Source: Janthinobacterium saanense (GTDB taxonomy: Bacteria; Pseudomonadota; Gammaproteobacteria; Burkholderiales; Burkholderiaceae_D). From it: a stretch of DNA of 64,000 nt. The stretch covers positions 1-64,000 of the forward strand of contig NZ_JACHCI010000002.1 in the NCBI RefSeq assembly GCF_014200675.1, written 5' to 3'. The position numbers were made by a program, and so were the translations under genes. Positions within the stretch are counted from its first letter, which is position 1. Each line of letters opens with the position of its first letter. Positions 1 to 64,000 of the stretch are shown here, in pieces. The notes beneath the pieces are model-generated. The model made no database searches and had not been told where the DNA came from. It was given only the letters and a program-made list of their open reading frames with translations.

Positions 1-95
1 TCGCGTCAAATCGACCGAAAATACGCTTGATCGACTTACTGTTCGACCATTTGGCGCGTCAATTTCGCTAGGAAAGCGAATTGATCAGCGCTTCC
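1..95. mobile_element. End of an IS5-like insertion element (rest lies outside the window)
   Basis: Reading leftwards from base 95 the sequence begins GGAAGCGCTGATCAATTC, and it is bordered outside by CTAG (96-99). The same 18-base terminus, with three differences, closes the small element at 4276-4374, also bordered by CTAG. A terminus of this type with a CTAG-like target resembles IS5-group elements; the family assignment is from memory of such ends, not a search. Only the terminal 95 bases are in the window and no transposase coding is visible. It is inserted into the IS30-type transposase remnant that follows. Confidence 0.45.
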
Positions 96-99
96 CTAG

Positions 100-207
100 G
101 CGAACGGCCAAGACGTTGAGCAATCGTTCGGATACTGCCTGGTCATCGCGCATGGTCATCACGACAGCACGCTCTTGGATTGTTAGGTGACAATAGATTC
201 TGGGCAT
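100..207 (-). pseudogene. IS30-family transposase, N-terminal remnant, frameshifted and cut by another element
   Basis: On the minus strand an ATG at 207 opens a protein beginning MPRIYCHLTIQERAVVMTMR, the style of IS30-type transposase N-termini. After about 23 codons the frame must shift by one base to continue as SIRTIAQRLGRSP, the expected helix-turn-helix of that family. The reading then stops at base 99, where the IS5-like element is inserted. Just upstream, 226-250 resembles an IS30-type terminal repeat (TAGGTGTTGCACTTGGTTTT). Clearly non-functional. The family call rests on pattern recognition of the short N-terminus. Confidence 0.55.
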
Positions 208-252
208 GGCAACACATTACAGGAGTAGGTGTTGCACTTGGTTTTAGAGGCT

Positions 253-501
253 GCCTATAGTTAAGGCCGTGTCTGAATTGCAGAATTGATCCTTGCTCCC
301 TTTTTTCGAATTCAACTTCCTTAGCTTCTATGGGCCGTAAACAGCTTCATATGGTTGCATCCGGCATGTCAATTCGTCGCTCGTTCCTTTGGAGAAATCT
401 ATTGCCGAAGAATAATTAGCTATACTTTCGGAAATTTTCTGTGCAAAATACACAAATTGGCATGCACTCAAGCCTCGCGGCCGTCCTAGTAGGGGAGCGT
501 T
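253..501. other. Non-coding leader of the island operon
   Basis: No convincing gene is seen between the IS30 remnant and the first island gene. Base composition becomes AT-rich from about 290. A possible -10 hexamer TATACT is at 421-426, but no good -35 is present at normal spacing. The sequence AGGGGAG at 491-497 serves as ribosome binding site for the TTG start at 502. Confidence 0.4.
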
Positions 502-2991
502 TTGAACGAAATCGAAAAAAAAAATATCAAGGAAGTGATTTGCCCGCTTATTTTGTCGGGCGAAGCAGCACTGCTTCTTGGTGAGCATTTCAGTCGCGGT
601 AGTTCGTCTTTAAGCGGGACGATACCAAATGCAGATGAGCTAAAAAATAGACTACTTAATGATTGTGGTAAAACACCTGGTTCGCGCACTACATTAAAAG
701 ATGCATATAAATATGCTGAGCGCAATATACCAAATTTTTCGGTGTATTTTAGTAAGATATTTTCAGCTACAAAGACATCGCCTTGGCAGGATAAAATATT
801 TGAGTTTGTTTGGAATAGAATATATACAACAAACATTGATAATTCACTGAATTTATCTTATTCAAAAGTTAAGAAAAATGGAAAAAATTCAGCAGACTTT
901 GTTTTTTTAAATTATTCAGATAATAGTATAATTGGAAGCTCAATTGGTAGCATTCCAGTTATTTCTATAAATGGATCAATAGAATTTATTGAAAATGGTT
1001 TCCTATTGGACAATTCGGAATATGGATCGGTTGATTCGAGAAAAATTTCTGATTGGCATAACGAATTGCCTGCGAGAATGTTGATAGGCGGGCTCATAGT
1101 AATCGGTGAGCTAGATGAAAATGATATCGATGCCTGTTCGACTGCATTGGTATTTGACTCTAAGGACGTCGAGCATCAACCAAAAAACTGGGTGATTCTG
1201 AATAATCCGGATGAAATAAAATGTTCTAATTACAAGGCGGCCGGCTTTGTTGTTATTGATTCAACGCCAGAAGAATTCTTTAATTTTGTTTATTTAAATA
1301 TAGCGCCAGTAGGAATATACGAGGCGATGTCTAAAGATGTGCCAGCAGAAAAAAAATCAAGCTTTAATATAAAGGCAATGGTTTGGTTTAGGAGTGCTTT
1401 CAATACTATATTAAATGAAATTGAAAAAGCAAAACTTCAAGCGGGAATTCTGCGCCAATTTATTATGGGAGCATATCCTGATTGGTTTTATATACAAAAT
1501 AATGTTCATGCCGTGACTCCAAAAATAGAATCTCTGACTCGAAAAGTTGCTTATCTTATGAGTACGAGTCAAGATAAACTTGGAGTATTGCATGTCACGG
1601 GCTCAAGTGGCTCTGGAAAAACAACCGGGATACGTGCATCGCTGCACAGTTTGGTCAATCTATATCCTTATATTTATGAATTCGACTCCGAAAATGGAAT
1701 CGATATTGAATATTTATATTCAATACTGGATAATTTTTCTGAAAAATCAATAATTGTATTCTATTCAGCTGCCGCTTACTATTATACTGTTAACGCACTG
1801 GCAATAAAACTCAAGGATAAGCCAAGACCGTTTGTTCTCTTTATATTGGAGGAGAGAACTAATTCGTTTTTGAAAAATAGGCACCATTTGGTGGACTGTG
1901 CTACGTTTGCTACCGAATTTGAGTTTGGTCGCATGTCTATAGATGATGCTAAAGCTGTTGCAAAGAAGCTAGATTCTTTGAGTATTATTTTCGAGGGATT
2001 CTCTAATAATACAATCGATCAACGAGCGAAAATAATTCTGGATTCGGAGCGTGGATATAACGGCGATCTTTTATCCACACTGTTCTCGTTGACAACGCAC
2101 GAAAATTTTGAAGACCGAATTTATAAAGAGTATCATTCTGTAGCTGAAGGTAGTCCTAGAGATATCTTGGAGGTAACGGCGATTATGAGCTCTTTAGGGT
2201 TCTCAATTCCAATTAATTATATGTCTGGCTTTTTGGAAATTGAACCCCGAGAAATCATGGAAAAGATGAGCCATGATTTAATGGGAATTGCAGTTATGAG
2301 TAAAGCACGTATGCAAGTCATGTGCCGACATCGTGTTATTGCAGATTTTTATTTTAAAAATTGCATAGCTGGTAAAGGGAATATAAATCTAGTAGTTGGA
2401 ATACTCGAATTCCTCTCTCGACAATTTACAATCGCCGATATACGTTATCATCCCTTGGCGTACGAGATATATCGGAAAATAATTTCATTTAATTTTCTAT
2501 ATGATGACTATTTTCCAAAGTCAAGTCGCAGGAAAGATACGGAGCGAACTTATCACGAAGCGCAAAGATTTTTTGGCACCGACGGAGTTTTTTGGTTGCA
2601 ATTCGGAAGGTTTTATCGAAAAATCGGCGAATTTGATAATGCGATTGACTGCTTCCGTACAGGGTTAATGTTCTATGACTCATTCCAGACTAGACATTCC
2701 CTTGGAACCGCTCTGTTGGAAAAATTTGTTGCTACAAACTGCTTAGATGAAGATCTTTATGCTGAAGGCGTCGCGATATTAGATGAGGAAATCATAAGGC
2801 GAGGTCCTCGCGATCCGTATCCAACTACAACGATGTGTAAGCTTTTGCTTGATATAATGCAAGTTAGGCCATCTAACACTGACGTGAATGAAAGATTTCT
2901 CTCTTGTATGAATAATGGGCTTAAGAATTTTAAAGATGATATAACGTTTCAGCGAATAATAAAACGCTATTATTCTATGAGCGAGAGATAA
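502..2991 (+). CDS. SIR2-like / STAND NTPase / helical-repeat protein (Avs5-like candidate defence sensor-effector)
   Basis: 829 residues, TTG start preceded by a good ribosome site. Residues ~15-210 look like a divergent SIR2 fold: LLGEHFSRG at 25-33 sits where GAGxS is usual, YTTNIDNSL at 108-116 keeps the TTN-D motif, and GELDEND at 202-208 matches the closing strand. The usual catalytic HG is INGS, with Asn157 replacing His. Residues ~340-620 form a STAND-type P-loop ATPase: Walker A GSSGSGKT (367-374), then LFILEER (446-452) and RHRVIADFYF (609-618). Residues ~640-829 look like TPR-type helices. This order (SIR2-STAND-repeats) is that of Avs5-type and related anti-phage proteins, which deplete NAD after sensing phage protein; that role is inferred. 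The gene is far more AT-rich than the flanks and leads a three-gene operon. If the His loss is real, the SIR2 unit may be weak or inactive. Confidence 0.75.
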   Translation: MNEIEKKNIKEVICPLILSGEAALLLGEHFSRGSSSLSGTIPNADELKNRLLNDCGKTPGSRTTLKDAYKYAERNIPNFSVYFSKIFSATKTSPWQDKIFEFVWNRIYTTNIDNSLNLSYSKVKKNGKNSADFVFLNYSDNSIIGSSIGSIPVISINGSIEFIENGFLLDNSEYGSVDSRKISDWHNELPARMLIGGLIVIGELDENDIDACSTALVFDSKDVEHQPKNWVILNNPDEIKCSNYKAAGFVVIDSTPEEFFNFVYLNIAPVGIYEAMSKDVPAEKKSSFNIKAMVWFRSAFNTILNEIEKAKLQAGILRQFIMGAYPDWFYIQNNVHAVTPKIESLTRKVAYLMSTSQDKLGVLHVTGSSGSGKTTGIRASLHSLVNLYPYIYEFDSENGIDIEYLYSILDNFSEKSIIVFYSAAAYYYTVNALAIKLKDKPRPFVLFILEERTNSFLKNRHHLVDCATFATEFEFGRMSIDDAKAVAKKLDSLSIIFEGFSNNTIDQRAKIILDSERGYNGDLLSTLFSLTTHENFEDRIYKEYHSVAEGSPRDILEVTAIMSSLGFSIPINYMSGFLEIEPREIMEKMSHDLMGIAVMSKARMQVMCRHRVIADFYFKNCIAGKGNINLVVGILEFLSRQFTIADIRYHPLAYEIYRKIISFNFLYDDYFPKSSRRKDTERTYHEAQRFFGTDGVFWLQFGRFYRKIGEFDNAIDCFRTGLMFYDSFQTRHSLGTALLEKFVATNCLDEDLYAEGVAILDEEIIRRGPRDPYPTTTMCKLLLDIMQVRPSNTDVNERFLSCMNNGLKNFKDDITFQRIIKRYYSMSER

Positions 2992-3017
2992 ATATTAATA
3001 TGGGCGCGTGAGAGAAA

Positions 3018-3389
3018 ATGCTAAATCCAAATTGGCCAATGATTATAGCTGGGCTTTTGATTTTATTAAAACAGGCCTTTAAGTTACATTTGCAAAACAA
3101 GCCAAATTCAGTAGATTACCTAAAGACTATAGCATCCATTCCCGTAGATGTATCATTTTTGGTTGTGAGTTTCTTCATTAAAGCGGCTACCGTGCCAAAT
3201 CATGATCAAAATATGTTAATTGCGGGAATAGTCTTGTATTTGATAGTCAGTGTTTTTACCACCGTATTGTGGCGTATAAGCGATAGCGCCGTTAGTGCAA
3301 GCTTGGGAAAGAACTTTCTATGGGCTTTTCCACTTAACGCAGCTCTTTCTATAGTAACTTTTTATATAGCTTTTACTGTTATTGGTTAA
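3018..3389 (+). CDS. Small four-helix membrane protein of the candidate defence operon
   Basis: 123 residues, not recognised. Four hydrophobic stretches are visible, about 7-22, 40-59, 66-86 and 101-122, separated by short polar loops, so it is predicted to lie in the inner membrane. It begins 26 bases after the SIR2-STAND gene and its stop codon is directly followed by the ATG of the next gene, so the three are almost certainly co-transcribed. Same AT-rich composition as its neighbours. No catalytic motif is seen. By analogy with other defence operons it could be a membrane effector or partner for the membrane-anchored third gene; this is a guess. Confidence 0.7.
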   Translation: MLNPNWPMIIAGLLILLKQAFKLHLQNKPNSVDYLKTIASIPVDVSFLVVSFFIKAATVPNHDQNMLIAGIVLYLIVSVFTTVLWRISDSAVSASLGKNFLWAFPLNAALSIVTFYIAFTVIG

Positions 3390-4100
3390 ATGATGGATAA
3401 ACAAACTTTTATTATAGCTGGTGTTATTTTCATCGCGACATATCTATTGGCGACAGCGATATATTTTTTATTTAAAAGGTATATTACTGCCAAGGAAGCC
3501 ACTCTCCTCCAGGAACGCGTCAGATTGGATGATTTTAGAGCTCATCTTGAACGTCAGTTGATGGAGTTGAACTTGAAATTTTCTGTGTCGGAAGGCAAGT
3601 GGAAGGAGTTAAATCATCTTGTTTTAGCTGGTCAGACTCCGAAAGTTTTACCAAACATGCACGGAGTCACCTCGACATTTCTTTCGCAGCATGGAATCAA
3701 TCGTTCTGAAATAAAAGTCGATAAAAATTTACTCTTTGTCATTACGCCTTTCCATGAAGATCTGAGCGATGAATTTGCCGCAGTGAAAGAGGCTGGTGAA
3801 TCGCTAGACTTTAATGTTAATCGTGGAGATGAACGTGTCGAGGCAGACTCAATATTTTTGCAAATTTTGAATTTAATTTTATCTTCAAATATTATTGTGG
3901 CCAATATTACTGGTAGAAATCCAAATGTTTTTTACGAACTTGGGTTGGCTCACGCATTTGACAAAAAAGTTATATTGATATCACATCACTCGTCGCCAAT
4001 CCCATTCGATGTACAGGCGAAGAGAATACTATTTTACAAAGATAATGAAGAGCTGAAGGCTAAGTTGACGCCTATGTTAAAAGAGTATTCTAAAAATTAA
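3390..4100 (+). CDS. Membrane-anchored coiled-coil protein with nucleoside 2-deoxyribosyltransferase/TIR-like domain
   Basis: 236 residues. Residues 7-28 form one transmembrane helix, 33-75 a charged, probably coiled-coil linker, and 113-236 a Rossmann-like domain starting LLFVITPFHEDL. The signature NPNVFYELGLAHAFDKK (177-193) is the hallmark of nucleoside 2-deoxyribosyltransferase-like and related TIR-like domains, where the Glu of the YELG motif (Glu183 here) is the catalytic residue. Proteins of this fold cleave N-glycosidic bonds of nucleosides or NAD-like molecules. It directly abuts the preceding membrane-protein gene. Its anchoring suggests a membrane-tethered nucleotide-degrading effector or signal reader working with the SIR2-STAND protein; this is inference. 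A weak terminator follows. Confidence 0.7.
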   Translation: MMDKQTFIIAGVIFIATYLLATAIYFLFKRYITAKEATLLQERVRLDDFRAHLERQLMELNLKFSVSEGKWKELNHLVLAGQTPKVLPNMHGVTSTFLSQHGINRSEIKVDKNLLFVITPFHEDLSDEFAAVKEAGESLDFNVNRGDERVEADSIFLQILNLILSSNIIVANITGRNPNVFYELGLAHAFDKKVILISHHSSPIPFDVQAKRILFYKDNEELKAKLTPMLKEYSKN

Positions 4101-4153
4101 TTGGGGAGCGAGGGTCAGTTCTGCCATTCCTACACAGCCTCAGCTATGCATGG

Positions 4154-4182
4154 CCGCGATCACATCGATAGGCGGTTTTTTT
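4154..4182 (+). terminator. Weak rho-independent terminator after the island operon
   Basis: CCGC (4154-4157) can pair with GCGG (4172-4175) and is followed by seven T residues (4176-4182). The stem is only four pairs with a long loop, so this is a tentative call. Confidence 0.35.
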
Positions 4183-4239
4183 AGGTGTAGTTTCGGGTGT
4201 AATTTATCCAACTTGTAAATTATTCGCCTATTTGGGAGC

Positions 4240-4262
4240 AAAAAAGCCCGCGTGAGCGGGCT
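4240..4262 (-). terminator. Rho-independent terminator for minus-strand transcription
   Basis: AGCCCGC (4245-4251) and GCGGGCT (4256-4262) form a perfect stem with loop GTGA. On the minus strand the stem is followed by a run of T (4240-4245 read in reverse). It would end the DUF3761 gene at 4419-4877, from which it is now separated by the inverted-repeat element at 4276-4374. Confidence 0.75.
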
Positions 4263-4275
4263 GACGAGGGACTAG

Positions 4276-4374
4276 GGAGTCACTGATTAATTCGACTTTT
4301 CGTCCAAACTTCGTGTGTAAGTCTTTGATTTCTAAAGGGACGGATTTTCATAAACTGAATTAATCAGTACTTCC
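4276..4374. mobile_element. 99-bp MITE-like non-autonomous element with CTAG flanks
   Basis: The left end GGAGTCACTGATTAATTC and the right end read inward, GGAAGTACTGATTAATTC, are 18-base inverted repeats agreeing at 15 positions. Copies of CTAG lie outside both ends (4272-4275 and 4375-4378), as expected for a target duplication. The interior has no reading frame of note. The termini match the IS end at base 95, so this is probably a non-autonomous derivative mobilised by the same IS family. It lies between the DUF3761 gene and its apparent terminator. Confidence 0.7.
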
Positions 4375-4418
4375 CTAGCAGGCAGGTCGCAGGCTGGCAA
4401 TCATCCATCAATGCAGGA

Positions 4419-4877
4419 TTATTTTCCGCAAGCCTTTCCATGCTCACCATGGAAGCCTTTGGCTTTAGCATCAGCCTCTGCCATGTATTCGCCTTTTTTT
4501 GTCTTCCCATAGTACTTATCACCTTCGCAATGATAGACCTTGCTTGATGTGTTGACCCAAACCTTGCCATCGCCGCCACCCGGGGCCACCTGAGCTGACG
4601 CTACCTTACTAGCGGTGCTTGCCGCAGGAGCTGCTCCAGCTGCCATCTTCCCAGTGCTCATCATGCCGCCGTGTCCCCGGCAACCATGGGTAGTTTGGTC
4701 GGCTGGCGCAGAGCCATCTTTACACTTGGGCGTCGGAGTAGCATCGGGTGCCGCCGGATTTCCCATCGCCGAGGGTGTAGGCTTAGGTGCGGCCGAAGGC
4801 GCAGACGCTTGGCTCTGAGCAAACGCCTGCGATGCGAAGGCTGCACTTACTGCGAGGATTGCAATGAAGTTTTTCAT
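4419..4877 (-). CDS. Secreted DUF3761-type protein
   Basis: 152 residues with a signal peptide (MKNFIAILAVSAAFASQAFA), then a low-complexity Ala/Pro/Ser stretch (~20-48). A Cys/Gly motif, CKDGSAPADQTTHGCRGHGG (52-71), matches the style of DUF3761. The C-terminal part (VWVNTSSKVYHCEGDKYYG and following) resembles the small Cys/Tyr module that often follows it. Function is not known; periplasmic or secreted. The start is supported by GGAGACC upstream. Composition is that of the chromosome, so it marks the right border of the AT-rich island. Confidence 0.75.
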   Translation of the reverse strand: MKNFIAILAVSAAFASQAFAQSQASAPSAAPKPTPSAMGNPAAPDATPTPKCKDGSAPADQTTHGCRGHGGMMSTGKMAAGAAPAASTASKVASAQVAPGGGDGKVWVNTSSKVYHCEGDKYYGKTKKGEYMAEADAKAKGFHGEHGKACGK

Positions 4878-5098
4878 TTAAGGTCTCCAGTGTGCACGGA
4901 ATGACGTGCTTGCACCGGTTAACGCAGAGCCGCACGTACCGTTGACTCCACCGAAAAAATACATGGCCGATTGCGCAAATACGAGCATCAAGCGCCAGGG
5001 GGCGTTCGCCGAGCAATTATTCGCGGGGCTCTTGCTGTGAGCAGGAACTGGCAGCACGCGCACCTATCGCTGTGCCCGGAATTGCTTGATCACTGCAC

Positions 5099-5830
5099 TT
5101 AGACGGAAGCTGGTGTGTGCGACCGTGCTAGACGCTCCATGTGCGCCTTCGCCACTCGTACCGCTTCGTCGGTTCGCCCCCACAGGCCCTTTATTTGTTC
5201 GACGATTTCCGGCCGCGCGCTACGCGGATGTCCCGAGTTCATTGTCGGCTGAGGATCGTACTCCAGAACGAGTTGTGTAAACTCTGCCGCATCCCGCCCT
5301 TTGATCTCTGCGATGACCTGCAGTGCAAAATCAATTCCAGCCGTTACGCCACCGCCGGTGATGCGGTTCCTGTCGACGCAGACCCGTTCATAGCTCGGCT
5401 CGATACCCAAGGCTATGAGTGGTTCGTAGAACGGCCAGTAGGTAGCGGCGCGGTAGCCCTCCAGCAGCCCCGCCATTGCGAGAAGCACAGAGCCTGTGCA
5501 TGCGGAGGTGATATAGGTGGCAGTCTTTCCGGCCCGAGCAATAAAGTCCAGAAATTCCTGGTCTTTCATGATCTCCGGGGTTCCCGCGCCACCAGCGACA
5601 AACAGCACGTCCAAATTGTCCGGAACGTCATGCATTGTAATCGTCGGGTTCAGGGTGACCCCCATATCCGTCGGAACAGGGTCCATGGTTTTCCAGATGA
5701 TGTGTGTTTTGGCATGAAGGCCAAATGCAGTCTGTGGCCCTGCCAAGTCTTGCAGCGTAAAGCCTGGAAAGATCACCATCCCTATCTGCAGTTGGCGGTC
5801 TTCAATTTTCTTACTCGGTTTATCCGACAT
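5099..5830 (-). CDS. DJ-1/PfpI family protein, isonitrile hydratase-like
   Basis: 243 residues from the ATG at 5830, chosen because AAAGGAG lies just before it; a longer upstream frame has no such site. The DJ-1/PfpI fold is evident: IGMVIFPGFTLQDLAGP near the N-terminus, FVAGGAG, and the nucleophile-elbow ITSACTGSVLLAMAGLLEG with the predicted catalytic Cys. This arrangement is typical of isonitrile hydratase (InhA)-like proteins, which hydrate isonitriles to N-substituted formamides; the exact substrate cannot be read from sequence. It is transcribed divergently from an AraC regulator that carries the same fold, which probably controls it. Confidence 0.8.
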   Translation of the reverse strand: MSDKPSKKIEDRQLQIGMVIFPGFTLQDLAGPQTAFGLHAKTHIIWKTMDPVPTDMGVTLNPTITMHDVPDNLDVLFVAGGAGTPEIMKDQEFLDFIARAGKTATYITSACTGSVLLAMAGLLEGYRAATYWPFYEPLIALGIEPSYERVCVDRNRITGGGVTAGIDFALQVIAEIKGRDAAEFTQLVLEYDPQPTMNSGHPRSARPEIVEQIKGLWGRTDEAVRVAKAHMERLARSHTPASV

Positions 5831-5966
5831 CGTTTTTCTCCTTTTGTTGGGCTTGACTACAGCATAGCCCTGCCAGACAATATGCGTGAGTGGCAGGAAT
5901 GACAAAAGGCGATTGGTTTCTGCCAGCGTTTGCATTTTACAAATTGATGAAAAGGAGTCCATTTCC

Positions 5967-6908
5967 ATGCATAGGATCGCGGTTCTGGTGTTGGATGATG
6001 TGGTACCGCTGGACTTTGGTATCGCCTATCAGGTTTTTGCCTTGGCCCGTCAGATTGACGGAAGCAAAGCCTACGATGTAGAGGTGTGCGGACCCAGGCG
6101 GACAATTCGGACGGCCAGCTTCGATATGCAGGTGCGACACGGACTTGATCGCCTTGTGCAAGCCGACACCATTGTCATACCAGGAAGTGAAGACCCTTTC
6201 AGAGAGGTTCCAAGGGCTGTAAGCTTGGCTCTTCAGAGCGCCTATGATCGCGGGACAAGATTGGCGTCTATTTGCACGGGAGTCTTTACCCTTGCCGCAA
6301 GCGGTCTGCTTGATGGAAGGCGCGCTGCTACGCATTGGCGTGTTGCAGAGGACCTTGCCAGGCTTTACCCCCAGATAACAGTCGAACCGAATGTGCTGTT
6401 CGTCGATGAAGGTAGCATCGTGACTTCGGCCGGCGCGTCGGCAGGTCTGGACATGTGCCTGCATCTCGTGCAACGCGATTACGGCCAGGCTGTTGCTGCG
6501 AACACTGCCCGCCTGGCGGTCGCGCCTATGCGCCGGGACGGCGGTCAGGCGCAATTCATTCGCCAGAAGCTGCCCAGCTCGCCAACCAGCTTGACGTCAT
6601 TGATCGAGTGGCTGCGAGACCATTTGAACGCCGTGCACACGGTCGATAGTCTTGCGATACACGCCAATATGAGCCCCCGCACCTTTGCCCGACGATTTCA
6701 AGAACAGACCGGTACCACCCCGTTGCAATGGCTGCTCAATGCGCGCATCGATCGAGCGCGTGAATTACTTGAGGAGAGCGAGCTATCGATAGATCAGACA
6801 GCATTTCTTTCGGGGTTCGGTTCAGCTGTGACCTTCCGGTCACGTTTCCGGCGGGTTGTCGGTCTTACCCCGACAGAATACCGTCGTCGATTCAGCGCTG
6901 CAAACTAG
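5967..6908 (+). CDS. AraC-family regulator with N-terminal DJ-1/PfpI domain (FtrA/GlxA-like)
   Basis: 313 residues. The ATG at 5967 is preceded by AAAAGGAG. Residues 1-~190 are a DJ-1/GATase1-like sensor domain containing SICTGVFTLAASGLLDG, similar to the partner enzyme's elbow. The C-terminal ~100 residues hold two helix-turn-helix units (VDSLAIHANMSPRTFARRF and IDQTAFLSGFGSAVTFRSRF), ending with GLTPTEYRRRF as in AraC/XylS proteins. It is divergent from the isonitrile-hydratase-like gene with 136 bp between the start codons, which should hold the shared operator. Probably a ligand-responsive activator of that neighbour. Confidence 0.85.
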   Translation: MHRIAVLVLDDVVPLDFGIAYQVFALARQIDGSKAYDVEVCGPRRTIRTASFDMQVRHGLDRLVQADTIVIPGSEDPFREVPRAVSLALQSAYDRGTRLASICTGVFTLAASGLLDGRRAATHWRVAEDLARLYPQITVEPNVLFVDEGSIVTSAGASAGLDMCLHLVQRDYGQAVAANTARLAVAPMRRDGGQAQFIRQKLPSSPTSLTSLIEWLRDHLNAVHTVDSLAIHANMSPRTFARRFQEQTGTTPLQWLLNARIDRARELLEESELSIDQTAFLSGFGSAVTFRSRFRRVVGLTPTEYRRRFSAAN

Positions 6909-7087
6909 ATCTGATCATTACGCCGGGCCGGAGCTAAAGCGGAGCCAGGGTCGGTGCTGCGGCAGCGGCGATTTATCTCGACTGCATGATTGAATATACA
7001 GAGCAAAGAATCAAGGAGCTGCAGCCCACCGCCTGGCAGGCTGCTTAGGAAACACCCGCTGCCGATGGGCTTTCTGTCCGGGCTAGC

Positions 7088-7624
7088 CTAGAAAAACACT
7101 GTTGCGGTAATCGTCGATTTGTAGGTGTCCGGCGATGGCGTATTTTGTGGCGGGACGTTGCCGTAGACGGTGATCGCTTGTGCGGAGCCACTACCGACGC
7201 CGCTGACGGTGTCGGTGCCCTGGGTGTTGCCCCAGTTGGTGGCGCCCGAGGTCTGGAACAGGTTGAATTGCACCACGCCCGTATTGCCGCTGGTCGTGCC
7301 GCTCATGTAGCGGGTGGCGACCGAGGAGCCGGTGCCGGTGCCGGCGCTCAAGCCCACGTTATAGGGGGTGGTGTTGGTGCAGGTGACGCTGACCGTGGTG
7401 TTGACGTTGAGGGGCGTGGAAAGCAAGCCCTGGGCTTCACCAAAGTCCAGCGGGGCGGCTGAAATAATGCAGTTGGCGACGATTTTCAAGGTGACGTCGA
7501 ATGGTGCGGTATTGGTGCCGGTGCTGTACACGGCGGCGCCGACGGGGATGGTGGCGGTGGCGCCCAGCAGGGACAGCGCGGCGATGGTGGACAAGCGGGA
7601 GAGTTTTATGCGCAACGGTAACAT
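7088..7624 (-). CDS. Spore coat U-domain (Csu-type) pilin-like protein
   Basis: 178 residues from the ATG at 7624, which has GGAGG upstream. A signal peptide precedes VGAAVYSTG. The mature part is rich in Thr/Gly/Ser and follows the spore-coat-U pattern: FDVTLKIVANCIISAAPLDFG near the start, a second Cys in VSVTCTNTTPYNVGLSAGTG, and a closing beta strand TYKSTITATVFF suitable for donor-strand exchange. Such proteins are usually subunits of chaperone-usher (archaic Csu-like) fimbriae or secreted surface proteins. No chaperone or usher gene is adjacent, so it stands alone and its assembly partner is unknown. Confidence 0.8.
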   Translation of the reverse strand: MLPLRIKLSRLSTIAALSLLGATATIPVGAAVYSTGTNTAPFDVTLKIVANCIISAAPLDFGEAQGLLSTPLNVNTTVSVTCTNTTPYNVGLSAGTGTGSSVATRYMSGTTSGNTGVVQFNLFQTSGATNWGNTQGTDTVSGVGSGSAQAITVYGNVPPQNTPSPDTYKSTITATVFF

Positions 7625-7938
7625 TATGGCCTCCGGATGATGGGGGATCATGAATCGACTTTTCCAGGTGCAGGGCGGCGATGGGATGTCGCAGCATTGC
7701 TGGCGCTGCCATGCGTCCTTCCACGTTAAAGTGTCATTTGAGCAACTCAAATTGCTTTGAGTCAATCTATGACTGGATTATTAGCGATTTGAAAAATTGC
7801 TGCTTTTGCTAGCGGTGAAAGCACTTTTGATGCGGGCGAAGAATGCAAAAAAAGACGCGTGCTCTGTGTGTCAGCTAACACAAGCGCTGTTTTGATGGGG
7901 GGGGGCTGTTGCTACGCGGTAATGCTGGCAGGGGAGGG

Positions 7939-7977
7939 CGCCATGGCCCGCTGGGAACAGCGGGCCATGGCGTTTTT
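7939..7977 (+). terminator. Long perfect hairpin with T-run (terminator-like)
   Basis: CGCCATGGCCCGCTG (7939-7953) pairs perfectly with 7958-7972 across a GGAA loop, followed by TTTTT (7973-7977) on the plus strand. There is no plus-strand gene before it. It lies between the two minus-strand genes scpU and icd and may still stop icd transcripts by structure alone. Confidence 0.6.
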
Positions 7978-7995
7978 GTTGCAGGAATTGTAGCA

Positions 7996-8019
7996 GATGC
8001 CGGCGTTGCCGCCGGCATC
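7996..8019 (-). terminator. Hairpin directly after icd
   Basis: GATGCCGGC (7996-8004) and GCCGGCATC (8011-8019) form a nine-pair stem with a six-base loop, 11 bases beyond the icd stop codon. There is no strong T-run, so it may be a transcript 3'-end stabiliser rather than a full terminator. Nothing else is seen in 7766-7938 except the upstream region of the spore-coat-U gene. Confidence 0.45.
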
Positions 8020-8030
8020 CGAGTTCATCC

Positions 8031-10262
<2,232 letters not shown>

Positions 10263-10499
10263 GTTCATTTCCTCGTATGCGGTGGTGCCCGGTAGTTCCC
10301 GGCGGTTAACTTGCTACCCTTACTTCCGTTTTGCTTCATTCCCAGGCACACCTGGCAGTGCCAGGTGTTGCCATTCCAAATACAACTATTATCTTGTTTG
10401 CATTGGACACTTGGTGTGCGGGCGCTGGCGCCTGCTTCAGCCAATCTCTATTTTAGACTGTCCGACCACTCTATGCCTAAATTATGAAATGTCAATCAT

Positions 10500-10517
10500 A
10501 TATAAGACATCTTATAT
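10500..10517. promoter_or_regulatory. Perfect 8-2-8 palindrome between icd and folE2
   Basis: ATATAAGA-CA-TCTTATAT is a perfect inverted repeat in the 368-bp divergent region between icd and folE2. Motifs of the ATAAGA/TCTTAT type are, from memory, common before TCA-cycle genes of beta-proteobacteria and are linked to GntR-type regulators; that link is not shown here. It is 113 bases before the folE2 start and 237 before the icd start. The rest of 10263-10630 shows no gene. Confidence 0.6.
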
Positions 10518-10630
10518 GAGTCTTAGGCGTCCTCAACATACGTCAAAATTCGCCATTAATGCAATTGACTTGCAAAAACGGCGACACTTCTGCATGATAT
10601 CGGGCCATCTTGCCATTGAGGAGTTTAGGT

Positions 10631-11557
10631 ATGAAACGCGATCAACTCAACACGCCGCTGCCCGACGTCGCTGCCGGCGGCTATGGCGGCAATCAACTGC
10701 CGCTGGAATGGGTCGGCATGCAAGGCATCGCCTTGCCGCTGCAGCTGCTTGAAGAAAGCGCGACCGGAAGCACGGTGCAGCAGGTGCACGCCTGGGCCGA
10801 TGTGCAAGTCGACTTGCCCGACCCGCGCGTGAAGGGCATACATATGTCACGCCTGTATTTGCTGCTCGATGATTTTGTTGCGAAGCAAAGCCTGGGCGCG
10901 GCTGCGCTGCATGATCTGTTGCTGCGCATGGTGGGCAGCCACGCCGATTGCAGCGCCACGCAAGCGCGGCTGGTGCTGGCTTTTCCGCTGCTGCGGCGCC
11001 AGCCAGCCTTGCTGACGGCGGGGCTGGCAGGCTGGAAATCGTATCCCGTGCGCTTGCAGGCGCAATTGTCGCCACGAGGATTCAGCCTGGACGTCAGCGT
11101 GGAAACAGGCTATTCATCGACCTGCCCATGCTCGGCAGCATTGGCGCGGCAATTGCTGGCCGACGGTTTTGCGGCCAAGTTTGGCACGGGCAGCATCGAT
11201 GGCGCGCTAGCCCAGGCCTGGCTGCGCGAACATGGCAGCCTGGCCACGCCACACAGCCAGCGCAGCGTGGCCACTGTGACGGTGGCCCTGCACGGCGATG
11301 GACCGCTGGGCTTGTTCAGCCTGATCGATGCGGTGGAGGCGGCGCTGGCCACGCCGTTGCAAACGGCCGTCAAGCGGGCCGATGAGCAAGCTTTTGCTCG
11401 CTTGAACGGCGAGAACCTGATGTATGTGGAAGATGCGGCGCGGCGCGTGCAGGCAGCGCTGCTTCCCCGTTATGCGGGTGCGCAAGTACAAGTGCGGCAT
11501 ATGGAGAGCCTGCATCCACACGATGCCGTGGCGCAAGCCGGTGCACTGATCGCCTGA
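10631..11557 (+). CDS. folE2: GTP cyclohydrolase FolE2 (type IB)
   Basis: 308 residues from the ATG at 10631 (GAGGAG upstream at 10619-10624). FolE2 converts GTP to 7,8-dihydroneopterin triphosphate, the first step of folate synthesis, and is metal-flexible, unlike zinc-dependent FolE. Supporting segments are QADVQVDLP-like VQVDLPDPRVKGIHMSRLY near residue 50-75, the STCPCSAALARQL motif with the active-site Cys, and HSQRSVATVTV followed by the FARLNGENLMYVEDAARR region. It is divergent from icd. In many bacteria FolE2 is induced under zinc limitation; no Zur box was identified here. Confidence 0.93.
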   Translation: MKRDQLNTPLPDVAAGGYGGNQLPLEWVGMQGIALPLQLLEESATGSTVQQVHAWADVQVDLPDPRVKGIHMSRLYLLLDDFVAKQSLGAAALHDLLLRMVGSHADCSATQARLVLAFPLLRRQPALLTAGLAGWKSYPVRLQAQLSPRGFSLDVSVETGYSSTCPCSAALARQLLADGFAAKFGTGSIDGALAQAWLREHGSLATPHSQRSVATVTVALHGDGPLGLFSLIDAVEAALATPLQTAVKRADEQAFARLNGENLMYVEDAARRVQAALLPRYAGAQVQVRHMESLHPHDAVAQAGALIA

Positions 11558-11627
11558 CAGTCACCCGTTTGTCATATAAAGGGACTACACTTTATGCACT
11601 TGTGTATTGAATGATGGGAGGTGGATC

Positions 11628-11798
11628 ATGGCAGAGAAAACCGGGCGGGTGGATACCGATGACGCGCTGGAAGAGGAACTCGAGCGCGAACGGCGTGAAC
11701 ACATGCTGATCGACGAGGAAAAGCTGGGCATGGACGAACTGGAAGAAGAGCATTTGAAACGGGAGCGTGTGCCGGCGCCGGGCAAGCTGCCGCGCTGA
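11628..11798 (+). CDS. Small highly charged hypothetical protein
   Basis: 56 residues from the ATG at 11628, which has GGGAGG a few bases upstream; an ATG at 11607 in frame lacks such a site. The protein is dominated by Glu, Asp, Arg and Lys (for example DDALEEELERERREHMLIDE) and is probably one or two amphipathic helices. No family is recognised. Good ribosome site and codon use make it a likely real gene. Confidence 0.6.
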   Translation: MAEKTGRVDTDDALEEELERERREHMLIDEEKLGMDELEEEHLKRERVPAPGKLPR

Positions 11799-11911
11799 AG
11801 GCATGCGGCTTGTTTGCACCATAAAAGTGCAACATTGCTGGTGTTGTCTGCCGCAGGCCATTACAATTTTTAATCCTGCCATTTGAAGCTGCTCCAGCTC
11901 TCATACTGCCC

Positions 11912-12748
11912 ATGACATATATACGCTTGCTTCCCACCGTAGTGCGCACCGCAACAGGCCTTGCTGCGGCGATGCTGTTTGCCACCAATACCCAGGCAGC
12001 CACCCTGTGCACGGCCATGGTCGACGCCAAGTCCGGTTCGGTGCTGCTGCAAGAAGGCAATTGCGTGGAGCGGGTCACGCCTGCTTCCACCTTCAAGATC
12101 GCCATCAGCCTGATGGGCTACGACGCCGGCTTCCTCAAGGATGAGCATACGCCCAGCCTGCCATACCGTGTAGGCTATGTGGACTGGGGCGGTGCGCCCT
12201 GGCGCCAGGATACGGACCCGTCGCGCTGGATGCAATATTCCGTGGTCTGGTATTCGCAGCTGGTGGCGCAGGGGCTGGGCCAGGAAAAGTTCCAGAAATA
12301 CGCCAAGGCTTTTAGTTATGGCAATGCCGATGTGGCGGGCGACCCTGGCAAGAACAATGGCCTGGAGCGCTCCTGGATAGCATCGTCCTTGAAAATCTCG
12401 CCGCTGGAGCAACTGGGCTTCTTGCGTAAACTGGTTACCGGCCATTTGCCGGTGTCGAAGCAGGCGGTCGAAATGACCAGCAAGCTCACGCGCCTGGACG
12501 ACTTGCCTGGCGGCTGGCAATTACATGGCAAGACGGGCGCCGCTTTCCCGCGCAAGGCCGACGGCAGCTTCGATGAAGCGCACGGTTATGGCTGGTTCGT
12601 GGGCTGGGCCACCAAGGGCGAGCGCACCATCGTGTTTGCGCGCCTGGTGCAAGATGCGCAAAAGGGCCAGCAATCAGCCGGCCTGCGCACGCGCGAGGCC
12701 ATGCTGAAAGAGTTGCCTGCCATGCTGGAAAAGGCGCCGCTGCAGTAA
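11912..12748 (+). CDS. Class D (OXA-type) beta-lactamase
   Basis: 278 residues with a signal peptide ending near TNTQA. All class D motifs are visible: STFK at 59-62 (catalytic Ser59 and the Lys that is carbamylated in the family), SVV at 110-112, YGN at 136-138, and KTG at 207-209. A WFVGW segment follows. It is expected to hydrolyse penicillins and possibly oxacillin-like substrates in the periplasm; the spectrum cannot be read from sequence. Chromosomal, with composition like its neighbours and no integron or IS nearby, so intrinsic rather than acquired. It lies 81 bp before a class A penicillin-binding protein gene. Confidence 0.93.
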   Translation: MTYIRLLPTVVRTATGLAAAMLFATNTQAATLCTAMVDAKSGSVLLQEGNCVERVTPASTFKIAISLMGYDAGFLKDEHTPSLPYRVGYVDWGGAPWRQDTDPSRWMQYSVVWYSQLVAQGLGQEKFQKYAKAFSYGNADVAGDPGKNNGLERSWIASSLKISPLEQLGFLRKLVTGHLPVSKQAVEMTSKLTRLDDLPGGWQLHGKTGAAFPRKADGSFDEAHGYGWFVGWATKGERTIVFARLVQDAQKGQQSAGLRTREAMLKELPAMLEKAPLQ

Positions 12749-12829
12749 GCTTCGATTTTCATCCTGCCAGCTTGCCTGCCCTGTATACTTGCCGAAACGG
12801 ATCTTCCCGTATCAGACAAGGTAGCAAGC

Positions 12830-15304
12830 ATGGCTTCAGGCATGGAACAGTTTCAGGCAGCGGCACGCCGCTGGGCACAGCGCGCGCGCATAGTCGCCGT
12901 GGAGTGGGGCGGACGGGGCAGGGTATGGGCGCTGTCGCTGTATGCGCGCAAGCGCGCCCATTTGCTGAGCTTGTCGCCCGTGCGGCGGGTCCTGCTGCTG
13001 GGATTGTGGTCAGGCCTGGCCTTGCTGGCGTTGCTGATCGCCTACATGCTGCTGCTGATCCCCCTCACGCCCAGCATCCACGACTTGCGCCAGGCGCGTG
13101 CGGCCGCGCCCAGCACCATGGTCAGCGCCGATGGCAAGGAACTGGCGCGCTTCGATCAGGGCTTGCAGGAAAGAGTGACCCTGAACCAGATCTCGCCCAA
13201 TGTGATCAGCGCCCTGATCGCCACCGAAGACCGGCGCTTTTATGAACACCACGGCATCGATTTCAAGCGCACGGCGGGCGCCATGCTGCACAGTATGAAA
13301 GGCGATGCCCAGGGCGGTTCGACCATCACCCAGCAGCTGGCGCGCAATATGTTTCCCGAGGAAATAGGCCGCTCGCGCAATCTGAACCGCAAGCTCAAGG
13401 AGCTGATCACGGCGCTGAAGATCGAGGCAACCTACAGCAAGACCGATATCCTGGAAGCGTATTTGAATACCGTGCCTTTCCTGTACAACACCTACGGCAT
13501 CGAAATGGCGGCCCGCACCTATTTCGACAAGCCCGCTGCGCGTCTCGATATCCTGGAGAGCGCCACCCTGGTGGGTATGCTCAAGGGCACGAATTACTAC
13601 AATCCCGTTGGCAATCCCGAGCGTTCCCTGCAGCGCCGCAATGTGGTGCTGGGGCAGATGCGCAAATACGGTCTCATCGACGAGGCCCGCTACCGGCAAC
13701 TGATCAAGCGGCCCTTGCGTTTGCATTTCGAGCGCCAGAGCGAGCGCGCGCAATCGGACAGCCATTTCACGGCCTATGTGCGCAAGTGGCTGATCGACTG
13801 GGCCGATGAAAACGATTACAGCCTGGAGCTCGATGGCCTGGTGGTGCATACCACGCTCGATTACGGCTTGCAGCAGGCCGCCGAACACGCGGTCGAGCGC
13901 CAGGCGAATGCCTTGCAGGCGATAGCCGACGTGGAATGGAGCCGTGCCGGCATGCCGTCGTCCACTTCGACCGGCATGTACACCGCCATGCAGGCAGGCA
14001 GCCCCGCTTTCGAGTATTTCTGGAAATCGCATCCGGCGCTGGAAGACGCAGTCGTGCGCGAGTCAAGCGAATACCGCAAGGCCGTCGCCGATGGTGGCGC
14101 AGCTGGCGAGGTGTTGGCGCGACTGAAAAAAGACCGTAGTTTCATGGCCGCCCTGCATACATCCAAGACGCGGCTGCAAGCGGGTTTTGTTGCCATGGAC
14201 CCCGCCACCGGCGCCGTACGTGCCTGGGTGGGCAGCCGCGACTTTGCGCATGAACAATTCGACCATGTGGCGCAGGCGGCACGCCAGCCAGGCTCCACCT
14301 TCAAACCCATCGTGTATGGCGCGGCGCTGGAAAAGGGGCTTAGTCCCGACCATGTGTATCGCGATGCCGTGATGGATATCAAGGCGGCTGACGGCAGCAA
14401 ATGGCGGCCCACCGACATGAGCGGCACCACCGGGCGCGACATGACCATGCGCGATGGCCTGGTGTATTCGAAAAACACGATTACGGCGCAAGTCATGCAA
14501 GACGTGGGCTTGCCCAGTATTATCAAAATGGCGCGCGCGCTGGGCGTGCGCGACAGCAAGCTGGCCCCCGTGCCATCCTTGGCGCTGGGCACCAGTCCCG
14601 TCACCTTGCTGGAAATGGTCAACGCCTATGCCAGCATCGCGGCCCAGGGCGAGGCGCGCCTGCCGTTTGTCGTCAGCCACATCACCGACCGCACGGGCAA
14701 GACCATCGCCCGTTTTGGCGACGACAAGCCCAAGCGCGCCATGACGGAAAAATCGGCCAATATGCTGACCGACATGATGCGCGGCGTGATCGACCGCGGC
14801 ACCGGCACGGCCATCCGCAACCGTTTCGGCATTCGTTCCGACGTGGCAGGCAAGAGCGGCACCACGCAAAACAATGCGGACGGCTGGTTCATCATGATGC
14901 ACCCGGAACTGGTGGGCGGCGCCTGGGTGGGTTTCAACGATGCGCGGGTCACCATCCGCAGCAATTACTGGGGCCAGGGCGGCCATAACGCCGTGCTGCT
15001 GGTGGGCGACTTCTTCAGGACGGCGCTGGAATCGGGCAAACTGTCGCGCGACGCCATCTTCCCCGGCGGCAAACCACCACCACCGTTGCGCCATGTAGAG
15101 CCGGTCGAGGCGCCGCAGGACGAGCCCGTGGAAGAGCCGGGCGACCTGCAGCAGGAGGGCGTGCCCGCCGCGCCAGCCGCGCCGCAAGCGATGCCAGCGG
15201 AAGGCGCGGATGGGCAGGAGGCGGTCCCGGTCCCGGTCCCGGCGCCGGCCCCGGCCCCGGCGCCAGTTCCTGTGCCGAGTCCGCAGCCGGCGCCGCAAGG
15301 CTAA
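12830..15304 (+). CDS. Class A penicillin-binding protein (PBP1A-like, bifunctional)
   Basis: 824 residues. A cytoplasmic basic N-terminus is followed by one membrane helix (~47-78). A glycosyltransferase 51 domain comes next, with ATEDRRFYEHHGID (Glu133 the likely catalytic base) and GGSTITQQLARNMF. The transpeptidase domain has STFK with nucleophile Ser489, SKN at 547-549, and KSGT at 675-678. The tail from ~745 is Pro/Ala/Val-rich with tandem VPVP/APAP repeats (bases ~15226-15300). It polymerises and cross-links peptidoglycan. The upstream beta-lactamase gene is in the same direction and may be co-transcribed. Confidence 0.92.
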   Translation: MASGMEQFQAAARRWAQRARIVAVEWGGRGRVWALSLYARKRAHLLSLSPVRRVLLLGLWSGLALLALLIAYMLLLIPLTPSIHDLRQARAAAPSTMVSADGKELARFDQGLQERVTLNQISPNVISALIATEDRRFYEHHGIDFKRTAGAMLHSMKGDAQGGSTITQQLARNMFPEEIGRSRNLNRKLKELITALKIEATYSKTDILEAYLNTVPFLYNTYGIEMAARTYFDKPAARLDILESATLVGMLKGTNYYNPVGNPERSLQRRNVVLGQMRKYGLIDEARYRQLIKRPLRLHFERQSERAQSDSHFTAYVRKWLIDWADENDYSLELDGLVVHTTLDYGLQQAAEHAVERQANALQAIADVEWSRAGMPSSTSTGMYTAMQAGSPAFEYFWKSHPALEDAVVRESSEYRKAVADGGAAGEVLARLKKDRSFMAALHTSKTRLQAGFVAMDPATGAVRAWVGSRDFAHEQFDHVAQAARQPGSTFKPIVYGAALEKGLSPDHVYRDAVMDIKAADGSKWRPTDMSGTTGRDMTMRDGLVYSKNTITAQVMQDVGLPSIIKMARALGVRDSKLAPVPSLALGTSPVTLLEMVNAYASIAAQGEARLPFVVSHITDRTGKTIARFGDDKPKRAMTEKSANMLTDMMRGVIDRGTGTAIRNRFGIRSDVAGKSGTTQNNADGWFIMMHPELVGGAWVGFNDARVTIRSNYWGQGGHNAVLLVGDFFRTALESGKLSRDAIFPGGKPPPPLRHVEPVEAPQDEPVEEPGDLQQEGVPAAPAAPQAMPAEGADGQEAVPVPVPAPAPAPAPVPVPSPQPAPQG

Positions 15305-15402
15305 GCTTGATGTGATGGTGCAGCAGGTGTGGAAGACAGGCCTGCTTTATCAGTGTAATCTGGGCACGACCTGATCAATGCACCGACAGTGAAGCTTCTA
15401 TC

Positions 15403-15543
15403 ATGGACATCAAACCATTGGATACAGAAGATGACGATTGCGCCGCGCCGCGCGAAATCGAGTCATTGATGAGCGCCGAGTTGGGGACGATTGAAGCTGA
15501 TCGCCTTGATATATTGGCGACACTGGTTGATGTATGGGAGGCG
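15403..15543 (+). pseudogene. Remnant of a HigA-type antitoxin gene
   Basis: From the ATG at 15403 the reading MDIKPLDTEDD...REIESLMSAELGT...DRLDILATLVDVWEA matches the N-terminal domain typical of HigA-like antitoxins of the long (COG5499) type. After VWEA (about 15543) the similarity ends and the frame closes at 15591 with unrelated residues, so the helix-turn-helix part is missing. No HigB toxin is seen upstream. The call rests on recall of the family N-terminus. The rest of 15305-15640 shows nothing recognisable. Confidence 0.55.
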
Positions 15544-15640
15544 ACCAGCCGAGATCGAAGCGCGGTATCGGCGCCAGGTGCTGCACATTGAGCACACTCG
15601 GCAAGGGTGCTGCCAGGGTGCGCACGATGCGCTGGCGTAC

Positions 15641-16207
15641 TCAAGGCGTCGTCATGGACTGGTGCTGGAACTCGATGCGGTTGTTCTGGTAGTCCCGCTT
15701 TTGATAAGGGCCAAAGACGCGCAGGTTTTCCTTGTCGCTGGCATTGGCTTGCTCACGCTTCATGCGCCGTAGCAAGGCGGTATCGCTGAGCGGCGCGCTG
15801 GTGGCGCTGAAGATGTCGTGCCGCACACTTTGCTTGGCGTCGTAGCCGCGCGATATGAGGGTGAGTTTGCGGGTAGCTGGATCAAAATACAGGCGCAGGG
15901 CGTCCGTGTTCATGTCCTGTAAATACAGGCCGTCATCGCGCTGCTGGGCAAAGTAATGGTCGCCACAGACAGCTTTCGGCTCGCGTTTCCATACACAGGC
16001 GAACAGTATCAGCAAGTGCTTGTCGTCAAGCTGCTTGATCGAGATGCGCCCTTTGGAATAACCCCAGGTGCTGGCCGGCACGGTGGTCGATGAAGCGAGG
16101 TTGTAATCGCCCACCAGGCCGGCGCTGGCGGTTTGTGCCGAGGCATTCATGCAGAGACTGAGGACGGCTGCCGCTGCGGCGGTTTTCAGCGAAAAGAATG
16201 GCGTCAT
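15641..16207 (-). CDS. Hypothetical periplasmic protein
   Basis: 188 residues from the ATG at 16207; an in-frame ATG at 16246 is also possible. A signal peptide (MTPFFSLKTAAAAAVLSLCMNASA) precedes a mature protein with GLVGDYNLASS and alternating hydrophobic strands. Two Cys (CVWKREPKAVCGDHYF) could form a disulphide. The C-terminus is charged and may be flexible. No family is recognised. No nearby gene suggests a role. Confidence 0.6.
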   Translation of the reverse strand: MTPFFSLKTAAAAAVLSLCMNASAQTASAGLVGDYNLASSTTVPASTWGYSKGRISIKQLDDKHLLILFACVWKREPKAVCGDHYFAQQRDDGLYLQDMNTDALRLYFDPATRKLTLISRGYDAKQSVRHDIFSATSAPLSDTALLRRMKREQANASDKENLRVFGPYQKRDYQNNRIEFQHQSMTTP

Positions 16208-16286
16208 GATCGTTATTAAAAAAAGTTGCCATATTATAGAGGGCAACTTTCTCGGCAGGCCGCACGCTAGTGTCTTCCGGCGATTC

Positions 16287-16574
16287 TTACTTCAGCTTGC
16301 TCAGCTCGGCGACATCTACCTTGCTGACTTTGCCAGCGACGGCGGCGCCCAGCGCCTTGAAGTGGGGCGTGTTGTCATGGGCCGTCAGGGCGGCCTTGTC
16401 GGTCCATTCTTCCAGCATGATGAAGCGCGTGGGAATCTTGTTGTCGACATGCAGTTCGTAACGCAGGCAGTCTTTTTCCGCGCGGCTAGGCGGCACCACG
16501 GTTTCGAGGGCGGCGCGCACGGCGTCGATATGGTCGGGGAGTGCATCGATGGTGGCAACGACGATCAGGGTCAT
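16287..16574 (-). CDS. Antibiotic biosynthesis monooxygenase (ABM/YgiN-like) family protein
   Basis: 95 residues from the ATG at 16574 (AAGGA upstream). It has the small ferredoxin-like ABM fold: TLIVVATIDALPDHIDAVRAAL, then SRAEKDCLRYELHVD, FIMLEEWTDKAALTAHDNTPHF, and a closing helix. Members are cofactorless quinol monooxygenases or are of unknown function. It precedes azoR in the same direction in a region of redox enzymes, so a role in quinone handling is plausible but not shown. Confidence 0.82.
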   Translation of the reverse strand: MTLIVVATIDALPDHIDAVRAALETVVPPSRAEKDCLRYELHVDNKIPTRFIMLEEWTDKAALTAHDNTPHFKALGAAVAGKVSKVDVAELSKLK

Positions 16575-16695
16575 GGTGTTCCTTGTGAAGTGATAGGGGC
16601 GGGAACAGCTTAGCGCATCTGGCACTTTCTTGCCCGTCAGTCACAGAGGGGCCGCGCAGAAACAGTGTCCGGCGCGGCCAGATCATCGTCGGCGA

Positions 16696-17268
16696 TTATG
16701 CCGTTTGCAGCGCTGCGATCTGCTCATAGGCCGTTGCCAGCGCCTGCGCCCTCGCTTCGTCGCTGACCTTCAGGCCTTCGGCGCGCACGATCTCGAATTG
16801 ATGCACGCCCAGGAAACCCAGGAAACTTTGCAAATGGCTTTCCTGGTGTTCGGCGCCGGCGGCCGGCGTGCCGGCGCCGTAATAACCGCCGCGTGCCGAG
16901 GCGATGATCACGCGCTTGGCGCCCAGCAAGCCTTGCGGGCCAGTCGCGCCATACTGGAACGTCTTGCCTGGCACGGCCAGCGCGTCGAGCCAGGATTTCA
17001 GCTGGCTGGGGATGGCGAAGTTGTACATGGGAGCGCCGATGACGATCACGTCGGCAGCCAGCAGCTGATCCAGCGCAGCGGCCAGTTCGGCCGCTTCTGC
17101 GGCGCCGGGAGCGGCCGTGAATTGCGGTAGTGGCCGGGCCGCCAGGTCACGGTATTGCACGGTAGCGCCGGGTGCAGCCGCTTGCAGGCGGGCCACGATG
17201 GCGGCGGACAATTGGCGGCTGACGGAATGGTCGCCGAGGATGCTCGAATCGATATGCAGGATGTTCAT
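16696..17268 (-). CDS. azoR: FMN-dependent NADH-azoreductase
   Basis: 190 residues from the ATG at 17268. Flavodoxin-like fold: MNILHIDSSILGDHSVSRQLS gives the FMN phosphate loop, APMYNFAIPSQLKSWLD is the characteristic FMN-contacting motif, and SARGGYYG follows. AzoR reduces azo dyes and quinones by two-electron transfer using NADH. It is divergent from an HxlR-type regulator gene with only 69 bp between the starts, and such regulators commonly repress this enzyme in response to quinones or electrophiles. Confidence 0.93.
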   Translation of the reverse strand: MNILHIDSSILGDHSVSRQLSAAIVARLQAAAPGATVQYRDLAARPLPQFTAAPGAAEAAELAAALDQLLAADVIVIGAPMYNFAIPSQLKSWLDALAVPGKTFQYGATGPQGLLGAKRVIIASARGGYYGAGTPAAGAEHQESHLQSFLGFLGVHQFEIVRAEGLKVSDEARAQALATAYEQIAALQTA

Positions 17269-17322
17269 GATAGCCTCGTTGGATGATATGATCGGGTGGT
17301 ATGTTTTTGTAACCGAGGCTAA

Positions 17323-17335
17323 TATAGTGACTATA
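17323..17335. promoter_or_regulatory. Palindromic operator candidate in the azoR-hxlR divergent region
   Basis: TATAGT-G-ACTATA is a perfect palindrome lying two bases before the annotated ATG of the HxlR regulator and 55 bases before azoR. Its position suits autoregulation and control of azoR. The same bases could act as a -10 for hxlR, which would favour the later start at 17377. Confidence 0.5.
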
Positions 17336-17337
17336 AA

Positions 17338-17811
17338 ATGAGCGCACAAGAAGGCACTTTTCCCACACTGGGGCACATGGATGTGACTATTGGCGATGTC
17401 GCTGCGCGAAGCGCCGAGCTGGAGCGGCGCATGCGCGAGCAGGGCGGCCATGCCGGCGTCGAGCAGTCATGCCGCCCCATCACGGATATCCTCACGCGCG
17501 TGGGCGACAAATGGAGCGTGATGGTGGTGATGCTGCTTGGCAATGGCACCAAGCGCTTCAATGAAATGCGGCGCCTGATCGGCGGCATTTCGCAGCGCAT
17601 GCTGACCTTGACCCTGCGCGGCCTGGAGCGCGATGGCCTGGTGACGCGCACCGTGTTTCCCACGGTGCCGCCGCGCGTCGACTACGCGCTGACGGATATG
17701 GGCCGTGCACTATTGATACCGATTAGCGCATTGGGCACCTGGGCCTATGTCCACCGCGACGCCGTCGATGCGGCGCGGCTGGCGTTTGATGCACGTAACG
17801 AGGTCGTGTAG
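17338..17811 (+). CDS. HxlR-family transcriptional regulator
   Basis: 157 residues from 17338; the ATG at 17377 (MDVTIGDVAARS) is an alternative, since no ribosome site precedes the first. The winged helix is typical of HxlR: CRPITDILTRVGDKWSVMVVMLLGNGTKRFNEMRRLIGGISQRMLTLTLRGLERDGLVTR, with a conserved Cys near the start that is redox-sensitive in some relatives such as YodB. Divergent from azoR, so it most likely represses azoR until an electrophile or quinone is present. Confidence 0.9.
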   Translation: MSAQEGTFPTLGHMDVTIGDVAARSAELERRMREQGGHAGVEQSCRPITDILTRVGDKWSVMVVMLLGNGTKRFNEMRRLIGGISQRMLTLTLRGLERDGLVTRTVFPTVPPRVDYALTDMGRALLIPISALGTWAYVHRDAVDAARLAFDARNEVV

Positions 17812-17818
17812 GAAGGCT

Positions 17819-18847
17819 TTACATGCCTTGCCGGTAGCGTGCTGGCGGCAGTTCAAACTGGGTCTTGAAGAAGCGGGTAAACGCGCTTTGTGAAGAAAAG
17901 CCCAGGCGGTCGCCGATTTCCGACAAACTCAAGGTGGTGTCGCGCAATAAACGGCGCGATTCACGGCTCTTGGCGCGCAATTCCAGCGCCCGAAACGAGG
18001 TCTGTTCCTGCTGCAACTGGCGTTGCAAGGTCCAGCGGCTCATCGCCATATCGTCACATAGTGCCAGCAGCAGCGAGGCGCCATCGGCATCCGTGCTGCC
18101 TTGCTTGTCCAGCAAGCCGATAATGGCCTGTTCCACGCGGGCCGAAAACAGCTGTGCGCCCTGCAATTGCTGCAGTTGCGTCTGGGCATGCTGCAGTGCG
18201 TGCGGCGCCAGCATGGCGTTGAACTGGGCCAGCGGCAAGTCCAGCCGGGGCGCTTCGAAGGTCAGCGTATTGCGCGCCTGCCCATAGCGCGCCTGGGCGC
18301 CGAAAGACTCTGAAATGGCTGGCGCAAACCATGGCGCCTTGCCCACGAATCCCGCCTGGAAAGCCGTGGCCGCGCCCGTGTCGTAGGCGCGCGTAAGCAG
18401 CGACAGCATGCGGAAATTGGCCAACGCCTGCATGGCGCCGCCCCGGGTGCAAAACTCGGAGATATATTCAATCTCGATGCGCGCGCCGCTTTCATTGATC
18501 AGCATGAAATCAAATTCACCGATTAGCCCGCGTAAATGCAGCAATTCGTGCAGCGCACTGCGCAGGGTAGGGCGGTTGAAGCAGACCTGGGCGATGGCAG
18601 AAAAATGCGCGAACCACTGCGTTACATCAAGCTCCAGGATGCCGCGATGGGGCGGCAGTTGCTGGGCATAAGCGACCATGCCGCGATGGCCTTGCGCACC
18701 GATGCGTCCGTCAGGCTGGTCCAGTTGCGCAGGCGTGATGCCCGTCTGGCGAAAAAAGTCGGCGGGGTGGTGGCCATCGGCCTGCATGGCGCGCGCGCAT
18801 TGCTGCGCGATGCGGTTCGATACCGTCCGCGTATCTGGTTTATGCAA
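17819..18847 (-). CDS. AraC-family transcriptional regulator
   Basis: 342 residues. The N-terminal ~210 residues match the ligand-binding domain seen in OruR/ArgR-like AraC proteins (LHELLHLRGLIGEFDFMLIN and following). The C-terminal pair of helix-turn-helix units is clear: DDMAMSRWTLQRQLQQEQTSF and LSLSEIGDRLGFSSQSAFTRFFKTQF, ending PARYRQG. It is divergent from the GH3 lipoprotein gene across a 225-bp gap and is the obvious candidate to regulate it; the inducer is unknown. Confidence 0.87.
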   Translation of the reverse strand: MHKPDTRTVSNRIAQQCARAMQADGHHPADFFRQTGITPAQLDQPDGRIGAQGHRGMVAYAQQLPPHRGILELDVTQWFAHFSAIAQVCFNRPTLRSALHELLHLRGLIGEFDFMLINESGARIEIEYISEFCTRGGAMQALANFRMLSLLTRAYDTGAATAFQAGFVGKAPWFAPAISESFGAQARYGQARNTLTFEAPRLDLPLAQFNAMLAPHALQHAQTQLQQLQGAQLFSARVEQAIIGLLDKQGSTDADGASLLLALCDDMAMSRWTLQRQLQQEQTSFRALELRAKSRESRRLLRDTTLSLSEIGDRLGFSSQSAFTRFFKTQFELPPARYRQGM

Positions 18848-19072
18848 AGCTGTCTCCCGTTTTTATACTCTTTTTTGTAGTAATTTTTCACGGATATTAG
18901 CATTTTGTAGCAGCTCGCCGCTGATCTTGCGCGTGCGTCAAAAATTGTTTTCGCGGGTATAAAACTGCTGCTGCCAGGTCAAGAAATACGCAGATTCTCA
19001 CGCTACATTGTTTGCGGGGCGGCCTGGATGCCGTCCGCCATACAGACAAATACAATAAATCAGGAGACTTGC

Positions 19073-21094
19073 ATGACCCAGATTACCCACATTAGCCGCA
19101 GATTAAAACCGATGACCGTGGCGGTCGCCAGTGGCCTGGCCGCGCTGGCGCTGGCCGCTTGCGGCAACAGCGATGACCCGGACTACACCCAGCCCCTGTT
19201 TGGCGCCACCACCTATAGCCAGATCAAGCTGGCCGGCTATAGCTTCAAGGATATGAACCGCAATGGCACGCTAGAGCCGTATGAAGACTGGCGTTTGTCG
19301 GCCGAGGTGCGCGCCGACGATCTCCTGTCGCGCATGACACTCGATGAAAAAGCGGGTTTGATGATGCATGGCACCGCCCCTACGGTGGCCGATCCGTCTG
19401 GCATCGGCCTGGGAGGGGCGTATGACTTGACGGCCTTGCAAGACTTGATCGTCAGGCAGTACATCAATACTTTTATCACGCGCATGGGCGGCGATACGGC
19501 CAATATGGCGGCGCAGTACAACCAGCTGCAAGCGCTGAGCGAAAGCTCGCGGCTGGGCATACCGGTTTCCATCAGCACCGATCCGCGCCACCATTTTCAA
19601 TACACGGTGGGCGCCAGCGCGGCCACCAGCGGTTTTTCACAATGGCCGGAAACTCTGGGCCTGGCCGCCATCGGCGACGATGCGCTGGTGCGCCGCTTTG
19701 GCGATATCGCGCGCCAGGAATACCTGGCCGTGGGCATCACGCAGGCGCTGTCGCCACAAGCCGACCTGGCCACCGAGCCGCGCTGGTCGCGCATCAACGG
19801 CACGTTTGGTGAAGATGCCGACCTGGCCAAACGCATGGTGCAGCACTATATCGAAGGCTTTCAGGATGGCAATACCGGTTTGCACGACGGCAGCGTGGTG
19901 GCCGTCGTCAAACACTGGGCAGGTTATGGCGCCACGCGCGAAGGCTACGATGGCCACAATTATTATGGCCGCTACATGACTTACCCGGGCAATAACTTTG
20001 CCTATCATTTGAAGCCGTTCGAGGGCGCGTTCACGGCCAGGGCGGCGTCCGTGATGCCCACCTATGCCATGCCGGACGGTAATATCACCATCGATGGCAT
20101 CACGCTGGAACAGGTGGGCGCCGGTTTCAGCAAGAGCTTGCTGACCGATTTGCTGCGCGGTAAATATGGTTTTGATGGCGTGATTCTGTCCGACTGGGGC
20201 ATTACCTCCGATTGCGATGCCAACTGCCGCAATGGCACGCCAGCTGGTGTGGCGCCCAGCTTTATCGGCTTTGGCACACCGTGGGGCATGGAAGACTCCA
20301 CCAAGGCCGAGCGTTACGTCAAGGCCGTGCTGGCCGGCATGGACCAGTTTGGCGGCGTGACGGAAGCGCCGTATCTGACGCAAGCCGTGCAAAGGGGGCA
20401 GTTGACGGAAGCGCGCATCACGGCTTCGGCGCGGCGCATCCTGGTCCAGAAATTCAGGCAGGGCTTGTTCGAGCATCCGTTTGTCGATGCTGCCAAGGCA
20501 GCTGCCACGGTGGGCAAGGCGGAATTTGTCGCAGCGGGTCTGGAGGCGCAGCGCCGTTCGCTGGTATTGCTGGAAAATAAGGACAAGGTCTTGCCGCTGG
20601 CGGCCAGCGTCCGGAAAGTCTATCTGTACGGTATCGATGCGGCCGTGGCGAAGCAGTATGGCTACACCGTGGTGGCCACGCCGCAAGAAGCCGATGTGGC
20701 GCTGCTGCGCGTGGCGGCGCCCTACGAAACGCTGCATCCCAACTATATCTTTGGCAGCATGCAGCATGAAGGCCGGCTTGATTACCTGGATGGCAACGCC
20801 GACTATGAAGCGATCAAGAACGCTGCCAAGTATGCGCCGAAGACGGTGGTGACGGTGTATCTGGACCGTCCTGCCATCCTGGGCAATGTCCAGGACAAGG
20901 CCAGCGCCATCCTGGCCAACTTTGGCGTCAGCGATACCGCGCTGTTCGACGTCCTGACGGGCAAGGCCAGGCCGCAGGGCAAGCTGCCGTTCGAACTGCC
21001 ATCGTCGATGGCCGAGGTACTGGCACAGAAATCGGACCTGCCTTATGACACGGCACATCCGCTGTACAAGTTCGGTTACGGCCTGGGGTATTAA
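19073..21094 (+). CDS. Glycoside hydrolase family 3 lipoprotein (beta-glucosidase/xylosidase-like)
   Basis: 673 residues from the ATG at 19073 (CAGGAG upstream). The N-terminus carries a lipoprotein signal with lipobox LAAC, so it is likely anchored in the outer membrane. The GH3 barrel follows: EVRADDLLSRMTLDEKAGLMMHG, then YGFDGVILSDWGI with predicted nucleophile Asp374. The second alpha/beta domain is recognisable (RSLVLLENKDKVLPLA) and ends LPFELPSSMAEVLAQ. There is no fibronectin-type C-terminal domain. It should release terminal beta-linked sugars from oligosaccharides; linkage unknown. The segment before the second domain is compact and lacks an obvious acid/base motif. Confidence 0.88.
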   Translation: MTQITHISRRLKPMTVAVASGLAALALAACGNSDDPDYTQPLFGATTYSQIKLAGYSFKDMNRNGTLEPYEDWRLSAEVRADDLLSRMTLDEKAGLMMHGTAPTVADPSGIGLGGAYDLTALQDLIVRQYINTFITRMGGDTANMAAQYNQLQALSESSRLGIPVSISTDPRHHFQYTVGASAATSGFSQWPETLGLAAIGDDALVRRFGDIARQEYLAVGITQALSPQADLATEPRWSRINGTFGEDADLAKRMVQHYIEGFQDGNTGLHDGSVVAVVKHWAGYGATREGYDGHNYYGRYMTYPGNNFAYHLKPFEGAFTARAASVMPTYAMPDGNITIDGITLEQVGAGFSKSLLTDLLRGKYGFDGVILSDWGITSDCDANCRNGTPAGVAPSFIGFGTPWGMEDSTKAERYVKAVLAGMDQFGGVTEAPYLTQAVQRGQLTEARITASARRILVQKFRQGLFEHPFVDAAKAAATVGKAEFVAAGLEAQRRSLVLLENKDKVLPLAASVRKVYLYGIDAAVAKQYGYTVVATPQEADVALLRVAAPYETLHPNYIFGSMQHEGRLDYLDGNADYEAIKNAAKYAPKTVVTVYLDRPAILGNVQDKASAILANFGVSDTALFDVLTGKARPQGKLPFELPSSMAEVLAQKSDLPYDTAHPLYKFGYGLGY

Positions 21095-21112
21095 AGGGGC
21101 GAGTGGCCAGTG

Positions 21113-21590
21113 GGTTCAGGCCCGATACCACGGGCATATCGCAGTGGGCCACGGCGCCCTGCAAGGTTAGGAACGAGGACATGGCGTGCACATGCGCAGG
21201 ATAGGCAGCGCCAGTTGCCGGGCCCTGGAATCCCAGGTGGTAATCACGGTGTGGCGCTTGCGCGGCGCCGCCCGGATTGACGACATTGACCTGGGCCGTG
21301 ATCTGCTAGGCTGGGCCCAGCCAAGCAGTGCAGATCCATGCCAGCACGGGATTGCCGTAGTAGCGGGCGAAGACTTCAGGCGCGCGCAGACACAGCTTTT
21401 GCTGGGCGTTCCAGATGCGGTCATTGGCGCCGGCCCTGGCAAAATGGTCGCCACCGGCCTGGCCGCTGGCATGCTGTTCGGCGATCAATGCCTGAAACAC
21501 GGCATTGACCTGCTCCAGCAATTCGAGGTCATCCACAGCGCGCTTGAGCACCACATTAGTATAGGGATGAATCAGCGCATTTTTCCTCAT
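21113..21590 (-). pseudogene. Phytanoyl-CoA dioxygenase (PhyH) family gene, nonsense-mutated and 3'-truncated
   Basis: From ATG at 21590 the minus strand reads MRKNALIHPYTNVVLKRAVD, then APEVFARYYGNPVLAWICTAWLGPA and a TAG at about 21306-21308. The same frame continues without shift as QITAQVNVVNPGGAAQAPH, RDYHLGFQ and LTLQGAVAHCDMPVVSG, a typical PhyH (non-haem Fe/2-oxoglutarate dioxygenase) core with the HRD iron-ligand motif. Similarity ends near 21115 at the 3' end of the GH3 gene, so the second His ligand region is missing. It has thus lost function twice: one internal stop and loss of its C-terminus. It is divergent from a LacI-type regulator that presumably once controlled it. Confidence 0.75.
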
Positions 21591-21623
21591 AAAAACCCTC
21601 AAAAAACCCTCAAAAGAGCTGCA

Positions 21624-22634
21624 ATGACGCATCCATTTCCAGTCAAGGTGGTGGCCCTGCAAGCCGGTGTCAGCGTGGCCACCGTCGACCGCGTGATCAA
21701 GGAGCGCGGCGGCGTGCACGCCAATACGGTGCGCCGCAGCGGGCAGGGGAGCCTGTCCGGTAAAAAATTCATGATCGATGTGCTGATGGTGGCGCCGCAG
21801 CGTTTTACGCATGCCGTGCGCCTGGCGCTGGAAGAGCAATTGCCATCGCTGCACCCGGCCGTGCTGCGTTCGCGTTTTTTGCTGCATGAAACCCTGGAGG
21901 TCGGGCAGATTGTCGAACAGCTCGAGCGCATCCGCAAAAACGGCTCGCACGGCGTGCTGTTAAAGGCGCCGGACGTGCCGCCGGTGGCTGAGGCCATCGG
22001 TCGCCTGGCGGCAGCCGGCATTCCCGTGGTGACCCTGGTGACGGATGTGCCGGGGGCGGCGCGCCACAGCTATGTGGGCATGGATAACCGCGCGGCAGGT
22101 GAGACGGCGGCTTGCCTGATTGGCCAGTGGATGGGGCGCCTCAAGCAACGGCAAGTGCTGGTCACACTCAGTAGCAATCGTTTTCATGGCGAAGAGGAGC
22201 GCGAGATCGGCTTTCGCCGCGCATTGCGCGAGCATCACCGCCATTTGACGATCGTTGAAGTGAGCGAAGGGCATGGCATCGATGGCGCCACGGGGGCGCT
22301 GGTAAGCCAGGCCCTGCTTGATCATCCCGGCGTGGCCGGCGTGTATTCCATCGGCGGCGGCAATGCCGCCATCGTGCAAGCGTTTCGCGAGGCGGGCCGG
22401 CGCTGCAAGGTGTTTATTGGTCACGATCTCGATGCAGACAATCTGGCGCTGCTGAAACAAGGCGCCATCCACGCCGTGCTGCATCATGACCTGGGCCAGG
22501 ACATGCGCCGCGCCTGCCAGGATATTTTGCGAGCACAGGGTGCCTTGCCTGCATTGCAGCAGGCGCCAGCCCTGTCGGCCATCCAGATTGTCACGCCCTG
22601 TAATTTGCCGGCGCTGGCGCTGCGTCACGGCTAA
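21624..22634 (+). CDS. LacI-type transcriptional regulator with a shortened hinge
   Basis: 336 residues from the ATG at 21624, the first that opens with the helix-turn-helix VKVVALQAGVSVATVDRVIKE. The remainder is a periplasmic-binding-protein-like sensor (KFMIDVLMVAP, GIPVVTLVTDVPGAARHSYVGMDN, GVAGVYSIGGGNAAIV, GHDLDADNLALL), in the sugar-responsive LacI subgroup. Between NTVRR and KKFMID only eight residues remain, where about twenty, including the hinge helix, are usual; this points to an in-frame deletion. Its divergent partner gene is a decayed PhyH dioxygenase, so the regulator may also be decaying. Confidence 0.8.
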   Translation: MTHPFPVKVVALQAGVSVATVDRVIKERGGVHANTVRRSGQGSLSGKKFMIDVLMVAPQRFTHAVRLALEEQLPSLHPAVLRSRFLLHETLEVGQIVEQLERIRKNGSHGVLLKAPDVPPVAEAIGRLAAAGIPVVTLVTDVPGAARHSYVGMDNRAAGETAACLIGQWMGRLKQRQVLVTLSSNRFHGEEEREIGFRRALREHHRHLTIVEVSEGHGIDGATGALVSQALLDHPGVAGVYSIGGGNAAIVQAFREAGRRCKVFIGHDLDADNLALLKQGAIHAVLHHDLGQDMRRACQDILRAQGALPALQQAPALSAIQIVTPCNLPALALRHG

Positions 22635-22714
22635 GCATGTCCGATTGACAGCGGTGGGGTGCTGGCCGATACTCATTGTTTCGCTCATCGTTCACCCTTG
22701 GAAGGAAAGCCCCG

Positions 22715-24526
22715 ATGTCCGTACCTCCGAAATTGTACAAGACCGTCATGGCGGCCACGCTTGCACTGGCCTTGGCTAGCGCGTTTGCCGCCCCGGCCGA
22801 TGCCGCTACTGCGCCGGCGGCATCGGCCGCCTGGGTCGATGCCAGCAACCGCAATGCCGCCATCGTGCTCGAAGCGCAGGCGCAGTTCTCGCCCGAGAAT
22901 GCATCGGACACGGGTTTGCCGCAATACGATGGCCTGGCCACCGACCTGGGGCCGAAGATTACCGAGCGTTATGTGGCCGCCATGCAGCAGGCGCGTGCCA
23001 AGCTGCAGCAGCGGCTGGCGGCCGAAAAGGATGAGCGCATCCGCCAGGATCTGGAGATATTGACGCACGCCGTCGACAACGAGATCACGGGCGCGCAGCT
23101 GGACGCCAAATATACTTTACCCTGGGTCGATGTGCCGCAGCTGGTGTTCGGCAGCATGCAAAGCCTGCTGCAGGAACAGCGTCCGGCCGCCCGCCGCGCC
23201 AAGGCGCTGGAACGCCTGCAGCGTTATGTGGGCCAGTTCCCCGGCAGCACGCCGATCACGGCACAGGCCAAGGCAAGGTTTACCGAAAAAATTGGCCAGA
23301 AGGGCCTGGCCGGCCCCGTGCGCCTGCAGGTGGAGCAGGCGCTGGACAATGTGCCGACCTATATCGCCGGCATCCGCAAGCTGTTTGCCGACATGAAGAT
23401 AGCGGGCGCCGAGCCGGCGCTGGCGGCCATGGAACAGCAATTGAACGAGTATGCGGCGTGGGAGCGCCAGACCGTGCTGCCGCTGTCGCGCACGGATTTC
23501 CGCATGGCGCCCGAACTGTACGCATTCCGCCTGAAGCAGGTGGGCATCGACATTGCACCGCAGGCGCTGATCGAGCGGGCCGAAGTGGCCTACCTGGAAA
23601 CGCGCGCCGCCATGCAGGCGCTGGCGCCCGTGGTGGCGGCCAGGCTGGCCTTGAAGGGCATCGATGGCAATGATTATCGCCAGGTGCTGCGCGCGCTGAA
23701 AAGCGACTCTATTCCCAACGAGCAGCTGGAAGCGCACTACAAGGAGGTCAATACGCAGCTCGAAGCGCGCATCCGCCAGCAGGGCGTGGTCGATCTGCCG
23801 CAGCGCGCGATGACCATGCGCCTGGCGTCGGCCGCTGAATCGGCGGCCCAACCGGCGCCGCATATGCGTCCGCCTCCGCTGATCGGCAATACCGGTGAAC
23901 ATGGCCAGTTCGTGCTCACCGTGAGCAATCCCGCCACCAGCGGCAAGGGTGAAGTGTATGACGACTTCAATTTCTCGGGCGCTGCCTGGACCCTGAGCGC
24001 GCACGAAGGCCGTCCTGGCCATGAGTTGCAGTTCAGCGCCATGGTGGAGCGCGGCGTGTCGCAGGCGCGCAGCCTGTATGCCTTCAACAGCGTCAACGTG
24101 GAAGGCTGGGCCTTGTATGCGGAAGCGGAGATGCTGCCGTATGAGCCGGTCGAAGGCCAGTTCATCGCGCTGCAGTTCCGCATGCTGCGGGCGGCGCGCG
24201 CCATGCTGGACCCGATGCTGAACCTGGGCCAGGTTACGCGTGTAGAGGCGGACCGCATCCTGACCGATGAAGTGATGCTGTCGAAACCGATGGCGCGCCA
24301 GGAACTGGACCGCTACACCTTCAATATGCCGGGCCAGGCGGGCAGCTATTTCTATGGCTACACGCGCATCCTGCAATTGCGTGCCGAGACCGAGCTGGCG
24401 CTGGGCGCGAAGTTTGACCGCCTCGCCTTCAACAACTTCCTGCTGGGCCAGGGCTTGCTGCCGCCGGACTTGCTGGCCAAGGCGGTGCGTGAGCAATTCA
24501 TCCCCGCGCAAAAAACCAGGGGCTGA
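22715..24526 (+). CDS. DUF885 family secreted (peptidase-like) protein
   Basis: 603 residues from the ATG at 22715 (AAGGAAAG upstream), with a signal peptide ending near APADA. The family hallmark HEGRPGHELQ is at 430-439, with His430, Glu431, His436 and Glu437 suited to metal binding as in zinc peptidases. Helical segments dominate, as in M32/M3-like folds. Members are predicted periplasmic or extracellular metallo-hydrolases; the substrate is not established. No operon partner: followed by a strong hairpin. Confidence 0.85.
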   Translation: MSVPPKLYKTVMAATLALALASAFAAPADAATAPAASAAWVDASNRNAAIVLEAQAQFSPENASDTGLPQYDGLATDLGPKITERYVAAMQQARAKLQQRLAAEKDERIRQDLEILTHAVDNEITGAQLDAKYTLPWVDVPQLVFGSMQSLLQEQRPAARRAKALERLQRYVGQFPGSTPITAQAKARFTEKIGQKGLAGPVRLQVEQALDNVPTYIAGIRKLFADMKIAGAEPALAAMEQQLNEYAAWERQTVLPLSRTDFRMAPELYAFRLKQVGIDIAPQALIERAEVAYLETRAAMQALAPVVAARLALKGIDGNDYRQVLRALKSDSIPNEQLEAHYKEVNTQLEARIRQQGVVDLPQRAMTMRLASAAESAAQPAPHMRPPPLIGNTGEHGQFVLTVSNPATSGKGEVYDDFNFSGAAWTLSAHEGRPGHELQFSAMVERGVSQARSLYAFNSVNVEGWALYAEAEMLPYEPVEGQFIALQFRMLRAARAMLDPMLNLGQVTRVEADRILTDEVMLSKPMARQELDRYTFNMPGQAGSYFYGYTRILQLRAETELALGAKFDRLAFNNFLLGQGLLPPDLLAKAVREQFIPAQKTRG

Positions 24527-24530
24527 CCGC

Positions 24531-24565
24531 ATCCCCGTCCGCAAGCATGTTTTGCGGACGGGGAT
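24531..24565 (+). terminator. Strong hairpin after the DUF885 gene
   Basis: ATCCCCGTCCGCAA (24531-24544) pairs perfectly over 14 bases with 24552-24565 around a seven-base loop, five bases after the stop codon. No T-run follows, so termination efficiency is uncertain. Confidence 0.55.
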
Positions 24566-24624
24566 AAAGTCTTGTCAGTTGTATAATTACAAGCAAGCCC
24601 ACCACCTCTGCCCTGGAGTAACGC

Positions 24625-25080
24625 TTGCAGCCTTTGATACGCTATCCCAATATGCCGCAGCTCCTGCACAAGGCGCGCGACAGCCTGTTGCAGCATTTCC
24701 GGCCCATCCTCAACCATTTCGGTGTAACCGAACAGCAATGGCGCATCCTGCGCGCGCTCAATGTCAGTTCGACGCTGGAGCCGCGCGAACTGTGCGATCT
24801 GTGCCAGATTTCCAGTCCCAGCATGAGCGGCATTCTGGCGCGCATGGAAGACACGGGATTGATCGCCCGCAGCAAGGTGGCGGGCGACCAGCGCCGCCTG
24901 CAAGTGCAGCTGTCGGACGCGGGCGCCAGCCTGGTGATCGAGATCGGCAAGCTGATCGACTTGCAATATGCCAGCCTGGAACAGGCTTATGGCAAGCAGG
25001 TGTTCGAGGACATGCGGCTGGCGCTGGAAGCGTTTATCGCACTCGACACCTTGCCGGTGGCGCCGGCGGTCTTGCGCTGA
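24625..25080 (+). CDS. MarR-family regulator, HpaR-like
   Basis: 151 residues from a TTG start at 24625 preceded by TGGAG. The winged helix is evident: FGVTEQQWRILRALNVSSTLEPRELCDLCQISSPSMSGILARMEDTGLIARSK, then DQRRLQVQLSDAGASLV. The wording closely resembles HpaR, the repressor of homoprotocatechuate degradation, but no hpa catabolic genes are nearby. It is convergent with the SDR gene that follows. Treat the HpaR name as a family resemblance only. Confidence 0.85.
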   Translation: MQPLIRYPNMPQLLHKARDSLLQHFRPILNHFGVTEQQWRILRALNVSSTLEPRELCDLCQISSPSMSGILARMEDTGLIARSKVAGDQRRLQVQLSDAGASLVIEIGKLIDLQYASLEQAYGKQVFEDMRLALEAFIALDTLPVAPAVLR

Positions 25081-25097
25081 TTTGTCCTGATCAGGTT

Positions 25098-25859
25098 TTA
25101 CGCCGCAAAACCGCCATCGATCTTCAAGCCCGCACCCGTCACGAAGGCCGCTTCGCTGCTGGCCAGGTAGGCCACCATGCCGGCGATTTCCTCGGCGCTG
25201 CCATGGCGCGGCAAGGCCATCAAGCCGTGCAGCATGGCGGCGAAGTCGCCATCGGCCGGGTTCATGTCGGTGGCCGTGGGGCCAGGCTCCACGTTATTGA
25301 TGGTGATGCCGCGCGGACCGAGATCGCGTGACAGGCCTTGCGTCAAGCCTGACAAGGCTGACTTGCTCATGGCGTAGGCCGCCGCGCCGCCGAATGGCGC
25401 GCGGTGCGCGTTGGTGCTGCTGATGTTGATGATGCGCCCGCCCTCGCGCATATGCGGCACGGCTGCCTTGATGGCCACAAACACGGCGCGCACGTTGACG
25501 GCCACCGTCTGGTCGAAATCGGCCAGCGAAAAATCATCGATGGCGCCGACCAGGAAAATGCCTGCATTATTGACCAGGATATCGAGGCGGCCGAATTGCT
25601 TTGCTACCTTGCTGATGGCGTCCGTCAGGGCGCCGGCGTCGGCCGCGTCGGCCTGCAGGGCCAGCGCCTTGCCGCCTGCCGCCTCAACGGCTTGCACCAG
25701 CGCCTGCGCTTCATCGGCCGAGCGCTGGTAGGTGAAGGCCACGGTGGCGCCTTCGCCGGCCAGGCGGCGCACGATGGCGGCGCCGATGCCGCGCGAACCG
25801 CCCGTGACAAAGGCGATTTTTTCGGCGTGGCGCAGTGGGGAGTTGTTGGCGTGGTTCAT
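25098..25859 (-). CDS. SDR-family oxidoreductase (FabG-like)
   Basis: 253 residues. Classical short-chain dehydrogenase: cofactor motif TGGSRGIG near residues 19-26, NNAG, active-site Ser in INISSTNAH, and catalytic YxxxK in YAMSK. The Arg residues in the beta2 region (TYQRSADEA) suggest NADP preference. It ends VTGAGLKIDGGFAA as in 3-oxoacyl reductase-like members. Substrate unknown. It is divergent from a LysR-type gene with 125 bp between starts, the usual arrangement for an enzyme controlled by its neighbour. Confidence 0.9.
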   Translation of the reverse strand: MNHANNSPLRHAEKIAFVTGGSRGIGAAIVRRLAGEGATVAFTYQRSADEAQALVQAVEAAGGKALALQADAADAGALTDAISKVAKQFGRLDILVNNAGIFLVGAIDDFSLADFDQTVAVNVRAVFVAIKAAVPHMREGGRIINISSTNAHRAPFGGAAAYAMSKSALSGLTQGLSRDLGPRGITINNVEPGPTATDMNPADGDFAAMLHGLMALPRHGSAEEIAGMVAYLASSEAAFVTGAGLKIDGGFAA

Positions 25860-25984
25860 GATGGTGTTTCCTGTAGTGAGTAGCGAGGTAGCCAGTATCT
25901 GCCTGCCATTGCATGCTTACTAGCCGGGTATCGCTACAATCACTTTCAACTGACAGTATCAAATGGGAGGGTTAGAATACAGCG

Positions 25985-26908
25985 ATGGACGCACTCAATC
26001 ACTTGCAATCATTCGTGTTGTCTGCTGAAACCGGCAGTTTTTCGGCGGCTGCGCGCCGTTTGGGCTTGACGCCGGCCGCCGTCAGCAAGAACGTAGCGCG
26101 CCTCGAAACCAGCCTGGGGCTGCGTTTATTCCAGCGCAGCACGCGGCGTTTGACCCTGACCGAAGGCGGCGAGCGTTTTTTGCAGCAGATCGGCGGCCCG
26201 CTGGGCGCCCTGCATGACGCAATCAACGAGGCGGCAGGCGAGGGCGGGCCACCGTCCGGCATTCTCAAAATCAGCATGGCGCCCTCGTTTGGCCGCCGCT
26301 ATGTATTGCCGCTGTTAGCTGAGTTCGTGCGTCGTTATCCGGGCGTGGTGCCCGACTGCCATCTCGACAACCGTCCCGTGGATCTGGTGGGCGAGGGTTT
26401 TGATGCAGCCATCGGCGGCGGCATCGAGCTGACGCCAGGCGTCGTAGCGCGCGAACTGGGGCCTATCTACATCGTCGCCACGGCTTCGCCAGCCTTCATG
26501 CAGGGCAAGGCCATGCCCGCGCATCCGCAAGATCTGGCCCCATTCGATGGCGTGGTGCGCCGCTCGGCCGGCAGCGGACGGTTGCGCAACTGGATATTGC
26601 GCGATGGGAACGGTGGCGAAGGCCTGGCCGAATGCCGGCCGCGTGCGATTTTTGATGATCCGGAAGCGATGGCGCAAGCCGCCATCGACGGCATCGGTGT
26701 GGCGCTGCTGCCGATGCCGCACGCGCTGCCCCATCTGCGCAGCGGCGCCCTGATCCGCTTGCTGCCAGGCTGGCGCGCCGATTCCGGGCCGCTGTCGCTG
26801 TACTACCCCAGCAAAAAACTGCTGCCCGCAAAGACGCGCGTGTTCGTCGACTTTATCGTCGGGCAGTTCCGGGAACAGGATTTTGCGGGGTTGATGGTGC
26901 CGGATTAG
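25985..26908 (+). CDS. LysR-family transcriptional regulator
   Basis: 307 residues, with GGGAGGG upstream. The N-terminal helix-turn-helix is typical: LQSFVLSAETGSFSAAARRLGLTPAAVSKNVARLETSLGLRLFQRSTRRL. The effector domain includes LKISMAPSFGRRYVLPLLAEF and PDCHLDNRPVDLVGEGFDAAIGGG. It belongs to the DmlR/AaeR-like subgroup that commonly regulates a divergent oxidoreductase, here the SDR gene. Confidence 0.9.
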   Translation: MDALNHLQSFVLSAETGSFSAAARRLGLTPAAVSKNVARLETSLGLRLFQRSTRRLTLTEGGERFLQQIGGPLGALHDAINEAAGEGGPPSGILKISMAPSFGRRYVLPLLAEFVRRYPGVVPDCHLDNRPVDLVGEGFDAAIGGGIELTPGVVARELGPIYIVATASPAFMQGKAMPAHPQDLAPFDGVVRRSAGSGRLRNWILRDGNGGEGLAECRPRAIFDDPEAMAQAAIDGIGVALLPMPHALPHLRSGALIRLLPGWRADSGPLSLYYPSKKLLPAKTRVFVDFIVGQFREQDFAGLMVPD

Positions 26909-26909
26909 A

Positions 26910-28031
26910 TTAGCCTGCTATCAGGCGCAGGCGCGTGATCTCGGCTGGCGCGCCGATGCGTTTCGGCGGGCCCCAGTAGCCGGTGCCGCGGCTGACGTAA
27001 ATCCACAGTTTGCCGCGCCGGTGCAAGCCTGCCACGTAGGGTTGCTGCAGCGGCACGAACAGATTCCATGGCCAGAACTGGCCGCCGTGGGTGTGGCCGG
27101 ACAATTGCAGGTCGTAGCCTGCCTGTTCGGCCGCTTCGGCGCTGCGCGGCTGGTGCGCCAGCAGGACGCGGGGTATGCCGGCAGGGGCGCCGGCGATGGC
27201 TGCCTGCGGATCGCTCGCTTGCGCGGCATCGAAGTGGCCTGCGGTGTAATCGGTGACGCCGGCCATGACCAGGCGCGCGCCATCGTGTTCGATGACGACG
27301 TGTTCATTCATCAGCGCCTGCATGCCCAGGCGGCGAAATTCCGCCACCCACGGTGCGGCGCCCGAATAGTATTCATGGTTGCCGGTAACAAAAAAAGTGC
27401 CATGGCGTGCGCGCAGCTCGCCCAGCGGCGCCGTGTGCGCGCGCAGCAGCTCCACCGTGCCATCGACCACATCGCCCGTGATGGCAATCGCGTCGGCATT
27501 GAGCGCATTGACGCGCGCGACGATGGCGTCCACATAGGCGCGCTTGATGGTGGCACCGACGTGGATGTCGCTCAGTTGCACGATGGTGTAGCCCTGCAGC
27601 GCCTTGGGCAAGCCGGCGACAGGGACGTCGATCTCGAGTACGCGGGCCACGCGGCGCGCATTGATGAAACCTAGCAGCGTGGCCAGCAAGGCCAGCACCA
27701 GCACGGCGACTGAAGACGCTTCCGCATGCAGGCGTGCCGGTGGATAAATCAGCACGATTTCACGCAGCAGTGTCAGCACGAACAGCGAAGAAAAAAAGCC
27801 CATGCACAGCGAACCGGCCCACGCCAGGCGGTCGGCCAGATGATGATCGCTGGTGACGGCGCGCGCAAAGATCGTCATCGGCATCAGCATGGTCGAGGCC
27901 AGCAAGATCAGGGCGCCGACGATCCAGCCGGCCGGGCCGACGGGCAGGGCGGGCAGCAGCAGCCAGCCCAGCAGGGCGTGCAGGGCGCCCAGTATCATGG
28001 TGATGCGCAGTAGAGGCGTACGTGTTTTCAT
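26910..28031 (-). CDS. Membrane-bound metallophosphoesterase (YaeI/YkuE-like)
   Basis: 373 residues from the ATG at 28031, four bases after the stop of the preceding solute-binding-protein gene. About four N-terminal membrane helices (~8-130) are followed by a calcineurin-like phosphoesterase domain: LSDIHVG, ITGDVVDG, TGNHEYY and SGHTHGGQ provide the two-metal centre. Members such as YaeI act on UDP-diacylglucosamine-like lipids or unknown phosphoesters at the membrane. The close spacing suggests translational coupling with the upstream gene, though no functional link is obvious. Confidence 0.88.
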   Translation of the reverse strand: MKTRTPLLRITMILGALHALLGWLLLPALPVGPAGWIVGALILLASTMLMPMTIFARAVTSDHHLADRLAWAGSLCMGFFSSLFVLTLLREIVLIYPPARLHAEASSVAVLVLALLATLLGFINARRVARVLEIDVPVAGLPKALQGYTIVQLSDIHVGATIKRAYVDAIVARVNALNADAIAITGDVVDGTVELLRAHTAPLGELRARHGTFFVTGNHEYYSGAAPWVAEFRRLGMQALMNEHVVIEHDGARLVMAGVTDYTAGHFDAAQASDPQAAIAGAPAGIPRVLLAHQPRSAEAAEQAGYDLQLSGHTHGGQFWPWNLFVPLQQPYVAGLHRRGKLWIYVSRGTGYWGPPKRIGAPAEITRLRLIAG

Positions 28032-28035
28032 ATGA

Positions 28036-28899
28036 TTATTCCAGTGTGGGGACGCCCAGGTAGGCGGCGCTGATGCGCGCGAAAGTGCCATCCTGGCGCA
28101 TGCGTTTCAGTTCCCGGTCGAAGGCGGCGGCCAGTGCCGGTGAAGCGGCGTTCTTGCGAAAGACGAGATAGGTATCGAAGCGCACAAGCGGTGGCGCCAG
28201 CCTGCGGATATCGGCCAGTTTCAACTGTTTGAGCGTGTACAGGCCCACCGAGCTGTCGGCCAGCACGGCGTCGATGCGGCGCAGCGCCAGTTTCTGGAAA
28301 TTGGCCGTATCGGTAGGCACTTCGGCCAGGGTCCAGCGGCCTTGCGCCGCGCCGGCGGCGATGGCCTCGGGCAGGCGAAAGCCCGCACGCACGCCGATCA
28401 CCTTGCCGGCCAGATCGTCCAGTTTTGTCACGGCAGGCGCGGCTGCCGCCGTAGTTTCCGGCTGGCGCACGAACAGCGCATATTCGGTCGGCTGCAAGGG
28501 GGTCTTGCCAAATTCGAGATATTGCTCGCGCTGCGGCGTGCGGCTCATGGCAAACGCGCAATCGACGCTGCCTTGCGGCTTGGCCAGCTCATTTTCCAGG
28601 CGCCGCCAAGGCATGACGCGAAATTCGATGGCGATGCCCAGGCGTGTCGCCGCTTCGCGCAATATATCCACGTTCAAGCCTTCGATACGGCCCTGGTTCA
28701 GCATGACATAAGGCACGAAGACGTCGTCGTGGCAGACCAGCCTGGCGGGCAGCGTTTCCAATGCAGGCGCGGGCACGGCGGCCATCTTGGCCATCGCCGG
28801 CGCCACCATGCCTGCGGCCAGCGCAGCGCAGGCCAGCACAGTCTTGACGCAGGAAAGGGCAGGCGCGTGTTTTCCTTTGATTAACGTTTGAAGCCGCAA
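28036..28899 (-). CDS. Periplasmic solute-binding protein, family 3 (amino-acid type)
   Basis: 287 residues with a signal peptide ending near MVAPAMA. The SBP-3 pattern is clear: FVPYVMLNQGRIEGLNVDILREAATRLGIAIEF, then LDDLAGKVIGVRAGF, RRIDAVLADSSVGLY and FDRELKRMRQDGTFARI. Two Cys (VCHDD, DCAFA) may be bridged. No permease or ATPase is adjacent, so it may serve a sensor role or a transporter elsewhere. It forms a two-gene unit with the phosphoesterase. Confidence 0.87.
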   Translation of the reverse strand: MRLQTLIKGKHAPALSCVKTVLACAALAAGMVAPAMAKMAAVPAPALETLPARLVCHDDVFVPYVMLNQGRIEGLNVDILREAATRLGIAIEFRVMPWRRLENELAKPQGSVDCAFAMSRTPQREQYLEFGKTPLQPTEYALFVRQPETTAAAAPAVTKLDDLAGKVIGVRAGFRLPEAIAAGAAQGRWTLAEVPTDTANFQKLALRRIDAVLADSSVGLYTLKQLKLADIRRLAPPLVRFDTYLVFRKNAASPALAAAFDRELKRMRQDGTFARISAAYLGVPTLE

Positions 28900-29022
28900 A
28901 ATAATTATCCCAGATGGCTCGAAACGTCATCGTTTCGTACGCGCCGATTATAGCCGAAGCCTTATTTGCACAGGTTTGAACTCATTCACTGCAGGCATAT
29001 GCAGGCTGGATGATGGAATTTA

Positions 29023-29065
29023 AAGATGTATATAGTTTGCATGTTTAGGCTGATTCCTTTACACT
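29023..29065 (+). promoter_or_regulatory. NsrR operator overlapping the hmp promoter
   Basis: AAGATG-N11-CATGTT (29023-29045) matches the 23-base NsrR palindrome of proteobacteria (AAGATG, eleven bases, CATCTT) except for one base in the right arm. Within it, TTGCAT (29037-29042) forms a -35, and after exactly 17 bases TACACT (29060-29065) forms a -10. An NsrR dimer there would block RNA polymerase, so hmp should be released by nitric oxide. Confidence 0.78.
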
Positions 29066-29133
29066 GAACAGGTCAACAAAGGCAGGCGGCCACCGGGCCG
29101 CAGCTTGCCGCTATCTACATACAGGAGTTGCCC

Positions 29134-30315
29134 ATGCTTAGCCAACAACATCGCGCCATCATTACCGCTACCGTTCCCATCCTTGAGCAGGGCGGCGAAA
29201 CCTTGACGCGCCATTTCTACCAGAACCTGTTCCGCGATCATCCCGAAGTGCTGCCTTATTTCAATCAGGCGCACCAGCACAGCGGCGAGCAGCAGCGCGC
29301 GCTGGCCAATGGCGTGCTGATGTATGCGCGCCATATCGACCAGCTCGAAGCGTTGGGCGGCCTGGTTTCCACCATCGTCAACAAGCACGTGGCCCTGCAG
29401 ATACGCGCCGAACACTACCCACTGGTCGGCGCCAGCCTGTTGCAGGCTATCCGCGAAGTGCTGGGTGCGCAGGTCGCCACCGATGACGTCATCGACGCCT
29501 GGGGTGTGGCCTATGGCCAGCTGGCCGACATCCTGGCGGGCGAAGAAGGGCGCATCTATGCAGCCCAGGCCGCAGCGCCGGGCGGCTGGCGCGGCGCACG
29601 CGATTTCACGGTGCTCAGCAAGGTGGAGGAAAGCGCGGAAATCACCTCCTTTTTGCTGGCGCCCGCCGATGGCCAGGCCGTGCTCGATTTCAAGCCGGGC
29701 CAGTATATCGGCGTGGTGGTGACGGTCGACGGTGTTCCCATGCGCCGCCAGTATTCGCTGTCGGCGGCCAGCAATGGACAGACTTACCGTATCAGCGTCA
29801 AGCGCGAGCAGGGCGGCAAGGTGTCGAACTATTTCCACGACAGCGTGCAAGCGGGCGACACGGTGCAGCTGACGCCGCCATCGGGCAACTTCGTGCTGCG
29901 CGATAGCGACAAGCCTTTAGTGCTCATCAGCGGTGGCGTCGGCATCACGCCAGCGCTGGCCATGCTGACGGCAGCCTTGCGCGGCCAGCGTCCCGTGCAT
30001 TTCATCCACGCAGCGCGCCACCACGGCGTGCATGCCTTTCGCACCCAGATCGATGTGCTGGCATCCCAGCATCCCCAGCTCAAACGCTTTTATTGCTACG
30101 CCGAACATGCTGGCGACGGTGTGGCGCCCGATGCCGTGGGCTTGCTGGATGCTGAGCTGCTGGCTTCATGGCTGCCGGCCACGCGCGACGTCGATGCGTA
30201 TTTCCTGGGCCCGCAGCCCTTCATGCGCGCGGTGAAAACTTCCTTGCGTGAACTGGGCGTGCCGGAAGCGCAAACGCATTATGAATTTTTCGGTCCTGCG
30301 TCGGCACTGAACTAA
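29134..30315 (+). CDS. hmp: Flavohaemoglobin, nitric oxide dioxygenase
   Basis: 393 residues from the ATG at 29134 (CAGGAG upstream), the usual Hmp length. Domain order: globin (1-~140, with the proximal His in NKHVALQI), FAD-binding barrel (RQYSLSAASNG), and NAD-binding domain (LISGGVGITPALAML, YFLGPQPFM). It oxidises NO to nitrate with O2 and NAD(P)H, protecting cells from nitrosative stress. The upstream NsrR site and the nsrR gene 2.2 kb downstream fit NO-responsive derepression. Confidence 0.96.
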   Translation: MLSQQHRAIITATVPILEQGGETLTRHFYQNLFRDHPEVLPYFNQAHQHSGEQQRALANGVLMYARHIDQLEALGGLVSTIVNKHVALQIRAEHYPLVGASLLQAIREVLGAQVATDDVIDAWGVAYGQLADILAGEEGRIYAAQAAAPGGWRGARDFTVLSKVEESAEITSFLLAPADGQAVLDFKPGQYIGVVVTVDGVPMRRQYSLSAASNGQTYRISVKREQGGKVSNYFHDSVQAGDTVQLTPPSGNFVLRDSDKPLVLISGGVGITPALAMLTAALRGQRPVHFIHAARHHGVHAFRTQIDVLASQHPQLKRFYCYAEHAGDGVAPDAVGLLDAELLASWLPATRDVDAYFLGPQPFMRAVKTSLRELGVPEAQTHYEFFGPASALN

Positions 30316-30441
30316 GCGCAAATCGCTCATCTTCCTTGCGTTGGAGAAAAATAGTCGGCGTAAGGGGCGGGTAAGCCTTGCCCTGTAAGGTGAAAACAAG
30401 CTCGCGAAAGAGCAGGTTTTTTCATAACAGGAGACAACACG

Positions 30442-30750
30442 ATGCACGATGACCTGGTTCAACAAATCAAGGGAGATCCCAATTACCATCAGCTGGTCAA
30501 GCTGCGCTCGCGCTTCGGCTGGGCACTGACAGGCTTGATGTTGCTGGTGTATTACGGCTATATATTGTTGATTGCTTTCAACAAGGAATTTCTCGCCAGT
30601 AAAACCGGCGAGGGCGTGATGACCTGGGGCATGCCGATCGGCTTGTTTGTCATCGTCTTCACGGTGGTAATCACCGGCATTTACGTGCGTCGCGCCAACA
30701 AGCAGTTCGATGACTTGACCAGCGCCATCCAGGCACGGGTGCAGGCATGA
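30442..30750 (+). CDS. yjcH: DUF485 membrane protein YjcH
   Basis: 102 residues with two membrane helices (~32-52 and ~66-88) separated by a short loop, and the DUF485 opening [27 protein letters not shown]. It overlaps actP by four bases (ATGA), the standard yjcH-actP arrangement, and probably assists the symporter. CAGGAG precedes the start. Confidence 0.93.
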
Positions 30751-32420
30751 GCGCCCGTCCGGAACTGAAATACGGTCTGCCCATCGCGGCCTTGCTGGCT
30801 GCCAGCGGCGCTGCGTGGGCGGCTGGCCCCGACCTGGGCCAGGTGCAACAGCAGCCTACCAACTGGACGGCGATCATCATGTTTGCCGTCTTCGTCATCT
30901 TCACCTTGTTCATCACCAAGTGGGCGGCCGCCAAGACCAAGTCGGCCTCCGACTTTTACACGGCCGGTGGCGGCATCACGGGTTTCCAGAATGGGCTGGC
31001 GATTGCCGGCGACTATATGTCGGCTGCCTCCTTCCTCGGCATTTCCGCCGCCGTGTTCCTGAACGGCTACGATGGACTGATCTATGCGATCGGTTTCCTG
31101 GTCGGCTGGCCCATCATCACCTTCTTGATGGCCGAACGCCTGCGCAACCTGGGCCGCTACACCTTTGCCGACGTGGCCGCCTACCGCTTCAAGCAGGCGC
31201 CCATCCGCATCTTTTCCGCCTCTGGCACCCTGGTGGTGGTGGCGTTTTACCTGATCGCGCAAATGGTGGGGGCGGGCCAGCTGATCAAGCTGCTGTTCGG
31301 CCTGGAATACTGGATCGCCGTGGTGCTGGTCGGCACCTTGATGATGATTTATGTGCTGTTTGGCGGCATGACGGCCACCACCTGGGTGCAGATCATCAAG
31401 GCCGTGATGCTGCTGGGCGGCGCCACCTTCATGGCGGTGGCCGTGCTGGCGCAGTTCAACTTCAGCCCTGAAGCGCTGTTCGCCAAATCGGTGGACGTGC
31501 ACGCCACCAGGGAAGCCATCATGGGGCCGGGCAGCTTCATCAAGGACCCGATCTCTGCGATCTCGTTCGGCATGGCGCTGATGTTCGGCACGGCCGGCTT
31601 GCCGCATATCCTGATGCGTTTCTTTACCGTGCCTAGCGCCAAGGAAGCGCGCAAGTCCGTGTTCTGGGCCACCACCTGGATCGCCTATTTCTACATTCTG
31701 ACCTTCATCATCGGTTTTGGCGCCATCGTGCTGGTCAGCACCAATCCTGACTTCAAGGATGCTGCCGGTAAACTGCTGGGCGGCAACAATATGGCGGCCG
31801 TGCACCTGGCCAAGGCCGTGGGCGGCAATGTCTTCCTCGGTTTCATGTCGGCCGTGGCGTTTGCCACCATCCTGGCCGTGGTCGCTGGCTTGACCTTGTC
31901 GGGCGCCTCGGCCGTGTCGCACGATCTGTATGCCACTGTCGTCAAGAAGGGCAAGGCGACCGGCGCCAGCGAGCTGAAAGTATCGCGTTTGACCACCGTG
32001 GCGCTGGGCATCATTGCCGTGGCGCTCGGTATCGCGTTTGAAAAGCAAAACATCGCCTTCATGGTGTCGCTGGCCTTCGCGATTGCCGCCTCGGCCAACT
32101 TCCCCGTGCTGTTCATGTCGGTGCTGTGGAAAGACTGCACCACGCGCGGCGCCACCATCGGTGGTTTCCTGGGCTTGATCACGGCCGTGGGCTTGACGGT
32201 GGTGTCGAAGTCCGTGTGGGTCGATGTGCTGGGCCATGGCGAGGCGCTATTCCCTTACGCCTCGCCCGCGCTGTTCTCGATGACGGCCGGTTTTGTGGGT
32301 ATCTGGCTGTTCTCGATACTGGACCGCAGCCCGCGCGCCCGCATCGACCGGGCAGGGTATGAAGCCCAGCAGATGCGCTCGGAGACGGGGATCGGTGCGG
32401 CGGGCGCTACTGCGCATTAA
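30747..32420 (+). CDS. actP: Acetate/cation symporter
   Basis: 557 residues; SSS-family (solute:sodium symporter) transporter with a signal-like first helix and about 13 membrane segments. Typical segments are [32 protein letters not shown] and [23 protein letters not shown]. It imports acetate and similar short carboxylates. Co-translated with yjcH. A long palindrome (32440-32471) separates its end from the convergent nsrR gene. Confidence 0.95.
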
Positions 32421-32439
32421 TTGCACCCCAAAGCAAGGA

Positions 32440-32471
32440 CTGGGGTCGTACCCTGCAGGGTACGACCCCAG
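32440..32471. repeat. Dispersed palindrome, copy 1
   Basis: CTGGGGTCGTACCCT and its exact complement flank a GC centre (15-2-15), between the convergent ends of actP and nsrR. A second copy lies at 36141-36171 with the same arm except that the T-A pair is A-T, so pairing is kept. Left flanks also agree (CCAAAGCAAGGA here). This looks like a REP-type repeat family and may also act as a two-way transcript end. Confidence 0.8.
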
Positions 32472-32491
32472 CATTTCGCCGCTAGGGGTGA

Positions 32492-32941
32492 TTATTTCTC
32501 TACCCGCAGCGGTATCACTCCCGGCGCTGGCGTGGCAGGTTTCGGCTCCAGGATCGACGCCAGCGTCACTTTGTCCAGCACCGCCAGATAGGCGCCCGTC
32601 GCCTGTCCCAGCGCCGATTTTAATTGGCAACCCGGCGTCAGCGGGCAGGTATTACTTTCTGGATTGAAACACTCGGCCATAAAAAAATCGCTTTCCGTCT
32701 CGCGCACCACGCTGCCGATATTGATCTCGGCCGGGTCGCGCGCCAGGCGCAGGCCGCCGTTGCGGCCGCGCACGGTTTCCACGATGCCAGACAAGCCCAG
32801 CTGGTGGACCACTTTCATCAAGTGATTTTTCGAGATCGCGTGCAGGTCGGCGATGTCCTGGATCGTCACGAGCCGGTCGCGGTGCGTGCCCAGATACATC
32901 AGGGTGCGCAGGGTGTAGTCGGTATAGGCGGTCAATCGCAT
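32492..32941 (-). CDS. nsrR: Rrf2-family nitric-oxide-sensing repressor NsrR
   Basis: 149 residues from the ATG at 32941; the longer upstream frame is not supported. The Rrf2 winged helix is clear (MRLTAYTDYTLRTLMYLG, then ISKNHLMKVVHQLGLSGIVETVRGRNGGLRLAR). Three cysteines, Cys91, Cys99 and Cys105, form the iron-sulphur ligand set of NsrR. NO destroys the cluster and relieves repression. The nearby hmp gene has an NsrR operator, and an inverted repeat lies just upstream of nsrR itself. Confidence 0.92.
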   Translation of the reverse strand: MRLTAYTDYTLRTLMYLGTHRDRLVTIQDIADLHAISKNHLMKVVHQLGLSGIVETVRGRNGGLRLARDPAEINIGSVVRETESDFFMAECFNPESNTCPLTPGCQLKSALGQATGAYLAVLDKVTLASILEPKPATPAPGVIPLRVEK

Positions 32942-32958
32942 GGTGTTTCCAGGGCTGT

Positions 32959-32979
32959 AAAGATGTGGATGACATCTTT
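32959..32979 (-). promoter_or_regulatory. Probable NsrR autoregulatory inverted repeat
   Basis: AAAGATGT-N5-ACATCTTT is a perfect inverted repeat 18 bases upstream of the nsrR start. The half-sites equal those of the NsrR motif, but the spacing between GATG and CATC is four bases shorter than in the hmp operator. It is therefore a likely but atypical site. Confidence 0.6.
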
Positions 32980-33125
32980 GTTTAGGTCGCCAGCATACAG
33001 CAAAAGCAAGTAATAGAGTGCTGGCCGCCGCGCGCCGCGGCCACTTTCCCCGCCTTTTCCTTATCTGTTTTACGCACACTTTCCTACTCAAAAAATCAAA
33101 AGACGATTGCTTTTCGCGCAGATGC

Positions 33126-33245
33126 GTAGTAAATTTTCATATTGTTGTAGTCATGAACCGATAGCCAGCCCAGTAATGTTGCTTTTTGCTCGGTTGTCTT
33201 GATGAAAATCAAGGAGATTGCCAAACATTGAGGTAAATTTACTAC
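33126..33245 (+). promoter_or_regulatory. FNR-type box and promoter candidate before ppc, within a long inverted repeat
   Basis: TTGAT-GAAA-ATCAA at 33199-33212 is a perfect FNR/Anr consensus. A -10-like TAAATT (33234-33239) lies where a class II FNR promoter would have it (box centred near -41.5), giving a predicted start near 33247 and a ~115-base leader before ppc. The 11-base arms GTAGTAAATTT (33126-33136) and AAATTTACTAC (33235-33245) bracket the region. Besides this and the nsrR upstream site, nothing else is seen in the 420-bp gap 32942-33361. Confidence 0.6.
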
Positions 33246-33361
33246 ATTACGATGTCGATGGACTCAAGGATGGCGTTTTCCGTGACGGGAAGCGCGTGTG
33301 ATGCAATCTGTGCGGTGCTGCTGTGGCTGCAAATGGGCGCTGTGCCCGTGGAATAAAACCG

Positions 33362-36115
33362 ATGCAAATGAATGAAGTGAAAGACGAGCTGCTCAGCAGC
33401 GATATCCGTCAACTGGGCCGGCTGCTGGGCGACGCCATCCGCAGCCACCTGGGCGATCCCGCCTTCGACCGTATCGAGCATGTGCGCCAGCTGGCCATCC
33501 GCTTCCGCCGCGACCATGACGAAGCTGCCCGCGCGCAACTGTCGGACGCGCTGCAAGCGTTGTCGCAGGAAGAAACCACGCAGCTGATACGCGCTTTCAG
33601 CTTTTTCTCGCTGCTGGCCAATATTGCCGAAGACCAGCACCACATCCGCCGCACGCGCGCCCATCTGATCGCCGGCTCGCCGCCGCGCCAGGGTAGTCTC
33701 AGCCATGCGGTTGGCAATGTTTTCGATGCCGGCCAGGCCGATGCGCTGGAAGCGTTTTTTGCAGACGCTTTCGTCAGCCCTGTTTTCACGGCCCATCCGA
33801 CGGAAGTGCAGCGCAAGAGCATACAGAATTGCCAGATGGCTATCGCGCGCCTGTTGAGCGAGCGCGACCGCGTGCAAATGACGCCTGACGAAGCGCAGCA
33901 AAATGAAGAAGCGCTGGGGCGCGGCATCGTGACCCTATGGCAAACGCGCTTGTTGCGCACGACCAAGTTGTCCGTGCTCGATGAAGTGGAAAACGGCTTG
34001 TCCTTCTACGACCACACTATTTTGACCGAATTGCCGCAGCTGTATTCCTCGCTGGAAACCATGCTGGCCCAGCGCGATGCGCGTTGGGAAGATACAGAAT
34101 TACCCAATTTCATGAAAGTGGGCAGCTGGATAGGCGGCGACCGCGACGGCAATCCTTTTGTCACGGCCGATATCCTGCGCAGCACTCTGGCGCGCCAGGC
34201 CGACAAGGCGCTGGATTTCTACCTCGGCGAATTGCGCAAGCTGGCCTCGCAGCTGTCGCTGGCGCAAAAACTCAATGGCGGCAGCGATGCGCTGCGCGCG
34301 CTGGCCGAAAGCTCGGCCGATACCTCGCCGCACCACGCGGACGAACCGTACCGGCGCGCGCTGCACGGCATCCACGCGCGCCTGGAAGCAGCGCGTGTTG
34401 TTCTGGGTAGCAAGGGCAAGGAGCAGGATGGCGTGACACCCTACGCTTCGGCCGCCGACTTGCTGGCGGATCTGGACGTGGTGCATCAGTCGCTGGTGGC
34501 CAGCGGCTTGCGTTCGCTGGCGCGTGGCCGTTTGCGCCAGTTGCGCCGCGCCGTGAAGGTGTTCGGTTTTTCGCTGGCGCCGCTGGACTTGCGCCAGAAT
34601 TCCGACGTGCACGAGCGCGTGGTGGGCGAGCTGTTTGCCGGCGTGCAGCCTGGCCTGGTCTACATCGACCTCGATGAAGAGCAACGTATCAGCCTGCTGC
34701 TGACGGAATTGGCTTCGCCGCGTTTGCTGGTGTCGCCGTATGCGCAATACTCTGAAGAAACCACCTCGGAGCTCGATATCTTCCGCGCGATTCGTGAAGC
34801 GCACAGCCTGTATGGCCGCGAATCGGTGCCGAACTGCATTATTTCCAAGGCGGCCAGCGTGTCGGACTTGCTGGAAGTGGCGCTGCTGCTGAAAGAAGTG
34901 GGCCTGCTGCGCCAGGACGCGCTGGAAGTGGACGTCAACATCATCCCCCTGTTTGAAACCATAGACGACTTGCGCGCCGGCCCCGCCATCATGGCGCGCG
35001 CCTTCGGCTTGCCGTTCTACCGCGGCTTGCTGGCATCCCGCGCGGACCAGCAGGAAGTCATGCTCGGTTATTCGGACAGCAACAAGGATGGCGGTTTCCT
35101 CACTTCCGGCTGGGAGTTGTACAAGGCCGAGATCGAACTGGTGACGGTGTTCAGGGAATATCAGATCAAGCTGCGTCTGTTCCATGGCCGGGGCGGTTCG
35201 GTCGGACGTGGCGGCGGCCCCAGCTACGAAGCCATCCTGGCCCAGCCAGCGGGCGCCGTGCAGGGCCAGATCCGCTTGACGGAGCAGGGCGAAGTCATCA
35301 CGGCCAAGTATGCGAACCCGGAAGTCGGGCGCCGCAACCTGGAAGTGCTGGTGGCCGCGACCATCCAGTCGACCTTGCTGCCGCAAGCGCAGTTGCAGCC
35401 GAGCGCCTCGGCCAGCGCGGGCCACCTGGCCGCCATGGAAGAATTGTCGGGCACGGCGCTGAATGCTTACCGCGAGCTGGTCTACGGCACCGAAGGCTTC
35501 GAGCAGTATTTCTGGGAATCGACCGTGATCGCCGAGATTGCCGCCTTGAACATCGGTAGCCGCCCGGCATCGCGCAAGAAATCCACGTCCATCGAAGATT
35601 TGCGCGCCATTCCCTGGGTCTTGAGCTGGGCCCAATGCCGTTTGATGCTGCCGGGCTGGTTCGGTTTCGGTTCCGCCGTGCAAGCCTACCTGGCGGCCCA
35701 TCCTGCTGGTGGCGCAGAAGTGCTGCGCGGCATGTACCAGGATTGGCCATTCTTCACGTCTTTGCTGTCGAATATGGACATGGTCCTGGCCAAGAGCGAT
35801 ATCGCGATTGCCGGCAAGTATGCAGAACTGGTCAAGGATGTAGCCTTGCGTGTCGCCATCTTTACGCGTATCCGCGCCGAATACACGGCCACGCTGGATG
35901 CCTTGAAACTGATCACGGGCCAGGAAGAATTGCAGCAGGCGAATCCGCTGATGCAGCGTTCCATCCGCAACCGTTTCCCCTACATCGATCCGCTGAACCA
36001 CGTGCAGGTGGAATTGCTGCAACGCTTCCGTGAAGGCAAGCAGGATGCGGCGGCGCGCACGGGGATTCATTTGTCGATCAACGGGATTGCGGCGGGGTTG
36101 AGGAATAGTGGTTGA
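33362..36115 (+). CDS. ppc: Phosphoenolpyruvate carboxylase
   Basis: 917 residues from the ATG at 33362 (ATG at 33368 also possible; neither has a strong ribosome site). The catalytic regions are present: FTAHPTEVQRKS with the active-site His, SWIGGDRDGNPFVT, LGYSDSNKDGGFLTSGWELYKA, and FHGRGGSVGRGGGPS, plus the C-terminal NG effector end (SINGIAAGLRNSG). It carboxylates phosphoenolpyruvate to oxaloacetate, replenishing the TCA cycle, and sits with gap and pyk in a glycolysis cluster. Confidence 0.97.
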   Translation: MQMNEVKDELLSSDIRQLGRLLGDAIRSHLGDPAFDRIEHVRQLAIRFRRDHDEAARAQLSDALQALSQEETTQLIRAFSFFSLLANIAEDQHHIRRTRAHLIAGSPPRQGSLSHAVGNVFDAGQADALEAFFADAFVSPVFTAHPTEVQRKSIQNCQMAIARLLSERDRVQMTPDEAQQNEEALGRGIVTLWQTRLLRTTKLSVLDEVENGLSFYDHTILTELPQLYSSLETMLAQRDARWEDTELPNFMKVGSWIGGDRDGNPFVTADILRSTLARQADKALDFYLGELRKLASQLSLAQKLNGGSDALRALAESSADTSPHHADEPYRRALHGIHARLEAARVVLGSKGKEQDGVTPYASAADLLADLDVVHQSLVASGLRSLARGRLRQLRRAVKVFGFSLAPLDLRQNSDVHERVVGELFAGVQPGLVYIDLDEEQRISLLLTELASPRLLVSPYAQYSEETTSELDIFRAIREAHSLYGRESVPNCIISKAASVSDLLEVALLLKEVGLLRQDALEVDVNIIPLFETIDDLRAGPAIMARAFGLPFYRGLLASRADQQEVMLGYSDSNKDGGFLTSGWELYKAEIELVTVFREYQIKLRLFHGRGGSVGRGGGPSYEAILAQPAGAVQGQIRLTEQGEVITAKYANPEVGRRNLEVLVAATIQSTLLPQAQLQPSASASAGHLAAMEELSGTALNAYRELVYGTEGFEQYFWESTVIAEIAALNIGSRPASRKKSTSIEDLRAIPWVLSWAQCRLMLPGWFGFGSAVQAYLAAHPAGGAEVLRGMYQDWPFFTSLLSNMDMVLAKSDIAIAGKYAELVKDVALRVAIFTRIRAEYTATLDALKLITGQEELQQANPLMQRSIRNRFPYIDPLNHVQVELLQRFREGKQDAAARTGIHLSINGIAAGLRNSG

Positions 36116-36140
36116 TTATTTTTAAGCCCAACGGCAAAGG

Positions 36141-36171
36141 CTGGGGTCGAACCCTCAGGGTTCGACCCCGG
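36141..36171. repeat. Dispersed palindrome, copy 2
   Basis: GGGGTCGAACCCT (36143-36155) and its complement (36157-36169) around a single C, between ppc and gap. Same family as 32440-32471, with a compensated base pair and one base less in the centre. The left flank CCAACGGCAAAGG matches that of copy 1. Confidence 0.8.
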
Positions 36172-36223
36172 CAGTTGCACTTGGGTTGGCTTTAAAAACC
36201 AGCAAACCAAACAAGGAGACAGC

Positions 36224-37234
36224 ATGACCATCAAAGTTGCCATCAATGGCTATGGCCGTATCGGCCGCAATGTCTTGCGCGCGTTTTATGAAGGCGGCAA
36301 GCAGCAGGATATCGAGATCGTCGCCATCAATGACCTGGGCGACGCCAAGTCGAATGCGCATCTGACGCGCCATGACACGGTGCACGGCAAGTTTCCTGGC
36401 ACCGTCACGGTCGAGGGCGACAATATGATCGTCAATGGCGATGCCATCCGCGTGTTTGCACAGCGCGATCCGGCCCTGATCCCTTGGGGAGAGTTGGGCG
36501 TGGATGTGGTGCTCGAATGCACGGGGTTCTTCACCACCAAGGAAAAAGCTTCGGCCCATCTGAAGGGCGGGGCGAAAAAAGTGATTATTTCCGCACCGGG
36601 CGGCAAGGATGTGGACGCCACCATCGTGTTTGGCGTGAATCAACATGTGCTGAAAGCCACGGATACGGTCATTTCCAACGCCTCCTGCACCACCAATTGC
36701 CTGGCGCCACTGGTCAAACCGCTCAACGACGCCATCGGCATCGAATCGGGCCTGATGACCACCGTGCACGCCTACACCAACGACCAGGTCTTGTCGGACG
36801 TGATGCATGAAGACTTGCGCCGCGCCCGCTCGGCCACGCATTCCATGATACCCACCAAGACGGGCGCCGCCGCCGCCGTGGGCCTGGTCTTGCCGGAATT
36901 GAATGGCAAACTGGACGGTTTTGCCATCCGTGTGCCGGTCATCAATGTGTCGCTGGTGGACTTGTCCTTCATCGCCAAGCGCGATACCACGGTCGAGGAA
37001 GTCAATGCCTTGATGAAAGCAGCATCGGAAGGCGCCTTGGCCGGCATTTTGACGTACCAGACAGAACCGCTGGTTTCCATCGATTTCAACCATAACCCGG
37101 CTTCGTCGAATTTCGACGCCACCCTGACCAAGGTCTCGGGCCGCCTCGTGAAAGTATCGTCGTGGTACGACAACGAGTGGGGTTTTTCGAACCGCATGCT
37201 CGACACCACGGTCGCCTTGATGGCGGCCAAATAA
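36224..37234 (+). CDS. gap: Glyceraldehyde-3-phosphate dehydrogenase, type I
   Basis: 336 residues, AAGGAG upstream. NAD-binding motif [17 protein letters not shown] at the start, catalytic Cys in [17 protein letters not shown], and the [25 protein letters not shown] segments. It interconverts glyceraldehyde-3-phosphate and 1,3-bisphosphoglycerate. Lies between ppc and pyk in the same direction. Confidence 0.97.
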
Positions 37235-37334
37235 ACACAGACTTACCTCAACAGACGCTGATCCAGCGCACCAGGATGGCTGGCCCACAAGGCCGGCCCT
37301 TGTAGCACGACTTATTAATAGAAAGCAGCACACC

Positions 37335-38795
37335 ATGAGCACGCAAGTACAACAACGCGCAACCAAGATCGTTGCCACCATCGGCCCCGCTTCCAACGAT
37401 ATCGACACCCTGGTGCGCATGTTCAAGGCCGGCGTCGACGTCGTGCGCCTGAACTTTTCGCATGGCAAGGCGCAAGACCATATCGACCGCGCGCGCATGG
37501 TGCGCGAAGCAGCGGCCCTGTGCGGCCGTGAAGTGGCCATCATGGCGGACTTGCAAGGACCGAAAATTCGCGTCGGCAAGTTTGAAGAAGGCAAGATTTT
37601 TCTGGAAAACGGCGACAAGTTCATCCTCGATTCGCGCTGGGGTGAAAATGGCGAGCTGGGCAATCAGGAACGCTGCGGCCTCGATTACAAGGAATTGCCG
37701 CGCGACTTGCATGCGGCCGACGTGCTGCTGCTCAACGACGGCCTGATCGTGATGGTGGTCGATAAAGTCATCGGCAGCGAAATCCACACCACCGTGAAAA
37801 TCGGCGGCGAGTTGTCGAACAACAAGGGTATCAACCGCCAGGGCGGCGGCTTGACGGCGCCTGCGCTGACGGCCAAGGACATGGAAGACGTGAAAACGGC
37901 GATGAGTTTTCAGGCCGATTACGTGGCGGTATCGTTCCCGAAAAACGCCACCGACATGATCATGGCGCGCCAGCTGGCCAATATCGCCGGCGAAGCGTGG
38001 GACCATAAGCCGATGATGATCGCCAAGATCGAGCGCGCCGAAGCCATTCCTGCGCTGCAGGAAATCCTCGACGCCTCCGACGGCATCATGGTGGCCCGCG
38101 GCGACCTGGCCGTGGAAGTGGGCAATGCGGCCGTGCCAGCCTTGCAAAAACGCATGATCAAGATGGCGCGCGCCTCGAACAAGCTGGCCATTACCGCCAC
38201 GCAAATGATGGAATCGATGATCGTCAATGCCGTGCCGACCCGCGCCGAAGTGTCCGACGTGGCTAACGCCGTGCTGGACGGTACGGACGCCGTCATGACC
38301 TCGGCCGAAACGGCATCGGGCAGGTATCCGGTAGAAACGGTGGAAGCGATGGCGGCGATTTGCCTCGATGCTGAGAAATGGGACACCTGCAAGCTGGACG
38401 CCGATTTCCTGAACTCGACCTTTACCCGCATCGACCAGTCGATCGCCTACGGTGCGCTGTTTACCGCCCACCATCTGCGCGTGAAAGCCATCGCCACCCT
38501 GACGGAATCGGGTTCCACCGCCCTGTGGATGAGCCGCTACAACATCGACATTCCTATCGTTGCGCTCACGCCCAGCATCGCCACGCGCCGCAAGCTGGCG
38601 CTGTACCGCAACGTCAGCACGGTGGAACTGGGTTCCGGCACCGACCGCGACAAGGTCTTGAAACAGGCCGAAGAATTGTTGCTGGAGCACAAGGTGGTCG
38701 AGAAGGGCGATACCATCGTGCTGACCTGGGGCGAGCCTATGGGCAAGGTGGGCGGCACCAATTCCTTGAAAATCACCAAGATCGGCCAGCACTGA
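37335..38795 (+). CDS. pyk: Pyruvate kinase
   Basis: 486 residues. Key segments: TKIVATIGPASND at the start, VVRLNFSHGKAQDH, MADLQGPKIRVG, and the catalytic MMIAKIERAEAIPAL with Lys and the Mg-binding GIMVARGDLAVEVG. The C-terminal allosteric domain is present. It makes pyruvate and ATP from phosphoenolpyruvate. 100 bp after gap, likely the same transcript. Confidence 0.96.
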   Translation: MSTQVQQRATKIVATIGPASNDIDTLVRMFKAGVDVVRLNFSHGKAQDHIDRARMVREAAALCGREVAIMADLQGPKIRVGKFEEGKIFLENGDKFILDSRWGENGELGNQERCGLDYKELPRDLHAADVLLLNDGLIVMVVDKVIGSEIHTTVKIGGELSNNKGINRQGGGLTAPALTAKDMEDVKTAMSFQADYVAVSFPKNATDMIMARQLANIAGEAWDHKPMMIAKIERAEAIPALQEILDASDGIMVARGDLAVEVGNAAVPALQKRMIKMARASNKLAITATQMMESMIVNAVPTRAEVSDVANAVLDGTDAVMTSAETASGRYPVETVEAMAAICLDAEKWDTCKLDADFLNSTFTRIDQSIAYGALFTAHHLRVKAIATLTESGSTALWMSRYNIDIPIVALTPSIATRRKLALYRNVSTVELGSGTDRDKVLKQAEELLLEHKVVEKGDTIVLTWGEPMGKVGGTNSLKITKIGQH

Positions 38796-39328
38796 TCGCG
38801 TGACACCGCCGGCCGCCAGGCCGGCACTGTGCAGCGGGGCGTGCCCGTGATGGCGCCCCTGCTACACGGCGGCCTTTCTTGCAGAAAGCGCTGCCACTTT
38901 GCCGGTTATTGCCCCTTGACTCCGCTCAAGCACGCCTTCCAGCAATCCCGTCTTGAAAACAGCCAATTAGCTGACGCGCGAGCAGCTGGCCTGGTGTCGC
39001 CGCATGCTTGACGACGCTACATATGGTTGAAGCGTTGCTATGCATCAATATACCTCCCAGCGTTAGCCTTATGCTCGCATAAGCCCTGCGGCTTGCGCCT
39101 GTACTACTTCAAGCGCCGCAGAGACAGCTTGTTGCATCCTGATTTAACGTAGTTGCTTTTCGAATAATGGTCTTGCTGAAGTCCTATGAATATTTTTGTA
39201 AAGCAACTATACTCACGAGTTCTTGAAAAATCATGTCACGCTGGCCGCCGATAATGCGCGCCAGGGTTTGTCTGCATTGCGCTTTTTCTGTCTGAATAAG
39301 CCTACCCCGCGCGCCATGCGAGGGCGTG
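38796..39328. other. 533-bp intergenic region with several hairpins
   Basis: No gene is supported. Hairpins seen: GCCGGCC/GGCCGGC (38808-38825), AGCGGGGCG against CGCCCCTGCT with one bulge (38833-38863), and CTTATGC/GCATAAG with a two-base loop (39068-39083). A ten-base inverted repeat TAGTTGCTTT (39150-39159) and AAAGCAACTA (39200-39209) brackets 40 bases. The first two may end the pyk transcript. The second half (from ~39010) is more AT-rich than the surroundings and could be a decayed insertion or hold a small RNA; nothing confirms either. Confidence 0.5.
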
Positions 39329-42300
39329 ATGACCAAGTCATCATCCGGTCGATTCTTCCCGTTGTTATTTTCGCTGCTTTGCCACTTGGCTAATCAAGTG
39401 TGCAGTGCACCTGTGCCTGGTGGCACGTTCATCATCACGCTCACGCGTTACGACCTTATGTTCAGTTCCATGTTTAGCGTAGCCCCGCCTTCGATGCCTT
39501 ACCAGTACGGTACCTTCGATACCAAACTGGTGCTGTTTTCCATTGCGATCGCCATCTTTGCCTCGTTCATGGCCTTGCAGATCGCCGGTATGGCGCGCAG
39601 CAGCGAGCGCGGATTCCAGCGCCAGACGGCCATCGTCACGGGCGCCATTGCGCTGGGCGGCGGTATCTGGTCCATGCATTTCATCGGCATGCTGGCCTTT
39701 GATATCTGCACCCGCGTCAGTTTCGAGCCTACCCTGACCTTGCTGTCGATGTTGCCAGGTATGGCGGCATCCTGGGTAGCGCTGCATTTGCTGGCGCGGC
39801 CAGAAATCAATTGGCGGCAACTGGTGGTGGGCGGCGTGCTGGTGGGCCTGGGCATCGGTTCCATGCACTATAGCGGCATGGCCGCCATGCAGTCTTCGCT
39901 GACCCTGCATTACCAGCCCTGGCTGTTTGCCTTGTCCATCCTGGTGGCGGTGGTGATGGCCATGCTGGCGCTGTGGGTGCGCTTCGGCCTGAATGCCTGG
40001 CGCCAGCGTTTGCATCCGATGACCACACTGCTGCTCAGCAGTCTGGTGATGGGCCTGGCGATTTCAGGCATGCATTACACGGGCATGTTGGCGGCACGTT
40101 TCGCCGGCACGCCGGTGATGGGCGACAATAGCTTTACCGTCCATGCTTCGTTCGTGGCGCTGGCCGTGGCCCTGATCACCGTCACCCTGACCGTGTTTGT
40201 TGCGGCCGCCAACGGCTTGCTGCGCTACCGCCAGTTGCTGCGCCACGCCAGTGCCAGCGAGTCGCGTTTGCGCGCGATTGTCGACACGGCCGCCGATGGC
40301 TTGATCACCATTGATGGCCAGGGCAAGGTGCGCTCCTTCAATCCGGCGGCGGAAAAGCTGTTTGGCTGGTCCGAAGCCGATATCGTGGGACGCGAAGCGA
40401 GCGTGCTGCTGCAAGATACCGACGCTGTGCGCTACCAGGGTTTTCTGCGCGAGTATCTGGCCACGGGCGTATCGCATATTCTCGATAGCGGGCGCGAACT
40501 CGATGGCCGTCATCGCGATGGCGCCATGCTGCCCATCCGCGTCGCCATCGGCAAGATCGATATGCCGGGCAAGCCCCTGTTCGTGGCCTTTGTCACGGAC
40601 ATGCGCTCTTCGCGCGACATGGCGCAGGCGCTGCAAGACAGTGAACGCCAGTACCGCACCCTGATCCGCAATATTCCCGGCGTCTCCTTTCACTGCAACT
40701 TCGCCCCCGACTGGCGCATGCTCTTTATCAGCGACGCCGTCTGCACTCTGACGGGCTGGATGCCGGAAGATTTCATCGCCGGCCGGGTCGATATGTTCGA
40801 CCTGGTGCATCCGGACGACCGCCAGCGCGTCAGCGATAACTGCCTGCAGGCGGCCAGCGAGAAACGCGATTTCGAGAACGTCTACCGCATCATGCACCGC
40901 GACGGACGCGAGCGCTGGGTGCGCGAAAGCAGTGGTCCTGTGCTCGACAAGGATGGCGTGGTGCGCTGGATCGACGGCGTGATCCTCGACATCACCGAAA
41001 GCGAATTGCGCAATGCCGAATACGAGGGCAAGGTCACGGCCATTTCGCGCGCGCTGGCCGTCATCGAATTCGACTTGCACGGGCGCGTGCTGGCCGCCAA
41101 CGAGAACTTCCTCGAACTGGTCGGCTACAGTCTTGATGAAGTGCTGGGGCAGCACCACAGCCTGTTCTGCGAAACCGGCTATGTCGCTTCGCCTGCCTAC
41201 CCGGCGTTCTGGCAGCGCCTGGCCAATGGCGAATTCGACGCGTCCGAATACAAGCGCATCGGCAAGGGCGGCAAGCAGCTGTGGATACAGGCCTCATATA
41301 ACCCGATCTTCAATACCGACGGCAAACCGTTCAAGGTGGTGAAATTTGCCACCGACGTCAGCGACCGGCGCCTGATGCAGGAAAACCTGCGCGCGGCGAA
41401 AGACCGCGCCGAACTGGCGGCTGAATCGAAGACCAGCTTCCTGGCCAATATGAGCCATGAAATCCGCACGCCGATGAATGCCATCATCGGCTTTACGGAA
41501 GTGTTGCTGGGTACTGCCCTGGACACCCTGCAGCGGCGCCATCTGACCACGGTGCGCCAGTCGGCCCGTTCGCTGCTGGAACTGCTGAACGATATCCTCG
41601 ACACGGCCAAGCTGGAAAAAGGCGCGACCGAGCTGGAACTGGTGGACTTTTCGCTGCCGGACCTGGTCGACCACGTGGCCGCTTCGCTGCGCATCACGGC
41701 GCAGGCGCGCAAGCTGGAGCTGCATGTGGACTACGATCCCGGCATCGGCCAGTTCTTCCTGGGTGACGCGCGGCGCATCCAGCAGGTGCTGACAAATTTG
41801 ATCGGCAACGCCGTCAAGTTCACCGAGGTGGGCCACGTGCGCGTGGCGGTTGGCATGCAGGGTAGCCTGGTGCATATCGCCGTGCACGATACGGGCATCG
41901 GTATACCGTCCGACCGCCTGGAGAAAATCTTTGCGCCATTCACGCAGGCCGACTCCTCGATGAGCCGCCGGTTCGGCGGCACGGGCCTGGGCACGACGAT
42001 CTCGCGCCAGCTGGTCGAGCTGATGAAGGGCACTATTACCGTCGAAAGTACCTTGGGCGAGGGGAGCGTGTTCCACGTGCTGCTGCCGCTGGTGGCGGGC
42101 AAATCTGTCCTGCGCCGCAGCGAACAGCCGGTGGTGGCCTTGCCGCCGCTGCGCATCCTGGCCGCCGACGACGTGCCGCAGAACGTCGAACTGCTGCTGA
42201 TCAGCCTGGGCGCGGCCGGCCACCAGGTGATCGCCGCCAGCGATGGCGAGAGCGCCGTGCGCGAATACCGCACGGGCAGTTTCGACATCATCCTGATGGA

Positions 42301-43183
42301 CGTGCAGATGCCGCGCATGGATGGCCTGGAAGCGACCCGCTTGATACGCGTGCATGAGCGCGAGCAGGGCCTGAAGACGACGCCTATCATCGCCCTGACG
42401 GCCAGCGTGCTGGAACAGGACCGGCGCGCGGCGCAGGCAGCGGGCATGAATGGTTTTGCCTCTAAACCGCTGGAAATGCACAAGCTGACGGCGGAGATTG
42501 CGCGCCTGCTCGACATCACCGTGCCGGCGCCGCAGTTGCAGGCCAGCGCCGCAGCAGGCGCAGGAACGGGATCAGAGCAGATCGACTGGCCGCGTGGCGT
42601 TGCCCTGTGGGGCAGCCACGAAGCCTTGCGGCGCGCCATCTTGCGCTTCGTGCAAGCCAATGGCGACTGCGCAAACCTGCTGGCCGCTGAACTGGCGCGC
42701 GGTGACACCAGCGTGGCGGGCCATCTGCTGCACCGCGTAAAAGGCGCTGCCGCCAACCTGTGCCTGCCTCAGCTGGGCAGCATCCTGGCGCGGCTGGAAC
42801 AAGCCATCTCGCGCGAGGAAGACGTGGCCGGATTGCTGGAGCAGTTGACGGCGGCCTTCCTTGCGCTGGAGGCAGAGCTGGCAGCCGGAGAAAACGACGG
42901 GGCCATGGTCGAAGCGCCGCAAGCGGATGCGCCAGTGCTGGACCACGCGGCTGCCGATGGCCTGCTGCAGTTAGCCATCGCCAGCCTGGAAGGCGGGCAG
43001 CTGGACGACGCCCTGATGGCGCAGATTGCCGCCTTGCTGGCGCCGCATGGCCAGCAGCGCCAGTTGCAGGCGCTGGGCACAGCCGTCGATGATTTTGAAT
43101 TCGCGCGTGCCGTGGCCGTGCTGCAGGACATGCAGGCATGGCTGCAGGAACAGACGCAGGTACAGAACGGACTGGCTGACTGA
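39329..43183 (+). CDS. Hybrid sensor histidine kinase: MHYT, three PAS, HisKA/HATPase, receiver, Hpt
   Basis: 1284 residues from the ATG at 39329, which follows GAGG; a GTG at 39326 and ATGs at 39458 and 39470 are alternatives. The membrane MHYT sensor has its three motifs (MHFIGM, MHYSGM, MHYTGM at ~116-253), proposed to bind copper and sense gases. Three PAS domains follow (~315-680). The kinase core has phospho-His710 in SHEIRTPMN and ATP-site FGGTGLGT. A receiver domain carries Asp991 (MDVQMPRMDG), and a C-terminal Hpt has His1135 (LLHRVKGAA). It forms a multi-step phosphorelay, most likely feeding the HD-GYP regulator encoded 19 bp downstream. Confidence 0.93.
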   Translation: MTKSSSGRFFPLLFSLLCHLANQVCSAPVPGGTFIITLTRYDLMFSSMFSVAPPSMPYQYGTFDTKLVLFSIAIAIFASFMALQIAGMARSSERGFQRQTAIVTGAIALGGGIWSMHFIGMLAFDICTRVSFEPTLTLLSMLPGMAASWVALHLLARPEINWRQLVVGGVLVGLGIGSMHYSGMAAMQSSLTLHYQPWLFALSILVAVVMAMLALWVRFGLNAWRQRLHPMTTLLLSSLVMGLAISGMHYTGMLAARFAGTPVMGDNSFTVHASFVALAVALITVTLTVFVAAANGLLRYRQLLRHASASESRLRAIVDTAADGLITIDGQGKVRSFNPAAEKLFGWSEADIVGREASVLLQDTDAVRYQGFLREYLATGVSHILDSGRELDGRHRDGAMLPIRVAIGKIDMPGKPLFVAFVTDMRSSRDMAQALQDSERQYRTLIRNIPGVSFHCNFAPDWRMLFISDAVCTLTGWMPEDFIAGRVDMFDLVHPDDRQRVSDNCLQAASEKRDFENVYRIMHRDGRERWVRESSGPVLDKDGVVRWIDGVILDITESELRNAEYEGKVTAISRALAVIEFDLHGRVLAANENFLELVGYSLDEVLGQHHSLFCETGYVASPAYPAFWQRLANGEFDASEYKRIGKGGKQLWIQASYNPIFNTDGKPFKVVKFATDVSDRRLMQENLRAAKDRAELAAESKTSFLANMSHEIRTPMNAIIGFTEVLLGTALDTLQRRHLTTVRQSARSLLELLNDILDTAKLEKGATELELVDFSLPDLVDHVAASLRITAQARKLELHVDYDPGIGQFFLGDARRIQQVLTNLIGNAVKFTEVGHVRVAVGMQGSLVHIAVHDTGIGIPSDRLEKIFAPFTQADSSMSRRFGGTGLGTTISRQLVELMKGTITVESTLGEGSVFHVLLPLVAGKSVLRRSEQPVVALPPLRILAADDVPQNVELLLISLGAAGHQVIAASDGESAVREYRTGSFDIILMDVQMPRMDGLEATRLIRVHEREQGLKTTPIIALTASVLEQDRRAAQAAGMNGFASKPLEMHKLTAEIARLLDITVPAPQLQASAAAGAGTGSEQIDWPRGVALWGSHEALRRAILRFVQANGDCANLLAAELARGDTSVAGHLLHRVKGAAANLCLPQLGSILARLEQAISREEDVAGLLEQLTAAFLALEAELAAGENDGAMVEAPQADAPVLDHAAADGLLQLAIASLEGGQLDDALMAQIAALLAPHGQQRQLQALGTAVDDFEFARAVAVLQDMQAWLQEQTQVQNGLAD

Positions 43184-43202
43184 ATATGGTAACAACAAGA
43201 TA

Positions 43203-44204
43203 ATGACGATGAAATTACCCGAACAAAAACCTACTTTGCTGCTGGTCGATGATGAAGCGACCAACCTGCAGGTGCTGCGCCAGATCCTGCAGGATGACTA
43301 CCGCCTGCTGTATGCCAAGGATGGCGCCAAGGCGCTGGAACTGGCGCAAAACAATGCCGTTGAGCTGATCCTGCTCGACATCATGATGCCCGACATGACG
43401 GGCTATGATGTGTGCCGCCGCCTGAAAGCCATGCCGCTGACGGCCGCCATTCCCGTCATTTTTGTCACCGCCCTGTGCGATGTGAAGGACGAGGCAGACG
43501 GTTTCGAGGCGGGCGCCGTCGATTACATCACCAAGCCGGTCAGCCCGCCCATCGTGCGTGCCCGTGTGCGCACGCATCTGTCGCTGGTCGACGCCCAGGA
43601 ATTGCGCCGCTCGCGCCTGCAAGTGATCCAAACCCTGGGCCAGGCGGCCGAGTACAAGGATAACGAGACGGGCATGCACGTCATCCGCATGAGCTATTAC
43701 GCGCGCGAACTGGCGCTGGCAGCCGGCTACAGCGCGGCGCAGGCCGAGGATCTGCTGACTGCCGCACCCATGCACGACGTAGGCAAGATCGGCATCCCCG
43801 ACGCCATCCTGCAAAAGCCGGGCAAGCTCGATGCCGAGGAATGGAAAATCATGCGCAGCCATGCCCAGATCGGCGCCGCCATCATCGGTGAACACGCAGA
43901 TGGACTGCTGAAGATGGCCCGCACCATTGCCCTGACGCACCATGAAAAATGGGACGGCAGCGGTTATCCGCATGGCTTGAAGGGCGAAGAAATTCCTCTT
44001 GAAGGGCGGATCGTGGCGATTGCCGACGTGTTTGACGCCCTCACCAGTGAGCGCCCCTACAAGCGCGCCTGGACGGTCGAGGAAGCCATCGCCGCCATGC
44101 AGCGCGACAGCGGCACGCACTTCGACCCGGAACTGATCGAACTGTTTATCGCGCAATTGCCGGCGATACTGGCGATCAAGGAGCAGTGGCGCGAGCCGGC
44201 TTGA
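43203..44204 (+). CDS. Response regulator with HD-GYP c-di-GMP phosphodiesterase domain (RpfG-like)
   Basis: 333 residues from the ATG at 43203. The receiver domain (~10-125) has LLVDDEATN and phospho-Asp59 in LLDIMMPD. The HD-GYP domain (~150-320) shows MHDVGKIGIPDAILQKPGKL (HD) and HHEKWDGSGYPHGLKGEEIPLEGRIVAIADVFDALTS (GYP), so it is expected to be an active c-di-GMP phosphodiesterase. It is 19 bp after the hybrid kinase gene, forming a likely two-component pair linking a membrane sensor to second-messenger breakdown. Confidence 0.94.
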   Translation: MTMKLPEQKPTLLLVDDEATNLQVLRQILQDDYRLLYAKDGAKALELAQNNAVELILLDIMMPDMTGYDVCRRLKAMPLTAAIPVIFVTALCDVKDEADGFEAGAVDYITKPVSPPIVRARVRTHLSLVDAQELRRSRLQVIQTLGQAAEYKDNETGMHVIRMSYYARELALAAGYSAAQAEDLLTAAPMHDVGKIGIPDAILQKPGKLDAEEWKIMRSHAQIGAAIIGEHADGLLKMARTIALTHHEKWDGSGYPHGLKGEEIPLEGRIVAIADVFDALTSERPYKRAWTVEEAIAAMQRDSGTHFDPELIELFIAQLPAILAIKEQWREPA

Positions 44205-44222
44205 TATCTTGCCGGCCTCATT

Positions 44223-44903
44223 TCAGGGCGGAGCTATGCGCAACTGATCGGTCAGCAACTGCGCATAGGCCTGGCTATCGCAGAACGCCAGGAATGAGTG
44301 CGTCATTTGTTTGCCCAGCGATTCCATGTGGCGCGAGGAAATGGCATAGGCAAGTTTGCCCGGCTGGCGGCGTGACGGATACACGAAGCCATGAATTGGT
44401 TCTTCTTCCTGCGCAATGATCTGGTCAAGCTGCCAGCCCAGCCACTGGCACCAGGCGTGATCGGGACTGCGCAGTTGATCGTAGATGCCCAGCCGGCTGG
44501 CGGCCAGCCCAGTCAGGTCGAGCAAGTGCAAGGACTCGCTGAATGACAGGGTCACCATCAGGGCTTGCTCCGCACCGTAGTCGATGTAAAACGTGCCGGG
44601 ACGCGTGACGTCGTTACGGCAAAGCTGTGCTTCCCAGATTGCTGTGTAGGCATCGTCCGCAAGATACACCCAGTGATAAGGGAAACCATGCAAGCCGGCC
44701 AGCTCAGCAGGCGGGCCGAAGCGGTAGGTACGTTCGACTTTTAATGGCCAGATCGATGCCTTGTTCCAGGCTGCGCGCACCAAGGCTTGGTTTGCTTGAA
44801 GGGTAATAACATTGCTCAATAATTCAGCGCGCAGCAAGGCAAACGATGGAAGTTGTGCCGCCACCCCGGGCGGGATGGGCGTTTCCTTGAGCTGATATAG
44901 CAT
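44223..44903 (-). CDS. RES-domain toxin
   Basis: 226 residues. The RES domain is recognisable by RTYRFGPPAELAGLHGFPYHWVYLADDAYTAIWEA, containing the conserved Arg, Tyr and Glu of the family, with the closing Ser region near the C-terminus. RES toxins degrade NAD+ (as phosphorylases or hydrolases). It begins one base after the stop codon of its antitoxin gene, so the two are translationally coupled. It is longer than many RES toxins (~150-160 residues), as in the larger RES-Xre subgroup. Confidence 0.85.
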   Translation of the reverse strand: MLYQLKETPIPPGVAAQLPSFALLRAELLSNVITLQANQALVRAAWNKASIWPLKVERTYRFGPPAELAGLHGFPYHWVYLADDAYTAIWEAQLCRNDVTRPGTFYIDYGAEQALMVTLSFSESLHLLDLTGLAASRLGIYDQLRSPDHAWCQWLGWQLDQIIAQEEEPIHGFVYPSRRQPGKLAYAISSRHMESLGKQMTHSFLAFCDSQAYAQLLTDQLRIAPP

Positions 44904-44904
44904 G

Positions 44905-45549
44905 CTAGCCTATGATATCGGCCATGCCTCTTTGCTGCCACTGTGCCGCCGTTATCACCTTGCGTAGTCGTTCGCGTGCCGGCAGATCCAGCAGCGCTTG
45001 CTGGCTGGAGTGAATCTCGGCACGTGTTTCGAACGATTTTCCTGCTAGCATTTCCGCAGGTGAAAGGTCGTTAAGTTCCTCGGCACTGCTTACCCAGAAG
45101 GCATGAATTTCACTACTCGGCTGGCCGGTAAATATGGCCAGTACGGGTGCTATCAGTTCTGGTACTGGCTGGATAAATTGCCAGGCCGGAAATTCCTTGC
45201 CGATACTGCGGCCCTTGGGTGTCACGCAATAAAACCGCTTGTTGTCGACCGCACGATACAGCGATGCCTGAGACAGCTCCACCCATCCTTGTTCGACTAC
45301 CTCTGACACCTTGAGCTTTGATACTGGAAGCCGCGCTTGCGTGGACGGCAAGTCCGTACCCAGCGCGATGCGCGCCTCATTGAGTGCGCGCGTGGCCAGA
45401 TCGAGCAATCGGCTACGGTCAGGGCCTTGCGCCAGTATGTCGAGGCGCGTGCTGACCAGTCTTGAGAATTGTTCAATTAGCCGCAAGTCGCTACCGGATA
45501 ATTCCTGATGGCCGGGTAGCAGAGCGTGGTGGTTTACATGCGGTGTCAT
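44905..45549 (-). CDS. Xre/MbcA/ParS-type antitoxin of the RES module
   Basis: 214 residues. The middle (LKVSEVVEQGWVELSQASLYRAVDNKRFYCVTPKGRSIGKEFPAWQF) looks like a DNA-binding winged or helix-turn-helix unit. The C-terminal part (AFWVSSAEELNDLSPAEMLAGKS) matches the toxin-binding MbcA/ParS domain found in RES antitoxins. The N-terminal ~70 residues are helical and unassigned. It lies first in the operon, as expected, and upstream direct repeats may be its operator. Confidence 0.75.
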   Translation of the reverse strand: MTPHVNHHALLPGHQELSGSDLRLIEQFSRLVSTRLDILAQGPDRSRLLDLATRALNEARIALGTDLPSTQARLPVSKLKVSEVVEQGWVELSQASLYRAVDNKRFYCVTPKGRSIGKEFPAWQFIQPVPELIAPVLAIFTGQPSSEIHAFWVSSAEELNDLSPAEMLAGKSFETRAEIHSSQQALLDLPARERLRKVITAAQWQQRGMADIIG

Positions 45550-45616
45550 ATTGGTTCCTCAGGTAAATGTATACATCGACTGCTTCGGGCAGGCTAGAAG
45601 TCATAGTCCACTATAT

Positions 45617-45642
45617 GCAAGTTTCTCGAGTTTCGCAAGTTT
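45617..45642 (-). promoter_or_regulatory. Direct repeat upstream of the RES antitoxin operon
   Basis: GCAAGTTT occurs at 45617-45624 and 45635-45642 (18 bases start to start), with a partial GAGTTT between. It is 68-93 bases upstream of the antitoxin start and is a candidate autoregulatory site. Confidence 0.4.
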
Positions 45643-45666
45643 ATCACTGCATGAGCTTGCTTCTCT

Positions 45667-47538
45667 TTAGTCAGCCAGCCTCAAAATCCGCCGTATTTCC
45701 AGGATCGCCTGCGGGCTTTCCTGCACGCTGTGCCAGGAGGGGATGACTTTCTCGGATTGCGCGCCGTCCAGGTGGGCGCTGGCGTAGGGCACCACGCCGT
45801 CGCTCGATGCCTGCAGTGGCACATCCGGCGTGTCGTTGCCCATGATGGAGTAGTAGCGCACCTGCGGGCTGATCGGCAGGTCGGCCACCAGGCGCACGAA
45901 CGGGTCCTTGTCGCTGAGGTTATCGATGCTGTTGGGGATGCGCAGCGGTTCACTGCTGCCCGTGTCGAGCTGGGCCAGGCTGCCGACGGCGTCCGAGAAT
46001 TGGTCCAGCATGGTGATCGGCAGGGTAATCAGGTTGGCGATCCAGCGCGCCACCTTGTGGTTGGCGAACGAGGTGCCGCGGTGTGGCGCGGCGATGAAGA
46101 TGGCGCGGTTCACTTGCGGCATGGCGCCAAATTCCAGGTAGGGCGCCAGGCCGGCGCGCACTTTTTCCGCCTTCTTGCCCTTCAAATTGTATTCTTCGGT
46201 GATGGCGTCGAGCAGGGTCGTGCTGGCATTCGAGACCATCAGGCGCGACAGCACACCACCCATGCTGTGGCCGATCAAGACCATCTCGTTGGATGCATTC
46301 GCCCTGGCCGATGGATCGAAATGGGCCAGCGTGGCATCGAGCGCCTGGCGGATGGCCAGGTTGTTGGCGGCCAGCGGCGCATTGCTGGGGTAATACACTT
46401 GCCAGATCTGGTAGCGGCGGCGCAGCTGCTCGTCACCCATCAGTTCATTGGCCACATTGATCCATGCTTCCGGACTGCTGGCCAGGCCATGCAGCATGAC
46501 GATGGTGCGTTTGTTTGGATCGTAGGGCTGCATCAGATGCACCTGCGGGCGGGCGATGCCTTCGGCGCGGCCAAACAGGGTGCGCAGCGCCTGCACGCCG
46601 AAGCCCGAGCGGGCCAGCCACAAGCCATAACCGGCCGTGAAGTTGGCGGCCACGGGCAGTTCGCGGCCGGCCATGCTGATGCTCGCGTTGCGGTAAGGGT
46701 CGGCCAGCACGATCATCAACTGCTGCGTGGCCAGCACTTCGGTGAGGGTCTTGCCTTCGAAGCGTATCAGCGCCGTGACGACCGGGAAGCGCGTTTCCTG
46801 GTAGGGCACTTCCACGCCAGATGATTGGCCAGGCTTGGGCATGACAGCCACCAGGTCGGCGCCGAAGCCGTCGCGCCGGTAGACATTGCGCAAGCCGGAA
46901 AATTTCAATGAGGTGGCAGGCAGCAGTTCTTCCGGCAGGGTGCCGTCGTGCGGCAGGCGCAGGGCCGACAACTCGCTGTCGATGTCCCAGCCCGCCACGC
47001 GGATCACCTTGCCGTCAGGGCGGTATTCGCCGCGGTGGTGGAACAGGTTGCCGACGGCTTTTTGCACGGCATAGTTATAGTAATCGCGAATCTGCGTCTG
47101 GCGCTCTTCGAAGGCCCGTTCACCGGGCGAGCGCGCCGTATAGAACAGGTAGGCGTAGGCGTAGCGGGCCGATTCCAGCCAGGCGGCCAGCACGTCGGCA
47201 TTGTTTTTCGTGCCTTGTTTTTCTTCGGTCAGCGCGCTTTCCAGCCACAGTTCGGACAGGGTGGCCAGGCGCTGCTCGTCGCTGAGCAATTCGGAGCGGG
47301 CCAGGTCGGCGCGGCAGGAGCCGGCATTGGCCTCGCAGGCGGCGATGTCGCTGCCGATGATGCGCAGCACTTCGTTTGCCGAGGCGCTCAGTTTGCCGGT
47401 GGTGAGGATGTCGCCGCGCCGCTGCTGCAGATAGTCGGCGGGAGAAATGGAACTGACGGTGACGGCGGCGCAACCGCTCAGCAGCAGCGTAGCGCACAGC
47501 AGCAGGCTGTATCGCAGGCTGCGTGTGCGCGTCAGCAT
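45667..47538 (-). CDS. Alpha/beta-hydrolase lipoprotein (lipase-like)
   Basis: 623 residues. Lipoprotein signal with lipobox LLSGC (Cys23), so likely outer-membrane anchored. The N-terminal ~330 residues are unassigned. The hydrolase core has MLHGLASSPEAWINVANEL (oxyanion loop) and nucleophile elbow GHSMGG, followed by AAPHRGTSFA and a late SDGVVPYASAHLDGA with candidate Asp/His. Resembles PGAP1/triacylglycerol-lipase-like hydrolases; substrate unknown. Followed on the same strand by no gene within the unit; the DUF481 gene precedes it by 14 bases, suggesting an operon. Confidence 0.82.
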   Translation of the reverse strand: MLTRTRSLRYSLLLCATLLLSGCAAVTVSSISPADYLQQRRGDILTTGKLSASANEVLRIIGSDIAACEANAGSCRADLARSELLSDEQRLATLSELWLESALTEEKQGTKNNADVLAAWLESARYAYAYLFYTARSPGERAFEERQTQIRDYYNYAVQKAVGNLFHHRGEYRPDGKVIRVAGWDIDSELSALRLPHDGTLPEELLPATSLKFSGLRNVYRRDGFGADLVAVMPKPGQSSGVEVPYQETRFPVVTALIRFEGKTLTEVLATQQLMIVLADPYRNASISMAGRELPVAANFTAGYGLWLARSGFGVQALRTLFGRAEGIARPQVHLMQPYDPNKRTIVMLHGLASSPEAWINVANELMGDEQLRRRYQIWQVYYPSNAPLAANNLAIRQALDATLAHFDPSARANASNEMVLIGHSMGGVLSRLMVSNASTTLLDAITEEYNLKGKKAEKVRAGLAPYLEFGAMPQVNRAIFIAAPHRGTSFANHKVARWIANLITLPITMLDQFSDAVGSLAQLDTGSSEPLRIPNSIDNLSDKDPFVRLVADLPISPQVRYYSIMGNDTPDVPLQASSDGVVPYASAHLDGAQSEKVIPSWHSVQESPQAILEIRRILRLAD

Positions 47539-47552
47539 GTGCGTTGCCTGCC

Positions 47553-48356
47553 TCAGAACGAGTACACCAGGGTCAAGGAAGTCTGGGTATCGGTGTTTTT
47601 CTTGTCTTCAGGGACGTGCGTATCGCTACGGGCGCTGAAGGCGGCCTTCATCTGCATGGTGCCGTTGATCTTGGTGCTGAGCGCCGTCTCGGCGATCGAG
47701 TGGGTGTTCGAGGTGCCGCGTTCGACGCTGAGCGTTTGCGAGAACAGGGCCGACTGGCTGATTTTCCATTTCATGGCGGCCGCGCCACGTATCGTGAGCC
47801 CATGTTCCGATTCGCCGGTTTCCGAGGTGCCGTTGAAGTAGCCTGGACCGACTTCGACGTCCAGGCTCTTGTCGTCCGACTGGTACCAGCGCGAGCCATG
47901 ACCGACTGCCAGGGTCGAGTATCGGGTATAGGCGCCGAAGCGGTCGTTGACGTGCGTGGCCAGCACAAACAGTTTTTCGTTTTCCGTCGTCAGCTTGTAA
48001 GCCGCCTTGGCGGACGCTGAAAAGCGTTCGGCCGAGCGCTCGCGGATTTTCTGGCCTTCTTCGTTGGTGGTTTCGTCTTCCTTGAAATAGCCGCTGAAAA
48101 TATACTGGTTACTCCAGTTGTCGAGCTCCTGGCGCGCATCGATCTTGCCGGTCACCGACGTGCCGACGGTATTGCCGGTGGTGGTGATGGCGCCCAGTTC
48201 GGCCGAGGTGGCCCAACTGCCGATGGGGATTTCGTCAAACAGTACCGTTTGCTTGATCGGTTTGCTGTCCTTGGGATCTTTGGCGTCGATGGCATAGGCG
48301 CCGCCGTGGGCGATGGACAATGCCAGCGCCAGTGCGAGAGTAGTGGTCGATTTCAT
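47553..48356 (-). CDS. DUF481 outer-membrane protein (YdiY-like)
   Basis: 267 residues from the ATG at 48356 with a signal peptide ending near GGAYA. The mature part begins with IPIGSWATSAELGAITTTGNT, the usual first strands of the DUF481 beta-barrel, followed by many alternating strands (GKIDARQELDNWSNQYIFSGYF) and ends with a C-terminal aromatic (VYSF) typical of outer-membrane barrels. It was first noted as salt-induced in some bacteria. It is 14 bases before the hydrolase lipoprotein gene in the same direction, suggesting a shared envelope role. Confidence 0.85.
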   Translation of the reverse strand: MKSTTTLALALALSIAHGGAYAIDAKDPKDSKPIKQTVLFDEIPIGSWATSAELGAITTTGNTVGTSVTGKIDARQELDNWSNQYIFSGYFKEDETTNEEGQKIRERSAERFSASAKAAYKLTTENEKLFVLATHVNDRFGAYTRYSTLAVGHGSRWYQSDDKSLDVEVGPGYFNGTSETGESEHGLTIRGAAAMKWKISQSALFSQTLSVERGTSNTHSIAETALSTKINGTMQMKAAFSARSDTHVPEDKKNTDTQTSLTLVYSF

Positions 48357-48600
48357 GGCTATAAGCGTGTCTTTGGCCAGTGCGTCAGCGGTGACGTACT
48401 GCCTGCGGTTCGTCAATTGGTTAGCGATGACGCTGAGGGCCGCCGGCACGGGGCATCAACACCGTGTGCGCGGGCGCGGCCTATCATTGTCGAGGCCGTA
48501 TTGTACCTGAGCCTGTGTGCTATCCGCTGATCGCTTGCCATCTTGTCTGGCGTGGGAATGCTGGTATAGTGATTCCTGACTTGATACTGGATAGTGATCG

Positions 48601-48975
48601 ATGAAAAAGCTGGTTTGTGGCGCTGCCTTGCTGGCCGCTGGTTTTGCTGGTGCGCAGGCTCCTGCGCCTGTGCCGGCGGTGGAGACTCCGCCAGCTGCAC
48701 CGCAATTGACGCAGCCGATGATACGTGACGCCGTGCACGCCGTGCTGGCGGAAGACGCCAAAGCCGCCGAGGGGCAGCCCGTGGTGCAGCAGGTGACGAT
48801 ACGCGCCGATAAATATGAAAAATTTGCCGCCGCCTTCAGTGAGGCGAAAGTGCCCGACTGCCTGCATGAAGACGGTTTGAAGCGCCAGCCGACCAATATC
48901 GGGCCGATCGGCCTGGGCGGCATCCTGGCGCTACCGTTCGTGGCGGTGGCCAAGCTGCGCGGCAAATGTAATTGA
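48601..48975 (+). CDS. Small exported hypothetical protein
   Basis: 124 residues with a signal peptide ending near FAGAQA, followed by a Pro/Ala-rich segment, a helical middle (MIRDAVHAVLAEDAKAAEG), and a short hydrophobic stretch near the end (GGILALPFVAVAKL). Two Cys (PDCLHEDG and the second-to-last residue) may pair. No family recognised; convergent with leuD. Confidence 0.65.
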   Translation: MKKLVCGAALLAAGFAGAQAPAPVPAVETPPAAPQLTQPMIRDAVHAVLAEDAKAAEGQPVVQQVTIRADKYEKFAAAFSEAKVPDCLHEDGLKRQPTNIGPIGLGGILALPFVAVAKLRGKCN

Positions 48976-48986
48976 CTACAAGATGA

Positions 48987-49616
48987 CTACAAGACCCGTA
49001 TCCACGGCTGCGCCGCCACGTGGCGCTGCTCGAACGCTACGATCTGCGGCATTGACTGCAGGGTCAGGGCGACCATGTCCATGCCATCGACCAGCATGCG
49101 GCGCGAGCGTGGCGCCAGCGCGAAGGGCGTGAGCGTGCCGTCCGGCGCGGTGATCGTCATCGCCAGCAGGTCGATCTCCAATGTTGGCTGCGCTGCCTGC
49201 GCCAGCGCGGCCACCAGCGCATCGATGGCGGCTTGCTCGAGCATGATGGGCAGCAAACGGTTATTGAGCGCATTGCCATAGAAGATTTCACCATAGCTGG
49301 GGGCGATCACGGCGGCGATGCCGAACTGCTGCAAACCCCATACGGCGTGTTCGCGGCTGGAACCGCAGCCGAAATTCGAGCCGGCGATCAGGATGCGCGT
49401 TGCCTCGTAACCCGGCTGGTTCAGGATGCAATCGGTGTGCGGCTGGCCATCACCATCGAAGCGCAGGTCATACAGCAAGCCCCGGTCCAGCCCTTGCTTG
49501 CTGATGGTGCGCAGGAATTGCTTGGGCATGATCTGGTCGGTGTCCAGGTTATCGATCAGCAGCGGCGCCGCCAGGCCGGCGATCCTTGTCAATTGTTCAG
49601 GCATGTGATTACTCAT
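48987..49616 (-). CDS. leuD: LeuD-type small subunit of an isopropylmalate dehydratase-like enzyme
   Basis: 209 residues from the ATG at 49616. Swivel domain with LLIDNLDTDQIMPKQFL, SNFGCGSSREHAVWGL and the small-subunit APSYGEIFYGNALNNRLLPI. Pairs with the adjacent LeuC to form an aconitase-fold hydro-lyase. Its start overlaps the leuC stop by four bases. In leucine synthesis it isomerises 2- to 3-isopropylmalate, but the dehalogenase-like partner gene and absence of leuB raise the chance of a different substrate. Confidence 0.88.
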   Translation of the reverse strand: MSNHMPEQLTRIAGLAAPLLIDNLDTDQIMPKQFLRTISKQGLDRGLLYDLRFDGDGQPHTDCILNQPGYEATRILIAGSNFGCGSSREHAVWGLQQFGIAAVIAPSYGEIFYGNALNNRLLPIMLEQAAIDALVAALAQAAQPTLEIDLLAMTITAPDGTLTPFALAPRSRRMLVDGMDMVALTLQSMPQIVAFEQRHVAAQPWIRVL

Positions 49617-51040
49617 TGTGCGTGCTCCAGTGTGCGGACGTCGCTGATGACGCCCGTGATCGCGGCGGCGGCCGCCATCGCAGGACTCATCAGATGCGTG
49701 CGGCTGGCACGGCCCTGCCGTCCTTCGAAATTGCGGTTGGTGGTCGAGGCGCAGCGCTCCAGCGGCGACAAGACGTCGTCGTTCATGGCCAGGCACATCG
49801 AGCAGCCAGGCTGGCGCCACTCGAAACCGGCGGCGATGAAAATGTCGGCCAGGCCTTCCGCCTCGGCCTGGCGGCGCACGGCGCCCGATCCCGGCACCAC
49901 CATGGCGCGCACCTTGTGCGCGACCTTGTGCGTGCCCACGATGGCGGCGGCGGCGCGCAAGTCTTCGATGCGGCTATTCGTGCACGAACCGATGAAGACG
50001 CGGTCGATCGGCAGACCCATGATGGGTTCGCCGGCTTGCAGGCCCATGTAGGCGAGCGCCTTGCGGGCCATTGCCGGTGCGTGCGGGTCCGCGCTGCCTG
50101 ATGCATCATCGGGGCCGGGAATGCGCGCATTGACGGCCATGCCCTGGTCCGGGCTGGTGCCCCAGGTGACATAGGGCGCGACCTCGCTGGCGTCGAATAC
50201 GTGTTCCAGGTCGAACACGGCGTTCGCATCGCTATGCAGTTCGTCCCACAGCGCCGGCAGGGCACCGTCGCGGAAGGGGGCGGCGTGGCTGCGCAGGTAG
50301 TCGCGCGTTGCGCTGTCTGGCGCGATCAGCGCGGCGCGGGCGCCTGCTTCCACCGCCATATTACACAAGGTCATGCGCGCCTCGACGGACAGCGCGGTGA
50401 TGGCCGTGCCGCAGAATTCCACCGCATAACCGCGCGCGCCCTGTGCACCGAGGCGGTTGATCAGGTACAAGGTCAGGTCCTTGACCGAGGTGCCGCGCGC
50501 CAGCTGGCCATCAATGCGCACGCGCATGCTCTGCGCCACCCGGTAGACCAGCGTCTGCGTGGCCAGGATATGCTCGACTTCGGAAGTGCCCACGCCAAAG
50601 CCCAGCGCCCCCAGCGCGCCATAGGTGGTGGTGTGGCTGTCGCCGCACAGGATCACCATGCCGGGGCGCACCAGGCCCTGTTCCGGCGCGATGATGTGCT
50701 CAATGCCCTGGTCCATGTCATTGGTGTCGTACAGGCGGATGCCGTGGCGTTCGCAATTGCGGCGCAGATTGAGCGCCAGCAGGCTGGACGCCGGGTCGCC
50801 GATCACGCGCTGGCCGACCGCCAGCGGCGCGGTGGGAATGATGTGCGAGACGACCGCCAGTTGCTGGCCAGGGCGCAGCACGGCGCGCTGCTTGTCATGC
50901 AGGCTGCTGAAGGCTTGCGGACTGGTGTACTCGTTCATGATATGCAGGTCGGCGTACAGCAGCACGTGGTCCGCGTCGAGGTGTTCGACGGTGTGGCTAT
51001 CGACCAGTTTCTGGTAAAGCGTGGCTGGCCGGGAGGTCAT
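49613..51040 (-). CDS. leuC: LeuC-type large subunit, [4Fe-4S] hydro-lyase
   Basis: 475 residues. Iron-sulphur ligands are in FIGSCTNSRIEDLRAA and PGCSMCLAMNDDVL, with CGDSHTTTYGALGALGFGVGTSEVEHILATQTL as the family signature. Both overlaps, with leuD (four bases) and with the preceding hydrolase gene (four bases), show a single translationally coupled operon. The assignment to leucine synthesis is by similarity only; related subunits dehydrate citramalate or dimethylmalate. Confidence 0.9.
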   Translation of the reverse strand: MTSRPATLYQKLVDSHTVEHLDADHVLLYADLHIMNEYTSPQAFSSLHDKQRAVLRPGQQLAVVSHIIPTAPLAVGQRVIGDPASSLLALNLRRNCERHGIRLYDTNDMDQGIEHIIAPEQGLVRPGMVILCGDSHTTTYGALGALGFGVGTSEVEHILATQTLVYRVAQSMRVRIDGQLARGTSVKDLTLYLINRLGAQGARGYAVEFCGTAITALSVEARMTLCNMAVEAGARAALIAPDSATRDYLRSHAAPFRDGALPALWDELHSDANAVFDLEHVFDASEVAPYVTWGTSPDQGMAVNARIPGPDDASGSADPHAPAMARKALAYMGLQAGEPIMGLPIDRVFIGSCTNSRIEDLRAAAAIVGTHKVAHKVRAMVVPGSGAVRRQAEAEGLADIFIAAGFEWRQPGCSMCLAMNDDVLSPLERCASTTNRNFEGRQGRASRTHLMSPAMAAAAAITGVISDVRTLEHAQ

Positions 51041-51939
51041 GGCTGGCTTTCAACAGGGGTTGGACCCAGCAGGAAGGGCAGGGTGGCGGCCAGCAGTCCG
51101 GCTGGATTTTCCTCGGGGATGTAATGGCCGCAGGGCAGGGCCTGGCCCTGTACCTGCTCGGCCAGCAGCTGCCATTCGGCCAGCGGGTCGAAGCAGCGCC
51201 CGACCACGCCATCGGCGCCCCACAGGGCCAGCATGGGGCAGGTGATGCGCTTGCCGGCGGCCAGGTCGGCCCGTTCATGGTCCAGGTCGATGCTGGCGCT
51301 GGCCCGGTAGTCTTCGCATATGCCATGGATGGTGGCCGGGTCGCGCAGGCAGCGCAGGTATTCGGCATACGCTTGCGGCGTGAATGGCGCCAGTCCGGCC
51401 GAACGGCCGCCTATGGTGTACTGCAGGTAGGCGTCCGGGTTGCCGCTCACCAGCAGCTCGGGGAACGGCGCCGGGCGTATCAGGAAAAACCAGTGGAAAT
51501 AGCTGGTGGCGAACTCGCGGTCGGTTTTTTCATACATGGCCAGCGTGGGGGCGATGTCGAGCACCACCAACCGTGTTATGCGTTCAGGGTGGTCGAGCGC
51601 CATGCGGTAGGCGACCCGGCCGCCACGGTCATGCGCCATCACCAGGAAACGCTCAAAGCCCAGCAGCTGCATCAGCCGCACTTGTTCATTGCCCATCTCG
51701 CGCTTCGAATAATTGCTGTGATCAGGCAGACCGGCCGGCTTGCCGCTGTCGCCATAACCGCGCAGGTCGGCGGCGATCACCGTGAAGTGGCGTGCCAGCT
51801 GGGCCGCCACCTTGTGCCAGATGACGTGGGTTTGCGGGTGGCCGTGCAACAGCAGCAGGGCCGGGCCGGAACCGCCACGCACATAATGCACGGGCGAGCC
51901 ATCGACATCTAGGGTGTGGGAAGTGAAATGCTCGAACAT
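51037..51939 (-). CDS. Alpha/beta hydrolase, haloacetate (fluoroacetate) dehalogenase-like
   Basis: 300 residues from the ATG at 51939 (AGGAGA upstream). Nucleophile Asp104 is in HDRGGR; Arg105 and Arg108 correspond to the carboxylate-binding arginines of fluoroacetate dehalogenase, and His149-Trp150 and Tyr211 to its halide pocket. GCGHYIP-like segment CGHYIPEENP supplies the catalytic His. The family hydrolyses haloacetates to glycolate; similar proteins also include epoxide hydrolases. It opens the leuCD operon, with a divergent LysR gene. Confidence 0.82.
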   Translation of the reverse strand: MFEHFTSHTLDVDGSPVHYVRGGSGPALLLLHGHPQTHVIWHKVAAQLARHFTVIAADLRGYGDSGKPAGLPDHSNYSKREMGNEQVRLMQLLGFERFLVMAHDRGGRVAYRMALDHPERITRLVVLDIAPTLAMYEKTDREFATSYFHWFFLIRPAPFPELLVSGNPDAYLQYTIGGRSAGLAPFTPQAYAEYLRCLRDPATIHGICEDYRASASIDLDHERADLAAGKRITCPMLALWGADGVVGRCFDPLAEWQLLAEQVQGQALPCGHYIPEENPAGLLAATLPFLLGPTPVESQP

Positions 51940-52052
51940 GGCGTCTCCTGCAAAACGTAAGTAGGGTGATGATTGGTATGCCTGCATTCTAGGATAGTTT
52001 TGCTGCGATATAATGTGCTCAAGATTAAGCCATTATTTCTTTGGAGTGAAGA

Positions 52053-52958
52053 ATGAGTGCTGTTTCGGACCTGGCTTTCTTTGCCATGCTGGTCAAGCAT
52101 GGCAGCATGGCGGCGGTGGCGCGCGAGATGGGCGTGACGCCGCCCGTGATCAGCAAGACCCTGGCCAGCCTGGAAGCGCGGCTGGGCGTGCGCCTGCTGA
52201 ACCGCAGCACCCGGCGCATGAGCGTGACGCAGGAGGGTGAGTTGTATTTTGCGCAAGGCTCGCGCATCCTGGCTGAAATCGAGGAGCTGGAAAGCACGGT
52301 GGCGGCCAGCCGCGCCGCACCGCGTGGCCTGTTGCGCGTGAATGCCAGCATCGGTTTCGGGCGGCGCCATATCGGCCCGGCGATTACTGCGTTTGCACGC
52401 GAATATCCCGAGGTGGAAGTGCAACTGCAGGTCAGCGACCGGCCCGCCAACCTGGCCGATACGGCGTTCGATGTGGGCATCCGCATCGGCGCGTTGCCCG
52501 ATTCGCGCCTGTATGCGCGCCGTATCGCGGCCAATGAGCGCTGGCTGTGCGCGGCGCCCCAGTATTTGCGCGGCAAACCGCCGCTTGCCGTGCCGCGCGA
52601 CCTGGCACGCCACCAGTGCATCGTGCTGCGCGAAAATGACGCTGCCTATGGCCACTGGACCTTGTACCAGGGCCGGAACCAGGAAAGCGTCAAGGTGCGC
52701 GGCAAGCTCAGTACCAACCATGGCGAAATCGCGCTCGACTGGGCGCTGGACGGGCAGGGCATCGTGCAGCGATCGCAGTGGGATGTGGCGCCGTATCTGC
52801 GTTCGGGACGGCTGGTGCGCGTGCTGCCCGAGTGGAGTCTGGCGCCGGCCGACATCTTTGCCGTGTATCCGGAAAAGCTGAACCTGTCGGCCCGCGTGAC
52901 GGCGTTTATCGATTTCCTGCAGCGTCATTTCGCCACCACCGCACGCCAGGACTGGTAA
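52053..52958 (+). CDS. LysR-family regulator, divergent from the dehalogenase-leuCD operon
   Basis: 301 residues. N-terminal helix-turn-helix (LAFFAMLVKHGSMAAVAREMGVTPPVISKTLASLEARLGVRLLNRSTRRM) and DmlR-type effector domain (VNASIGFGRRHIGPAITAFAREYPEVEVQLQVSDRP). 113 bp separate its start from the hydrolase start. Likely controls that operon in response to its substrate. Confidence 0.9.
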   Translation: MSAVSDLAFFAMLVKHGSMAAVAREMGVTPPVISKTLASLEARLGVRLLNRSTRRMSVTQEGELYFAQGSRILAEIEELESTVAASRAAPRGLLRVNASIGFGRRHIGPAITAFAREYPEVEVQLQVSDRPANLADTAFDVGIRIGALPDSRLYARRIAANERWLCAAPQYLRGKPPLAVPRDLARHQCIVLRENDAAYGHWTLYQGRNQESVKVRGKLSTNHGEIALDWALDGQGIVQRSQWDVAPYLRSGRLVRVLPEWSLAPADIFAVYPEKLNLSARVTAFIDFLQRHFATTARQDW

Positions 52959-53024
52959 GCCGGCGCTGCCTGGCGTATGCTGCGCGTATTCACCGATTTA
53001 CTCCATTTCTACAAGGAATACCCC

Positions 53025-53711
53025 GTGCGCTGCCTGGTCATCGAAGACGAAGCCGATACATCCCGTTATATCTGCGCCGGCTTGCGCGAGGCGGGCCACG
53101 ACGTCACCGCCTGCGACAACGGCATCGACGGCATGCGCCTGGCCTGCGGCGAAGAATGGGATGCCCTGATACTGGACCGCTTGCTGCCCGGCGAGCTCGA
53201 TGGCCTGGCCATCGTTGCGCGCCTGCGCGGCCTGGGCCGCAATACGCCGGTGCTGGTGCTGTCGGCGCTGTCGAGCGTCGACGAGCGCGTGCGCGGCCTG
53301 CGTAGCGGCGGCGACGATTATCTGTCCAAACCATTTGCGATTGCCGAACTGCTGGCGCGCATCGAGGCGCTGCTGCGCCGCGCCGCACCGGTGCCGGACG
53401 CCACCCAATTGCAGGTGGCCGACCTGGTGCTCGACATGCGCACCATGCGCGTGACGCGCGCCAACCGCCAGATTGCGCTGCAGCCGCGTGAATTTCGTTT
53501 GCTGGAATACCTGATGCGCCATCAGGGCCAGTCCGTCACGCGCGCCATGCTGCTCGAAGCCGTGTGGGATTATCATTTTGACCCGCAAACCAACGTCATC
53601 GACGTGCAGGTCAGCCGCCTGCGCACCAAGATTGACAAGGAGTTTTCCCCGCCGCTGATCCACACGGTGCGCGGCGTGGGCTATACGCTGGGCGTGCTGG
53701 ATGGTGGCTAA
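53025..53711 (+). CDS. OmpR-family response regulator
   Basis: 228 residues from a GTG at 53025 preceded by AAGGAA; a longer frame from 52977 is unlikely because the domain begins RCLVIEDEADTSRY at the GTG. Phospho-Asp51 in LILDRLLPGE, then DYLSKPFAIAELLARI, and a winged-helix C-terminus (QPREFRLLEYLMRHQGQSVTRAMLLEAVWDYHFDP). It shares the TAATG overlap with the kinase that follows. Confidence 0.92.
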   Translation: MRCLVIEDEADTSRYICAGLREAGHDVTACDNGIDGMRLACGEEWDALILDRLLPGELDGLAIVARLRGLGRNTPVLVLSALSSVDERVRGLRSGGDDYLSKPFAIAELLARIEALLRRAAPVPDATQLQVADLVLDMRTMRVTRANRQIALQPREFRLLEYLMRHQGQSVTRAMLLEAVWDYHFDPQTNVIDVQVSRLRTKIDKEFSPPLIHTVRGVGYTLGVLDGG

Positions 53712-55081
53712 TGGCGGGACATAATATCCACCGCTCCATCGCGGCCCGATTGGCGCTGGGCTATGGCTTGCTGACGGCGCTGTCTATCGCCGTCGTCTGT
53801 GGCGTGTTCTATGTCGGCACCATCGGCGTGCTGGACCGCAGCGTGGACCACAAGCTGGTGGTGCTGTCCGGTCGCCTGGCCTCGCTGTACGATGTGAACG
53901 ATGGCGGCGGCGCCGTGTCCGCTGAAATCGCCCATTTGCTGACCGACCGCACCGACAGCGATACCGAGATCTTTTTGCTGGTGGACGCCGATGGCAAGCG
54001 CATCTCGGGCAATCTGTCGGAATGGCCAGACCCCACCAGCCCGGTGGGCCGGCTGCTGCACCGCGAGGTGACGCGTGAAGGCCGGCGCGTGCCGGCGCGG
54101 CTGCTGATACGCGACCTCGACGGCGGTGCGCGTTTGTTCGTGGGCCGCGACATGGAAGAGGGCGAATCGATCCGCAGCCTGGTGGTGCGCTCGCTGGCCT
54201 TTGGCGGCGGCGCGGCCGTGCTGCTGGCGGTGGCCGGTGCGCTGCTGTTCCGGCGCCAGCTCGAAGCGCGTATCGGACGCATCCGCCGCACGGCGGCCGA
54301 CATCGAGGCCGGTGACCTGAGCCAGCGCATCCCGGTGACCAGCGATGATGAATTCGGCTTGCTGAGCCGCGACATCAACCGCATGCTGGACCGCATCGAA
54401 CATTTGATGGAAGGCGTGCGGCATGTGTCGAACGCGATTGCGCACGACTTGCGCACGCCGCTGGGCCGTATCCGCAACAAGCTCGATGGCGCCCTGCGTG
54501 TCGCTGCCGAGGTGCAGACGCGTGAAGGCCACGCACTGGCGGCGCAGGCGGCCATCGACGATATCGATGAACTGACCCGTGTATTCGACAAGCTGCTGCA
54601 GATCGCCGCTGCCGAATCGGGCATGCGGCCCGAAAATTTCAGCGACATCGATTTGCACCAGATCGGCGCCGACATCGTGGAAATGTATGAGGCCACGGCC
54701 GACGAGCGCGGCGTGCTGCTGGTGCAGATGTATGGTCAGGACGTGCCGGCGCGCGGCGACCGCAATTTGCTGGGCAGTGCGCTGGCCAGCCTGGTCGACA
54801 ACGCCATCAAGTATGCGGGACCGGGGGCGACGGTGGAAGTGTCGGCCGGCACGGATGAAAATGGCAGCTGGCTGGCCGTGCGCGACAACGGCCCTGGCGT
54901 GCCGCCCGAAGAATTGCCGAAACTGACGCAGCGCTTTTATCGTCTCGACAAGAGCCGTCACTTGCCCGGCAATGGCCTGGGCCTGTCCATCGTGGCGGCC
55001 ATCGCGGCCCTGCACGGCGGCAGCCTGGTGATCGAGGATGCGGCGCCTGGCCTGTGCATACGTTTGCGCCTGCTGCGTTAA
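53711..55081 (+). CDS. Sensor histidine kinase partnering the OmpR-type regulator
   Basis: 456 residues. Two membrane helices (~10-40 and ~160-180) enclose a periplasmic sensor; HAMP (~180-235); phospho-His245 in NAIAHDLRTPLGRIR; and ATP-binding motifs NAIKYA, VRDNGPGVP and GNGLGLSIVAAIA. Overlaps the regulator gene by one base, so the two are coupled. The signal is unknown. Confidence 0.93.
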   Translation: MAGHNIHRSIAARLALGYGLLTALSIAVVCGVFYVGTIGVLDRSVDHKLVVLSGRLASLYDVNDGGGAVSAEIAHLLTDRTDSDTEIFLLVDADGKRISGNLSEWPDPTSPVGRLLHREVTREGRRVPARLLIRDLDGGARLFVGRDMEEGESIRSLVVRSLAFGGGAAVLLAVAGALLFRRQLEARIGRIRRTAADIEAGDLSQRIPVTSDDEFGLLSRDINRMLDRIEHLMEGVRHVSNAIAHDLRTPLGRIRNKLDGALRVAAEVQTREGHALAAQAAIDDIDELTRVFDKLLQIAAAESGMRPENFSDIDLHQIGADIVEMYEATADERGVLLVQMYGQDVPARGDRNLLGSALASLVDNAIKYAGPGATVEVSAGTDENGSWLAVRDNGPGVPPEELPKLTQRFYRLDKSRHLPGNGLGLSIVAAIAALHGGSLVIEDAAPGLCIRLRLLR

Positions 55082-55266
55082 TTCATCAGTATTGCCAGTG
55101 TCATTGTTGTGCATTGGCACATTACCAACTTGTAACCCCTGTCTTTTCAACAGCCACCTATCATCGGCGCTACCTGGCGTAGAGCGGCTTTGATTGGTGG
55201 CTGTCTGCGCCGGGCCGCACGCGGCCGATGCCGCGCTTATTTCGCTGTTCGCCGCAGAGACGTTTC

Positions 55267-56229
55267 ATGCCTACTTTTACCGTTACCGGGGAGCGCATCG
55301 CGCTGCCAGCACCGCGCCAGCATGGCCACCGCATCAAGGCCGCGCTGGGCGCCCTGGTATTTCCCTTGCAGCGCGCGCGCTGGCAAGCCTTTGTCGAGGA
55401 CTTGCCTGGCCTGATGGCGCTGGCGCAATCGCATCCCAGCCTGCTGTACAAGATTTATCGTCCTTACGCGAGCCGCCATCTGGGCTGCTCGGCCAGGGTC
55501 GCGCTGCTGCAGGGCCATTATCAGTTTCTGTGGCAGGCGGGTGCCCGTCCGCTGGTGGAATACGCGGCGCGGCGCGCGCTGGTGCTGGCCAATATCGAAG
55601 GCAAGGACGGTTTGATCTACCGCTTGCAGCTGACTGCCATCCATGACAGCCACCGTGAAGGTGAGCTGTGCCTGCGCCTGACGCGCGACGGCGTGTCGCT
55701 CTACCTGGCCAGTTTTGTATTCCTGCCGCAGGCTGGCAGCGCTGTCATCCAGCTGGGCGCCATCCAGGGGCTGCGCTCGCAGGCCGGTGCACAATCGATC
55801 CGCGAGGCCACGCGCGCGCTGCATGGCTGCCGGCCGAAAAACCTGATGGTGGCGGCCTTGCGCGACCTGGGCGACTTTTTCGGCTGTGGCGAGCTGGCGC
55901 TGGTCAGCAATGCCAATCGCATCGCCCTGAACGCACGCCGGCGCCGGCAGATATCGGCCGACTACGACCTGACGTGGCAGGAAATGCACGCCACGCCGGA
56001 TGGCGACGGTAATTACCGGATGCCCTGCAGTCCTTGCAGGGCGCCAGACCTGTCCCAGGTGGCGTCGAAGAAGCGCGCTTGTGCGCGCCGCCGCGGCGCC
56101 ATGCTGGTGCAAATGGGCAGCGACATGCGCTGGCAGTTGTCGGCCTTGCTGACGACGCCGGCTGGCGCCAGTTCGCGAGCTTGCACTGTGGCGCGCACGT
56201 CCTGGCCGCCGCTCGCCAGTATTTTCTGA
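55267..56229 (+). CDS. VirK/YbjX family protein (DUF535)
   Basis: 320 residues from the ATG at 55267. DUF535 segments: PSLLYKIYRPYASRHLGCSARVALLQGHYQFL, EGELCLRLTRDGVSLYLASFVFLP, and ALVSNANRIALNARRRRQISADYDLTWQEM. The end normally closes soon after LSQVASKKRA..RRR, but here an extra, Ser/Thr-rich tail of some 45 residues follows. Relatives (VirK, YbjX) are linked to intercellular spreading and antimicrobial-peptide resistance; exact function unknown. Confidence 0.85.
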   Translation: MPTFTVTGERIALPAPRQHGHRIKAALGALVFPLQRARWQAFVEDLPGLMALAQSHPSLLYKIYRPYASRHLGCSARVALLQGHYQFLWQAGARPLVEYAARRALVLANIEGKDGLIYRLQLTAIHDSHREGELCLRLTRDGVSLYLASFVFLPQAGSAVIQLGAIQGLRSQAGAQSIREATRALHGCRPKNLMVAALRDLGDFFGCGELALVSNANRIALNARRRRQISADYDLTWQEMHATPDGDGNYRMPCSPCRAPDLSQVASKKRACARRRGAMLVQMGSDMRWQLSALLTTPAGASSRACTVARTSWPPLASIF

Positions 56230-56330
56230 GCTGTGTCTTGACCATGGCGCGTTTTTCGGCACGGCGCCAGGCAAAAGCGCCGCGATGGGCGTATACTTGC
56301 CGGCATTCTTAACCTGAAGCCAGTCACCCC

Positions 56331-57305
56331 ATGCCAGCAACTTTCCCTACTTCGCGCATGCGCCGCCTGCGCGCAACGCCCCAACTGCGCGAACTGTTCC
56401 GCGAAACCGACATCAACGCGCGCGATCTGGTCCTGCCTATCTTCGTCGATGAAGGCAGCAGCGACTTTATCGAGATCGCTTCCATGCCCGGCGTGCGCCG
56501 CATCCCTGAAGCGAAGCTGGCGCAGGAAGTCGAGCGCTATGCGCGCGCAGGCCTGCGTTCGGTCATGACCTTCGGTATTTCGCACCACAAGGATGGCCAG
56601 GGCAGCGACACCCTGAACCCGGACGGCCTGGTGGCGCGCATGTCGCGCATCATCAAGGACGCCGTGCCCGAGATGGTGGTCATGTCCGACACCTGCTTTT
56701 GCGAATACACGGACCACGGCCATTGCGGCATCCTGCATGGCGACACGGTGGACAATGACAGCACCGTGCTCAACCTGGGCAAGCAGGCCGTGATCGCCGC
56801 GCAGGCGGGCGCCGACATCATCGCGCCCTCGGCAGCCATGGATGGCCAGGTAGCCGCGATTCGCAGCGCACTCGATGCGGCCGGTTTCCACGACACCCCC
56901 GTGATGGCGTATTCGACCAAGTTCGCTTCTGGCCTGTATGGCCCGTTCCGCGACGCGGCCGGCAGCACCCTGAAGGGCGACCGTAAAACCTACCAGATGG
57001 ACCCGATGAACCGCCGCGAAGCGATCCGAGAGTCCTTGATCGACGAAGCCGAAGGCGCCGACGCGCTGATGGTCAAGCCGGCCGGCGCCTACCTGGACAT
57101 CATCCGCGACCTGCGCGAAGTGACGCGTTTGCCGATCGGCGCCTACCAGGTCAGCGGCGAATACGCGATGATCAAGTTTGCCGCCCAGGCAGGCGCCATC
57201 GACGAGCGCCGCGTGGTGCAGGAAACCCTGGGCGCCATCAAGCGCGCGGGCGCCGACATGATCTTTACGTATTTCGCGATGGATGTGCTGAACAATCCCT
57301 ACTAA
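56331..57305 (+). CDS. hemB: Delta-aminolevulinic acid dehydratase (porphobilinogen synthase)
   Basis: 324 residues. Metal site [14 protein letters not shown] with three cysteines, which indicates a zinc-dependent catalytic site. The Schiff-base lysines are in [16 protein letters not shown] and [12 protein letters not shown]. It condenses two 5-aminolevulinate to porphobilinogen in haem synthesis. The three-Cys zinc type is notable where several proteobacterial relatives use magnesium only. Confidence 0.96.
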
Positions 57306-57386
57306 GCAAGCAGAGATAGGGGGCAGGGCGCGCCATTTCCGCTATGATGGCGCGCTGTTGATAGCGATGTTGATAATAAGCTGCCC

Positions 57387-58760
57387 ATGTCCCTGAAAAT
57401 CTCCCGTATCCTGCACGCCGGTTATGTCTTCGAAAACGATGGCACGTCCATCGCCTTCGATCCCATCGTTGAAAACCCGTTCAGCCGCAACTGCCACGCC
57501 TTTCCCTCCGTGCGCTTCGAGCTGGAACAGGTGCGCAGCCTGCGCCTCGATGCGATCTTTATCTCGCACCTGCACGACGATCATCTGTCGCTCGACAGCC
57601 TCGATCAGTTCGACCGCAGCACGCCGATTTATCTGTATTGCGTCTTCGACGAGCTGTTCGCGATGATCAAAGCGCTGGGTTTTGCACAGGTGCAGCGCCT
57701 GCAGGTCGATCTGCCGGTACAGGTGGGCAGCATCGAGATCATTCCGCGCCGCGCGCTCGATGACGATGTCGACTCCCTGTTCCAGGTACGGGCGGCGGGC
57801 TTGAATGTCCTGAACGTGGTCGATTCCTGGATCGGCCCCGAAACCATCGCGCAACTGGCGGCCTACGCGCCATGGGACATGGTCTTGTGGCCCTTCCAGA
57901 CCATGCGTGAAATCGCCGTGATCGCGCCATCGCGCGCTGGCATGGATACAGGACCGGTGGAGCTGCCCGACGACTGGGCGCCGCAGCTGCGCGCGCTGGC
58001 GCCGCGCTACATCGTGCCCAGCTCCTGCCAGTTCGTGCAGGAAGACTGGTCCTGGTATAACCACGCCATGTTCCCCGTCACCTACCGCCAGTTTGCGCAG
58101 GAAATCGGCGCCGCGCTGCCGGACGCGCATATTCTCAGGCTCGATCCTTCCACCTCCGTGCTGCTCGATAGCGAAGGCTTGACGCCAGCTGCGCCGCTGC
58201 CCTGGGTGATCCCCGTGGGGCCGCAGGATATCGATTTCGATTACCGGCCCGGTTTGATCCCACCTTCTACTGCCGATATCGCGCGCCGCTTCGCGCCCTT
58301 GAGCGAGCCTGACGCCGCGCTGGTGCTGGATTTTTGCCGTGACGGCTTGCTGCAGCGCTACCGCGACATGGAGCTGGCCGAGGACAGCTATTTCCAGGCG
58401 CCGCGCTTATGGCGCTTGTCGCTGTACGGCCATGACGGTGACGCCACGGTGCTGTATTACCGCACGCATGGCGACCAGATCGTGCTGGCGGATCAGACGG
58501 ACGAGGCGCCCGGCTGGACCACCGAGCTGCCGCTGGTAAAGTGCCATGCGGCGCTGGTGCTGGGCGAATCGCTGACGTCGATGTATATGCGCATCAACGA
58601 TCATGCGTTCGACGCGGCCACCCAGGCGCTGCTCGACGAAGCCGATATCGTTGACGACCCTTTGATACGCTGTTTGTTCAACGACGCCATCGGCGCTTAC
58701 CAGGCGGCGCAGCTAGAGCGTTTGCTGGCACGTCCAGCCGAAAAATCCACGACACGGTAA
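57387..58760 (+). CDS. Metallo-beta-lactamase-fold hydrolase with extra C-terminal domain
   Basis: 457 residues. The N-terminal ~280 residues show an MBL fold (FENDGTSIAFDPIVENPF, then FISHLHDDHLSLDSL with the HxHxDH metal motif). The C-terminal ~170 residues (from about AFLSEPDAALVLDFCRDGLL-like FAPLSEPDAALVLD) are unassigned. The overall type resembles UlaG/N-acyl-PE-PLD-like hydrolases. Substrate unknown. Stands alone between hemB and msrA. Confidence 0.8.
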   Translation: MSLKISRILHAGYVFENDGTSIAFDPIVENPFSRNCHAFPSVRFELEQVRSLRLDAIFISHLHDDHLSLDSLDQFDRSTPIYLYCVFDELFAMIKALGFAQVQRLQVDLPVQVGSIEIIPRRALDDDVDSLFQVRAAGLNVLNVVDSWIGPETIAQLAAYAPWDMVLWPFQTMREIAVIAPSRAGMDTGPVELPDDWAPQLRALAPRYIVPSSCQFVQEDWSWYNHAMFPVTYRQFAQEIGAALPDAHILRLDPSTSVLLDSEGLTPAAPLPWVIPVGPQDIDFDYRPGLIPPSTADIARRFAPLSEPDAALVLDFCRDGLLQRYRDMELAEDSYFQAPRLWRLSLYGHDGDATVLYYRTHGDQIVLADQTDEAPGWTTELPLVKCHAALVLGESLTSMYMRINDHAFDAATQALLDEADIVDDPLIRCLFNDAIGAYQAAQLERLLARPAEKSTTR

Positions 58761-58801
58761 GATAGCTGTTTTACGCATTGTTGAACAAGGAATTGACTAC
58801 C

Positions 58802-59314
58802 ATGGCACATGACAACAACACTGAAACCGCGATCCTGGCAGGCGGCTGCTTCTGGGGCGTGCAAGACTTGCTGCGCCGTTATCCTGGTGTGCTGGCCACG
58901 CGCGTGGGCTACAGCGGCGGCGACGTGGCCAACGCCACCTACCGCAACCATGGCACGCATGCCGAAGCGATTGAAATCGTCTTCGACCCGGCCGTCATCA
59001 GCTATCGCAAGATCCTCGAATTCTTCTTCCAGATCCATGATCCCAGCACGGTGGACCGCCAGGGCAATGACCTGGGCAGCAGCTACCGCTCGGCCATTTT
59101 CTACACCAGCGAAGCGCAAAAGCAGGTGGCGCAGGACACCATCCGTGATGTCGATGCTTCCGGCCTGTGGCCAGCCAAGGTCGTGACGCAAGTCGAAGCG
59201 GCCGGCCCGTTCTGGCAAGCGGAACCCGAGCATCAGGATTACCTGGAGCGTCTGCCAAATGGCTATACCTGCCATTTCGTGCGCCCGGACTGGGTGCTGC
59301 CGCAGCGCGGCTAA
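58802..59314 (+). CDS. msrA: Peptide-methionine (S)-S-oxide reductase
   Basis: 170 residues from the ATG at 58802 (AAGGA upstream). Catalytic GGCFWG motif near residue 15-20 in [27 protein letters not shown], and [13 protein letters not shown], then closing region ending [10 protein letters not shown]. It repairs oxidised methionine (S form). A clear terminator follows. Confidence 0.95.
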
Positions 59315-59337
59315 CAAAGTCTGCTCGTTTTAGCTGG

Positions 59338-59360
59338 ACGCCCGCTTAGCCGGGCGTTTT
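59338..59360 (+). terminator. Rho-independent terminator after msrA
   Basis: ACGCCCG (59338-59344) and CGGGCGT (59351-59357) form a stem with a six-base loop, followed by TTTT. The remaining bases to 59634 show no gene or other clear feature; AAAGGAG just before 59635 is the ribosome site of the DUF1842 gene. Confidence 0.85.
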
Positions 59361-59634
59361 CATTTCTGATCTTCATCAACACAATGTTTGCGCCAGATCC
59401 AGGGGCATCACTCCGGTTGATGCCAGCAAATCGCTTCGACATGGGCGTGCATAAAATTTCCGGAATACAAGGAAATAATGTGAGTATATTGACATGAAAT
59501 TACCGCCTATGATGGTTGTTGAGTACCGAATGCATGCCACGCAGTCCAGGCATCGGCAAGGCGGATAGCCAGCGCCTGTCGCAATCCGCGATCTCCCTAC
59601 GGCTCAGGAATCATCACCCCAAAAGGAGTAGATA

Positions 59635-60033
59635 ATGGCAACACCTGAACAGAACGTGGTCGAACACCTGTATCTGACGGCCGGTAATCTGGGCTTGCCC
59701 GGCGCCCCGATCCTGAATCTGGCTGTGCTGTACAACTCGGCCGATGGTGCGCTGAGCGGCGAGGCGCTGATTGCACAGGCCATCGCTCCACCCAATGGCC
59801 GCGTGGTGATCCGTCCCGTCAGCGGCCAGGCGCACGGACTGGGTTTGCAGCATTACACCCGCGCGTTCACCCTGAGCGGCGAATACACGGTATCCGTGCC
59901 GCCACCCGCCATTGGTACCTATCTGGCCAAGTTCACTGCCACCTTCGTCACCGATAATGACTGGACAGGCCGTGGCACTTTCACCTATGGCGATCAGACC
60001 GTGAAGGATGTGCCGATCAAGAAACGCGGCTAA
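59635..60033 (+). CDS. DUF1842 domain protein
   Basis: 132 residues, AAAGGAG upstream. The DUF1842 pattern is visible: [42 protein letters not shown], then [29 protein letters not shown]. No signal peptide. Likely a cytoplasmic beta-rich protein; function not known. Set off by terminators on both sides, so it is its own unit. Confidence 0.82.
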
Positions 60034-60046
60034 TTCCGACTGTCAG

Positions 60047-60079
60047 CGGCGGCGTCCCTGCTGGGGCGCCGCCGTTTTT
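60047..60079 (+). terminator. Rho-independent terminator after the DUF1842 gene
   Basis: CGGCGGCGTCCC (60047-60058) pairs with GGGGCGCCGCCG (60063-60074), with one G-T pair, around TGCT, followed by TTTTT. Confidence 0.88.
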
Positions 60080-60142
60080 ACGTCTGTTCTCCCGATTGAA
60101 AAGCGGCGTATCATGAGCGAAAAAGTTCATGGAGGAGACAGC

Positions 60143-61465
60143 ATGCATCATCAGCGACAGGGTAGCAGCACGACCGCGGCGCGCTATCAAAGCGGTTTTG
60201 GCAACGAGTTTGCCACCGAGGCCATCCCTGGCGCCTTGCCGCAAGGGCAGAATGCGCCGCAGCGCGCGCCTTTCGGGCTGTATGCGGAACAGTTGTCGGG
60301 CACGGCCTTCACGGCGCCGCGTGCGCAAAACCGGCGCTCCTGGCTGTACCGCATCCGGCCCGCCAGCCAGCACCGGCCGTTCACCCCCTTGGAAAATACC
60401 CGCATCGTCAGCGATTTTCATGCCATGCCACCGACGCCGCCCAACCAGCTGCGCTGGAATCCTTTGCCGCTGCCGCCGCTGCAGATTGAAACGGATTTCA
60501 TCGATGGCCTGGTGACGATGGCGGGCAATGGCAGCGCCGAGGCGATGAGCGGCTGCGCGATACACCTGTATGCAGCCAACCGGGCTATGCAGCGCTGTTT
60601 TTATTCGGCCGATGGCGAGTGGCTGATCGTGCCGCAGCAGGGCAGGCTGTCCATTTTTACCGAGCTGGGATTGATCGAAGTCGAACCGCAGGAAATCGCC
60701 GTCATCCCGCGCGGCATGCGCTTTCGCGTCAGCCTGCCGGACGGCCAGGCGCGCGGTTATATCTGCGAGAACTTTGGCGCCGCTTTCCGCCTGCCTGAGC
60801 TGGGACCGATCGGATCGAACGGCCTGGCCAATGCGCGCGATTTTCTCACGCCCCATGCGGCCTATGAAGATGTCGACGGCGAGTGTGAACTGATCGCCAA
60901 GTTTGGCGGCCATCTGTGGCGCACGGTGCTCGATCACTCACCGCTGGACGTGGTGGCCTGGCATGGCAATTATGCGCCGTATAAATACGATTTGCGCCGC
61001 TTCAATACCATAGGCTCGATCAGCTATGACCATCCCGACCCATCGATTTTCCTGGTATTGCAGGCGCCCAGCGACAACCCGCAGCTCGGTGCGATCGACT
61101 TTGCGATATTTCCGCCACGCTGGCTGGCCGCCGAGCACACTTTCCGTCCGCCCTGGTTTCACCGCAACGTGGCCAGCGAATTCATGGGCCTGATCCATGG
61201 TGTGTATGACGCCAAGGCGGCCGGCTTCGTGCCGGGCGGCGCCAGCCTGCACAATTGCATGTCGGGCCACGGCCCCGATGCACAAACGTTTGAAAAAGCC
61301 TCGCACAGCGATACGGCCACGCCGCTGAAAGTGGGCGACACCATGGCCTTCATGTTTGAAACGCGCAGCATGATCAGGCCTACGCCGTTTGCGCTCGATG
61401 GCGGCTTGCTGCAAACCGATTATTTTGAATGCTGGCAGGGGCTGCGCAAGCATTTTCTTCCTTAG
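60143..61465 (+). CDS. hmgA: Homogentisate 1,2-dioxygenase
   Basis: 440 residues from the ATG at 60143 (GGAGGAG upstream); an earlier ATG at 60113 lacks such a site. Family segments: [62 protein letters not shown] with iron-binding His/Glu, and SCMSGHGPD-like [17 protein letters not shown]. It opens the ring of homogentisate in tyrosine catabolism. The expected partner (fumarylacetoacetase) is not in the window. Confidence 0.96.
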
Positions 61466-61593
61466 TCTTCTTCATCCCAGGTGGTAGCCGATGCCGACGC
61501 AAACGCTACCCCGTCACCGGCATGCGCGCGCAGTTGCAGCAGCATCAGCGCCATGCCCAGCATCAGCGCGCCTGCGCAAAGTTTCTTTTTCAT
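61462..61593 (-). CDS. Small exported peptide, hypothetical
   Basis: 43 residues from the ATG at 61593. A signal-like N-terminus ([19 protein letters not shown]) precedes a short acidic tail (TTWDEED). Its stop codon overlaps the hmgA stop region by four bases, convergently. No family recognised. A weak GGACAG upstream gives modest support. Confidence 0.4.
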
Positions 61594-61780
61594 CGACTGT
61601 CCTGTCCCAGAGTGTTGGTGTTGCAGTGCGGCATATGTTTCTTTACACACATCTTCTATTATATTGCTACTTCCATCAGAGCGGGCTGATCAAATTGCCA
61701 AGCGTGTTCTACAATAACGGGCCTTGTGCGTTTGCACTACATTAATTTGCTCAATAGTATGTGAAGGGAATGACTAGCCT

Positions 61781-64000
61781 GTGACTTCCAAGCCGATCAA
61801 GATAGCCGCCACCGTGATCGTGGCGCTGGCCGCCGGTGCCGGCATCTACACGTTCATGCGTCCTGCCGCGACCGCCTCCCATGCCGGCGCTCCTGCCGCA
61901 ACGCCGCAAGGCGCCGTGGATGCGGTTGCCATTTCGGCGCAATTGCGCGATTTGCTGGCCAATTTCCGCAAGATCATCGTCTTGCTGGCCGATGAGCAAG
62001 CGCTGCCGGACGGCGCCCGCGACGAGGCGCGCAAAGTGGGGCAAAGCCTGTTCCATGAAAACCAGGAACGCATGACCAAGCTGGACGCCATGCTGGACCA
62101 GTTGACGGCGTCCGGCAATCCGGGCCGCTTCGAGGCGCTCGACGGTTTGCTGACGTATATCGAATCCGATCCCGGCCTGTACGATGCCGACCGGCTGGCC
62201 TTCCGCGAGCTGCTGCAAAGCATGCTGGCCGACGTGGCCAGGGATAGCTCCTTGCCGGCGATCAAGGTGCACAAGCGCATTTCGGAAGACCTCGATGCAC
62301 TGGGCGAGATCGAGCGCAATTATGAAAAGGAAATCCGCCAGATCTTCGGCAACCTGGGCCAGCGCGCCATCGAACTCAAGCGCGAGCGCTGGGACGATTA
62401 TGTGGTCCACCTGAAAAAACTGTATAACCGCGAGCAGATACTCAAGGAAAACGGCGTCGTCGTGCCTTATGCCGTGCCACCGGGCGGCGCCGTTCCTGAT
62501 GCTAAGCCAGAGGTGAAGAAGGACGAAGCGGAAATCTTCGGCCTGGGCTTGCCGAAGAAAACCATCGTACTGAGCTTTGACGACGGCCCGCACCGCCGCT
62601 ACACGGAAGAAATCAGCGCGATCCTGAAGCAATATGGCGTGCCGGCCGTGTTCTTCAACGTGGGCCGCAACCTGGGAACGCTGGATGCCGAAGGCCATGC
62701 CAAGCTGGGCGCCAACGCGGAAGTCTCCCGCAAGCTGATGGCCGAAGGTTATGCCGTGGGCAACCATAGTTTCAGTCATGCACAATTATCCAAGGAAACG
62801 GGCGACAAGCTGAAGGGCGAAATCCTCGGCACCGATACTTTATTAAAAGCCATCAGCCCGGACCGCGCCGCGCTGTTCCGCTTCCCCTATGGCGCGCGCA
62901 ATAGCGAAGGCATGGCCGCGCTGGCCAATGCCCACCTGAAATCGGTGATGTGGAATATCGATTCGCTGGACTGGGCCGATCCCGTGCCCAGCTCCATCAC
63001 GAACCGGGTGCTGGCGTCCGTCGACAAGGCAGGGCGCGGCATCATCCTGTTCCACGACATCCATGAGCGCACGGTAAAAGCCTTGCCGGCCGTGCTCGAT
63101 CGCCTGGTGGCGGAAGGCTATCAATTCGCGGCTTGGGACGGCAGCAGTTTCCAGGTGGCGAAAAGCACGGCGCCTGCAGCTGAAAAAGTGCCTGTCAGCA
63201 CCGGTTACGCCAATTCCTGGGCGGTGGTGATCGGCATCGATGATTACGCCAGGTGGCCCAAGCTGCAATATGCGGTGCGCGACGCCCAGAGCGTGCGTGA
63301 AACCCTGATCGACAAGTTCGGCTTCGCAGCCGAGCGCGTGGTGACCCTGAAAAACGCGGAAGCGACGCGCAATAATATTTTGGCGGCCTTCCACGACAAG
63401 CTGGCCCATGGCGGCGTGCAGCGTAATGACCGCATCTTCGTCTTTTTTGCCGGCCACGGCGCCACGCGCAAACTCAGTTCGGGGCGCGACCTTGGCTATA
63501 TCGTGCCGGTCGATTCCGACCCGGCGCAGTTCGCCACGGATGCGATACCGATGACGGAAATCCAGAATATCGCCGAAAGCCTGACGGCCAAGCATGCCTT
63601 TTTTGTGATGGATGCCTGTTACAGCGGCCTGGGCCTGACGCGCGGCGCCGGTTCCAGCAACTTTTTGCGCGATAACGCCAAGCGCATCGGCCGGCAAATG
63701 CTGACGGCGGGCGGCGGCGACCAGCTGGTGGCCGATGGCGGCCCGAATGGCCATTCGGTGTTTACCTGGACCTTGCTGCAAGGCCTGGCTGGCAAGGCGG
63801 ACCTGAATGGCGACGGCTTGATCACGGCCACCGAACTGGCGGCCTATGTGGCGCCGGCGGTGTCCAGCGTATCGAACCAGACACCGGCCTTTGGCAGTCT
63901 GCCCGGTTCGGAAGGGGGCGACTTCGTGTTTGAATTGCCGGCTGAAACGGAATTCCTCAGCCCGAACACGATGCAGCTGTCGACGGAAGCGATTGCCCTG
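61781..64000 (+). CDS. NodB polysaccharide-deacetylase / caspase-like (C14) fusion, 3' end beyond the window
   Basis: 740 codons from a GTG at 61781, no stop before the edge. Residues 6-26 form a membrane anchor or signal. Residues ~45-230 are helical and unassigned. A NodB deacetylase domain follows: SFDDGPH with Asp267/Asp268, HSFSH with His329/His333, and RFPYGARNSEG. A caspase-like domain begins near 485 (WAVVIGIDDYARWPKLQYAVRDAQSV) with catalytic His559 in FAGHG and Cys613 in DACYSG, and an EF-hand-like DLNGDGLITATE. Extracytoplasmic; presumably acts on cell-wall glycans and peptides. The order deacetylase-caspase in one chain is unusual. Confidence 0.85.
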   Translation, partial: MTSKPIKIAATVIVALAAGAGIYTFMRPAATASHAGAPAATPQGAVDAVAISAQLRDLLANFRKIIVLLADEQALPDGARDEARKVGQSLFHENQERMTKLDAMLDQLTASGNPGRFEALDGLLTYIESDPGLYDADRLAFRELLQSMLADVARDSSLPAIKVHKRISEDLDALGEIERNYEKEIRQIFGNLGQRAIELKRERWDDYVVHLKKLYNREQILKENGVVVPYAVPPGGAVPDAKPEVKKDEAEIFGLGLPKKTIVLSFDDGPHRRYTEEISAILKQYGVPAVFFNVGRNLGTLDAEGHAKLGANAEVSRKLMAEGYAVGNHSFSHAQLSKETGDKLKGEILGTDTLLKAISPDRAALFRFPYGARNSEGMAALANAHLKSVMWNIDSLDWADPVPSSITNRVLASVDKAGRGIILFHDIHERTVKALPAVLDRLVAEGYQFAAWDGSSFQVAKSTAPAAEKVPVSTGYANSWAVVIGIDDYARWPKLQYAVRDAQSVRETLIDKFGFAAERVVTLKNAEATRNNILAAFHDKLAHGGVQRNDRIFVFFAGHGATRKLSSGRDLGYIVPVDSDPAQFATDAIPMTEIQNIAESLTAKHAFFVMDACYSGLGLTRGAGSSNFLRDNAKRIGRQMLTAGGGDQLVADGGPNGHSVFTWTLLQGLAGKADLNGDGLITATELAAYVAPAVSSVSNQTPAFGSLPGSEGGDFVFELPAETEFLSPNTMQLSTEAIAL

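Follow-up and report, generated by a model that had tools for sequence, protein, structure and literature searches.

The window analysed here, a 64,000-nt stretch of Janthinobacterium saanense DNA, carries close to its start three ORFs on the + strand (502-2991, 3018-3389 and 3390-4100) that encode proteins of 829, 123 and 236 aa and are called genes 1, 2 and 3 below. The intergenic gaps are 26 bases (gene 1/2) and 0 bases (gene 2/3). The GC content of each gene is 36-37% compared with 59.7% for the whole window, and the region of the trio is the lowest-GC 3.6-kb stretch within it. ORF calls and GC values agree with the coordinates, spacing and AT-rich composition given in the initial annotation, and the mobile-element debris reported to flank the genes was found as well. 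The end of an insertion-sequence-like repeated element lies at the contig edge (1-98) with copies on three other contigs (C16, C26 and C38), and a piece of a second repeated element (96-255) has a 94% copy on contig C31 and a 75% copy on C28. Genes 1-3 are bracketed by two REP-like repeats, dispersed through the genome, that are inverted relative to each other (257-300, + strand; 4104-4147, - strand). A MITE-like element of 107 bp with 22-nt inverted ends (86% complementary) is found at 4272-4378. A promoter scan returned 13 sites vs 13.4 expected, which is chance level, and a terminator scan returned 5 against 2.9. No Rfam family matched positions 1-5000 of the window at gathering score.

Domain organization of the three proteins

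Gene 1 starts with a TTG codon and is read from Pfam and homologue alignment as a SIR2-like/nSTAND/TPR protein. Residues 318-456 match nSTAND_NTPase5 (38.5 bits vs the Pfam cut-off of 34) and residues 682-737 are TPR-like. The SIR2 region is not recognized by Pfam; an alignment with seven homologues, all of which contain SIR2_2 and nSTAND5 (7/7), suggests a SIR2 domain in gene 1 as well. With the STAND match above cut-off and the SIR2 region seen via homologues, the SIR2-STAND assignment first made for this protein stands. The SIR2-STAND-repeat architecture and the TTNxD motif (TTNID in gene 1) resemble Avs5. Gene 1 differs from Avs5 in having nSTAND5 rather than nSTAND3 (nSTAND_NTPase5 was the STAND model matched, and nSTAND3 was not found in Pfam at E ≤ 1), in a degenerate motif GEHFS in place of GAGxS and in the apparent absence of the Walker B Asp. 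NG replaces HG in gene 1; in Avs5, NG is nearly as frequent as HG according to the available part of one report (PMC12931631). Neither a tblastn search of plasmids and phages nor a pattern scan of viral contigs detected a relative of gene 1.

Gene 2 is predicted by AlphaFold2 to be a four-helix protein (pLDDT 92), as expected from its earlier description as a 4-helix membrane protein. Members of its family are 120-199 aa long and share a motif around P42-x-D44. No Pfam, PHROG or PADLOC family is common to the gene-2 proteins. Their Pfam matches fall in seven families with one member each, and the best NCBIfam score for gene 2 is sub-threshold (16.4 bits against 170). Fold search of the PDB with gene 2 found no significant match (best E 0.56), and 0 of 38 gene-2 proteins match a SLATT family at E ≤ 0.01.

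Gene 3 is modeled as a single long N-terminal helix (residues 4-66), comprising a TM helix and coiled coil, followed by a Rossmann-like NDT/TIR-like (DrHyd) domain (pLDDT 87). Foldseek aligned the model, with a best E of 1.2e-4, to nucleoside 2'-deoxyribosyltransferases and DNPH1; TM-scores were 0.34-0.41 when normalized by query length and reached 0.75 by target length, in line with the proposal of a membrane-anchored deoxyribosyltransferase/TIR-like protein. PF05014 is found in 34 of 38 gene-3 proteins (E ≤ 0.01); the window protein scores 23.1 bits, under the curated threshold of 28.8, and comparison with PDB profiles gave E values of 0.2-0.5. The predicted fold places gene 3 in the NDT/DrHyd clade of the TIR class, for which sequence support is weak. 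Residues R50, D147, N177-V180, Y182, E183, G185 and F206 are invariant in all 38 proteins, the window protein included. Glu183 (codon 3936-3938, + strand, within RNPNVFYELG) occupies the place of the Glu in the YELG motif of Rcl/DNPH1, which is catalytic in those enzymes.

PADLOC gave no Avs match for gene 1 and a sub-threshold match (E 0.056) for gene 2. All gene-3 proteins (38/38) match model PDLC00733 (E ≤ 0.01), whose description is that of a TIR effector and which we take to belong to CBASS. Residues 145-226 of the window protein match just the C-terminal part of this 388-position model, and no cyclase gene is seen in the window trio. Two other candidate relatives were set aside: the retron II-A effector encoded in this genome gave no profile match to gene 3 (hhalign, single sequence), and PdpSau, a membrane-anchored Staphylococcus aureus prophage protein, is described as having an OB-fold in the available part of its source.

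Genes 2 and 3 form a conserved pair

Genes 2 and 3 constitute a conserved two-gene module with fixed order and near-overlap. Beyond the window, 39 pairs were identified: genome records contain 30, other genomes 3 and viral contigs 6. Among the best 80 of 373 gene-3 relatives examined in genomes, the profile match begins at the TM/coiled-coil N-terminus in 30, and every one of these anchored genes (30/30) is directly preceded by a hydrophobic ORF of 120-199 aa. The gap between the two genes ranges from -100 to +9 when the longest ORFs are taken. The upstream ORF has at least three predicted TM segments in 29 pairs and two in the remaining one (L194). In the other 50 loci the match begins at position 58 or later and no upstream ORF of ≤200 aa with at least three TM segments is found, with less than 250 bp of upstream sequence available in two of them (L223 and L246). 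Some other ORF with at least two TM segments is present at 4 of these 50 loci. Loci L110 and L211 keep the gene-3 coiled coil and have neither the N-terminal TM segment nor gene 2.

When 32 new pairs were searched with a gene-2 profile built from six pairs, the ORF upstream of gene 3 was recovered in 30 (E ≤ 0.01); of 5021 ORFs, no unrelated one was matched at E ≤ 1. In leave-one-out searches 37/38 gene-2 proteins were recovered at 1e-3 (L208 was missed), the window protein at 1.3e-23. Searching 398 genomes with the same profile gave two small-ORF matches besides the window; each is directly followed by gene 3 and neither is a copy of another pair. Identities among gene-2 proteins correlate with those among gene-3 proteins (Spearman 0.44, with 0/999 permutations as high; host relatedness uncorrected). 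Pfam, PHROGs, PADLOC-DB 2.0 and the literature searched contain no named system matching the pair. NDT-like genes are also carried by the four Gram-positive phages checked (Staphylococcus SA13, Streptococcus Javan527, Lactobacillus BH1 and Enterococcus phiEf11), where the annotation shows no same-strand gene of 110-200 aa within 120 bp upstream.

The initial annotation treated genes 1-3 as one unit. This was not borne out: genes 2 and 3 recur together, and a search for the trio in other genomes (37 + 2 pair loci and 9 loci of gene-1 relatives, each with a few kb of flank) did not find gene 1 alongside them. Among the ORFs of the 37 other pair loci, the gene-1 profile gave one weak match (E 0.0086), located in the P-loop portion of a 139-aa ORF at L194, and the two further pairs gave none. 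Conversely, the gene-2 and gene-3 profiles found nothing at E ≤ 1 in the 9 loci of gene-1 relatives. Since gene 1 sits 26 bases 5' of the pair, the three genes are likely co-transcribed in the window. This arrangement is unusual: an upstream ORF was called for 35 other pairs, and just one of these ORFs lies within 60 bp (L192, 42 bp). Gene 1 is probably an independent Avs5-like defence gene that shares an AT-rich, repeat-bracketed insert with the pair. At L214 a large TIR-type ORF, probably the single TIR-NLR match among pair neighbours, lies 840 bp upstream of the pair, so the window may not be the only locus with a STAND-type gene close by. Across 31 pairs, 114 neighbours were compared with PADLOC; their matches are scattered and do not measure enrichment.

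Distribution and mobility of the pair

The pair occurs in viral contigs and, across several phyla, in bacteria that are distantly related; the family sample has an anchored gene 3 in one of its 244 other genomes. GC content is lower than that of the context in 36/38 pair loci. The DNA common to the Lysinibacillus and Exiguobacterium loci (Bacillota) consists of the pair plus 42 bp before and 7 bp after it (82.6%, blastn at 1e-20). Genes that look phage-derived by eye lie beside the pair at L083-L086. In Vibrio hepatarius the pair is located between attC-like repeats with an integrase-like ORF nearby and is apparently an integron cassette; this reading is based on an array of 119-124-nt repeats, the ends of the repeats and features of VCRs, while scanning the Vibrio and Shewanella carassii loci (L185, L209 and L210) for an attC pattern gave no site. 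Gene 3 matched 19 plasmid records, each over less than 80% of the query, and in the best 19 places the match starts no earlier than residue 94. When 50,697 phage records were searched by tblastn with two gene-3 proteins (1e-5), no E. coli phage was hit.

Discussion

We propose, with a probability of roughly 0.6, that genes 2 and 3 form a self-sufficient membrane complex that travels as a mobile unit, in which a glycohydrolase under gene-2 control acts by abortive infection, and that gene 1 is separate. The computed basis is gene order, near-overlap, correlated divergence, predicted folds, the invariant Glu, phage genes and attC-like repeats. An anti-phage role is plausible, and the pair is probably a membrane-bound switch that stops phage production in infected cells. 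The four-helix protein would associate in the membrane with the TM/coiled-coil stalk of gene 3 and hold the enzyme off. Phage infection, through a phage protein or a membrane disturbance, might relieve this restraint, and the released NDT/TIR-like domain could then cleave N-glycosidic bonds in NAD+ or in a different nucleotide, upon which the infection would abort. NDT folds are used in nucleotide salvage as well, so NAD+ as the substrate is a guess. It is a more tentative idea that the pair represents an undescribed and widespread two-gene immune system, borne as a mobile unit by prophages and integron cassettes: a membrane receptor whose four-helix protein would detect changes that phage cause at the membrane and activate a tethered TIR-clade glycohydrolase.

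In a different arrangement gene 3 would make a nucleotide signal, such as an ADP-ribose derivative, that opens a four-helix pore formed by gene 2. A small multi-helix membrane partner does adjoin a TIR-like enzyme here, one of 38 gene-3 proteins has a SLATT_4 match (2.8e-6), and such a role is predicted for TIR-SLATT pairs of Firmicute phages in the available part of one study (PMC9503650). It is nevertheless unlikely: a predicted N-terminal membrane segment is present in gene 3 of 38/38 pairs, which speaks for a fixed complex and against a signal that diffuses, and the gene-2 proteins show no SLATT match. It appears quite unlikely that gene 2 is just a membrane chaperone or antitoxin of gene 3 after the fashion of Butters gp30/gp31. 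The order of the genes is antitoxin-first, and the four-pass gp31 interacts with the inhibitory component, gp30, in the available account (PMC7542560); against this, RexB (single sequence) aligned to the gene-2 profile with an hhalign probability of 0.3%, Butters being compared by description. This restraint model and the preferred explanation overlap.

The 26-base gap, common strand and equal GC would suit a SIR2-STAND sensor (gene 1) that signals to two membrane proteins. We consider this very unlikely given the 37 pair loci with no gene-1 relative except one P-loop fragment match and the 9 gene-1-relative loci (7 confirmed SIR2-nSTAND5) that lack the pair, within flanks of a few kb. That gene 3 is an ordinary membrane-anchored nucleotide-salvage enzyme with no defence role is highly improbable. 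The best structural matches of gene 3 are metabolic enzymes (NDT and DNPH1), but the pair is rare and patchy (anchored gene 3 in 1/244 other family genomes), occurs in viral contigs and between attC-like repeats, and has a GC content under that of its context at nearly all loci (36/38).

What was an anecdotal trio is replaced by a two-gene module that is defined and testable and includes a membrane family without a name. If defensive, the pair would add a membrane-tethered TIR-like enzyme to bacterial immunity, with a topology resembling a receptor with a cytoplasmic TIR, and would raise the question of what its four-helix partner detects or holds in check. Its cassette-like and phage copies are natural, ready-made constructs.

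The closest comparisons among named systems draw on available extracts of the cited papers. In TIR + SLATT (2TM) pairs, too, a TIR-clade enzyme has a small membrane gene as its neighbour; these pairs are phage-borne, and just ARC-type DrHyd are reported in viruses (PMC9503650). The enzyme studied here differs in being NDT-type (DrHyd) and self-anchored, and its partner is a four-helix protein with no SLATT match. A prophage system with a TIR protein and membrane proteins, which is presumably Rst_2TM_1TM_TIR in DefenseFinder, is found in the P2-like phage AC1. Its TIR and transmembrane proteins were shown to protect against phages; compared by description, it has three genes vs two here (PMC9122126). 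RexAB and Butters gp30/gp31 are two-gene prophage systems with a four-helix membrane protein (PMC12894663, PMC7542560). The gene-2 profile is unmatched by RexB, and RexA, according to its description, binds DNA and is not a glycosidase (PMC12894663). Swarozyc, a DUF4062 TIR-like NADase, differs in its portal-sensing C-terminal domain and, as far as the available extract describes it, has no membrane anchor or partner; it shares with gene 3 an NDT-related TIR-like domain with a conserved Glu, and it depletes NAD+ and causes abortive infection (PMC13174449).

The trio and its insert

An ORF check of the window confirmed the coordinates and spacing of the three ORFs in the initial annotation: gene 1 at 502-2991, gene 2 at 3018-3389 and gene 3 at 3390-4100, all on the forward strand. 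The AT-rich composition was also borne out (36 to 37% GC in each gene vs 59.7% for the window). An inverted pair of REP-like repeats (257-300 and 4104-4147, 44 nt aligned) encloses the insert; the core 24-mer has 22 copies in the genome at ≤3 mismatches and the reversed control has none. The mobile-element debris reported around the trio is present as repeated element ends at 1-255 and a 107 bp MITE-like element at 4272-4378, both outside the repeat-bracketed insert. The proposal that the three genes form one system was not supported; the conserved module is the pair of gene 2 (four-helix membrane protein) and gene 3 (membrane-anchored NDT/TIR-like protein).

Repeats of this REP-like type, this time with both copies in the same orientation, flank another stretch of this genome (C3:249659-254617) that carries a type II-A retron (NDT_II-A, E = 1e-76; RT_II-A, E = 1.9e-116). 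Because this retron stretch (L277) is also REP-flanked, defence cassettes in this genome may land at REP sites. One ORF adjoining REP-like copies (L280:1651-2511) resembles, by eye, a REP-associated tyrosine transposase. Beside another copy, a 175-aa ORF (L276:6410-6937) matches PADLOC TIR effector models (E = 1e-34); it is seemingly partial, with its best match only at the end of the model.

Distribution of the pair

Among 245 family genomes, gene 3 has one other relative covering the anchor (the transmembrane helix and coiled coil at its start), in genome G463. A gene-2 relative precedes it with a 4-base overlap, and a search of that genome found no match to gene 1. A tyrosine-recombinase-like ORF lies upstream of this pair and a SMEK-domain protein downstream (L044:10844-11923, Pfam E = 3e-35); a similar recombinase ORF is found in L049 near another NDT-like gene. 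The anchor region was covered in none of the 33 other matching genomes of a 369-genome class sample.

Among the best 80 of 114 viral gene-3 relatives, the pair occurs on at least six distinct contigs (L083-L086, L109 and L111) and is absent from the five others inspected (L110, L112, L113, L115 and L120). One scan of a species-genome collection gave 373 gene-3 relatives, and the best 80 were analyzed. The anchored N-terminus is present in 30 of these 80, and each of the 30 is directly preceded by a small hydrophobic ORF. In the remaining 50, both the anchor and a comparable upstream ORF are lacking; four of them have some different ORF with at least 2 predicted TM segments, and L223 and L246 have less than 250 bp of upstream sequence. 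Judging by their titles, the 30 anchored records come from Pseudomonadota, Bacteroidota, Bacillota, Actinomycetota, Chloroflexota and Elusimicrobiota, apart from one that is titled just bacterium. The total is 40 pairs, window included, and most pair statistics are based on the first 38. Genes 2 and 3 are a genuine conserved module. Two gene-3 relatives (L110:4989-5588 and L211:5653-6495) have coiled-coil sequence, no N-terminal membrane segment and no gene 2; they are possibly decayed or soluble variants.

The shortness and hydrophobicity of the gene-2 proteins, whose median pairwise identity is 18%, called for a separate test of their homology. A gene-2 profile built on six pairs picked up the upstream ORF at E ≤ 0.01 in 30 of the 32 pairs new to it; it matched the L212 ORF at E = 0.025 and did not match that of L208. 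In the reverse search, 8 of 398 genomes were matched, including the window's, and all except L287 were checked. L284 and L290 have small ORFs followed by gene 3, with at most 47% and 34% gene-3 identity, respectively, to other pairs. L285, L286, L288 and L289 gave weak matches within ORFs of 301 to 551 aa, with no gene 3. Each Pfam, PHROG or PADLOC family took in at most one of the 38 gene-2 proteins.

Neighbors and mobility

The pair mostly stands alone, without a close upstream neighbor: a simple ORF caller placed the closest ORF upstream within 60 bp in 1 of the 35 other pairs for which it called one. The 114 neighbors of 31 pairs matched 92 PADLOC models at 1e-5; among the 25 models listed, two had two members and the rest one each, counts that do not measure enrichment because one protein can match many models. 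Association of the pair with defence islands is unproven. One neighbor matched TIR-NLR (E = 1.7e-98), probably the 847-aa ORF at L214:1992-4535, a large TIR-type ORF that lies 840 bp upstream of the pair. This locus may be a second example of a STAND-type defence gene close to the pair.

Of 38 loci, 36 have lower GC in the pair DNA than in its surroundings. The only DNA that the loci of Lysinibacillus piscis (L192:5493-6700) and Exiguobacterium undae (L196:5511-6733) share (blastn, 1e-20) is the pair with 42 bp in front of it and 7 bp behind it. In Vibrio hepatarius (L185), related 124-nt repeats (5448-5571 and 6732-6855) stand on either side of the pair (5638-6726) and are 62% and 68% identical to another copy farther down the contig; an integrase-like ORF (2554-3516) and two ribosomal-protein-like ORFs were recognized nearby by eye. 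Judging by their features, we take these repeats to be attC sites of a chromosomal integron; an attC pattern scan gave no confirmation. In this locus the pair resembles a single cassette of such an integron. The array of attC-like repeats spans L185:5448-12638. L209 and L210 have similar repeats downstream of gene 3. On viral contigs L083-L086 the pair is located among genes that by eye are terminase-, portal-, head- or replication-like.

Predicted structure and function

The predicted gene 3 structure has a helix at residues 4-66 and a Rossmann-like domain at about 111-235 with a structural match to NDT and DNPH1. In profile comparison its YELG motif aligned with YELG of Rcl/DNPH1 (weak, E = 0.2 to 0.5). 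Gene 2 is predicted to form four long helices, one kinked, and this fold has no significant match in PDB. From this anatomy we infer that the two proteins may form a complex in the membrane, where gene 2 would control the tethered putative enzyme. An anti-phage role is predicted for the pair with a probability of roughly three in four; that it acts as a glycohydrolase is somewhat less certain, though still favored. The parts covered of PMC9503650, PMC9122126, PMC12894663, PMC7542560, PMC12931631, PMC7159879, PMC8195603, PMC10127798 and PMC13174449 do not describe the pair; such absence from parts of openly licensed papers, with supplements outside the scope, does not prove novelty.

Gene 1

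Pfam finds nSTAND_NTPase5 in gene 1 at residues 318-456 (38.5 bits), TPR similarity is weak (residues 682-737), and PADLOC gave no Avs match. Relatives at about 20 to 27% identity came from two samples: 4 of the 299 other genomes in an order sample had one, as did 5 of the 244 others in a family sample. Two of the nine are partial (G116 and G503), and all seven scanned carry SIR2_2 and nSTAND5. In an alignment of eight proteins, gene 1 of the window keeps TTNID, carries GEHFS at the GAGxS position and Asn at the HG histidine position, and apparently lacks the Walker B Asp that its relatives have (gapped region). According to the part of PMC12931631 covered, NG for HG is common in Avs5 and present in a working Avs5, and the Avs5 Walker B motif is likewise unusual. 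Of the deviations, the loss of GAGxS is therefore the one clear sign of a weakened SIR2 domain. In one SIR2-nSTAND5 relative (L021:7499-10741) the ORF runs on into Tn5-type transposase domains, probably a transposon insertion.
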